From Synergistaceae bacterium (GTDB lineage: Bacteria; Synergistota; Synergistia; Synergistales; Synergistaceae): a DNA stretch of 45,956 bases. Where the stretch lies: contig JAITRO010000242.1 in NCBI GenBank assembly GCA_031288335.1, positions 1 to 45,956 on the forward strand, read 5' to 3'. Position 1 is the stretch's first letter. Each line of letters opens with the position of its first letter. The notes under the pieces are model-generated. The model was not told the origin of the DNA. It saw only the letters and a program-made list of their open reading frames with translations, and did not search any database. Made by a program: the position numbers and the translations under genes. Positions 1 to 45,956 of the stretch are shown here, in pieces.

Positions 1-374
1 CTGACCCCCAGTTTAACGCCGCCATAATAACGGGTCACGACTGCGGCGACGTTGAACAGGGAAAATCTTTTTAACGCGCCGAGAATGGGACGCCCCGCCG
101 TTCCCGAGGGTTCTCCGGCATCCGTGGCGTATTCCGTTCCGGAAGGGCCGAAGAATCTGTAAGCCCAGCAATAATGAGTTGCCTTAGGGTACTTCGACGC
201 GATATCTTTCAGGAAATGCTCCGCTTCGGCGCGAGTCGACGCGGGTTGAACGCAGGCGATAAATCTGGAGTGCTTGATTGTCCTCTCGAAACAAATCAAT
301 TCGCGAACCGAAAAATATTGATCTTTTCCCAGAGTGTCTTTGAATGTATTGGATGTGTTGTGTGTGGATTTCAT
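1..374 (-). CDS. YigZ/IMPACT (UPF0029) family protein, C-terminus cut by window edge
   Basis: Manual reverse translation reads MKSTHNTSNTFKDTLGKDQYFSVRELICFERTIKHSRFIACVQPASTRAEAEHFLKDIASKYPKATHYCWAYRFFGPSGTEYATDAGEPSGTAGRPILGAL...VVTRYYGGVKLG, including the family motifs AGEPSGTAGRPIL and VTRYYGG. Confidence 0.85.
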   Translation of the reverse strand, partial: MKSTHNTSNTFKDTLGKDQYFSVRELICFERTIKHSRFIACVQPASTRAEAEHFLKDIASKYPKATHYCWAYRFFGPSGTEYATDAGEPSGTAGRPILGALKRFSLFNVAAVVTRYYGGVKLGV

Positions 375-399
375 GCAGGGACGAGTATTTTCGAAGAAA

Positions 400-903
400 T
401 CAGACATCCCAAGCTCTCAAAATTTTTTCGCGGCTGATCGACAGGGATTCCGGCAATACCTTTGTCTCGGCGGTTACCGACATGAAATTTGTATCGCCCT
501 TCCAACGCGGCACAATGTGAAGATGAAGGTGAGCGTCGATGCCGGCTCCCGCGACGCGTCCGATGTTCATGCCCAAATTGAAACCGTTCGCGTTGTAAGT
601 TTGCTCCAGGATAGGAACGCATTTTTTGGCGTAAAAAAACAATTCGTTGCTTTCCTCGTCCGAGAGCGACTGGAATATCGAGGTATGACGATAAGGGACG
701 ATCATCAAATGTCCGCTCGCGTAAGGGAAACGGTTCAGAATTACGAAAGAAAGACGTCCTCTGTGAATAATCAAATTTTCCTCGTCATTGTTCTCTTTCG
801 GATACGCGCAGAAAATACAAAACCCGCTCGACTCGTTTTTTTGTCTGGTATCTTCGTAAGAGTCGATATAATTCATACGCCAGGGGGCCCGTAAGACATC
901 CAA
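400..903 (-). CDS. HIT family hydrolase
   Basis: 167 aa ORF with FCIFC...NRFPYASGHLMIVP...HLHLHIVPRW, the HxHxH histidine triad. Confidence 0.9.
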   Translation of the reverse strand: MDVLRAPWRMNYIDSYEDTRQKNESSGFCIFCAYPKENNDEENLIIHRGRLSFVILNRFPYASGHLMIVPYRHTSIFQSLSDEESNELFFYAKKCVPILEQTYNANGFNLGMNIGRVAGAGIDAHLHLHIVPRWKGDTNFMSVTAETKVLPESLSISREKILRAWDV

Positions 904-1109
904 AAATAATCACCCTCCCGTTCGCGGGAAAATACCAGTTTTTCGGCCGCCTGGAGCGCCGCGGGATTTTACCCCATGCCGACAAAGTTATTTTAGCACA
1001 AGGAGGGCCGCTCATGGAGAGCAAAAAGCAAAACCTTATCAGCCGTTAGCTTCAGCGGCGTATCGTGGGCATCAGCGCGGACGTACTGGCAGAAGGCGGT
1101 CATAGGCAC

Positions 1110-1147
1110 TATAATATTTCCCGTAGTCATCCCGCGATATGTCGCGG
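1110..1147 (+). promoter_or_regulatory. Candidate promoter -10 (TATAAT 1110-1115) and 6-bp inverted repeat CCGCGA-tatg-TCGCGG (1132-1147) upstream of gatY
   Basis: Read directly; function is inference. Confidence 0.35.
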
Positions 1148-1192
1148 AAGAAAAAAATCCTGATCTTTAGCGAGAGCGAGCGCGATGATATA

Positions 1193-2038
1193 ATGTATGT
1201 AACATCGGAAAAATTGCTTCTCGATGCTGCCGCGGGCGGTTACGCGGTCGGCGCTTTCAACGCTGAAAACGCGGAAATGGTATGGGCGATAATAACCGCC
1301 GCCGAGGAAATGCGTTCGCCTGTTATTATACAGACAACGCCAAGCACGCTCAAATATCTGCCCGAAAGCTATTTCGCGGGCATGGTGAGAAACGCGGGCC
1401 AAGCCGCATCGGTTCCCGTGGCGCTGCACCTCGATCACGGCTCGTCGTTCGAACTGGCGAAGAGTTGCGTCGAAACAGGGTATTCGTCGGTGATGATAGA
1501 CGGCTCGAAGTTGTCTTACGAGGAAAACGCAGCGCTCACGAAACGCGTGTGCGATTTTGCGCGCGAACACGGCATTCCAGTCGAGGGCGAGATAGGGGTC
1601 ATCGGCGGCAAGGAGGAGACGACGCAGGCGAATTCCGGCATCTACACCGATCCCGTACAGGCCGCAGCGTTCGCTTACATCACCGGGGTCTCGTCGCTCG
1701 CGATCTCGATAGGAACCGCGCACGGTTTCTATAAGACACCCCCTGTGCTCGACCTGAACCGCATCTCCGAGACGAAAAACCACACCAACGTTCCCCTTGT
1801 CATGCACGGAGGCTCCGGCCTGTCCGACGAAACGCTCGGCAGGGCGGCGCGGCTTGGGATGTCGAAAATCAACTTCGCCACGGAACTGCGCGACGTTTAC
1901 ACCAAGGCAATGAGGGAATATATCGCTTCCGATCCAGGCGTATTCGACCCCAAAAAATACGGCTCACATGCCAGGACGGCTGTGAAGGAACTTGTGAAAC
2001 ACAAGATGAGAGTTTGCATGTCGGAAGGGAGAATTTGA
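1193..2038 (+). CDS. gatY: Class II (ketose/tagatose) bisphosphate aldolase, GatY/KbaY-like
   Basis: ORF 1139-2038; internal start MYVTSEKLLLDAAAGGYAVGAFNAEN preferred. Class II aldolase motifs VALHLDHGSSFE, GEIGVIGGKEE, PLVMHGGSGLSD. Confidence 0.85.
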   Translation: MYVTSEKLLLDAAAGGYAVGAFNAENAEMVWAIITAAEEMRSPVIIQTTPSTLKYLPESYFAGMVRNAGQAASVPVALHLDHGSSFELAKSCVETGYSSVMIDGSKLSYEENAALTKRVCDFAREHGIPVEGEIGVIGGKEETTQANSGIYTDPVQAAAFAYITGVSSLAISIGTAHGFYKTPPVLDLNRISETKNHTNVPLVMHGGSGLSDETLGRAARLGMSKINFATELRDVYTKAMREYIASDPGVFDPKKYGSHARTAVKELVKHKMRVCMSEGRI

Positions 2039-2039
2039 C

Positions 2040-3356
2040 ATGAATACGCGCGATTTCTTCGCGGATATGCTGCGGCGCAGGAGTGAAGGCCGGACCGACG
2101 GGATTTATTCCGTCTGCAGCGCGAACCCCATAGTGCTCGAGGCCGCCATGGATCACGCCAGGGATGAAGGCAGCCCTCTGCTGATAGAGGCGACCTCGAA
2201 CCAGGTCAACCAATACGGCGGTTACACCGGCATGAAACCGGCCGATTTCGTGGCGTTCATCCACCACATAGCCGAACATGCCTGTTTCGACCGGGCAAAA
2301 CTGATATTGGGCGGCGATCACCTGGGCCCCCTCGTCTGGAAATCCATGCCGGAGGCCGAAGCCATGCCGCGTGCCGAGGAACAGGTCGCGGCGTTCGTGG
2401 AGGCCGGATTCACCAAGATACATCTCGACACGAGCATGCGCCTCGGCGACGACAGAGGGCAGGGACTCTCCGATACCGTGATAGCCTCGCGCGGAGCGAG
2501 ATTGTGCGCGGCGGCTGAGAAAGCCTTCGCCGCGGTATCGGCCATGACGCCCAATGTCTCGCCGCCGGTATACGTGATAGGGAGCGAAGTCCCTGCACCG
2601 GGCGGCGCGGCAGGCGAGAGCGGGGGCGATACGCTCAAACCGACGTCCCCCGAGGCGTTTCTGGCCTCCTGCGGCGCGTTCGTAAAAGCTTTCGAGAAAG
2701 CTGGACTGGCTGAGGCGTGCTCGCGCATTGTGGCGTTCGTGGTGCAGCCGGGCGTGGAGTTCAACGGCGACACGATCTTCGACTACGACCGGAAAGCCGC
2801 GTCGGCGTTGTGCGCGTCGCCGGCCAAAGTCGGACGTCCGTTGATGTTCGAGGGCCACTCGACCGATTACCAACTGCCGGAATCGCTCGAACAAATGGTT
2901 GAGGACGGAATCGGCATACTGAAAGTCGGCCCCGGACTGACGTTCGCCCTGCGTGAGGGATTTTTCGCGCTGGAGCATATCGAACGCGAACTATTGAGCA
3001 ACAGCGGCGTCGAATTGAGCGCCTTCGCGGATACGCTTGAAAACGTCATGAAACGCGACGATTCAAATTGGAAGAATCACTATCACGGGAATGCTGAAAG
3101 CCTGAGACGGCAACGCCGTTACAGCTTTTTCGACCGTGCGAGGTACTACCTGCCGACGCCCGAAATCGAGCACAGCGCCGCGACGCTCGTCCGCAACCTG
3201 GAAAAAACAGGCATCAGCCTGCCGTTGCTGAGCCAATATCTACCGCGTTCCTACGACAAGGTGCGGCGCGGACTGCTCGGCGCGCTGCCGAAAGCGCTGC
3301 TCAAAGACTGCGTCAGGAACGCGCTGGCGGATTACTCGGCGGCCTGTAAGTATTGA
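2040..3356 (+). CDS. gatZ: D-tagatose-bisphosphate aldolase class II non-catalytic subunit, GatZ/KbaZ-like
   Basis: 438 aa ORF: YSVCSANPIVLEAAMDHA...LLIEATSNQVNQYGGYTGMKPADF; immediately downstream of gatY. Confidence 0.9.
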   Translation: MNTRDFFADMLRRRSEGRTDGIYSVCSANPIVLEAAMDHARDEGSPLLIEATSNQVNQYGGYTGMKPADFVAFIHHIAEHACFDRAKLILGGDHLGPLVWKSMPEAEAMPRAEEQVAAFVEAGFTKIHLDTSMRLGDDRGQGLSDTVIASRGARLCAAAEKAFAAVSAMTPNVSPPVYVIGSEVPAPGGAAGESGGDTLKPTSPEAFLASCGAFVKAFEKAGLAEACSRIVAFVVQPGVEFNGDTIFDYDRKAASALCASPAKVGRPLMFEGHSTDYQLPESLEQMVEDGIGILKVGPGLTFALREGFFALEHIERELLSNSGVELSAFADTLENVMKRDDSNWKNHYHGNAESLRRQRRYSFFDRARYYLPTPEIEHSAATLVRNLEKTGISLPLLSQYLPRSYDKVRRGLLGALPKALLKDCVRNALADYSAACKY

Positions 3357-3359
3357 TAT

Positions 3360-3399
3360 ATGACATGCTCCCGCGGCTAAAGCCGTTGGAGCATGTCAT
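3360..3399. terminator. Long inverted repeat ATGACATGCTCC...CGGCTaaAGCCG...GGAGCATGTCAT between convergent genes
   Basis: 12-bp outer perfect stem plus 5-bp inner stem read in sequence; no clear T-run. Confidence 0.55.
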
Positions 3400-3423
3400 G
3401 GAATTAATCTCCCTGAAATTCGC

Positions 3424-3954
3424 TCACTGCAGCAGATAACAGCCGGTGTAGGTGATCGTCCTGGGGCCGTAGTAATACCCGAGGCCGTTTTTCTCGCACA
3501 CATCGCTCACCACCAACCCGAAGGCCTCCATCGACGAGACCGATCGTTCGGGGGCAACGCACGGGGCGTCGGGATAGGCGCATTTGGCGCATTCGGTGCA
3601 CGCGCCATTGCCGAGCGCGAGCATACCGGGATACTCGCCCGTCAGTTCGTCCCTGAACGAGATGAAAAGCTCCTTCTGGCGCCGCCCCGCCGCTGCCATG
3701 GATTCGTAATCGAAATCATCTTCCAGCTCTCCAGTGGTCTGTACTATCAGGCCCGTCCTATAGGCGCTCATGGCCTGTGCGTTTTCCTCGATCGAGCCGC
3801 ATGCCGGCGGGCATCTCCAGTTTTTTCCGTATCGATTGCATCTGTCCGCGCCGCACATATCGCGCACCTCGCTCCGAGCCCTGAGCGTCGACGCGTCAAG
3901 CAGAGCGGCGTGCGAAAAACCGTAATTGACAGCTTTTATCACCAGGTTGTCCAT
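3424..3954 (-). CDS. DUF2284-like putative metal-binding protein
   Basis: 176 aa, Cys-rich: CGADRCNRYGKNWRCPPACGSIEE, GNGACTECAKCAYPDAPC. Confidence 0.7.
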   Translation of the reverse strand: MDNLVIKAVNYGFSHAALLDASTLRARSEVRDMCGADRCNRYGKNWRCPPACGSIEENAQAMSAYRTGLIVQTTGELEDDFDYESMAAAGRRQKELFISFRDELTGEYPGMLALGNGACTECAKCAYPDAPCVAPERSVSSMEAFGLVVSDVCEKNGLGYYYGPRTITYTGCYLLQ

Positions 3955-4019
3955 CTCAGCTCTCCTTCTGTTCGAATGAATTTTTCCACGGAATATATTT
4001 TCATAGTTTAATTATATTA

Positions 4020-6581
4020 TCAATCTTGTTTAATATCCGTCAACACATTCTCCAACCTCTCTGAAATCGCGTCGTAGCCGAAGTTGACCAGCTGTTCCTT
4101 CATCCACGATATCAGCTCGCCTTCCGCCTCATAGCTGTATTGATCGAGTTCGTTCATGACGCTCTGCATCGTGTCGATGTCGTAATCGCGGCTCGCCTCA
4201 AGCATTTTTTCGAACAATGAGCGATCGGGCGCCGGAAGCGTGTTTTTGGCGCTGTCCGCATCCGCTCCTATCTCGTCCGCGCTCTTCAGCAGGCCTTCGA
4301 GCTGTATGATCAACGTCTCGACATTGCCGATGAACGTCTCGCTGCCGGCCATCACACGGGCGAAATCGCCGCTTTTGGCCGATATTTCGAGCGCCTCGGC
4401 CATCCGTCCAACCTCGTCAGCGCTGATTCCGTAGCAGCTTCCCTTGGCTCCGTGCACAGTGACGGCATACTCCGACAGCGTGGCCTCCGTCACGTTTCTC
4501 AATGTATCCAGCAATTTCGGCATGTTTTGTGTGAACGACCTGATGACGCCGATGTAGACCGACGCTGCATCGTTGAACCGCCTCATTCCGGCGAATATAT
4601 CAATGCCGCTTATGCGGGTTTTTTCGAGCAGGTTCTTTAGGATTGTCTCGTAGTTGTTTTGGGCATCGGGATCATGCACGCTTTCCTCCGCCGCTCGTAT
4701 CGTCTCGGGGCTCTGTTTGTCCCTCACGAACCGGCGGAGAGCAGCGTCCAGCTTCACAACGTCGATGGGCTTTGTCAGGAACGCCTGAAAGCCGTTTTCC
4801 AGAAACATTTTGTCGTTGCCGACTATCGCGTTTGCTGTCAGCGCGATTATCGGGATCGTCTTAGCGTACTCACTGTTAATATCATTGCGGATTACTCTGA
4901 CCGTCTCGATACCATCCAGCCCGGGCATCATGTGATCCATGAAAATCGCGTCATAGTGAATTTCCTCCTTGCGAATCAGGTTGATGGCGTCCATGCCGCT
5001 GGTAACGCAGTGAATCAGCAACCCCTCGTAGGACATCAACATGCCCCTTGCCACGTCGAGGTTCATGCTCACGTCGTCCACGACCAATACCTTGCCGTAC
5101 GGCATCGGGACGTAATCGACGTTTTTTATCTTTCGGCTCGCCCTCTCCAGGAAACGGAAACCCTTGAGGTTGTCTGCGGACTCCCTCCCTATAGGACGGG
5201 GATCAATTATGCCCTGTCTGATGCGCACGGAAAATTTGCTGCCATGCCCGTATTCGCTCTCAACATTTATGGAACCGCCCATCATCGTGACCAGACGCTT
5301 GCAGATGGCGAGCCCGAGGCCGGTGCCCTCTATTGTGCGGTGGGTCAGCATGTCGACCTGTTGATAGTCGGAGAACAGCTTCCGGATATTTTCCTCCGAA
5401 ATACCTATTCCCGAATCCTTGACATAACAATCGAGCCAGACTTCATCGTCCTCCCTGACGCACGAAAAGCCGAGTTCCACCATCCCCTGCGGCGTGTATT
5501 TTATGGCGTTGGAAAGCAGGTTGCTCAATATCTGCTTGATGCGAAGCTCGTCGCCGAAAAGCATGTTCGGCAGGTTCTCGTCGATCTCCAGTTTGAACGT
5601 AAGCGGCTTGGAGCCTATGCGCACGACGTTCATGCCGACGATATCGCTTATGACGCTTGCCGTTTCGTACTCTATGGGGATCAGTTCGAAGCGGCCGGAT
5701 TCTATTTTGGATATATCCAGAATGTCGTTGATTATGTTGAGAAGCGTGACGCCGGAACCGTATATTTTTTCGAGGTTGAGAAGCGTGTCCTGTGGCAGCT
5801 GTTTTCGCAGCTCCAGTTCGGCAAGGCCGTTGATGACGTTGAGAGGCGTGCGGATCTCGTGGCTCATGCTGGCCAGAAACTCGCTTTTCGCTCTGTTGGC
5901 TGCCTCCGCGGCCTTGGCGCGCACTGCTATTGCTTTCGATACGATGAGGCTCAAAATTATCCCTAAGAAGATGACCACGGCGGACATGACCGTCATCTTG
6001 ATCCCAGCGCGCACCGCGTACGAGTACACCATCGATATTTCACTGTCTCCGCTTTCGATCAGGGACTCTGTAAGATCGGCCAGACCGGTAATGTACTCAT
6101 TCTCCAACAAGGCGATATCCCCGCTCTTTGTAAGACGCGGCATGATCATAAACCGGAGAACTCCCCTCATCGCCGCGTCAATCGCCTCGTCCTGCAGCTT
6201 TCTGTAGATCGGCCCTATCTTCAGGAGACGCAAATGAATCTCCCTCGCCTTCGGCGAGAGATAGTTCTCATCAACCGTTTTCACCATCTTGGCTATCTCG
6301 TCCCTGTTGCTCAAGATGAGGAAGTGATATCTCTTTAATTCCGAGTCGACTTTGATGTCCATCATACTTATGACTATTCTTCTGTTCTCGACGGCGAGGC
6401 TTCGTGCCTTGAGCATGTTGATGGTGGTCTTGATGTAATGTTCGTATGCGCTCTCGACGTTATCGGCTATCGTCATACTCGTGAAATAATCGGTATAGCC
6501 GACTAGCAGCATAAGTCCGGCCAATATTGAGACGAGGACAGGAATTTTACCTATTTTTTTTATACTTTCGAGCCATTTCAC
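4020..6581 (-). CDS. Membrane hybrid sensor histidine kinase with receiver and HPt domains
   Basis: N-terminal TM segments, H-box ASMSHEIRTPLNVI, N/G boxes NLLSNAIKYTPQG/EGTGLGLAICKRL, receiver VLVVDDVSMNL...FMDHMMPGLDGIETV, C-terminal HPt-like AVTVHGAKGSCYGI. Confidence 0.93.
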   Translation of the reverse strand: MKWLESIKKIGKIPVLVSILAGLMLLVGYTDYFTSMTIADNVESAYEHYIKTTINMLKARSLAVENRRIVISMMDIKVDSELKRYHFLILSNRDEIAKMVKTVDENYLSPKAREIHLRLLKIGPIYRKLQDEAIDAAMRGVLRFMIMPRLTKSGDIALLENEYITGLADLTESLIESGDSEISMVYSYAVRAGIKMTVMSAVVIFLGIILSLIVSKAIAVRAKAAEAANRAKSEFLASMSHEIRTPLNVINGLAELELRKQLPQDTLLNLEKIYGSGVTLLNIINDILDISKIESGRFELIPIEYETASVISDIVGMNVVRIGSKPLTFKLEIDENLPNMLFGDELRIKQILSNLLSNAIKYTPQGMVELGFSCVREDDEVWLDCYVKDSGIGISEENIRKLFSDYQQVDMLTHRTIEGTGLGLAICKRLVTMMGGSINVESEYGHGSKFSVRIRQGIIDPRPIGRESADNLKGFRFLERASRKIKNVDYVPMPYGKVLVVDDVSMNLDVARGMLMSYEGLLIHCVTSGMDAINLIRKEEIHYDAIFMDHMMPGLDGIETVRVIRNDINSEYAKTIPIIALTANAIVGNDKMFLENGFQAFLTKPIDVVKLDAALRRFVRDKQSPETIRAAEESVHDPDAQNNYETILKNLLEKTRISGIDIFAGMRRFNDAASVYIGVIRSFTQNMPKLLDTLRNVTEATLSEYAVTVHGAKGSCYGISADEVGRMAEALEISAKSGDFARVMAGSETFIGNVETLIIQLEGLLKSADEIGADADSAKNTLPAPDRSLFEKMLEASRDYDIDTMQSVMNELDQYSYEAEGELISWMKEQLVNFGYDAISERLENVLTDIKQD

Positions 6582-6729
6582 GCAGATATCCCCATTTATA
6601 AATAAAGTGCATAACTATTCATTCCGTATATGTTTTATCGGCTTTAAACCGCTTAAACTTTACCTGCCCTACGCCTTTTCCCACCGCCCACCCGAAAGAC
6701 GATTAATAAAAGTTCTTAATTTTTACTTC

Positions 6730-8511
6730 TTACTTCTTCTTAATTTCTTTTCTTGCGGGCAGCGCCTTCAGCACTTTTTTCTTCGGATGCGCCGTTTCGT
6801 CGCCTGTATGGAAGAAAGCGAGTTCCTTCTGCAGCATTCCGGCGAGGTTCGCCAATCCCTCCGAACGCTCCGCGACCCTCTCGGACGCGGACGCCACATC
6901 CTGAGAGCTGCTTTTGATGTTTCCGCCGGCGTTCGAAGAGTCGTTTATCTTCGTCGACATACTCTGAACAGCCTCGGCGATCTCCTCGCTCGAAGCCGCC
7001 TGTTCCTCCGAGACGGCCGCCAAATCCTGCGTGGAGGCCGCTATTTCGTGCAGGTTGATTATCATGTTCGATATGGCCTCCTCGGTCTGTATCGACAGAT
7101 CCCTCGCCTTGCCGGCGTCCCGCGCGTTCTCCACGGCGTAGCCCACTATCACGCTGAGTTCGCCGGATATCCGCGAGGCAATGTCGGCGATGCTCTTTGC
7201 CGCAAGATTGCTCTCTTCAGCGAGTTTGCGGACTTCTTCCGCGACAACCGCAAATCCTCTGCCCGCGTCTCCCGCGCGCGCAGCCTCTATGGCGGCGTTC
7301 AGCGCAAGCAGGTTCGTCTGTCCGGCTATGCCGCCTATCTGAATGACAAAGTTCTGTATCTGCTTGGCCCTGCCGCCCAATTCCGTAAGCGCCCCATTGG
7401 CCGCCGTCGCGCTCGCCGCGACCCTTGTGGTGTCCTGCACCACGCTGCGTACCGCGCTGCCTCCGACCTCGCCGGCGCTTATCGCCGTTTCCACCTTGCG
7501 GGCTATGTCCGTTCCCTTATCGGCAGTGGTCTGCGCTCCAGCTGCCACTTCCTCCACGGACGAGTTGACCTCTTCGCCGATGGCTGACAAATTGCGCAGG
7601 TTTGTGCTCATCTCGTCGATGTTCGCGCGGAATTCCTCGACAGAAGCGTTAGCCTCCTCGGCCATGGCCGAGAAGTCCTGCGCCGACTCCGATATCTCGC
7701 CGCCGGCTTCCTTCACCTTGTTCACCACATCGCGCAGGTTCGCGGCCATTTCGAGGATAGCCCGTCCCATGCGCGAGAGAGCGTCATCTCCGCTGATCTC
7801 GTAGTCGATGGTGAGATCGCCCCCGGCGAACTTCTTGATGTTTTCTTCCATTTCAGCAAGGGGCCCCGTGATATTTCCCGCCATCATGACGCCCAATATG
7901 ACCGTTATGAGGATAGCGGCTGCCGCGATTATGAGATTTATAGTGGAGGCGCGTACGGAATACCGAACGTTAGCATCCTGCGTCTCCTGGGCCTCTTGCA
8001 CCAAGCGGGCTGACATGCCGCGCAGAAGCGTGGTGTATGTCTCGGATGCCAATTCAATTTCGGTTAAAAATTTTTCCCACGCCGCGTCCTTGTCCGTAGC
8101 CTGGAGTTCTATCACTTCGTTCTGGAGCCGCCTCAATTTCAGGGCCGCTTCATTTAAATCGGCGAAATTCTTTTTTTTCTCGCTGGTGTGGGCAAGATCG
8201 CTCAGTGTTTGAATTATCTCCACCTGGGAAGCGCGCGCCTCTTCCAAATCCGCCCTGTATCCTCTCACTTTTTCCTGGTCATCTTGGAGGATTATTTTAA
8301 GAACGTCCTTCTGCGTGCGCTGAAGGTTGGCTCTCGCGATGCCGATATCAATGGCTGGAATGGTTTGCTCGTTGAAAGATCTGACGAAATTGTCCGAAAC
8401 TACACTGCTGGTGCGGTAACTGAGTGCTAATACGGCTATTAATATGATCACTGGAACCGCGGCCAGCATACCTAACTTCGCCCCGATACTCATGCTCTTC
8501 AGCCAATTCAT
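6730..8511 (-). CDS. Methyl-accepting chemotaxis protein
   Basis: ORF extends to 8628; start [14 protein letters not shown] at 8511 has an upstream AGGAGG. HAMP region and signalling hairpin [43 protein letters not shown]. Confidence 0.95.
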
Positions 8512-8701
8512 AACAATAATACCTCCTCTTAATTTATGACTTTTTGTTGAGTAGTAGAGTCTCCTGTTATTATAGCTGAGAACTCTTTTCTCACAAGAAA
8601 TATAATAGTAAGCCTTTATTACGGGCATTGACAGTTATGGAAAGTATGATATGTTATTATCACATCTGCTGACACAACAGGCAGATTGACGGAGGTGACG
8701 T

Positions 8702-9580
8702 ATGACAGCCGGTGTACAGTTGACATCAGGAGCGGGAAGTATTGACGCGGTTAGGGCATCGAGCGGGATGGCGGTTGCCGAAAGGGATATCCTCATGCGC
8801 GAGAAGGCGCTTGCGGCCTCTGTCCCAGGAGCTTCATCGCACACCGCTTACCGGTATGAGATAGGCCCCGACGGCAAACGTTACATAGTCGGCGCGGAAG
8901 TTTCAATGATAGCTCCCGAGGACGAATTGACCTCGACTCCGGGCATAAAAAAGCAAGCGGCCGCCGGCGATGTCGTGGACAACGAAAAATCGCCCAAGTC
9001 CGAATCCTCGAAAAATGCCAAACCCGACGGGGAAATCGCGCGTCTCGAACGGACGGAGCGTGAAGTGATAGCGCATGAGAATGCCCACAAAGCCTCGGCT
9101 GGACGTTTCGGCGGCCCTGTCAGTTACACTTATACGACCGGGCCGGACGGCAAGCGCTATATTACCGGCGGCGAGGTACCGATACACACTCCAGCCACGA
9201 ACGATCCCGAAGAGGCGTTGAGCAACGCGAAACAGGTGATGCGCGCCGCGACAGCCCCCGCTGATCCCTCCGGCCAGGACATCGCGGTCGCCGCCTCTGC
9301 CGCGGCCATGGCGTCGGATGCGCTCGCTAATCTGGCCCGCGAGCGCGAGGATGAGGGCGGAAACTCGGAACACGCGGTAAATTCGGCCCGCGAAATAGCG
9401 CGCGCCTACTCGAAAAACGCATCCCCCAAAGGTTTATGGTCGACGAATGGATTCGAAAAAATCTCCGCCGCGGATGAAAACACTTTGTCGCAAGACAAGG
9501 CGGAGGTAACGCAAGACGAGGCGGAAGCAGCGGAGGAGATATCCCCCGAAAATCTCCCGAAGCTGGACATCGCCGCTTAA
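8702..9580 (+). CDS. Putative metalloprotease, SprA-related/CJM1_0395-like family
   Basis: VIAHENAHKASAGRFGGPVSYTYTTGPDGKRYITGGEVPI, the characteristic HExxH-like plus GPDGKRY segment. Confidence 0.75.
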   Translation: MTAGVQLTSGAGSIDAVRASSGMAVAERDILMREKALAASVPGASSHTAYRYEIGPDGKRYIVGAEVSMIAPEDELTSTPGIKKQAAAGDVVDNEKSPKSESSKNAKPDGEIARLERTEREVIAHENAHKASAGRFGGPVSYTYTTGPDGKRYITGGEVPIHTPATNDPEEALSNAKQVMRAATAPADPSGQDIAVAASAAAMASDALANLAREREDEGGNSEHAVNSAREIARAYSKNASPKGLWSTNGFEKISAADENTLSQDKAEVTQDEAEAAEEISPENLPKLDIAA

Positions 9581-9609
9581 AAATGATAGAATTTATCGGC
9601 TGAATGAAA

Positions 9610-9644
9610 GGAATCCGGCGAATGAAACGTATGAGACGGATTCC
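9610..9644 (+). terminator. Inverted repeat GGAATCCG...CGGATTCC upstream of rpsD
   Basis: 8-bp perfect arms 9610-9617 and 9637-9644; terminator of the upstream gene or rpsD leader element. Confidence 0.4.
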
Positions 9645-9681
9645 TTGATTTATAAAAAATTATCCGCAAGGGAGTGTTGTC

Positions 9682-10284
9682 ATGGCAACCAGAAGAGAGC
9701 CTCGGTTCAAGCTCTGCCGCCGTCTTGGGGTCGATATATGCAACCATCACAAGGCGTTAAAGAGGGTGAGCGGCCAGGCGCAGAAGAGCGGCCGCGCCGG
9801 AAAGAAAACATCCGAGTACGGGCAGCAGTTGATGGAGAAACAGAAGATAAAGGCCTATTACGGAGTTCTCGAACGTCAGTTCGTCCGTTATTATCAAATG
9901 GGACAGAAAAGCTCCGAGGCAACCGGTGTCGCTATGCTGAAAGCGCTGGAGTGCAGGCTTGACAATATGGTCTACCGCATCGGTTTCGGCCGTTCGATCA
10001 GGCATTCCCGCCAACTCGTAAATCACGGACACATTCAGGTCAACGGAAAGAAAGTCGATATCCCATCGTACGCCTGTAAGCCCGGCGATGTCATCTCCGT
10101 CCGCGAAAAATCCCGCGAGATCGAGAGCGTTCGTTCGTGTTTTCAGGAGTTGCGGCAGTATGACGTGGAATACATAGAAAAAAATTTCGATCAGTTCAGC
10201 GGCACCTTGACGAAGGAGCCCCCGCGCGAAAAGATTCCGATCGACGCCAATGAGATAATGGTGGTCGAGCTGTTCTCGAAGTAA
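9682..10284 (+). CDS. rpsD: 30S ribosomal protein S4
   Basis: 200 aa; S4 domain LECRLDNMVYRIGFGRSIRHSRQLVNHGHIQVNGKKVDIPSYACKPGDVISVREKS. Confidence 0.93.
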   Translation: MATRREPRFKLCRRLGVDICNHHKALKRVSGQAQKSGRAGKKTSEYGQQLMEKQKIKAYYGVLERQFVRYYQMGQKSSEATGVAMLKALECRLDNMVYRIGFGRSIRHSRQLVNHGHIQVNGKKVDIPSYACKPGDVISVREKSREIESVRSCFQELRQYDVEYIEKNFDQFSGTLTKEPPREKIPIDANEIMVVELFSK

Positions 10285-10399
10285 AAAAATTCAAGTACAT
10301 CCTCTACGGTCACAGTACAACCATCCACGATGATAAATCATCACCAAACGGAACAAAACTGGTGTGACGGAGAGGCCCCGAAATAATTTCATAAATAGT

Positions 10400-10425
10400 A
10401 GGGGCGGATGTTATCCGTCCCTACG
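10400..10425. repeat. Palindromic element GTAGGGGCGGAT-gtt-ATCCGTCCCTAC
   Basis: Near-perfect inverted repeat read in sequence at the left edge of the transposase remnant. Confidence 0.5.
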
Positions 10426-10978
10426 AAATCCATATCCAAAAAAGAATGGAAACGGATATACAAACGTACCGAGCAAGGCGGGCTTTTAGAGACGAAGCTT
10501 GAGTGCGCCGAGGTAGTGTATGTTACTCAATCGTTATGCACCAGCAAGACTTCCCCGGAATATCGTTTCATAGCGACCCGGGAAGAGTGCAATATTTCAG
10601 ATAAAACGTCGAGAGAAATCGTACAGGATACACTTCAGAGAGAATTGGGATTTGAGATAGAAGAAGCCGCATATGACCTATATGAATGAGCGTGTGTACA
10701 AGGTATTCGGAATCGTCACAAATATGCTGAAGATGGAAGCGAGCGAGTTGGTATTGCTGCATCACAAGCGCTGCGGAAAATCGGAGGAAATACACAGGAT
10801 ACTGAAGGACGATCTGGCAGGAGGTCATGTGGTATCGAAAAAGTTCGGAGCGAATGCGGCATATTGGAACATAGCAGTATTGGCATCGTCGTTGCATAAC
10901 ATCCTGAAAAATTACTTTCTTCCCACAACGTGTCGGAAATCGCGTCCCAAAACATTAAGATTTTTGTGTCGGCAATGA
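10408..10978 (+). pseudogene. Decayed IS1380-family-like transposase, C-terminal fragment with frameshift
   Basis: Two overlapping ORFs (10408-10689, 10673-10978). The second reads VYKVFGIVTNMLKMEASELVLLHHKRCGKSEEIHRILKDDLAGGHVVSKKFGANAAYWNIAVLASSLHNILK, which resembles the IS1380 C-terminus (RCGKSEExHxxxKxDLAGG...FGxNAA). Catalytic N-terminal part absent. Confidence 0.7.
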
Positions 10979-11149
10979 CAGCATTCGCTATTACTTCCTC
11001 GGGACAAATTGAAAGAGACGCGTGGAACATATTTGGCGCAGGCGCAAAGAATTCTTATGATCCAGAGAGGCTTCTTGATGTTATAATAGTAAGCGCGAAC
11101 CTGAAGCAGACGTTGTGGCGGTTATATCCGCATGTAGGGTGATAACCTG

Positions 11150-11319
11150 TGAACACTGTATTTACGGTTATTTTGCGAACCGAGATACCCGCGCTCCTTG
11201 CAGCTTGGCAACTGAAACATATTTTCGTCGTGAAACCTCCCTGTGTTTGTTTAATAAAACAGCAGGTACGCGATATAATGCTGACGGAACCAGTTTTACC
11301 AAGGGTTCGCACTAGCTAC
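11150..11319 (+). promoter_or_regulatory. Candidate CRISPR leader
   Basis: Relatively AT-rich non-coding stretch directly upstream of repeat 1; GCGAACC at 11175-11181 and GGTTCGC at 11304-11310 flank it. Confidence 0.4.
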
Positions 11320-11480
11320 GTCGCGCCCTCACGGGCGCGTGAGTTGAAACTACGAAGGGTGAGCCAGAATACCACGAAAGCAATCGTCGCGCCCTCACGG
11401 GCGCGTGAGTTGAAACCTCGGCGGCGATAGCGGCATACACCGGCGCTATGTCGCGCCCTCACGGGCGCGTGAGTTGAAAC
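11320..11480 (+). CRISPR. 3-repeat, 2-spacer CRISPR array, subtype I-C-like repeat
   Basis: Three identical 31-nt repeats GTCGCGCCCTCACGGGCGCGTGAGTTGAAAC at 11320-11350, 11386-11416 and 11450-11480; spacers of 35 nt (11351-11385) and 33 nt (11417-11449). Confidence 0.93.
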
Positions 11481-11506
11481 TGTGATAGCTAAGGTAGGTT
11501 AGATAT

Positions 11507-12244
11507 ATGCTTAGAGAAGCGTCGATAGTCACTGGCCCGATGCGAAGCGGCACAAGCTGCGTCACTGGGTTGCTGGAGCTTTGCGGTTTCGACCTGGGGC
11601 GCAATATCCGCGTTCTGCGGAACGAGACGCCGATGAACCCGAGGGGACATTTCGAACACGACCTGCTCTTCGCGGTCAATGAACGGCTCTTAATCGAAAT
11701 CGCACCTTTTTGGGGGATATTTGCGCCGCCTCCGCGTGACGAACTGATGGCGCTCGCCGCCAAAAGACAAAATTATTTCCGGATTTTTTTGAAGGAATTC
11801 GACGGCGAACTTTGTAAAGACCCGCTCTTCTGCCTGACTCTGTCAGCGTGGCTGGACGTGTGGCCGGAACTTAGCCGGGCGGTTTTCTGCCTGCGGCATC
11901 CCGCTGAGGTCGCGGTTTCTATGCGCAAGCGTTACGGGACGAATTTTGATGAGGGTTTGCGCATCTGGCGCGAATACAGCCTCAGCTTTTTCGAAAACTC
12001 CGAAAGGATAAATGTATTCATCTTCGACTACAACCGTTTCTGCCGCGAGCCGCTCGACACGTTCGCCGAACTGCTGAACTGGTTCGGGCGTCCCATTGAT
12101 CTGGAGACGCTGCGAAACAACATCGCCTCTTTCTGGAGCGCGCCAGCATCGGCGCTGTCCTCACATTCCGAAGGAGAAACTCTGCCGGACGACGTCCAAA
12201 AACTTTACTTGGACCTGCTGAAATCATCACAAGCGTTTTCTTGA
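11507..12244 (+). CDS. Sulfotransferase-like P-loop protein
   Basis: 245 aa: VTGPMRSGTSCVTGLLELCGFDLG (PAPS-binding-like loop), CKDPLFCLTL, VFCLRHPAEVAVSMRKR. Confidence 0.7.
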   Translation: MLREASIVTGPMRSGTSCVTGLLELCGFDLGRNIRVLRNETPMNPRGHFEHDLLFAVNERLLIEIAPFWGIFAPPPRDELMALAAKRQNYFRIFLKEFDGELCKDPLFCLTLSAWLDVWPELSRAVFCLRHPAEVAVSMRKRYGTNFDEGLRIWREYSLSFFENSERINVFIFDYNRFCREPLDTFAELLNWFGRPIDLETLRNNIASFWSAPASALSSHSEGETLPDDVQKLYLDLLKSSQAFS

Positions 12245-12306
12245 GGCTGAAGTATCCGTGCCGTTCATCCCTGAATGCCTGCCAGCCAGGAACATCAGAA
12301 ATTCCG

Positions 12307-12336
12307 CCGCCCGCACCATGTGCATGATACGGGCGG
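12307..12336. terminator. Bidirectional hairpin CCGCCCG...CGGGCGG between convergent genes
   Basis: 7-bp perfect GC-rich stem followed by GCGTTTTA. Confidence 0.5.
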
Positions 12337-12368
12337 TGGTGCGTTTTATCGGTTGAAACTCATGTGAA

Positions 12369-14165
12369 TCACCCGAGGTTTTTTTCCAGCCGGTCGAGTT
12401 CTTCCTTCAGTTTTTGAGGCAGTTTGTCGCCGAATTTGGCATAGAATTCGCGGATGCCCTTCGCTTCCTCGCGCCACAGTTCGCGATCCACATTCAGCAG
12501 GCCTTTCAGGATGTCGAGCGATATATCGAGGCCTTCGAGGTTTATTTCCTCGGGCCTGGGCAGATATCCGATCGGGCTCTCGACCGCGTCCGTCTCGTCG
12601 AAGGCGCGTTTGATTATCCATTCAAGCACGCGCATGTTCTCGCCATAGCCAGGCCAGATGAAGCTGCCGTTCTCGTCGGTGCGGAACCAGTTCACGTTGA
12701 AAATCTTGGGCGGCTTGGGTATGCGCCTGCCCATTTCGAGCCAGTGGGCGAAATAATCCCCCATGTGATAGCCGCAGAACGGAAGCATGGCCATCGGGTC
12801 GCGGCGGACAACACCGACCGCTCCAGCCGCGGCCGCCGTTGTCTCGCTTGCCATTATCGAACCCACGAACACGCCGTGATCCCAGTCCCTCGACTGATAC
12901 ACCAGAGGGGCGGTCTTCGCCCGGCGACCGCCAAAGACCAGCGCGGATATCGGCACGCCCTCAGGGGATTCGAACTCACTCGAAATGCACGGGCACTGTT
13001 TGGCGGGAGCGGTGAAGCGGCTGTTCGGATGTGCGCCTTTCGAGCCGCCGGCGCAGTCCCAGCGTTCGCCCTTCCAGTTGAGGGCGTTCTTCGGCGGGTT
13101 CTTGTCGAGGCCCTCCCACCAGACCGTGTTGTCGTCGAGATTGTGAACGACGTTCGTGAATATGGTGTTTTTCTGACACGAAAGAAGGGCGTTGGGATTC
13201 GATTTCATGTTCGTCCCGGGGGCGACTCCGAAGAATCCCGACTCGGGATTGACGGCCCACAGACGACCATCCGGTTTTATGCGCAGCCACGCTATATCGT
13301 CGCCGACGCACCAGACCTTGTAACCCTTTTTGCTGTAGACCTCCGGCGGGATCAGCATCGCGAGATTAGTTTTGCCGCACGCCGACGGGAAAGCCGCCGC
13401 CAAATACCGTATCTCCCCCTGCGGGTTTTCTATGCCGAGTATCAGCATGTGTTCGGCCATCCAGCCCTCTTGCCATCCGAGATACGACGCGATGCGGAGG
13501 GCGAAGCACTTTTTGCCCAGCAGGACGTTGCCGCCGTAACCGGAATTTATCGACCATATCGTATTGTCCTCCGGGAACTGGACGATATAGCGATTCTCTT
13601 CGTCGATGCCGGCTTTGGCGTGAAGGCCCTTGGTGAAATCAGCCGGGTTTTCGCTGGCGTCGAGACATTTCAGGACGCGGACACCAATGCGGGTCATTAT
13701 CGCCATGTTTAGCACGACGTATATCGAATCGGTCAGCTCGATGCCGAATTTGGCGAACGGCGACTCGGGAACGCTCATGGAAAACGGAATCACGTACATC
13801 GTGCGGCCCCTAATGGCGCCGTCGTAGAGTTTTCGCAGTTTGGCGTACATCTCGGCGGGATCCGTCCAGTTGTTCGTGGGGCCTGCGTTCTCAGCCTCGC
13901 GCGAACATATGAACGTGCGGTTTTCGACGCGCGCCACGTCGTTCACCGCCGTGCGGTGCAGGAAACATCCGGGCAGTTTTTCCGGGTTCAGTGCGATTAT
14001 TTCGCCCGCGGAGAGGCTTTCCTCGCGCAGCCGGTTCAACTGTTCCTCCGAGCCGTCTATCCAGACGACGGCGTCGGGTTTCGTCATGGCGGCCATTTCG
14101 CCGACCCATTCATTTACCGCTTTGTTGTTGGTCAATGACAATACAAACATCCTTTCGTTTCGCAA
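12369..14165 (-). CDS. pckG: Phosphoenolpyruvate carboxykinase (GTP)
   Basis: 598 aa; AAFPSACGKTNLAML, VGDDIAWL, FGVAPGTNMKSNPNAL, GGRRAKTAPLVYQSRDWDHGVFVGS. Confidence 0.97.
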   Translation of the reverse strand: MRNERMFVLSLTNNKAVNEWVGEMAAMTKPDAVVWIDGSEEQLNRLREESLSAGEIIALNPEKLPGCFLHRTAVNDVARVENRTFICSREAENAGPTNNWTDPAEMYAKLRKLYDGAIRGRTMYVIPFSMSVPESPFAKFGIELTDSIYVVLNMAIMTRIGVRVLKCLDASENPADFTKGLHAKAGIDEENRYIVQFPEDNTIWSINSGYGGNVLLGKKCFALRIASYLGWQEGWMAEHMLILGIENPQGEIRYLAAAFPSACGKTNLAMLIPPEVYSKKGYKVWCVGDDIAWLRIKPDGRLWAVNPESGFFGVAPGTNMKSNPNALLSCQKNTIFTNVVHNLDDNTVWWEGLDKNPPKNALNWKGERWDCAGGSKGAHPNSRFTAPAKQCPCISSEFESPEGVPISALVFGGRRAKTAPLVYQSRDWDHGVFVGSIMASETTAAAAGAVGVVRRDPMAMLPFCGYHMGDYFAHWLEMGRRIPKPPKIFNVNWFRTDENGSFIWPGYGENMRVLEWIIKRAFDETDAVESPIGYLPRPEEINLEGLDISLDILKGLLNVDRELWREEAKGIREFYAKFGDKLPQKLKEELDRLEKNLG

Positions 14166-14493
14166 GACTTATTTATATATTATAACGCCTGAGATAAAAA
14201 ATCGCGATTGCATCGTGGATGTCTGCATGAATTCTTAAACTGAACTGTGCGGAATCAGCCATTCAATATTATAAACGCGAAAATCTTAGGTTTATTCCGC
14301 CGCCGGGCCCGGCAAGGCCAGACCGAAGACGAAATATGAGACATATTGCGAAAAACATTTCGTATAACTTTTTTTGCATAACTCCATCATCTCCTTTGAA
14401 CTGTTCGAGAATGGCAATTCAGTTTACAAATATAAAATTCTTTCGGATATTTAACGTTTATCTATTGACAATTACGGGAATCGATGATAAAAA

Positions 14494-14542
14494 TATCCGC
14501 ATAAATTATTCACGCGTCAAGTGCGGATAATTTATGCGGATA
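14494..14542. repeat. 16-bp perfect inverted repeat TATCCGCATAAATTAT / ATAATTTATGCGGATA with 17-nt loop
   Basis: Arms at 14494-14509 and 14527-14542; preceded by TTGACA and a weak AT-rich -10. Confidence 0.75.
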
Positions 14543-14743
14543 CAGACGGTGTATATCGCCGTCCGGGAACGCGAAGAACCTTAAAACAGCCAACTCATAC
14601 ATCCCTTCATCTTCCTTTCAGTGCCCTTCGGGCGGACGATGACCTGGCAGAAGACAAAAAACGCCAGGCCATTCGTTTTCTATATTTTTTATTATAAAAT
14701 AATGCTGAGATAGCATGAAAATTTTTGAGGAGGAATATCGTCG

Positions 14744-15544
14744 ATGAAAGGAAAAAATATCGCCATGGCCGTATTCAGCGGCACGGGAAATTCCCTGGAA
14801 GCCGCACGGGTTTTGGCCGAGGTTCTCGCGGAATTGGGGCACGACGTCACGCTGCATTCCATGGAACGGAGCGTGAATCATATTTGCCCTGACGGCGGCG
14901 CGCTCGGCATTGTGGCGACCGTCGCCTGTTTTTCGACTTATCCCACCGCCTGGAGATTCATAGATTCGCTGCCTCCCGGCGAAGGGCGCGAGGCCTTTTT
15001 CCTGGCCACAATGGGCGGCTTCGGCGGAGGCATGCAGGGACCCATTGGGCATACGCTTGCCGCTAAAGGGTACAGGCCGGTCGGTTCTCTTATCGTGACA
15101 ATGCCAGGCAATTATGGGAACAAAGTCTTGGACGAGGCGAAAAACAAATCGCTGAAAGATTCGGCTGTCTCGCGTATCAGGAAATACGCCCGCGAACTCG
15201 ATGAAGGTACCGCGAAATGGCCCGGTGGCGTCCCGCTCGTTTCGAATTTTTTTGCCTCGCTGGCTCACGGGCGCAAACCGTGGAATTTATTCCGCAGAAT
15301 GTTTCCTCTGACGGTCGCCGCGGAAAAATGCACAGCGTGCGCGTTGTGCGCAAAACTGTGCCCGGAAAACAACATAGCGCTCGAAGACGGACTGGCCGTT
15401 TTTGGCGATAGATGCGAGTCGTGCCAACGGTGCATCGCTTTTTGTCCGAGCCAAGCCATTTACGTTCCAGGCAAACCGTCGGTTCAGTATCGCGGTACGA
15501 GCCTCGAATCGATCATGTCATTGCGAAATTCCGATCGTTTTTAG
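14744..15544 (+). CDS. EFR1-type flavodoxin/ferredoxin fusion
   Basis: Flavodoxin-like VFSGTGNSLEAARVL and two 4Fe-4S motifs CTACALCAKLCP / CESCQRCIAFCP. Confidence 0.88.
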   Translation: MKGKNIAMAVFSGTGNSLEAARVLAEVLAELGHDVTLHSMERSVNHICPDGGALGIVATVACFSTYPTAWRFIDSLPPGEGREAFFLATMGGFGGGMQGPIGHTLAAKGYRPVGSLIVTMPGNYGNKVLDEAKNKSLKDSAVSRIRKYARELDEGTAKWPGGVPLVSNFFASLAHGRKPWNLFRRMFPLTVAAEKCTACALCAKLCPENNIALEDGLAVFGDRCESCQRCIAFCPSQAIYVPGKPSVQYRGTSLESIMSLRNSDRF

Positions 15545-15725
15545 CCGGCTGTGTATTAGTATTCGCGCATGTGAAGGAAGAACAGTTTTTTGTTAACAGG
15601 CGCAGATTTTGGGAGTTATGATTGATGCTGCGGCGTATCAAAAATTAAATTGCCGCATAGGAACTGCCGGTATCCGACAAAGCGGCAAGGCGTACTTGGG
15701 CATGTGAATCCGGAGGGGTTGAATA

Positions 15726-15995
15726 ATGAAGGGAATCGTAACGGTTTTGGGGAAGGACTCCGTCGGAATAATCGCCAAGATATGTTCGTACATGTCCGAC
15801 AAGAATGTAAACGTGCTAGATATAGCGCAAACGATAATCGACGGTTATTTCAACATGATGATGATTGTCGACTTGAACGGCTCCGCGGCGCCGCTCGCGT
15901 CCATGGCGTCGGAACTGGAAACCCTGGGGCGGGATATCGGAGTCGTCGTCCGCCTCCAGCATGAGGATATCTTCAATGCCATGCACAGGATATAG
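15726..15995 (+). CDS. ACT domain-containing protein (UPF0237-like)
   Basis: 89 aa MKGIVTVLGKDSVGIIAKICSYMSDKNVNVLDIAQTIIDGYFNMMMIVDL; directly upstream of the PFL/UPF0210 gene. Confidence 0.9.
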   Translation: MKGIVTVLGKDSVGIIAKICSYMSDKNVNVLDIAQTIIDGYFNMMMIVDLNGSAAPLASMASELETLGRDIGVVVRLQHEDIFNAMHRI

Positions 15996-15998
15996 CGC

Positions 15999-17357
15999 AT
16001 GATCACCATAAATGAGGCGAACGAGACCATCCGTATGATATCCGAAGCCAATCTCGACGTGCGAACCATAACGATGGGGATAAACCTGCTCGACTGCGCC
16101 GACAGTGATTGCGAAGCCTTCTGCCGGAAAATTTACGACAAGATAACGCGCAGGGCTGAACGCTTGTCCCGCGTGGGGGAGGATATAGCGAAAGAATACG
16201 GCGTGCCGGTGATAAACAAGCGTATTTCCGTGACGCCGATCGCGATAGCCGCTGCCGGCTGCCGTAAATGTGATTACGCGGAGATAGCCCGTGCCCTGGA
16301 CAGGGCGGCGGATGCGGTAGGGGTCAATTTCATCGGCGGTTTCTCCGCTCTGCTCCAAAAGGGGATAACGCCGGAAGACCTCGCACTGCTGGATTCCATA
16401 CCTCCGGCGCTCGCGGGCACAGAGCGGGTGTGTTCGTCGCTGAACCTCGGTTCCACGCGCTCTGGGATAAACGTCGACGCCGTGAACATCTCGGCGCGCG
16501 CGATAAAGGACATCGCCTCCATGACGGGCGACCGCGATTCGGTAGGGTGCGCGAAGTTCGTAGTGTTCTGCAACGCAGTGGAGGACAATCCGTTTATGGC
16601 CGGCGCGTTTCACGGCGTGGGAGAGGGAGAATCTGCCATAAACGTCGGCGTCAGCGGCCCCGGCGTGGTGAAACGCGCCATAGAGGCGGCGCGCGGCGCC
16701 GATTTCGAGACACTCTGCGAGACCGTGAAGCGTACGGCGTTCAAGATAACGCGCGTAGGCCAACTGGTCGCTCAGGAGGCCTCGCGGCGATTGGGAGTTC
16801 CCTTCGGCGTCATTGACCTCTCTCTCGCGCCGACCCCAGCCATAGGCGACAGCATCGCCGAGATACTGCGGGAGATGGGACTGGAGCAGCCAGGCGCGCC
16901 AGGTTCCACAGCGGCGATCGCCATATTGAACGACAACGTGAAAAAGGGCGGAGTCATGGCCAGTTCATATGTAGGAGGTCTGTCCGGCGCGTTCATTCCG
17001 GTGAGCGAGGACCACGGCATGATAGAGGCGGTCAGAGCCGGCGCGCTCACCATGGAAAAACTAGAGGCCATGACCTGCGTTTGCTCGGTTGGCATAGATA
17101 TGGCCGCGATTCCGGGCGATACGCCGGTTGACACGATATCCGGCATAATCCTCGACGAGATGGCGATAGGCATGATCAACGGCAAGACGACAGCCGTGCG
17201 TATAATCCCGGTCGCCGGCAAAAGTGTCGGCGACACTGCGTATTTCGGCGGATTGCTCGGCGAAGCCCCGGTGATGGCCGTGAACGGCTTCGGCTGTTCT
17301 ACGTTCGTGAGAAGGGGAGGACGCATACCGGCCCCGATACACAGCTTCAGAAATTGA
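15999..17357 (+). CDS. PFL family protein (UPF0210/DUF711)
   Basis: 452 aa; [57 protein letters not shown]. Confidence 0.92.
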
Positions 17358-17397
17358 TCCTTTAAATTCCCGATGCGTTTGTCCTGTACCGGCACCG

Positions 17398-18357
17398 CTA
17401 TTTGCGGTTCAGGTGCAGGGCGAAACCCATGAACGTTCTGTTCAGGTACGCGAACTGAATGCGGCCGCCCTTGATCCTGACGGTTTCCTCGACGGGTTTG
17501 ACGCCGAATCCCGAGAGCCATTCGAGGGCCCTCTCGACAGAAATCGTCTCGATGGCTATGTGTCCGTGGTCGCCGCGGCCCGGTTTTTTCATCATCTCAA
17601 ACGCACGGCCTACGAACGCGGAATTATCGCCGTCCTTCAGCGGCATTCCCAGCAGTGCGGACAGAAATTTCGCGTTTTCGAGCACATCCGATCCGTCGGG
17701 GTTGATTCCTATGTGCAGCAGCGAAAAGCCCAGCGACAGGATGCGGGCTTCGCGGCAGAGACGCTCCACGCCTGCGTAGTCCCCGGACTCAATCAGCCCG
17801 GCGGGTACCATCCAGCTTCCGCCGACGGCGTGGACGTTCGGGAGAGCCAGATACTCCGTCACGTTTTTCTCGTTTATTCCTCCGGTTGGGATGAAGGAGA
17901 CCTTGTCTCCGTAAGGTCCGGCGAAAGCCTTCAACATGCCGGTTCCCCCGGCGTTTTCGGCGGGGAAGAATTTCAGCACTTTGAGCCCGTATTCGAGGGC
18001 CTGTTCTATCTGCGACGGCGTGGTGACGCCCGGTGTCACGGGCACGCCCTTTTTGACGCAGTATTCCACCACTTTAGGATTGAACCCGGGCGACACGATG
18101 TAGCGCGCGCCGGCTGCGACGGCCGTGTCGACCTGACCCGGAGTGAGGACGGTGCCCGCGCCGACTGTGAGTTCCGGCAGTTCCTTCGACAGGATCCTGA
18201 TCGATTCTTTGGCGGCGTCGGTGCGGAACGTCACCTCCGCGACGGGCAGATTGCCGGCCAAAAGCGCTTTACCCAGAGGCAGAGCCCGGTCGGGTGATTC
18301 GAGCTTGATAACCGGTATGAGACCTATGCTGCCCAGTTTTTTCAGCACATCTTCCAT
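17398..18357 (-). CDS. eda: 2-keto-4-hydroxyglutarate / 2-keto-3-deoxy-6-phosphogluconate aldolase with C-terminal VOC-like domain
   Basis: N-terminal KDPG aldolase (VGAGTVLTPGQVDTAVAAGARYIVSPG, VLKFFPAENAGGTGMLKAFAGPY) followed by a ~110 aa VOC-like extension (LLHIGINPDGSDVLENAKFLSALLG...HGHIAIETISVERALEWL). Confidence 0.88.
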   Translation of the reverse strand: MEDVLKKLGSIGLIPVIKLESPDRALPLGKALLAGNLPVAEVTFRTDAAKESIRILSKELPELTVGAGTVLTPGQVDTAVAAGARYIVSPGFNPKVVEYCVKKGVPVTPGVTTPSQIEQALEYGLKVLKFFPAENAGGTGMLKAFAGPYGDKVSFIPTGGINEKNVTEYLALPNVHAVGGSWMVPAGLIESGDYAGVERLCREARILSLGFSLLHIGINPDGSDVLENAKFLSALLGMPLKDGDNSAFVGRAFEMMKKPGRGDHGHIAIETISVERALEWLSGFGVKPVEETVRIKGGRIQFAYLNRTFMGFALHLNRK

Positions 18358-18368
18358 CTTCGCACTCC

Positions 18369-19400
18369 CTATCTTTGCACCCTGCCCGAAGCGTCTCCGG
18401 CGGCAAGGTTTTTTACGTCTTCCAGCGATATCCTGTTATAATCGCCGTATATCGTGTGTTTCAGAGCAGACGCGGCAGCGGCGAACTCGACAATCTCCTG
18501 CGGGCCGCCGAGATTGCCTAGGCCCCATATCAATCCCGCACCGAACGCGTCGCCTCCGCCTATGCGGTCGACGATGTCGCGTATCTCGTATTTTTTGCTC
18601 GTGTAGAAGCCGTCCTTCGTGGCCATCACGACCGACCAGTTGTTCCAGTCGGCGCTGAGGCTCTCTCTCAAGCTCACGGCGAAATGCGCGACGTTGGGGA
18701 AACGCGCCGTAACGAGCCGGGCCAGCTCACGGTATTTAGACGCGTCGAGCGAACCCTTGGCGACGTCGACGTCAAGTTCTATCCCGAGACACTTCTGGCA
18801 GTCCTCCTCGTTGGCTATCAGCACGTCGACTTGCGACGCCAACTCCGTCATGACTTCTTCGGGCGAACGTCCCCATTTCCACAGTTTTTTTCTGTAGTTG
18901 AGGTCGCACGATATTTTTACCCCGTTCGCGCGGGCAGCTTTCACCGCTTCAAGCGCGGTCTCCGCGGCGCTTCGCGACAGCGCCGGCGTGATGCCGGTCG
19001 TGTGAAACCAGTGAACGCCCTTGAAGATGTTGTCCCATTTGAGTTCGCCGGGCGATATCTCGGATATCGACGAATGTGCGCGGTCGTAGACGACCTTCGA
19101 CTGCCGCATCGACGCGCCCGTTTCCGCGTAGTATATCCCCATGCGCCCGCCCTTTCGCAGTATGTGCGATGTCCCGACGCCGAACGCCCTCAGCTCCCTT
19201 ATGGCGGCGTCGGCGACGGCGTTTTGCGGGAGCGCCGTCACGAATTCCACGCTCTCCCCGTAGTTCGCGAGCGATACCGCCGCATTGGCCTCCGCTCCCC
19301 CGAAAGTGGCCTCCAGCCGCGGCGTCTGAAACAAAATTTCGTGTTCGGGCGGCGATAGACGCAGCATCAGTTCGCCGAACGTAACGTATTTTTTGGACAT
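18369..19400 (-). CDS. kdgK: 2-keto-3-deoxygluconate kinase, PfkB family
   Basis: MSKKYVTFGELMLRLSPPEHEILFQT...FGGAEANAAVSLANYG; GGGDAFGAGLIWGL. ORF opens at 19427; internal ATG 19400 preferred. Confidence 0.88.
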   Translation of the reverse strand: MSKKYVTFGELMLRLSPPEHEILFQTPRLEATFGGAEANAAVSLANYGESVEFVTALPQNAVADAAIRELRAFGVGTSHILRKGGRMGIYYAETGASMRQSKVVYDRAHSSISEISPGELKWDNIFKGVHWFHTTGITPALSRSAAETALEAVKAARANGVKISCDLNYRKKLWKWGRSPEEVMTELASQVDVLIANEEDCQKCLGIELDVDVAKGSLDASKYRELARLVTARFPNVAHFAVSLRESLSADWNNWSVVMATKDGFYTSKKYEIRDIVDRIGGGDAFGAGLIWGLGNLGGPQEIVEFAAAASALKHTIYGDYNRISLEDVKNLAAGDASGRVQR

Positions 19401-19590
19401 ATTCTTCTCTCCTCTTTTGCCGCGCAAAAAAATTTTGTATGGAATGCTTCAATGGCCGGCCACATTATTATAATGCGTCAGGACACGTTTGCGGGATAGC
19501 GAGGCGGCGCTGAACCATGACTTTTTTCGAGATCGGAAATAAAAAGCCGCCGAAACCTTGATAAATCAAGTTTTAACGGTTTTATTATTT

Positions 19591-20763
19591 TTATCTTTTC
19601 AATTTCGCACTGTCTATTTTTTTATATAATATTTCAACCGTTATTATTTTCAAGATCAATATTATTCCAATAAATATCGGGAATAAGTCAAAATTTGTTT
19701 GCGAGGCAATCCGTCCAAATACTGGAGGCATTAAAGTGGTGCCAATATAGGCACTTGCCATTTGTATTCCTATTACGCCCTGTGAGTATTCTTTCCCGAA
19801 ATTTTTTGGCGTTTCATATATAAGACTTGGATATATAGGGGCACAACCCAGGCCTATCATAAAAAATCCAGCTAATAATGTATAATTCCCAAACGGCAAT
19901 ACCAAAACAATAATCCCTCCGGCAATTATTCCCTGTCCCAGGCGGATCATTTGCCTGCTGCTTAATTTCATGGTTATAAATCCTGATACAAAACGTCCTG
20001 ACATTATTCCGGTATAATATAACGCTATCCATTGAGCGGCAATTTCCGGTGATATATTTTTTGCCAGTACCAAATAACTGCTCCCCCATAATCCCGTTAC
20101 CGTTTCAATTGAACAATAACAGAAAAATGCCGTAAGAACCTCTTTAACCCCAGTAATACGCAATAATCGGATAAATTTCACAGATTCATTTTTTATTGCC
20201 GTTTCGTTTTCTTTTTTGTTTCCCCATAAGGGCAGGGAAATAAACAAAAGTACGACGAGACAAATTTGTATTATGCCAATAGTCCTATAACCCAAATTCC
20301 ATGAATTCTTCCGTATCAAAAAGGCCGACATAATAATAGGGCCGATTGAGGCTCCTACACCCCAAAAACAATGAAGCCAGTTCATATGTCTTGCCTTATA
20401 ATGCAACGCCACATAATTGTTTAACGCGGCATCGACAGAACCGGCTCCCAAGCCCAACGGAATTGCGAAAAGGCATAACGCTGTAAAAACGTGGGAGAGA
20501 GAAACTCCGATAAGAGCAACGGCGGTCATTAAAACGCTCACCGCCGTAACGATACCTGTGCCCAAACGTCTTATGATTTTTTCACTGAATACGCTTGAAA
20601 CAACCGTCCCGCCGGCAACAATCATGGAAATAAATCCGGCGTAATGCAAAGGGACATTCAATGAGTTATACATTGAAGGCCATGCGGAACCAAGTAGAGA
20701 ATCCGGTAAACCGAGGCTGATAAATGAAATATAAATAATAATCAAAAGCAATGCCGTGAACAT
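19591..20763 (-). CDS. MFS transporter
   Basis: 390 aa, about 12 hydrophobic segments, FISLGLPDSLLGSAWPSMYNSLNVP...GLGAGSVDAALNNYVALHYKARHMNWLHCFWGVGASIGP. Confidence 0.85.
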   Translation of the reverse strand: MFTALLLIIIYISFISLGLPDSLLGSAWPSMYNSLNVPLHYAGFISMIVAGGTVVSSVFSEKIIRRLGTGIVTAVSVLMTAVALIGVSLSHVFTALCLFAIPLGLGAGSVDAALNNYVALHYKARHMNWLHCFWGVGASIGPIIMSAFLIRKNSWNLGYRTIGIIQICLVVLLFISLPLWGNKKENETAIKNESVKFIRLLRITGVKEVLTAFFCYCSIETVTGLWGSSYLVLAKNISPEIAAQWIALYYTGIMSGRFVSGFITMKLSSRQMIRLGQGIIAGGIIVLVLPFGNYTLLAGFFMIGLGCAPIYPSLIYETPKNFGKEYSQGVIGIQMASAYIGTTLMPPVFGRIASQTNFDLFPIFIGIILILKIITVEILYKKIDSAKLKR

Positions 20764-20796
20764 GCAGTTCCTCTCTCACAAGGCCCGTATCGAAAT

Positions 20797-21834
20797 TTAC
20801 AGATAATCACCGAAATTGTTTTTCATTATGACGCCGAGCCTGATCGGTTCGACTTCTATCGGACGTCCCGAGAGATATTGATGCATGGCTATCACCGCAC
20901 GTTCCGCCTGCGACCGCTGATCCTTCCAGATGGACGCGTCGAGCGTTCCGTCGTCGAAAAACGGCTTCATCTCCTCGAAAACGTCGCTCCCCACTATCCT
21001 GACGCGGGCCGACAGGCCAAGTTCCGCGACCGTCCCGCAGGCGTTGTACGTGTCGCGGGCGGTGATGGCGTAAATTCCGGTTATATCGTCCGCGTCCGTG
21101 AGAGCTTTTCGCAGGCTGTCCGTAAATTGATGGGGGATCGTGTGGTAATTGTATATTTCGGTGATTTCGGTGGAAGGATGAACGCTTCGCATGTACGAGG
21201 AAAAACCTCTCCTGTTGGCGGCGAGATTCTCGGCAGGCTTGATACCTCCTGCCAGCAGCGCGCGCCCTGCCGGCATTATATAACCCAACACCTCGGCGGC
21301 GAGCCTGCCGACCCTTTCGTTCGGGGCGCTCACGCAAGCGACGCGCTTGGACGCAGGGGCATCCGAGTTCACTGTCATTACCGGTATGCCCGCCTCGAAG
21401 AGATTGTCTATGGCCTCTTCGAGTTTCGTCTCGTCCCAACAATGGAGAATCACTCCGTCGGCGTCGTCCTTTCGCGCCAACTCGCGGAGTATGGCATCCT
21501 GGCTCTCCCAGTTGTCCTCGCACTCTATCCGTGTTATCCTGACGCGATAATCGCTCAGGTAACGCTCGGCTCTGTCGACGCCCTCCCACATCTTGTGGAA
21601 AAAGAAATTGCGCGGCTCGCATTTTCCGCGAAAGACGGCCGCTATGCGGATCGCCTTGCGTTTGAGCGACGAAGCCGCCATGTTGACCGAATATTCCATA
21701 TCGTCCGCGATGCCGAGGATTTTTTTCCTCGTGTCGTCGCTGACGCCCTCTTTGGAGTAAAGTACCTTGTGGACGGTAACGGCCGAAACCCCGGCGCGTT
21801 TGGCGATATCCTTCAGAGTCGTGCGTTTATCCAT
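20797..21834 (-). CDS. LacI family transcriptional regulator
   Basis: MDKRTTLKDIAKRAGVSAVTVHKVLYSKEGVSDDTRKKIL helix-turn-helix followed by a periplasmic-binding-protein-like domain. Confidence 0.92.
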   Translation of the reverse strand: MDKRTTLKDIAKRAGVSAVTVHKVLYSKEGVSDDTRKKILGIADDMEYSVNMAASSLKRKAIRIAAVFRGKCEPRNFFFHKMWEGVDRAERYLSDYRVRITRIECEDNWESQDAILRELARKDDADGVILHCWDETKLEEAIDNLFEAGIPVMTVNSDAPASKRVACVSAPNERVGRLAAEVLGYIMPAGRALLAGGIKPAENLAANRRGFSSYMRSVHPSTEITEIYNYHTIPHQFTDSLRKALTDADDITGIYAITARDTYNACGTVAELGLSARVRIVGSDVFEEMKPFFDDGTLDASIWKDQRSQAERAVIAMHQYLSGRPIEVEPIRLGVIMKNNFGDYL

Positions 21835-22226
21835 AGCAGCCCGCTTCCCCAAATATCCGAAATAAACGTTTAAGCGGAAAGATATTATCATCGCGGACGT
21901 TTTCGTGTCAATGAAACGCGAAACGCCGGCGGCGTTTATTTGCGGCTAAAATTCCAGTCTTTACATCCAGGATTGAATAGTTACAATAACATATGGATCA
22001 TTCGCGCGGTGCTTGCACGACGAAGACATTTATAAGCACCGAAATATTGTCGGAAGACCGCTCGGACGCTTAGTAATACGGTAAAATATTCGCACGATAC
22101 GTTAAACTTGATGCGAGGTCTTTGGTGTACATATTTTGGGTTTGACGTTTATTGTATTATATTAATACCAACGCGAACTTGTGGTTTTACGAACGTCATG
22201 GATCGATGGACAGGAGGTTCAATTCA

Positions 22227-23336
22227 ATGGAGCAAGACCGAAAGGTGATAATGATTGTGGACGACAATATCGCCAATCTAAAAATAGCGAAAAACGCCCT
22301 CTCCGAAATTTATGACGTGTTTACGGTTCCATCCGCCGTTAAGATGTTCGATCTGCTCGAACGCAATAAACCTGAACTTATACTTCTCGACATCAACATG
22401 CCGGAGATGAGCGGCTATGAGGCAATCAAAATTCTGAAAAACAACCTCCAGACGCGCGATATCCCCGTTGTCTTCCTCACAGGCAAGAGCGATTCGTACA
22501 GCGAGGTGGAAGGGCTGTCCCTCGGGGCGATCGATTATATATCGAAGCCGTTCATGCCTATGCTGCTTCGCAAGCGAATTGAACTGCACCTTACGCTTGA
22601 AGAGCAAAAGCACGCACTGGAGGCACAGACGCAAAGGCTCGAAGCGCAGCAGACCGAGCTTCAAAACTTCAACGAGAACTTGAAGTCCATGGTTGCGGAA
22701 AAGACCCAAAAAGTGCTGGAGCTGCAAAACGCGATACTGCAAATCGTGGCGGATCTGGTGGAAAGCCGCGACGAGACCACCGGAGGACATATCGAACGCA
22801 CACAGCACGGGCTGAGGGTGCTCCTCGACGGATTACAGGAACTTGGGCTCTATAGGGAACAGGCGCGGGATTGGGACATCGACCTCATGCTGCAGTCCTC
22901 TCAGCTCCACGACGTCGGCAAGATCGCGATAACGGACAGCATCTTGAATAAACCTGGCCGTCTCACGCCCGAAGAGTTCGAGGAGATAAAAAAACATACC
23001 ACCATGGGCGTCAAAATAATCGAGAAGATAGAGGCCAACACGTCCGAAAGCGAATTTTTGAAATACGCGAAGATCTTTGCGGGGACGCATCATGAAAAAT
23101 GGGACGGAAGCGGTTACCCAAACGGGATATCGGGCGAGGATATCCCGTTGCAAGGGCGCGTGATGGCGATTGCCGACGTTTATGACGCGCTGGTCTCTGA
23201 CAGACCGTATAAAAACGCGCTCACACATGAGGAAGCCGTGCGCATAATCATCGAGGGCAGAGGCTCGCATTTCGATCCCGTATTGGTCGACGTATTCGAA
23301 CGGTACGCGGATCGATTCGCCTATGGCGGCGAATGA
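22227..23336 (+). CDS. Response regulator with HD-GYP phosphodiesterase domain
   Basis: Receiver (VDDNIANLKIAKNAL, LLDINMPEMSGYEAIK) plus HD-GYP (SSQLHDVGKIAI, THHEKWDGSGYPNGISG). AGGAGG lies upstream of ATG 22227. Confidence 0.94.
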   Translation: MEQDRKVIMIVDDNIANLKIAKNALSEIYDVFTVPSAVKMFDLLERNKPELILLDINMPEMSGYEAIKILKNNLQTRDIPVVFLTGKSDSYSEVEGLSLGAIDYISKPFMPMLLRKRIELHLTLEEQKHALEAQTQRLEAQQTELQNFNENLKSMVAEKTQKVLELQNAILQIVADLVESRDETTGGHIERTQHGLRVLLDGLQELGLYREQARDWDIDLMLQSSQLHDVGKIAITDSILNKPGRLTPEEFEEIKKHTTMGVKIIEKIEANTSESEFLKYAKIFAGTHHEKWDGSGYPNGISGEDIPLQGRVMAIADVYDALVSDRPYKNALTHEEAVRIIIEGRGSHFDPVLVDVFERYADRFAYGGE

Positions 23337-23437
23337 TTGTCCGGCGTACATGAAAAATTATTTGCGTCCCACCCGGCAATGACACCGCAGCCGCTGATGT
23401 TTTTATTGGGCGAACCCCATGAAGGATGTGAAATTAA

Positions 23438-25948
23438 ATGGCTTTGAGCAAGGAAATAATAACCAGGATAATTTCCAACACGAAAAACGTTCGCCTGATG
23501 TTTATCATCATGTCATTCACAGTGCTGTGTCTGTCCGTATATACCAACGTGGTCTTAAGCCAATATGTGAATTCGGAGGCGCGTAACATAGTGGAGAGAC
23601 TGAAAGCAACCGCCGTGGCCGCGACTTCTCTCGTGAGCGGCGCGGAATTGGATTCGTACCGTGACGCGGAAGATACAAAGCTCCCGAGCTATCAAAAGTT
23701 GAAGAGAAAGCTGCGGGTTTTCGCGAAAAATATGAATGTCACATATGTTTACTATATGCGCATACTTGACGGTAAAATTCAGTATATCATCGACAACGAT
23801 TTCGACGAGAAAACAAGGGTGGGGCTGGACACTTCGCTCGTCGACATCTCCATAGAACACTCCGTCGCGGGCGCGTTTGCGGGACAAATCACCTGTGACG
23901 ATGTCGAAGGGGATTCTGAGGGCTGGGAAGGGATGATATCGGCTTACGCTCCGGTTTACAGCGCGGGCGGCGTAGTCACGTCGGCAGTCGGGATCGATAT
24001 CAATGACGCTCAGATAATTGCCTCCAGCCAAAAAATGATAAATATCGCGGGCCTGCAGGTTTTAGCGATTGGCCTGGTGATCGCTAGCGGCCTCGTCTGT
24101 CTTTGGGGATATCAACTCGCGGCAAATTCGGCTTCCGAGGCAAACAGGAGCAAATCCGACTTTCTGGCCCGCATGAGCCACGAGATACGCACCCCGATGA
24201 ACGCGATAATCGGCATGAGCGAGCTTGCGGTCCGAGAGTACGGAAAACCGGAGGGGCTCGATTTTATCGCCGAAATACGGCAGGCCGGGACAAATCTGCT
24301 TTCCATAATAAACGACATCCTGGATTTTTCCAAAATCGAGGCGGGGAGTTTGCAGATCAGCGAGGCACTCTATAATACGGCTTCCTTGTTGAACGATGTG
24401 ACGGCGATTATCCAGGTGCGCATAAAGGGAAAACCCATCCGGTTCATTTCCGAGATAGACTCGGCTCTGCCGACGGCTTTGGAAGGCGATCAGATCAGGG
24501 TCAGGCAGATATTGCTCAACCTCCTGTCCAACGCCGTTAAATATACCAGGGAGGGGTTTGTAAAGTTCATCGTTTCCGGCGAAAGGACCGGTGACGGCAG
24601 GATAAACCTGACGTTTAAGGTGGCCGACAGCGGGATCGGCATAAAAAATGAGGATATTGCCAAATTGTTCGGGAACTTCGTGCGGGTGGATCAGAAGCGC
24701 AACATGAGCATCGAGGGAAGCGGCCTGGGGCTCATCATCACCCGCAGCCTCTGCAACGCGATGGGCGGGGACATCACGGTCGAGAGCGAGTACGGCAAGG
24801 GATCCGTTTTCAGCGCGACCATCACCCAGCTCATCTCTGACGACCAGCCGCTCGGCGACATCGACAAAAAGCTCGATGTCGCGCCGATGTCCGCGAACGT
24901 CCGTTTCACGACCCCGAACGCCCGAGTGCTCATAATCGACGACATTGCCACGAACCTAATGGTGATAAAGGGACTGCTGGCACCGTATGAGATGAACATA
25001 TCGACATGTCTGGACGCAAGGGAGGCCATCGACCTGATCAAGAAAGAATCGTTCGACATCGTTTTCATGGATCACATGATGCCCGGCATGGATGGAATAG
25101 AAGCGACCCACGCTATCCGCGCGCTGGACGGCAAATATTTTAAAGAAGTCCCGATAATCGCGCTCACTGCCAGCGCGATATCCGGTATGCGCGATATGTT
25201 TCTGCAAAACGGCTTCAGCGATTATCTGGCGAAACCCGTGGAGATACCTAAGCTGAACGGAATAATAGAGCGATGGATCCCTAAGGAAAAAAGGGTGAAG
25301 CGCAAAAACGGCGCTGACACCTCAGGCACGCGCGCCGCCGGCGCTGACGCTTGCGGCGCGGCGTCCGAAATCGGCCTTGATATCGAAGGTCTCGACGTAT
25401 CGCAAGGGATAATCATGACGGGCGGAACCCTCAAAGACTACATCAGCGTGCTCGAACTCTATTGCAGCGATGTCGACAAGCGTCTGGAAGTCTTGCGCGG
25501 GACGCCCGATGAAAATGGGCTCAAGTCCTTCATCACGCAGGTGCACTCGATCAAGAGCGCCTCCGCGAGCATCGGAGCGGCCGCGTTGTCGGAGGCGGCG
25601 GCGCTTTTGGAGGCGGCCGGCGGCAGGAGTGATATCGAATATATTCGCGAAAATCTGGGTTTTTTCTACCAAAACCTTATCGCGACGACCGGACGCATCA
25701 AAGCCGCCCTTTCCGAAAAAAGCGCAAACACGTCCAAGCGGCAAGTTTCGGACCACAGAGAATCCTTGCAATTACTGAAAAACGCGCTGTCCGAGGAGAA
25801 CATAGGCGGCATAGACAAGATATTGGCCGACCTGAACGAGGAAGAACTCGACGCGGCCACAAGAGATTCCCTGTCGAAAATTTCCGATCTGACGCTTGTG
25901 GGAGAGTTCAAAGAAGCATGCGCGATAGCAGAAAAGCTGGTTCAATGA
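23438..25948 (+). CDS. Membrane hybrid sensor histidine kinase with receiver and HPt
   Basis: TM helices flank an extracytoplasmic Cache-like region; LARMSHEIRTPMNAIIGMSEL; receiver FMDHMMPGMDGIEA; HPt-like TQVHSIKSASASIGAAALSEAAALLEAAGG. Confidence 0.93.
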   Translation: MALSKEIITRIISNTKNVRLMFIIMSFTVLCLSVYTNVVLSQYVNSEARNIVERLKATAVAATSLVSGAELDSYRDAEDTKLPSYQKLKRKLRVFAKNMNVTYVYYMRILDGKIQYIIDNDFDEKTRVGLDTSLVDISIEHSVAGAFAGQITCDDVEGDSEGWEGMISAYAPVYSAGGVVTSAVGIDINDAQIIASSQKMINIAGLQVLAIGLVIASGLVCLWGYQLAANSASEANRSKSDFLARMSHEIRTPMNAIIGMSELAVREYGKPEGLDFIAEIRQAGTNLLSIINDILDFSKIEAGSLQISEALYNTASLLNDVTAIIQVRIKGKPIRFISEIDSALPTALEGDQIRVRQILLNLLSNAVKYTREGFVKFIVSGERTGDGRINLTFKVADSGIGIKNEDIAKLFGNFVRVDQKRNMSIEGSGLGLIITRSLCNAMGGDITVESEYGKGSVFSATITQLISDDQPLGDIDKKLDVAPMSANVRFTTPNARVLIIDDIATNLMVIKGLLAPYEMNISTCLDAREAIDLIKKESFDIVFMDHMMPGMDGIEATHAIRALDGKYFKEVPIIALTASAISGMRDMFLQNGFSDYLAKPVEIPKLNGIIERWIPKEKRVKRKNGADTSGTRAAGADACGAASEIGLDIEGLDVSQGIIMTGGTLKDYISVLELYCSDVDKRLEVLRGTPDENGLKSFITQVHSIKSASASIGAAALSEAAALLEAAGGRSDIEYIRENLGFFYQNLIATTGRIKAALSEKSANTSKRQVSDHRESLQLLKNALSEENIGGIDKILADLNEEELDAATRDSLSKISDLTLVGEFKEACAIAEKLVQ

Positions 25949-25976
25949 TCGTTTCAGCCATAAAAACGAGACGGGG

Positions 25977-26579
25977 ATGAACGCCGTGCAATTCAGAGCT
26001 TTTGAACCGGGCATAGAGGTGAAGGGACAAACGGTGTACTCGATCATCGACGGACTGGGTTACTTTACCAACATATCCAGGCGATATCTGAGTCAGGTGG
26101 GCATTGGGACTGTGAAGGACAAAAAACTTGTGCTGGATAAAGAAGGATGGTATTCGCAGGAGGCGTGGCTCAAGGCGTTTGAAAATATCGCGAGACAGAT
26201 AGGCAGCAGAGTGTTATTCAACATAGGCATGTCTATTCCGCGCAACGCCGAGTTTCCGTCTTTGACGACGGATGTGAAGAGCGCCATATATGCTGTGGAT
26301 GTGGCCTACCATCTCAATCATCGCAAAAACGGCAAACGGATGTTCGACATACAGACCAACGTCATGATGGAAGGCATCGGGCATTACGGATGCGACCCGA
26401 TACCGGGCAAAAACGAAATAATAAGCGTCTGCAACAATCCCTGTCCATGCTCCTTCAACAGGGGAATCCTGACCGCGATGGCGCGGAAGTTCGAACCGTC
26501 AGCCAGGATCGTCCATGACAACTCCAAAGAATGTCTCAAGTATGGGGCTGATTCGTGCACTTTCCATATTTTATGGTGA
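25977..26579 (+). CDS. V4R (4-vinyl reductase)-like small-molecule-binding protein
   Basis: 200 aa; C-terminus NNPCPCSFNRGILTAMARKFEPSARIVHDNSKECLKYGADSCTFHILW resembles the V4R C-terminal pattern (C..GD..C.F.I). Confidence 0.5.
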   Translation: MNAVQFRAFEPGIEVKGQTVYSIIDGLGYFTNISRRYLSQVGIGTVKDKKLVLDKEGWYSQEAWLKAFENIARQIGSRVLFNIGMSIPRNAEFPSLTTDVKSAIYAVDVAYHLNHRKNGKRMFDIQTNVMMEGIGHYGCDPIPGKNEIISVCNNPCPCSFNRGILTAMARKFEPSARIVHDNSKECLKYGADSCTFHILW

Positions 26580-26582
26580 CCT

Positions 26583-28481
26583 GTGCCGGTTTCGAAGAAT
26601 TCTGAGATGGATATAGACATAGCGGATTATATCGACGAAGTTGTGCTTTCATTGGTAACAAAAGCGATAAACCACGTCGCGTCGATAGCGGAACTTCTTT
26701 CCGACATCAATACTATAAGGGCTATGGCCGAGGAACTGAACGCGTTTATCAAAAACAGCGAGGCAGAGAGCAGCGTAGCGGCAAAATCCGGCGAGATGGC
26801 ACAAACCGCCGGGGTCGTCTTTGAACGCGTCCGCAGCCTCGAACATGAAGTCGCGCGGATGAGCATGGACATAAACGAAATCATGGGGAGCGTCGAAGAT
26901 TTGAACGCCGCAAGGCTTAAATCCGACAGAGAAAACAGGAGCAAAACACTGTTTTTGGCCCGCATGAGTCACGAACTGCGGACGCCGATGAACGCGATAA
27001 TCGGAATGGGCGAACTTGCCGAGAGGGAATACGGGCGTCCTGAATGCCTGGGATATATCCGAGACATCAAGCAGGCGGGAACGAACCTGCTCTCGATCAT
27101 CAACGACATACTCGATTTCTCCAGAATAGAGTCCGACAATTTTCAGATAATCCAGTCTTCCTACGACACAGTTTCGCTCTTCCACGATGTGATCGCCATC
27201 ATACGGGTCAGGCTCGCGGAGAGCCCCGTCCGTTTTATGACGAGCATAGATCCCGGTATTCCGTCCGTAATGGTCGGAGATGTTGGGCGCATACGCCAGA
27301 TATTGCTGAATTTGCTCTCCAACGCGGTGAAATATACGGAGGATGGTTTTATCAAATTCAGCGCGTCATCTGAGAAAGACGGCGAGACGGCAATACTGCG
27401 TTTTGTGGTGGAGGACAGCGGGATCGGGATAAAACCGAAGGATTTGGACCGTTTGTTCGGCGATTTCGAGCGATTTGACATGAATCACAACACCGGCATC
27501 GAGGGAGTTGGACTTGGGCTGTCCATAGCGCGCAGCCTTTGCCGCGTGATGGGCGGCGATATCTCGGTGACGAGCGAGTACGGGAAGGGGTCTGTTTTCA
27601 TAGCTACCCTGCGTCAGTCATGCGGCGACTGCACGCCCATCGGAAATATCGACGAAAAAATGTCCGTCAGGACGCGGCAAGTGGGGGTCAAGTTTACCGC
27701 GCCAGGTTTTCGTGTGCTTGTGGTCGATGATGTCGAGGTAAATCTGAAAATCGCCAAGGGATTGCTCTCCCCTTTCAAGATGGAAATAGATACCTGTTCA
27801 AGTGGGAGCAAGGCGCTTTCGATGGTACAGGAAAACGAGTACGATCTGGTGTTTATGGATCACATGATGCCAGGTATGGATGGGATAGAGGCAGCTTCTC
27901 TCATTCGTATGCTCGAGGGCAAACGTTTTCATAATCTCCCGATTGTGGCGCTCACTGCAAATGCCATTTCAGGAATGAGGGAGATGTTTTTGGAGAACGG
28001 TTTCAACGATTTTCTCACGAAACCCATAGAGATCCGCCGGCTGTACGAATTAATGGAAAGGTGGGTTCCCAGGGAAAAGAGGGCGAAATTCGAATGCACG
28101 CGCCCCAGCGATTCACCCTCCGAAACCATCCTGAATATCGAAGGCCTGGACACGTCCCGCGGACTTGTCATGACGGGCGGGACGATGGAGGACTACATGA
28201 CGGTGCTCGATCTCTATTGTCAAGATGCTGAGAGCAGGATGAAAACCTTGCGTGATGTTCCGGACAAAGATGATCTAACGCTTTTCACAACTCAGGTGCA
28301 CGCGTTGAAGAGCGCGTCGGCGAGCATCGGCGCGGCCGCGCTGTCGGAGGCCGCGGCGATGCTGGAGACGGCTGGCGGCAGAGGTGACATGGAATACATC
28401 CGCGAAAATCTGTTCTTTTTCCGCGAAAACCTTGCGGTGACAATCGAACATATCAAAACCGCTCTGTCGCTAAAACCCTGA
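26583..28481 (+). CDS. Soluble hybrid histidine kinase with receiver and HPt
   Basis: GTG start 4 nt after the upstream stop; no TM segment; LARMSHELRTPMNAIIGMGEL; receiver FMDHMMPGMDGIEAAS; HPt-like TQVHALKSASASIGAAALSEAAAMLETAGG. Confidence 0.92.
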   Translation: MPVSKNSEMDIDIADYIDEVVLSLVTKAINHVASIAELLSDINTIRAMAEELNAFIKNSEAESSVAAKSGEMAQTAGVVFERVRSLEHEVARMSMDINEIMGSVEDLNAARLKSDRENRSKTLFLARMSHELRTPMNAIIGMGELAEREYGRPECLGYIRDIKQAGTNLLSIINDILDFSRIESDNFQIIQSSYDTVSLFHDVIAIIRVRLAESPVRFMTSIDPGIPSVMVGDVGRIRQILLNLLSNAVKYTEDGFIKFSASSEKDGETAILRFVVEDSGIGIKPKDLDRLFGDFERFDMNHNTGIEGVGLGLSIARSLCRVMGGDISVTSEYGKGSVFIATLRQSCGDCTPIGNIDEKMSVRTRQVGVKFTAPGFRVLVVDDVEVNLKIAKGLLSPFKMEIDTCSSGSKALSMVQENEYDLVFMDHMMPGMDGIEAASLIRMLEGKRFHNLPIVALTANAISGMREMFLENGFNDFLTKPIEIRRLYELMERWVPREKRAKFECTRPSDSPSETILNIEGLDTSRGLVMTGGTMEDYMTVLDLYCQDAESRMKTLRDVPDKDDLTLFTTQVHALKSASASIGAAALSEAAAMLETAGGRGDMEYIRENLFFFRENLAVTIEHIKTALSLKP

Positions 28482-28567
28482 GGCTCTGCCTTAAATTCCG
28501 CGACGGACCCCTTTTGAGGATACAGGGAGCAAGCTCCCTGCCGGCTTCGAACGGAGCCCAAGGTTTT
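28482..28567 (+). repeat. Dispersed intergenic palindromic repeat, copy 1
   Basis: GGCTCTGCC...CTCCCTGCCGGCTTCGAACGGAGCCCAAGGTTTT; matches copies at 36840-36926 and 44576-44611. Confidence 0.7.
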
Positions 28568-28586
28568 GATTTTGTGTTTTTACGGC

Positions 28587-28615
28587 TTGACAGGAACGTG
28601 TGCGCGCTGTAATAT
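28587..28615 (+). promoter_or_regulatory. Consensus sigma70-type promoter TTGACA-17 nt-TAATAT
   Basis: -35 at 28587-28592, -10 at 28610-28615, spacer exactly 17 nt. Confidence 0.8.
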
Positions 28616-28665
28616 ATTCCTAAATTACCCATTATTTAAGTAGGTAATAAAGAGGAGGAAGGCAA

Positions 28666-28758
28666 ATGTCACAGACTTTTCTATTCGCGCATAGATTGGG
28701 ATTATCGTCTTGTTGTTGCGAATGCGGCGGCTCTTCGCCTTTGGGCATCGGCGGTTAG
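28666..28758 (+). CDS. 30-aa Cys-run leader peptide (alternatively small Cys-rich precursor peptide)
   Basis: ATG after AGGAGGAAGG; MSQTFLFAHRLGLSSCCCECGGSSPLGIGG. Cys codons TGT TGT TGC (28711-28719) and TGC (28723-28725); stop TAG 28756-28758; below the ORF-track length cutoff. Confidence 0.75.
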   Translation: MSQTFLFAHRLGLSSCCCECGGSSPLGIGG

Positions 28759-28779
28759 GTTGTTTGTCCATTCCGCGGG

Positions 28780-28810
28780 GAGCCCTCTTTTTAGCGGGGG
28801 GCTCTTTTTT
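28780..28810 (+). terminator. Intrinsic-terminator-like hairpin (candidate attenuator) between leader ORF and radical SAM gene
   Basis: GAGCCC (28780-28785) pairs with GGGCTC (28799-28804), followed by TTTTTT (28805-28810). Confidence 0.75.
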
Positions 28811-28895
28811 ATTTCCAGCGGTTCTTATTGAACCTCATTGCCCCAAGAGCGAAGATTTCTTGGGCGAATATTAAAAATAGCGGGAGGAAGGTTGT

Positions 28896-30134
28896 TTGAG
28901 TTGTGGTCGTAATTGGCGGGATAATGAACTCAGCCTTGCCCGGGTATGCGAAAAGTATCCTGACGCGGCTCCGTTTGTCATTATAAAGATCGACGTACAG
29001 CGCAGAGGAGTCGTCTATACGGAAGACGCCCTTAGACAAGTTGACCCTGCCATACATATGACGAATGTCCGCAGTGACTTTTATGATAAGGAAGATATCA
29101 CTCCGGTCTCGCTGCTTATGAGGGATGGCACTTCCATTTTCTGCGAAGGGATATTGGCCGAATCCGTAAGAGAACCATACGTCGTCGACGTGGTGGACGG
29201 AAAGATCGTCCTGGTGGATGATGGGTTGCCGATCGAGGAAGTATCGTACTGGGAGAAGCCGGACTATTACGATAAAAAAACGTCCGGCGGCGTGCCCATG
29301 TGGCATGTGGTTTCAGCACGCCCTCAGAGGATCACCATTCACCCCAACCAGTTCTGCGACTATTGGAAGACGCCCGGGAACGGCTGCAAATTCTGCGTTA
29401 TGGCCGCAAATTTTAAAGCCGGGAACAAACCATCATTGCTGGACGTGAAGGATATTATAGAGACGGTGAGCGAGGCTGTGAAGGAACCCGGACGCAATGT
29501 CTGCGTCTTTCTCACCGGGGGGACTCTTATGGGCGGCGCTGAATTTCTGGACGATGAAGTGGATCTTTATGTCGATATACTCTCCGGCATCAGCGAGTTG
29601 TTCGGAGGAAAACGATTTCCGAGTCAGCTTGTCAGCACGGTTTTTTCGCGAAACCAACTTGCCCGCATTTACGAAAGCACAGGCCTCTCCACCTATACCG
29701 CGGATATTGAAGTGTTGAACAAAGAGCTGTTCAACTGGATATGTCCCGGTAAAGCCAAAACTGTAGGTTACGACGCTTGGAAAGAAAGGTTGTACCGTGC
29801 TGTGGATATATTCGGCCCCGGCAATGTTAACACAGGAATCGTCGCCGGAGTGGAGCTGGCTGCGCCAAACGGTTTTAAAACCGAGGATGAGGCGCTTGAG
29901 TCAATGTTGTCGGAAGCGGAGGAAATTTCATCGCATGGAGTGGGGGTTGTCAGTTGTGTATGGCGCGTCTTGAAAGGCACAGTTTTTTTCCGCCAGACCG
30001 CGCCTTCGCTGGAGTACTACGTGCGGCTCGCGAGAGGTTTAGATGCAATACGCAGAAAATATAACATAAACGTCGACATGGATAACTACCGGCGCTGCGG
30101 CAATCATCCAGATACAGACATGGGCAGGATTTGA
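28896..30134 (+). CDS. Radical SAM enzyme with Elp3-like CX9CX2C cluster motif, function unknown
   Basis: TTG start after GGGAGGAAGG; 412 aa; CDYWKTPGNGCKFC (CX9CX2C), FLTGGTLMGG glycine-rich segment. Confidence 0.75.
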   Translation: MSCGRNWRDNELSLARVCEKYPDAAPFVIIKIDVQRRGVVYTEDALRQVDPAIHMTNVRSDFYDKEDITPVSLLMRDGTSIFCEGILAESVREPYVVDVVDGKIVLVDDGLPIEEVSYWEKPDYYDKKTSGGVPMWHVVSARPQRITIHPNQFCDYWKTPGNGCKFCVMAANFKAGNKPSLLDVKDIIETVSEAVKEPGRNVCVFLTGGTLMGGAEFLDDEVDLYVDILSGISELFGGKRFPSQLVSTVFSRNQLARIYESTGLSTYTADIEVLNKELFNWICPGKAKTVGYDAWKERLYRAVDIFGPGNVNTGIVAGVELAAPNGFKTEDEALESMLSEAEEISSHGVGVVSCVWRVLKGTVFFRQTAPSLEYYVRLARGLDAIRRKYNINVDMDNYRRCGNHPDTDMGRI

Positions 30135-30174
30135 GCGTTCAAACGCGTAACGCAAAGGAGAATGGGGAAAAACA

Positions 30175-31188
30175 ATGAGAAAACATATAGCGAAGGCCGG
30201 AAAAATTCACGTTCTTGCGGCAATATTATTGCTTGCGGTCATATTTTGTGGCGCACTTGATTCGCGGACATATGCGGCGGAGGCAAAAAAGTACGACGGC
30301 CTCAAGATTCGCTGGGCCACCATGCCAAGCCAAACTCAATCGGTCATTGCGGAGGAATTGGGGTATTTCAAGGAAGAGTTTGAATCGGATGGTATTTTCG
30401 TAGAACTGCGGATGTTTCCGTCCGGTCCTCCGGCGATAGAGGCGTTTGCCGCGGGGGAATTGGACTTCGCTCAAGTTGGAAACCAACCGACTGTCCAGGC
30501 TATCGCAAACGGAATAAATATCAAAGTTATCGGGGCGTATCAGTCGTCCGACGGCTCGGACCTCGGCCTCATCGCAAGAAACGACAGCGGCATCAAAACG
30601 CTCGAAGATTTGCGGGGTAAAAAACTTGGTTATACCATCGGAACCGAGGCGCATATGATGGCTCTTAAATTCCTGAAATCCGTAAATCTGAACGGTGAAA
30701 CCGTGCAGCTTGTTAACTTACAGATAGGAGATATAAGCACGTCGATCGAATCCGGCAACATTGACGCGGCTGTTACATGGGAACCATGGCTTTCGACGAT
30801 CCTCGGCAACGGCACGACGCATCTCGTGAGAGACGCGGTTGGCTTCAACAGAGCGTCCAGCGTCATCATCGGTAAAACGGAATTTTTGGACAAATATCCT
30901 GAAATAGTCGTCAGGTTACTGAAGGTGTTGGATCGTTCCGTCAAATGGAGTGACGAACATAAAGCCGAGAGCTGCAAAATTCTTTCGAAGAGGAATGGCG
31001 TGGCCGAAAGTGCCTATGAGGCGGCGTTCAGGACCCAAAATCTGGAGTTGTTCCTTGACGATACGCGCATCAATAATCTTGCCGACATCGAAGAGTTTCT
31101 TTTCGAACAGGGAACCATACGAAAGCATTTTAATCTGAGGGATTATATAGACACGAGTTTTCTGGAAAAAGCGGGCATCAATAAATAA
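30175..31188 (+). CDS. ABC transporter substrate-binding protein, SsuA/TauA/NMT1-like
   Basis: N-terminal signal sequence; IRWATMPSQTQSVIAEELGYFKEEF...AFAAGELDFAQVGNQPTVQAIANGINIKVIGAY...AAVTWEPWLS. Confidence 0.9.
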   Translation: MRKHIAKAGKIHVLAAILLLAVIFCGALDSRTYAAEAKKYDGLKIRWATMPSQTQSVIAEELGYFKEEFESDGIFVELRMFPSGPPAIEAFAAGELDFAQVGNQPTVQAIANGINIKVIGAYQSSDGSDLGLIARNDSGIKTLEDLRGKKLGYTIGTEAHMMALKFLKSVNLNGETVQLVNLQIGDISTSIESGNIDAAVTWEPWLSTILGNGTTHLVRDAVGFNRASSVIIGKTEFLDKYPEIVVRLLKVLDRSVKWSDEHKAESCKILSKRNGVAESAYEAAFRTQNLELFLDDTRINNLADIEEFLFEQGTIRKHFNLRDYIDTSFLEKAGINK

Positions 31189-31229
31189 AATCAGCGTGTC
31201 TCAAGCGTGTATTTCATGAAGACGAGGGG

Positions 31230-31727
31230 GTGAATGTGATCTTAACGCTCAGCACTGACTCACGGACGGCTCTTGCTGATCCGGATACGGTGAAGGTACT
31301 GGCGGGTATAGACGCGAACGGTTTTCCGCATGTTGCCTTCAAGGATTCGCTTCGTATCAGGCCTGACGGATATCTTGAATACGACGAAATAATTGAGAGT
31401 TCGGATATGAACAAGGTTTTCGTCAACGCTGTCTGGTTCGGCCGCACCGTCTCCGTATTGCTCTTGACAGGCGCTCGGCGCAGTTTTCTGATCAAGGGCA
31501 GCGTGTACAGGGCAATCATTGCGGGATGGGAATTTAAAGAGCGTTACTTAACCGCGCGCAAGCGTCTTGGAGACGTGGATCTTTCAACGTCGTGGGTAAT
31601 AGAACCGACATTTGAGCGAGAAGACACCCTCGAAAAAAGAAGGATCGAGGAAGAAGAGAGACATCCCCTCCTTCGCCACGTGGATAGGCTGCTGCACACG
31701 CGCAATACGGAGAACCATGCGGAATAG
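31230..31727 (+). CDS. Pyridoxamine 5'-phosphate oxidase-like (split-barrel flavin-binding) protein
   Basis: VKVLAGIDANGFPHVAFKDSLRIRPDGYLEYDEIIESSDMNKVFVNAVWFGRTVSVLLLTGARRSFLIKGSVYRAI matches the general PNPOx-like pattern; GTG start after GAGGGG. Confidence 0.55.
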   Translation: MNVILTLSTDSRTALADPDTVKVLAGIDANGFPHVAFKDSLRIRPDGYLEYDEIIESSDMNKVFVNAVWFGRTVSVLLLTGARRSFLIKGSVYRAIIAGWEFKERYLTARKRLGDVDLSTSWVIEPTFEREDTLEKRRIEEEERHPLLRHVDRLLHTRNTENHAE

Positions 31728-32499
31728 TCTTCTGAAACGGCGTGCGCGAAAATTGTTTCTGGGATGCCTGGCGCCGTTTGTAATATTGGCTTCCTGGGAA
31801 TATCTTGGACGCAGGGGAATCATAAACCTGTCGATTCTTCCGCGTCCTTCTGTAATCATGGATTGCCTTGCCGAGATGATCGCAAACGGGCAGCTCAAGA
31901 AACATCTGCTGGTGAGCGCTTTCCGGGTCGTCAAAGGTTTCCTGATCGGGGGAGGCGTTGGATTGGTATTGGGAGTTCTGTGCGGATTGTCAAATACGTG
32001 GAATGATGTTTTGAGTTCTTTGATCGGAATCCTGCGGCCTATCCCAATGATCGCCTGGATTCCCATTCTCATCCTTCTGTTAGGCATCGACGAGGGCTCT
32101 AAAATCGCGCTTATCGCAATCGGCACTTTCTGGCCCGTGCTCCTCAATACGAGCAGGGGAATACGCAATACCGATAAAAAATTGCTGGAGGTAGGGATTA
32201 TATTGGAAAAGAGCAGATCTCAGATGCTGACCAAAGTCATTCTGCCGGCAGCTTTCCCTTTCATTTTTACTGGAATACGCCTTGGCGTAAGCAGCGCTTG
32301 GTCCTGCGTTGTGACGGCCGAGGTCATTGCCGCGGCTGTCGGTATCGGTTATGTCATCATGTATGCGCGCGAGCTTCTGCAGCCTGACGTTTTATTGATT
32401 GGAGTTTTGACTATTGGCGTCGTCGGGCTGCTTCTGGACGTCGTTCTTCTGCAAATCGAAAAACGGGCGCTTCGTTGGAACGAAGCCGACGAGCGTTAA
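31717..32499 (+). CDS. ABC transporter permease, SsuC/TauC-like
   Basis: ATG 31717 overlaps the upstream stop; hydrophobic protein with EEGSKIALIAIGTFWPVLLNT-like permease segment (GIDEGSKIALIAIGTFWPVLLNTSRGI) and ILPAAFPFIFTGIRLGVSSAWSCVVTAE. Confidence 0.92.
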   Translation: MRNSLLKRRARKLFLGCLAPFVILASWEYLGRRGIINLSILPRPSVIMDCLAEMIANGQLKKHLLVSAFRVVKGFLIGGGVGLVLGVLCGLSNTWNDVLSSLIGILRPIPMIAWIPILILLLGIDEGSKIALIAIGTFWPVLLNTSRGIRNTDKKLLEVGIILEKSRSQMLTKVILPAAFPFIFTGIRLGVSSAWSCVVTAEVIAAAVGIGYVIMYARELLQPDVLLIGVLTIGVVGLLLDVVLLQIEKRALRWNEADER

Positions 32500-32504
32500 A
32501 GGTA

Positions 32505-33284
32505 ATGGGAATGAATAAAAGCGTGGATATACTTGGGGTGTCAAAGATATTTTCGTTGGATTCAGGGGACTTGCCCGTACTTGGCAAAAGTGATTTCCAT
32601 ATTGAAAGCGGAGAATTTGTAAGCATCGTAGGGAGGAGCGGCTGCGGAAAAAGCACCTTGCTCAGGATTATCTCTGGTCTCGAGATCGCGACGACCGGCG
32701 AGGTACAAATAGGCGGACGCAGGGTTGAACGCCCCAGCGTGCTGACAGGGCTTATCTTTCAGGAACCCAGGTTATTCCCGTGGCTTACAGTGGAGAAGAA
32801 CATAGAGTTTGGGCTGCATCGGAAGATCGAAAAAACTCAACGCAGGGAAGTCGTCGAACAACATATTGCGCTTGTTGGTTTGAGCGGTTTCGAGGAGGCG
32901 TTCCCCCGGCAGCTCTCCGGAGGGATGCAGCAGCGAGTCAGCATTGCCCGCACGCTCATCAATCAGCCCAACGTGCTCTTGTTGGACGAACCGTTTGGAG
33001 CATTGGACGCCCTCACCAGGATTCACATGCAGAACGAGATACTGCAAATCTGGGAGGCCGAGGGATCCACCATGATCCTGGTGACGCACGACGTGGACGA
33101 AGCAATTTTCCTGAGCGACCGCATTATAGTTCTGTCCGACCGCCCCGGAGAGATTAAAAAGGTAATTTCCGTGGATACATCGCGTCCCAGAGACCGCAGC
33201 GGGCCGCGTTTTATGGAAATTCGCCGTGAGATTTATACTGAGTTTTTCGAGGATTCGTCGTTGTCGATTGAATATTATGTCTAG
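32505..33284 (+). CDS. ABC transporter ATP-binding protein, SsuB/TauB-like
   Basis: Walker [10 protein letters not shown], signature [13 protein letters not shown], Walker [13 protein letters not shown]. Confidence 0.95.
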
Positions 33285-33374
33285 GAAAAGCCTCCGCGCC
33301 CTTCGCTTACCTTGTCCCAGAGGTAAAAACTGGAGCCATAGAGATGCCGAACACAACGCCGGAATGAATTTTAT

Positions 33375-33650
33375 TCATAATTCTTTTACATGAATGCCAT
33401 GGATACGGACACAAGCACTATTAAATGTAAAAGCAATCCATATCTCCAATTTCAGCGAAAAAAGCAACGGCATATATTTTAGCCAAATGCCGTTTTCAAG
33501 CCTGAAGGCATTGCAAGAATACGGAGTTTTTTTAAGCCATAAAGCAATAGACTCCCATAAATCTTCAAACGATTCTATGTTTTCACACAGATCGTCGTAT
33601 TGTTTTTTGGCTTCCTCTGTGAAGTATATGGGAAAAGTTGCCTGAACCAT
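33375..33650 (-). CDS. Putative RelE/ParE-like toxin partner
   Basis: 91 aa; start lies 3 nt after the upstream stop; IYFTEEAKKQYDDLCENIESFEDLWESIALWL...IAFTFNSACVRIHGIHV. Fold call is weak. Confidence 0.45.
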   Translation of the reverse strand: MVQATFPIYFTEEAKKQYDDLCENIESFEDLWESIALWLKKTPYSCNAFRLENGIWLKYMPLLFSLKLEIWIAFTFNSACVRIHGIHVKEL

Positions 33651-33653
33651 ATC

Positions 33654-34211
33654 TTAACATACTTCCTCTTGAGCATTCTCGCTGAATGCAATAGACCTAG
33701 CCCAAGCGATACTTTCCGCAGAGGGAGGGACAGGAGGCGCAAAAAACACGGCAGAATAGGGGAGAGCTTCCCCATCGTCAGCAGCCGCCCAGATATCATT
33801 GTGACTAAACTCACTTATGCCGGACGCCGTGCCCATGCATATCGCGTCTATCCATCCGTCGACGTGGCTGATCTCTTCCGCGCTAAAACAGGATATATCA
33901 GGATTGATCAAAGGGACATATTCCATTTTGTGCCCGTTGAAGTAATTAACGCGGGAAACAACCATCTTCTCCTGCCCTTTTAAATTTTCGATAGCCTTCT
34001 TGGCGTGGCAGGACAGTGGACCATGCGCCCCTTTGACATAAGTTTCACCCACGATAGGTTTCTTGTGTGACTGATAATAAGTAGTTTCTGAGAACCACAA
34101 TATCTTATAGAGCTTAACCGCACTCAATTTTTCACGATCAGCTTTATAACTGATGTAGTGAATGAGTGATTCTAATTTTCGCATGTCAAAGTCAAATTTA
34201 GACCGATCCAT
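33654..34211 (-). CDS. Panacea/SocA-like (DUF4065) domain protein, putative antitoxin
   Basis: KLESLIHYISYKADREKLSAVKLYKILWFSETTYYQSHKKPIVGETYVKGAHGPLS matches the Panacea-domain pattern. Confidence 0.72.
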   Translation of the reverse strand: MDRSKFDFDMRKLESLIHYISYKADREKLSAVKLYKILWFSETTYYQSHKKPIVGETYVKGAHGPLSCHAKKAIENLKGQEKMVVSRVNYFNGHKMEYVPLINPDISCFSAEEISHVDGWIDAICMGTASGISEFSHNDIWAAADDGEALPYSAVFFAPPVPPSAESIAWARSIAFSENAQEEVC

Positions 34212-34492
34212 AGCCCTATTTCTCCTTCTGTTAAAATAAAAATCCTCCCGCTAAAAACTCGCGCCTCTCGGCACGAGGAACCGCGCGGACACAGCCATGC
34301 TGTGATTAGTTTTTGGAATGAAAATATAGCATGTACTATTATTGAAATCAATACAGTTATTCACTGAATTAACGAAGTTATCCAGTGGTTTCATAGTTTG
34401 CATTCGCTCTCGAAAAACGTGCGTGATTTTCCCAGACTTTTCATCAATTCTTCATATTTTTCTGATATGCTTTTCAACATTGAAAGGAGGGG

Positions 34493-34708
34493 ATGGCGAT
34501 GGAAAAAGCTACTATAAAAGTGGACGGCATGTCGTGCGAGCACTGCGTGAAGGCGGTGACGGAGGCTGCTGGAGAATTGCCGGGTGTCGGCGGCGTCAAG
34601 GTGTCGCTCGAAGCGGGCACGGCGGAAGTTGGGTATGATCCCGCCAAGGTATCGCTTGACGCGATAAAGGCGGCGATAGAAGATCAAGGGTACGACGTCG
34701 TGATCTGA
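34493..34708 (+). CDS. copZ: Heavy-metal-associated domain copper chaperone-like protein
   Basis: 71 aa; IKVDGMSCEHCVKAVTEAAGELPGVGGVKVSLEAGTAEVGYDP with the GMxCxxC motif. Confidence 0.85.
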   Translation: MAMEKATIKVDGMSCEHCVKAVTEAAGELPGVGGVKVSLEAGTAEVGYDPAKVSLDAIKAAIEDQGYDVVI

Positions 34709-34720
34709 GGGACGGGGCCG

Positions 34721-35425
34721 GTGGCTGAGAAGGCTTCTATACTCATAGTGGAGGACGAGGCCAAGATAGTTGACGCTCTGCGGGCCTATCTGATCAATGC
34801 CGGTTTCGAGGTGCGGGCGGCTTACGACGGCGAGTCCGGCTTGGCTTCGTTCAACGAGGCGAGGCCGGACTTGGTTGTACTTGACTTGATGCTGCCCAAA
34901 CTTGGCGGGGAACGCCTGTGCACCGAGATACGGCGCGTTTCGAGAGTTCCGGTGGTGATGTTGACGGCGAAGGGAACCGAGGACGACAAGGTCTCAGGGT
35001 TTGCTCTGGGGGCGGATGACTACGTCACGAAACCGTTCAGTCCCAGGGAGCTGGTAGCTCGAATAGAAAGCATATTGAGGCGCGCTTCCGCGGCGGGACC
35101 TGCTCTTTACAGCGTCATGACGTGGAACGACGGCGACCTTGAGATAGACGCCGCGGCACGGATAGTGAAGAAACGCGGTGAGGAGGTTTCCCTCACTCCA
35201 AACGAATTTAAGATTCTGGCGTGTCTCGCCTCCCGGCCCAACAGGGCGTTTTCGAGAGAAGAACTGATAAGCGCAGCTCTGGGGGACAATTTTGACGGGT
35301 TCGAGAGGACTGTTGACTCGCACGTCAAAAACCTCAGGAGCAAAATAGAGGACGATACCTCGAGACCTCTGTATGTCCTGACGGTGAGAGGAGTGGGCTA
35401 CAGGTTCGGAGGAAACGCCGGTTGA
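34721..35425 (+). CDS. OmpR-family response regulator
   Basis: ILIVEDEAKIVDALRAYL...LVVLDLMLPKLGGERL...GADDYVTKPFSPREL plus winged helix VSLTPNEFKILACLASRPNRAFSREELI. Confidence 0.94.
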   Translation: MAEKASILIVEDEAKIVDALRAYLINAGFEVRAAYDGESGLASFNEARPDLVVLDLMLPKLGGERLCTEIRRVSRVPVVMLTAKGTEDDKVSGFALGADDYVTKPFSPRELVARIESILRRASAAGPALYSVMTWNDGDLEIDAAARIVKKRGEEVSLTPNEFKILACLASRPNRAFSREELISAALGDNFDGFERTVDSHVKNLRSKIEDDTSRPLYVLTVRGVGYRFGGNAG

Positions 35426-36825
35426 AACTGACCATCAAGTCAAAACTGGTTGCCTCTTACGTCGCGGTCTCGGCATTTCTCGCGATATCCCTTTTCGCGG
35501 TGTCCGCGCATTATCTCGACAAGCAGTTTCAGATTTACGTATCCCACAAGCAGGACATGAAAAATATGGAGATCGTGGACGCCATCTCCGCCAACTTTGC
35601 CGACGGCCGCGGCAAACCGGACGCAAAGTTCCCGATTTTCGCGGACGAGTTCGGACATTCCATGCTGGAGCAGGGAATCGTCATCATGGTGAACGACGCT
35701 CTCGGCAATTTGATATACTGTCCCAGCGCCGAAGCACAAGAATGCGGACACATGGCGATTTCCTCTTCGGCCTCAGATGAGGTCTGCCCTCAGTTTGACG
35801 GCGCCTACGCAAAGGAAAGCTTCCCCATAGAGCGTGGCGGCGCGATAGTCGGTTCCGTCACACTGGGGTATCATCATCCATTTTATTACAGCGAGAGCGA
35901 CAGAAGCTTTTTATCAGCATACAACCGCGCTTTTGCCGGAATGTCGGTGCTCTTCTTCGCGATTGCGGTGACGATAGGTCTGCTGATGGCGGGAATGATA
36001 GTCGGCCCGATAATAACGATGACGAAGAGGACGCGCGAGATAGAGGACGGCAACTATTACGGAGACGCCATCATCACCGGCACGAAAGAGATAGACGAGC
36101 TGTCGTCAAGCGTCGCTCACCTGGCCGAGAGCCTGAGGACACAGTTCATGCTCAAAAAGCGGATGGCGGACGCGTATTCGCACGAGTTCAGAACCCCGCT
36201 GTCGGTTCTCCAGAGCAATCTCGAAGCCATGATAGACGGCATATGGGAACCCGGCAGGGAACGCCTCGAAAGCCTGCTGGCCGAGACGCTCAGGATATCG
36301 CGCATGGTGTCGGACATTGACATACTAGTGCAGGCGGGCAGCGCTGAGTCTCCGATAGAAAAAGAGTCAGCGGACATCGCGGCTATGGCGGAGCGTATAC
36401 TGAAGGGATTCGAGGCATCTGCCGCCGAGAAAGGGGTGGAGCTGAGTTTCGAGGGCGGCAAATGCGAGGCCGGGGTTGACCCCGACAAATTCAGCCAGGT
36501 GATAGTGAATCTGATATCGAACGCCGTGAAGTACACGAACCCGGGAGGCCGCGTGAAAGTAGTCGCCGGCGAAGACGAAAACAACGCCGTCCTGTCCGTG
36601 GAGGACAACGGCATCGGCATTGACGCGCGCGACATGCCGTATATCTTCGAGCACCTTTACAGGACTGACGAATCGAGAGCCAGAGACTCGGGAGGCAACG
36701 GAATCGGGCTCTCCGTGGCGAAGGCGATCGTGGAAAATCACGGCGGCCGCATAGAAGTAAAAAGCCGCCCCAAAGAAGGCAGCGTTTTTACGGTGAAAGC
36801 GCCGCTGGGCGGTCTTAAAACGTAG
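35422..36825 (+). CDS. Sensor histidine kinase
   Basis: Overlaps the upstream gene; DAYSHEFRTPLSVLQSNLEAM, NLISNAVKYTNPGG, GGNGIGLSVAKAIVENHGG; two TM helices around a sensor region. Confidence 0.94.
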   Translation: MKLTIKSKLVASYVAVSAFLAISLFAVSAHYLDKQFQIYVSHKQDMKNMEIVDAISANFADGRGKPDAKFPIFADEFGHSMLEQGIVIMVNDALGNLIYCPSAEAQECGHMAISSSASDEVCPQFDGAYAKESFPIERGGAIVGSVTLGYHHPFYYSESDRSFLSAYNRAFAGMSVLFFAIAVTIGLLMAGMIVGPIITMTKRTREIEDGNYYGDAIITGTKEIDELSSSVAHLAESLRTQFMLKKRMADAYSHEFRTPLSVLQSNLEAMIDGIWEPGRERLESLLAETLRISRMVSDIDILVQAGSAESPIEKESADIAAMAERILKGFEASAAEKGVELSFEGGKCEAGVDPDKFSQVIVNLISNAVKYTNPGGRVKVVAGEDENNAVLSVEDNGIGIDARDMPYIFEHLYRTDESRARDSGGNGIGLSVAKAIVENHGGRIEVKSRPKEGSVFTVKAPLGGLKT

Positions 36826-36839
36826 GATCAAGACATCAA

Positions 36840-36926
36840 GGCTCCGCCGGGAACCGGTTCCCCGTTATGCATAGGGTGCGGGGAGCTTACTCCCTGCCTG
36901 GGTTCGGGCGGAGCCCGAGGTCTTTT
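36840..36926 (+). repeat. Dispersed intergenic palindromic repeat, copy 2
   Basis: GGCTCCGCC...CTCCCTGCCTGGGTTCGGGCGGAGCCCGAGGTCTTTT. Confidence 0.7.
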
Positions 36927-37260
36927 ATCTTATTGGCGGGCTGAATGTTGCGAATATTACCAAAAGGTCGTTTCCCGTGTTTTTAATGCCGTGGATCATG
37001 CCTTGCGGGGCCTTGAAGGCGTCACCTTTTTTAATCGGCTTCCATTCGATCGAGTCCAGGAACTCCCCCATGCCGCTCACGACGTAGAAAAATTCCGTAC
37101 TCGCCTCGTGTGTGTGAGGCGCTATCTGGAATCCCGGCATGATACACACCTCGCTGTTATTTAACTGATCGTTGTCCTCCTTGGAAAAAAAACTCCGCAT
37201 GAATACTCCTTCGTGCGTGCTGTTTTTAACGTACTTCGCGTCCTGTATGAGATTGCTCAA
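36925..37260 (-). CDS. Cupin domain protein
   Basis: 111 aa; MPGFQIAPHTHEASTEFFYVVSGMGEF...FKAPQGMIHGIKNTG. Confidence 0.88.
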   Translation of the reverse strand: MSNLIQDAKYVKNSTHEGVFMRSFFSKEDNDQLNNSEVCIMPGFQIAPHTHEASTEFFYVVSGMGEFLDSIEWKPIKKGDAFKAPQGMIHGIKNTGNDLLVIFATFSPPIR

Positions 37261-37303
37261 TTTTATCTTTCCTCCCCGTTTTGTACGCGCGGCTGAGCAC
37301 GCG

Positions 37304-39385
37304 TCATCTTTGAGCGATTTTTTCGGTTAGCCAAGGATACTGAGGCATGGCCAGCGCGATTTGCGATAACAATTTAAACGCGGCTTCGGTCGGGTCGCCT
37401 CCTTTCGTCAGTACGAGCTTGCCGTTGGCGTGTCCGGAGGGTTTTAGGTTCCCGCAGAACAGCTGGAACGAATTGCAGAGCGCTATGAGAGCATTTTTCA
37501 CCTCTATATAAGCATCGTCGTCCATCGCGGCCCCAAAGGAAAATTCGTCCATAAGACCGAGCAGGATGTCGTAAAATTTCGGAGACACGATGATGTTCGC
37601 GACATTTTCGGGCGAAATGTAATCTTGGTATTCGCGTTTCAAGGGGACGTTTTTTGAAAAGTTGGCCGCTTCTCCTATTCCGAGCAGCAATGTCCCGCGT
37701 TTGTGGCCCAAAATGATATTGGCGCTCGTTCCGCCGTAGAATGGAATATGTATGGATATCGCCGAATTCCAGCCATCGAGCTTTATGGGCTCTCCGCCGA
37801 GCATCGCCGCGAATGGAGCGTATGTCCACCAGAACTTGTTCAGGGACTCTGTGGCGTCCGTTTCCAGAAGCAGATACGCCGTCTGCGCGCGTCCGCCCTT
37901 CTCTGTACACACCGCCGACAGCCTGGCGTTTTTGAGTATGGTTTTGAGCCCGTTTCTGACGACGGCAAGCGCTGCCTGCTTTTGTCCGAAAGTTTTGAAC
38001 GTCTCTCCAACTGGGTCTTCGGAACCTGGAAAGACGCACTTCATCACGAATCCTGCGTCGAGAGCGGCAAAACAGCTCAGCTCTCCGTCACCCAAGAATT
38101 TCGTCTCCTGTGTGATTTTGGGCATATTGGCGGCCAATTCCGGATTTTTCGTCAGGAAATCGCTGTACGTCTCATATTCCAAGATATTGCCCTCTTTAGT
38201 CCAGGATGTCTCGCCCATCGTCAAGAGGACTTTATCGGCCCGCTCCGTTTGAATGTTTTGCGTCTCCCAGGCAGGCTCAAAGGCTTTTTTGATCGCTCCG
38301 TAAGTGAGGCTGTTCGGAAATTTTATCTGAAGAAAGTCCTTCCTTGATGTAGTGCGTTCTGTGATGAAACGGCGGGTTTCGTCGCGCGCCGCGGATAACA
38401 TTGCCTCCACGTCCTCCTCAGTGCGCGCGGCGTAGACGACATCACTTTTGCCGTATGGACGTTTGAGGACGTATAAAACCGGATTTTCGAGAAACGGAAC
38501 CGAGATTTCCCATCCGGTCATTTTGTCGTGGGGATTTGGATCCCACGCCCGGACGCCGAAAGAGGTTCCGAGGCGCGACACGAAGATATCAAGCGCGCCG
38601 CCTTTTCCTATGAACGACACGTACACCGCCGGATCGTCCGACGGAACGACGAGTATCGACATTTCGTCCATCGCCTCTAAAAAGTCTTTGAGGCTCCCCA
38701 TGGACGATCTGGCGTATGGCAGGATGTTTTCGCCTATCGGGCTTTTATTCGCGGCTCCGGGGCTCAGAGAGGATATTGTCGATTCCAAACCGAAGACCAA
38801 AGAACGGAGCGTTCCCATGTCCGAGACTTTGAGGACTATCGAATCCTCCTCCTGCACAGCGGGAAGGGCTTGCTCGATCATTGGAGCGGATTCTCCGCTA
38901 AAGGACAGGTCGAGGCGGAATATGTATCCTGCCGCAGCGGTTCCCAACAACATGCCGAGGACGAAAATCACTGGAAGAATCTTGAGGGAGGACAGCGTTT
39001 TTTTTGAGTACCACAGGTACAACAAGTGGCACAAATACCGTAAGTACCACAAATACCATGAATACCACGAATTTCCTCCCTGTTCACCGGAAAGAGAAGC
39101 ATCCGCCGACTCGTTGGGAGGGGGATTCCCTGACATGATGACGGGAGATTCCGGAGCCGTAGCCTGGTTTACGGGCGGGAGGGAAGGATGGAGCATATCG
39201 TCGGAAAAATATTTCGTCAGGTCGGTCTCGTAGGCGTAAACCCACCCTCGCCCCTCTTTACCCGCTTCCTCTTTCCAGACCAGCGTGACAAATGTAACCT
39301 CGCCCTTTGCGATGAGGCTGCCCATGGTTTTCCTGGTAAAAGGTCCGAACGTCTGTTCGTTTTTCGAGTAATACCACTCCGCCAT
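37304..39385 (-). CDS. GYF_2 (DUF4339)-domain membrane-anchored protein of unknown function
   Basis: N-terminus MAEWYYSKNEQTFGPFTRKTMGSLIAKGEV; central TM helix; large C-terminal region not recognised. Confidence 0.65.
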   Translation of the reverse strand: MAEWYYSKNEQTFGPFTRKTMGSLIAKGEVTFVTLVWKEEAGKEGRGWVYAYETDLTKYFSDDMLHPSLPPVNQATAPESPVIMSGNPPPNESADASLSGEQGGNSWYSWYLWYLRYLCHLLYLWYSKKTLSSLKILPVIFVLGMLLGTAAAGYIFRLDLSFSGESAPMIEQALPAVQEEDSIVLKVSDMGTLRSLVFGLESTISSLSPGAANKSPIGENILPYARSSMGSLKDFLEAMDEMSILVVPSDDPAVYVSFIGKGGALDIFVSRLGTSFGVRAWDPNPHDKMTGWEISVPFLENPVLYVLKRPYGKSDVVYAARTEEDVEAMLSAARDETRRFITERTTSRKDFLQIKFPNSLTYGAIKKAFEPAWETQNIQTERADKVLLTMGETSWTKEGNILEYETYSDFLTKNPELAANMPKITQETKFLGDGELSCFAALDAGFVMKCVFPGSEDPVGETFKTFGQKQAALAVVRNGLKTILKNARLSAVCTEKGGRAQTAYLLLETDATESLNKFWWTYAPFAAMLGGEPIKLDGWNSAISIHIPFYGGTSANIILGHKRGTLLLGIGEAANFSKNVPLKREYQDYISPENVANIIVSPKFYDILLGLMDEFSFGAAMDDDAYIEVKNALIALCNSFQLFCGNLKPSGHANGKLVLTKGGDPTEAAFKLLSQIALAMPQYPWLTEKIAQR
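39006..39068 (-). repeat. Degenerate 9-bp tandem repeat, 7 units, in coding sequence
   Basis: Plus-strand units GAGTACCAC AGGTACAAC AAGTGGCAC AAATACCGT AAGTACCAC AAATACCAT GAATACCAC; encode WYS-WYL-WYL-RYL-CHL-LYL-WYS. Confidence 0.8.
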
Positions 39386-39772
39386 CGCATATCCTCCCGA
39401 AGAGCCGGTCTCGGCAACTTTGGCGTCATTTTGTCACATTATGCATCATTGTTTGGATTTGACATTACAAAACAATCTTACCACCAAACACCGCCAATGG
39501 ACGAAATTCGATTACAAAAAACGATAAATTTTATCGAGCATAATTATGAAGTTGTGAGCAAAGTGTTTTTCGTCGTAATAATGAAGCGGACTTTAATCTT
39601 TAATGGTAAATATTGATTAATTCGGACGAATGAAATTTTGCCGTCCGGGAATGAATCTAAAGCGGGCTGCGTCCGCAACCCAAATTTTTGTTTTTATTGG
39701 TGAAGTGTGTCCATAAGGTAGTAAGGTACTAACGCAGCCAGTGTTCTCTCAACAGGTGTTCGGATGCCCCAA

Positions 39773-40516
39773 TCACTCTTTTCCGTGCGCCGGTTTTTCG
39801 TCCGCGGCATCCCTGTGTTTGGAGAGCCACATGCCCCAGTCGATCCTGAGAAGGCCGCTCGTGATGTATATGCCTGCCAGGGCGAGTAACGATTTTTCGC
39901 GGAGCAGAGCCAGGCAGGACATGATGATCAGCGCAAGAATCAGCGCCTTGAGCTTGTGAACGTTGCCCTTGCGCAGGAGTTTGAGGTTGCCGTAAGGGAC
40001 GGACGATATCATGAGAACCCCAAGCGCGACCATTGTCGCAACCGCGAGTGCCGGAGTGAGGGGCACGCCGCCGATTACGAGCGAGGCCAAGGCCATGCCG
40101 CCAGCCGGTATGGGCAATCCCTGAAATGGACCCGCGACGTGGGCGACGTTGAAACGGGCCAGCCTCAGCACGCCGCAGAGCGCGAAGAACGCCACCCCAA
40201 GCGCGCCGGGCATGCCACCCTCCGCGCCAACATATCTGGCGTAGATGAGAAACGCCGGAGCCGCTCCAAAGGAGAGCGCGTCCGCCAAACTGTCGAGTTC
40301 CTCGCCGAAAGCGCTGCTCCCGCCCAGGCTGCGGGCCACCTTGCCGTCCATGTAATCGAAAAACACCGCCATCACCAGCACCAGCGCGGAGGGCAAAAAC
40401 AGCCGCCTGTAGGTCAGTATCAGGGAAAACATGCCGCAAAGCACGCTGCCGCTCGTTATCATGTTAGGAACTATCTTATTAAACGGGACATGACGGCCCC
40501 GTTTTCTGTATTTCAT
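39773..40516 (-). CDS. pssA: CDP-diacylglycerol--serine O-phosphatidyltransferase
   Basis: VFFDYMDGKVARSLGGSSAFGEELDSLADALSFGAAPA, the CDP-alcohol phosphotransferase motif. Confidence 0.95.
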   Translation of the reverse strand: MKYRKRGRHVPFNKIVPNMITSGSVLCGMFSLILTYRRLFLPSALVLVMAVFFDYMDGKVARSLGGSSAFGEELDSLADALSFGAAPAFLIYARYVGAEGGMPGALGVAFFALCGVLRLARFNVAHVAGPFQGLPIPAGGMALASLVIGGVPLTPALAVATMVALGVLMISSVPYGNLKLLRKGNVHKLKALILALIIMSCLALLREKSLLALAGIYITSGLLRIDWGMWLSKHRDAADEKPAHGKE

Positions 40517-41148
40517 TTGACTGTTTTCACTCCTATCACTGATTCCCCGGCCCTTACCCTGTCGCCGACGCGAACTGCCGGGGAAATACCTGCGGGCAGA
40601 TATACGTCGACCTTTGAGCCGAATTTAATCATACCATATCGTTCGCCCCGCGCAAGTGCGTCTCCTTTTTTCGCGTAACAAACTATTCTCCGGGCCATTA
40701 TGCCGGCTATCTGAACCAGCGTCGTCCTTCCTTCCGGAGTCAGTATCCGCACGTACATACGTTCGTTTTCCTCCGACGCCTTGGGAGCAAAGGCAAACCA
40801 TTTTTTCCCCGCGACATACATTATGTCCTGCACCACTCCATCGCGCGGGAACCTGTTGACATGGACGTCGAAGCCGTTCATGAAGATCCCTATCCTCACC
40901 GAACGTCCGACGAAATCGTCGAACGTCTCGATTATCTCCACGACATGTCCGTCGGCCGGGCTCACCCATGCGTCCGCGTCCCCCATCGGCGTCCTGTCGG
41001 GATCACGGTAAAACCACAGCGCCGGCGCAAATAAGAGCGCGGGAAGCAGTGCAAGTAACGGAAAAAGAAAAAACACAAACACTGTGACAGCGGCGAGCGC
41101 GACAAGCGTAGGCGCGCCGGCCGCCGCAAACTTCAGCGGGTTACGCAT
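40513..41148 (-). CDS. psd: Phosphatidylserine decarboxylase proenzyme
   Basis: [19 protein letters not shown]...[19 protein letters not shown]...[15 protein letters not shown]; adjacent to pssA. Confidence 0.93.
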
Positions 41149-43603
41149 CCTTGGACGTTTCCGGCTCCGGCTCCGACTTTATTATGCTGACATCCGCCAC
41201 AGTGTCGCCCTCATCCAGCCTCACAATGGTATACCCCGTGGCCGACCTGCTCAAGCTTGATATCTCGGAAGCCATCAGGCGCACCACGCGGCCGTGTCCC
41301 GATATTATCATCAGTTCGTCGTCCTCGGAGACGCCCCACGCGCCTATGAGTTTCCCGGTCTTTCCGGTCAGGCGCATGGCCCTCACGCCGCCGGTAGCCC
41401 TGTGGTGCTGTGTGAATTCCTCGTAGGGCGTCCTTTTGCCGATGCCGTGTTCGCTGACTAACAGTACCTGCCGTCCCGGAATGATCACGTCGCAGCCTAC
41501 CACGCGGTCGCCTTCAGAGAGTTTGATGCCGTGAACACCCTGAGCCGAGCGCCCCTGCGGGCGGAATTCGCTTTCGTGTACCCGCAGCGTCTGGCCGTCG
41601 GCCGTGGTGAAAAGGAGTTCGTCATTGCCGTTAGTTATGCGCACCCGCGCTATCTCATCGTCGTCGCGGACACCCAGAACGCGTCTGCCGATCTTCGGCA
41701 CGCCATCGAGTTCCTCTATAGGCATCCGCTTGGCCTGCCCCTGCTTGGTCACAAGGAACACAAACTTGGCGTCGCCGTGATTCATGTCGCGGAAAGCGAC
41801 CACTTTTTCGCCCTGGTCGAGCGATACCATGGAGCTTATCAACTTGCCCTTGCCGGTCTTGGGCTCCGGCAGCACGTGACATTTCACGCCGAATATCCTC
41901 CCGCGGCTGGTGAACAGACAGAGTGTGTTGTGCGTCGTGGTGGTCTTTATGAGGGATATTTCGTCCTCCGGCTTTGGCGTAGCGCCCTTGACGCCCTTGC
42001 CCCCGCGCGATTGGACGCGGTAGTCCTGGAGCGGCATCCGCCTGATATAACCGTCACGGCTCAGCACCACCACTATCTCCGCCTCGGGAATGAGGTCCTC
42101 CGCGGAAAAGTCGTCCGCGGCCTCCTGTATCTCGGTGCGCCTCTTGTCCGCGTAATTTTTTCTCACCTGTTTGAGTTCGCTGCCGACCACCGCGTCGAGG
42201 ATGGATGGATTGCCGAGGATCGCTCGGTATCTTTCGATATCGGTGAGGAGGGACTCGAGTTCTTCCTCCAATTTGCGGCGCTCCAGTGCCGTGAGGCGCT
42301 GCAGCCGCATCTCCAGTACGGCGGAGGCCTGTGCCTCGCTGAAGCCCAGATCCGTCACGAGCACAGCGCGCGCGGTGGGGGCGTCGGGGGCCGCGCGGAT
42401 TATGCGCATCGCCTCCTCAATGGAGCTGAGGGCCTTCATCAGTCCCTCGACTATGTGCGCTCTCTCTTCGGCCTTACGAAGACGGTATTCCGTGCGCCTG
42501 CGGACCACAGAACGCCTGTGTCCCAGAAAAATTTCAATCAGCTGCTTGAGGCCGAGTTCCAACGGGCGGCCGCCCACGAGGGCCAGGTTTATCACTCCGA
42601 AGGTGGTTTGAAGCTGCGTTCGGTTGTAAAGCTGCCTTATCACCAGGTTCGGGTCGGCGTCGCGGTGCAGTTCCATCACTACGCGCATACCCGTCCTGTC
42701 GGACTCGTCTCTCATCTCGGTTATGCCGTCGATTAGTCCGGTCTGGGCGCACTTCGCGATTGTCTCAACGAGATTCAGCTTGTTGACCATGTAGGGAATT
42801 TCGGTGATGACCACGGCGGTTTTGCCGCGCTTCAGTTCCTCGATCTCGGCTTTTCCGCGACAGATTATTTTGCCGCGGCCGGTGGCGTAAGCGTCAGCTA
42901 TTCCATCGCGCCCCAGGATCACGCCGCCGGTGGGGAAGTCGGGGCCGGGGATTATCCTCATGAGTTCGGACAGTTCGATGTCTGGATTTTCGAGCGTCGC
43001 AAGGCAGGCATCGATCACCTCGCCGATATTGTGCGGCGGCATGTTCGAGGCCATGCCCACCGCTATGCCGGAGCTTCCGTTCGCCAGCAGATTGGGGATC
43101 ATCGAGGGGAGAAGCATCGGTTCCTGCAGCGACTCGTCGAAATTGGGCGCCCAGTTGACCGTTTCCTCGTCGATATCCGCCAGCATCTCCTCGCCGACAG
43201 CATCGAGCCTCGCCTCCGTGTAACGCATCGCGGCCGGTTCGTCTCCGTCTATGGAGCCGAAGTTTCCCTGTCCATTAACCAGAGGATACCTCATGCTGAA
43301 ATTCTGTGCCAGGCGGGCCATGGTTCCGTATATGGCTGAGTCGCCGTGGGGATGATATTTACCCATCGTCTCGCCGACGACGCGCGCGGATTTCTTGAAC
43401 GGCTGGTTGTGTCTCAGACCGAGTTCGAGCATGGCGTAAAGGATTCTTCTCTGAACCGGCTTGAGACCGTCCCGAGCGTCCGGTATCGCCCGGCCCACTA
43501 TCACGCTCATTGCGTAATCGAGATAGCTGTGCTTTATCTCCTCTTCAATCGGCAGCGGAATAACTTTTCCGAAAATACTCCGCTGTCTGGGATCATTCTC
43601 CAT
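41141..43603 (-). CDS. gyrA: DNA gyrase subunit A
   Basis: 820 aa; [59 protein letters not shown]. Confidence 0.96.
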
Positions 43604-43646
43604 CTAAATACATACCTCCACGAAAACCGTGCGTCCTTCAAAAACC

Positions 43647-43668
43647 AAGCGGCGGAACACCGCCGCTT
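43647..43668 (-). terminator. Perfect 9-bp hairpin AAGCGGCGG-aaca-CCGCCGCTT, minus-strand terminator for the Lrp gene
   Basis: On the minus strand the stem is followed by GGTTTTTG. Confidence 0.7.
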
Positions 43669-43717
43669 ACATTAACTACTTTTCGATTATATCATGTTTT
43701 TGAGAAATAGACGCGAA

Positions 43718-44185
43718 TCATTCCACGAGCGGAAAATATGGGGTGAGAACGCGCGATTCGACCGGAGAAGACAACACTATGGACGTGGTAGTCTGCCCAT
43801 AATTGCTCATCTGGTTGATTATCTGTTCGAGATGTCCAACGGACGCCACGACGACTTTCAGTATGAAACCGTCAGTGCCGGTGAGGTGGTGCCCTTCGAT
43901 GACCTCGGAAATGGTGCGGGCCATTTCGTCCGCTTCCTTGAGTTTGCCGACGATCGGGGCCACGCGGATGAAGGCGGTGATCGGAAAACCCATTTTTTCC
44001 TGATCCACGACGGCCCTGTATCCTTTTACATATCCGGCCTCTTCCATTCGATGAACCCTCTCGGCGACAGCCGGGGAAGACAAACCGACCCGTCGGCCCA
44101 GTTCACTGAATGAAATTCTCGCATTTTCCTGCAGTGCCTTCAGGATTTGTCTCCCTATGTCATCCAACAGTTTGTCTGTCTGCAT
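43718..44185 (-). CDS. Lrp/AsnC family transcriptional regulator
   Basis: LDDIGRQILKALQENARISFSELGRRVGLSSPAVAERVHRMEEAGYVKGYRAVVD. Confidence 0.95.
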   Translation of the reverse strand: MQTDKLLDDIGRQILKALQENARISFSELGRRVGLSSPAVAERVHRMEEAGYVKGYRAVVDQEKMGFPITAFIRVAPIVGKLKEADEMARTISEVIEGHHLTGTDGFILKVVVASVGHLEQIINQMSNYGQTTTSIVLSSPVESRVLTPYFPLVE

Positions 44186-44575
44186 TTACTTCTCCTCCTG
44201 GCAAATAATTATGAAAACTTTTAAATAATTTAACGTTCTGAAACCTTTATTCGAAAACCGCTAACGGCGCAAAGCGAGTATTAAAAATAACACTAAAATG
44301 AAATATCCTTTCATTTTACATAGTATTTCGGACATAAAATTTCGAAGCTAGTGAAACAGAACCGTTATAATATGAAAAAAATACTGCCAATCATTTTTTT
44401 TAAATTATCAGAAATACTAAAAAAAATCAAGATGTTCGGAGTGTTATTTTTAAGATCGTGTAAAAAAAGTTTGTGGAATAAATTAATGCAGGAACTATTT
44501 CGCTGATCCGCGCAGAATATCCGAGAATGAACACCGCGGATGAAAAAAATTATATAAGAAGGCACAGGAAGCCGG

Positions 44576-44611
44576 CTCCCTGCTGGGATTTGGGGCAGAG
44601 TCCAAAGTTTT
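44576..44611 (+). repeat. Dispersed intergenic palindromic repeat, copy 3 (partial, diverged)
   Basis: CTCCCTGCTGGGATTTGGGGCAGAGTCCAAAGTTTT. Confidence 0.5.
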
Positions 44612-44754
44612 GCCGGAGCTTTCAAGCGCCGCGCCCTCACTTGCAAATCGGCCTCAATAACAGTATAGTTTTGCTGCGGATCGCATAATCGGCGGCGCCT
44701 GAGGGGCGTATAACGGCGAAAAGTCCGAATTATCGGCTGCGAGGAGGATATGCG

Positions 44755-45753
44755 TTGAAAAAACTGATGAACAAAGTTGACGACGCGGTGGTCGAATCTC
44801 TTGCGGGGATGTGCGCGGCCCACAGGGATCTGATAAGGCTTCTGCCGGAGTACAAAACGGTGATCCGCGCCGACGCCCCTAATGCGAAAGTCGCCGTGAT
44901 CTCGGGAGGCGGCAGCGGACACGAGCCTCTGCACTGCGGCTGCGTCGGTTTTGGAATGTTGGACGCCGCATGCGCCGGAGAGATATTCACATCCCCGACG
45001 CCGGAGCAGATCTGTGAGGCGGCGCGCTCCACAGATGGAGGAAAGGGCATCCTCCTGATCGTCAAAAATTACACGGGCGACGTCATAAATTTCCAAATGG
45101 CCGCGGATATTCTGAGGGCGGAGGGACGCGAAACGGAGCAGGTCATCATCAACGACGACGTGGCCGTGAAAGATTCCACATGGACCGCCGGACGCCGGGG
45201 GGTGGCCGGAACGTTTCTGGTGGAAAAGATAGTCGGGGCGGCGGCCGAGGACGGCGGCTCGCTCGGCGGGCTGAAAGAATTGGCGGAGCGCATCAACGCG
45301 AACGTCCGCACCATGGGAGTGGCGCTCACGAGCTGCACGGCCCCGGCTGTGGGAAAACCGACTTTCGACCTTTCCGATGACGAGATGGAACTCGGAATCG
45401 GCATCCACGGCGAACCGGGGCGCGAACGGGTGAAAAAAATGACATCGAGGGAGACGATCGAATATCTGGCGAACGCCGTATTGGACGATCTGCCTTTTGA
45501 CGAGGGCGACGAGGTTCTGGCATTCGTTAACGGCATGGGCGGAACCCCTTTGGGCGAACTCTATATAGCCTGCGGCGATCTCAAGAAAGTCCTCGACGGG
45601 CGAGGTATAATCACAGCTCGCAGTCTGGTGGGGAATTACGTCACCAGCCTCGACATGCAAGGTTGTTCCGTCACTCTTTTGAAGCTCGACGCACTGTCGC
45701 GGACGCTGTGGGATTATCCAGTGCAAACGCCGGCATTGCGGTGGGGGAGGTAG
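44755..45753 (+). CDS. dhaK: Dihydroxyacetone kinase subunit DhaK
   Basis: MKKLMNKVDDAVVESLAGMCAAHRDL...VISGGGSGHEPLHCGCVG...LIVKNYTGDVINF; TTG start implied upstream of AAAAAACTG. Confidence 0.95.
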   Translation: MKKLMNKVDDAVVESLAGMCAAHRDLIRLLPEYKTVIRADAPNAKVAVISGGGSGHEPLHCGCVGFGMLDAACAGEIFTSPTPEQICEAARSTDGGKGILLIVKNYTGDVINFQMAADILRAEGRETEQVIINDDVAVKDSTWTAGRRGVAGTFLVEKIVGAAAEDGGSLGGLKELAERINANVRTMGVALTSCTAPAVGKPTFDLSDDEMELGIGIHGEPGRERVKKMTSRETIEYLANAVLDDLPFDEGDEVLAFVNGMGGTPLGELYIACGDLKKVLDGRGIITARSLVGNYVTSLDMQGCSVTLLKLDALSRTLWDYPVQTPALRWGR

Positions 45754-45759
45754 CGAAAG

Positions 45760-45956
45760 ATGCCGTTCGATGTAAAGATGGCGATATCGGCGCTCAGAAA
45801 ATTAAACTTGCTGATCGAGGAAAAAAAAGAGTTTCTTACCGACCTCGACGCGGCCATAGGGGACGCCGATCACGGAATAAACATGAACCGTGGGATGAAA
45901 AGAATCGTCGAAAAACTTAACGCAAAGGAATGGGAATACGCGAATTTCGGTGCGCT
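45760..45956 (+). CDS. dhaL: Dihydroxyacetone kinase subunit DhaL, partial at window edge
   Basis: [53 protein letters not shown]; DhaL motif IGDADHG. Confidence 0.88.

Follow-up and report, generated by a model that had tools for sequence, protein, structure and literature searches.

The 45,956-nucleotide stretch of Synergistaceae DNA analysed here (the window) carries, as far as can be judged from its letters, a short ORF of translatable type with its own Shine-Dalgarno motif between a promoter and an operon, and the run of Cys codons in this ORF raises the question of whether transcription of the operon is attenuated according to the supply of charged tRNA-Cys. Taken together, the results make it very probable that the locus is a ribosome-mediated transcription attenuator sensing charged tRNA-Cys, which would respond to starvation, and that it is one member of a chassis family found throughout Synergistota.

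The cysteine-codon leader and its operon

All parts of the leader lie on the forward strand. A sigma-70-type promoter is found at 28587–28615 by sequence inspection and promoter scan (TTGACA at 28587–28592, TAATAT at 28610–28615, 17-nt spacer). The 5' end of the predicted transcript holds a 23-bp dyad, TTACCCATTATTTAAGTAGGTAA (28625–28647), followed by the Shine-Dalgarno motif AGGAGGA (28653–28659) and by the leader ORF MSQTFLFAHRLGLSSCCCECGGSSPLGIGG (28666–28758), whose 30 codons (28666–28755) run from an ATG at 28666 to a TAG stop at 28756–28758. This ORF is of the CCCxC type, with the candidate sensor codons TGT TGT TGC GAA TGC (Cys-Cys-Cys-Glu-Cys) at 28711–28725 and a Gly-Gly C-terminus. 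An intrinsic terminator recovered by terminator scan at 28778–28810 (arms 28778–28788 and 28796–28806, T6 at 28805–28810) precedes the first gene of the operon. Promoter, Shine-Dalgarno, 30-codon Cys ORF, terminator and downstream operon all lie where the original prediction had placed them, and its description of a GAGCCC core beginning 21 nt past the leader stop, with T6 after the hairpin, is accurate.

The first structural gene, with a TTG start, encodes a radical SAM protein (variant_rSAM NF045502, 28896–30134) and is followed on the same strand by genes for an ABC transporter substrate-binding protein of the SsuA family (TIGR01728, above cut-off, 30175–31188), an unassigned protein (31230–31727), an ABC permease whose best match, SsuC, falls below the equivalog cut-off (31612–32499, start uncertain), and an ABC ATPase of the sulfonate/taurine/nitrate group (32475–33284, start uncertain). 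An attenuator responding to cysteine predicts that this radical SAM/SsuA-type system serves cysteine supply, the transporter substrate being putative and the link to cysteine indirect. Directly 5' of the operon, two similar hybrid histidine-kinase-like genes flank a gene for a 200-residue protein (23438–28481). Close relatives of the radical SAM protein occur in metagenome-assembled genomes (MAGs) labelled Desulfovibrio, Spirochaetaceae, Campylobacteraceae and Helicobacteraceae (L187–L208), and some of them adjoin transporter genes or an ORF that resembles, by eye, the one at 31230–31727 and in Campylobacteraceae lies 5' of the radical SAM gene. Such relatives, together with the shared neighbours, suggest that a sulfur-compound system, itself uncharacterised, has spread horizontally.

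Peptide searches recovered two extra copies of the leader in the genome of the window, both on contig C154, and one in the congener G003; an RNA model added two further Cys leaders in the congeners G010 and G001. Five other matches of the first peptide search (L004 and L006–L009) were not leader-like and were set aside as chance. The six Cys leader peptides are SQTFLFAHRLGLSSCCCECGGSSPLGIGG, SQIFPFSRESELSSCCCRCSRSSPSDTGG, PQNFLYTYESKLSSCCCKRSRSSSSDVGG, SQIFSFAYKLESRSCCCRGCCRSSHSDIGG, SQTFPSVHESGSRFCCCCCLGCVRSSRSDIGG and SEAFLCANELESRSCCCSRYSHSPSSDVGD. In their alignment, the promoter-proximal stretch is almost invariant (TTGACA and the 17-nt spacer in six of six, with TAATAT or a close variant of it as second hexamer), the terminator is conserved and the CCC run is fixed, the other residues mostly drifting. 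CCC is thus invariant in all six, with both terminator and antiterminator preserved in five. The runs of the window leader and of the five leaders closest to it consist of Cys alone (CCC to CCCCC), and the start is the sole Met codon in any of them. The sixth leader (L028, G001 contig C278) has an intact CCC run and no terminator at the usual place, and is possibly a decaying copy whose terminator is missing or replaced. One of the other Cys leaders precedes a gene for an SsuA-family binding protein (L003) and two precede another substrate-binding-like protein (L025 and L026), for which no NCBIfam model passed at 1e-30. On contig C154, two adjacent operons (10886–18142), each with its own Cys leader, encode in one case an SsuA-type ABC transporter and a short-chain dehydrogenase-like protein and in the other two further binding proteins and a second, distant radical SAM protein.

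The 23-bp dyad is special to the Cys leaders. Its three sites in the window genome each lie at a Cys leader, and it is kept in congeners, the G003 copy showing one compensated T/A change. The dyad may serve as an operator for some sulfur regulator or form a stabilising hairpin at the 5' end. Rrf2/CymR was considered as its possible owner; no Rrf2 protein was found in the window genome, which is only 78% complete, or in G003, and Rrf2 proteins do occur in other congeners.

The original prediction asked that Cys codons and terminator persist in orthologous operons as the remaining residues drift. This holds within the genus. In two other genera (G168 and G173), operons orthologous to that of the radical SAM gene keep the attenuator chassis, with one Cys codon and one or two Met codons (NKMACMES and NTMKCTES), so that the signal there may be cysteine/methionine. 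The attenuator is absent at two close radical SAM orthologues within the phylum (G005 and G022), and no Cys leader was found at the orthologues examined outside Synergistota. The pure Cys run is therefore a speciality of the genus of the window.

A family of leaders across Synergistota

An RNA model built from the Cys leaders also matched leaders with other codon runs. A second model, made from 22 Cys, Ile and Met leaders with no base pairs included, found matches in 137 of 188 Synergistota genomes at E ≤ 1 and in about 100 at E ≤ 1e-3 (table count), and recovered classes outside its training set, namely Leu/Val/Ile (best 8.3e-10), Thr/Met (2.4e-9) and Phe (2.8e-7) leaders. Among 516 genomes from outside the phylum (19 + 250 + 247), the same model gave partial matches and no convincing leader: the best E-value was 0.010 in the 19 outside genomes and 1.5e-3, for a partial match, in 250 genomes from the phylum of a Lachnospiraceae record. 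The 247 genomes drawn from the phylum of a Desulfovibrio record gave the strongest outside match (E = 4.4e-6), which falls within a coding gene and was rejected. Leader, terminator and first gene were extracted for about 130 matches; nearly all leaders have a start codon with a Shine-Dalgarno motif and a terminator about 20–30 nt past the stop.

The codon run fits the pathway of the first gene across the family, as judged from curated protein families. Met runs (MMMC, MSMMMCM) precede genes for MetQ/NlpA binding proteins and MetN, as well as for O-acetylhomoserine sulfhydrylase (MetY) and cystathionine synthase/lyase; Ile runs precede threonine ammonia-lyase-like enzymes (threonine dehydratase) and the gamma subunit of a 2-oxoacid:acceptor oxidoreductase; the small subunit of acetolactate synthase (IlvH) follows Leu/Val/Ile runs; the Thr/Met run AMTMT precedes aspartate kinase; mixed Cys/Met leaders precede serine O-acetyltransferase; and an FFFF run precedes a phenylacetate-CoA ligase-like protein. 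In the window, the Cys run stands before a sulfonate-type transporter of putative substrate. Of the evidence at hand, this family-wide match argues most strongly for the Cys run as the sensor and, with the invariance of CCC in the genus, it lends support to the attenuation by Cys codons originally proposed from the sequence.

The Met class is, furthermore, independently tied to methionine supply by SAM-I riboswitches located directly upstream of Met-run leaders at four loci, with MetQ downstream in two (L133 and L134) and O-acetylhomoserine sulfhydrylase-like genes in the other two (L142 and L175). At L133 and L142, riboswitch and leader each have, by eye, their own terminator. No SAM riboswitch (RF00162) was found in the window. 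At another locus (L129, 1572–1693), a molybdenum/tungsten cofactor riboswitch (RF01055, above gathering score) lies 3' of a threonine-dehydratase-like gene with an Ile leader.

The mixed leaders bear on a first alternative, in which the leader would sense sulfur amino acids broadly, through both Cys and Met charging or through slow translation in general. The radical SAM leaders of G168 and G173 and the serine acetyltransferase leaders, which mix Cys and Met, speak in its favour; the pure Cys runs of the window leader and of the five leaders nearest to it make this an improbable account of the locus, for which sensing of charged tRNA-Cys is preferred.

Competing hairpins and the proposed switch

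An antiterminator is present between the leader ORF and the terminator. The original prediction had noted a weak 5-bp GGCTC/GAGCC pairing; the pairing exists and is in fact of 10 continuous pairs, two of them G-U, between GGCTCTTCGC (region 2, 28729–28738) and GCGGGGAGCC (region 3, 28775–28784). The consensus fold of the four best Cys leaders (RNAalifold) is this antiterminator and not the terminator. Region 3 overlaps the terminator 5' arm (28778–28788), and the two structures are mutually exclusive, both requiring region 3, as indicated by the consensus fold and by statistics on 126 distinct leaders of the family. The loop that joins regions 2 and 3 contains the stop codon, and folding gives a small hairpin there (CGGC-GGTTAG-GTTG, 28748–28763) with the stop codon in its own loop; this hairpin is a family-wide tendency (score 12.2 observed, 8.1 shuffled) and is weak in the window.

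In the 126 leaders, the mean antiterminator energy is −24.0 kcal/mol with the leader's own arm, −18.6 kcal/mol with the arms of others and −15.8 kcal/mol after shuffling, and the own-partner mean was reached by none of 2000 permutations. The terminator 5' arm covaries both with the antiterminator arm and with the terminator 3' arm (region 4). Regions 2-3-4 read C-G-C at helix position 3 in 42 leaders, G-C-G in 28, A-U-G in 23 and A-U-A in 10, with others besides; this position is paired in 94% of the leaders with their own partner, in 61% with a random partner (maximum 67% in 30 draws) and in 85% with a mismatched partner from the same class (highest 89%), the same search procedure having been applied to true and mismatched combinations. 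RNAalifold returned no pairs for the mixed 22-leader alignment, because MAFFT misaligned classes with a shifted region 2, and anchored counting was used instead. Given this pairing, the three copies in one genome and the three in congeners, the layout of the window leader is beyond chance.

In most leaders, 27 or 25 nt separate the start of region 2 from the stop. Region 2 is translated in two different frames, one shared by the Cys and Cys/Met leaders with most of the Met and Leu/Val ones, the other used by the Ile, Thr and Phe leaders, so that selection acts on the RNA and not on the peptide. This is relevant to a second alternative, in which the Cys-rich product of the short ORF would itself be functional, for instance as a metal-binding peptide or as a precursor that the neighbouring radical SAM protein matures. 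We regard it as very unlikely, even with the radical SAM gene adjacent and an ORF rich in Cys and ending in Gly-Gly: the peptides drift outside the Cys run and the C-terminal segment, this segment overlaps the antiterminator strand that other classes read in other frames, a terminator stands between ORF and operon, homologous leaders precede genes without any radical SAM enzyme, and the ORF has no peptide-family match.

A metabolite- or protein-binding RNA controlling the terminator, with the ORF incidental, would account for the conserved RNA core and for the conserved 5' dyad of the Cys leaders. The in-frame codon run is, however, the sole part that varies with the downstream pathway, and neither an Rfam family nor a T-box covariance model matches the element in the window or in the related loci scanned, so that we give this explanation very little weight. 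That the leader is decayed or constitutive, with a terminator and no regulation, can draw on the terminator-less congener copy and is highly improbable with all parts intact at three loci of one genome and with pairing and promoter conserved.

The attenuator sensing charged tRNA-Cys would operate as follows; promoter use, translation, stalling and the direction of the response are what we infer in this model. RNA polymerase would start just past 28615 and a ribosome would begin the leader ORF. When Cys-tRNA is scarce, the ribosome would wait on the Cys run and, since region 2 begins about 10 nt past the third Cys codon, would leave region 2 ahead of it free to pair with region 3 once the latter is transcribed. 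With region 3 held, no terminator would form and transcription would enter the radical SAM/sulfonate-type ABC operon. When cysteine is plentiful, the ribosome would cross region 2 as far as the stop codon in the inner loop of the antiterminator and prevent its formation, whereupon region 3 would pair with region 4 and transcription would end at 28810.

Folding agrees with this scheme in part. When a ribosome footprint is placed over the Cys codons, the nascent RNA forms the region 2:3 helix in five of the five Cys leaders tested. Once region 4 is included, however, several leaders have the terminator as their minimum-energy state even under the stalled ribosome, and a 30-nt mask at the stop codon is by itself insufficient to open region 2:3. 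Equilibrium folding thus does not decide the switch, and the decision would have to rest on kinetics and steric effects, as it does in known attenuators. Folding of the Cys leaders revealed no clear anti-antiterminator or protector (1:2) stem; a short weak GUUGC/GCGGC stem is present and is compatible with region 2:3.

At the scale of the phylum, we consider it likely that Synergistota possess an ancient, homologous and modular attenuator, in which a single RNA chassis, made up of the antiterminator strand, a stop codon within the antiterminator loop and the terminator, has been inherited, copied across operons and retargeted to Cys, Met, Ile, Leu/Val, Thr or Phe by exchange of the codon run alone. 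With the same likelihood, the SAM riboswitches stacked before the attenuator would provide two-input control in some operons.

Relation to known attenuators

The classical enterobacterial attenuators (trp, his, leu, ilv, pheA, thr) share with the window a leader ORF with a codon run, a competing terminator and antiterminator, and sensor codons that match the operon. The Synergistota family differs in that one homologous chassis serves six amino-acid groups with the codon run alone exchanged, in the lack of a clear 1:2 protector stem and in the position of the stop codon inside the antiterminator loop. T-box riboswitches are likewise one RNA architecture retargeted to many amino acids through a codon-sized specifier; whereas a T-box binds the tRNA directly, here a translating ribosome would read the codon run.

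Cys codons have been linked to attenuation elsewhere. The polycysteine leader ORFs of mycobacteria (Canestrari et al. 2020, cited through PMC13236596; predicted in PMC1262725) resemble the window leader in having a short-ORF Cys run before sulfur-metabolism genes; they are leaderless, and a conserved terminator hairpin was not found with them (PMC1262725), unlike the window, with its 5' UTR, Shine-Dalgarno and terminator/antiterminator. Actinobacterial Cys-codon attenuators were predicted, a conserved terminator hairpin not being found (PMC1262725). Upstream of cysS in Rhodobacterales, the uORFC-8-2 motif is predicted to attenuate transcription by Cys-tRNA and, like the window, combines tandem Cys codons with a terminator; it controls cysteinyl-tRNA synthetase in alphaproteobacteria and has its Cys codons within the first of two stems (PMC8632094), whereas the first gene in the window is that of a radical SAM protein and not cysS.

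A 2010 survey stated that leader-peptide attenuators were known from Proteobacteria and Actinobacteria alone, and added Firmicutes (PMC2965389). For Synergistota, the main text of a screen in Thermovirga lienii does not report the family (PMC6429828), and histidine control has been assigned to HisR (PMC9413887). Searches of the freely accessible main texts of the literature found nothing else on attenuation in this phylum.

Ribosome-mediated attenuation as a kind is already known; a homologous, codon-swappable set of attenuators for six amino-acid groups in Synergistota appears to be new. Leader-peptide attenuators are usually viewed as short-lived and independently arising, without sequence kinship between operons. 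With one recognisable RNA core for six amino-acid groups in most Synergistota genera, the copying and retargeting of an attenuator become traceable, and the codon run alone allows one to predict how many transporters and enzymes that are otherwise uncharacterised would be regulated. The family suggests a codon-programmable regulatory part and, if the proposed reading is true, this modular attenuator would be the ribosome-read counterpart of the T-box.
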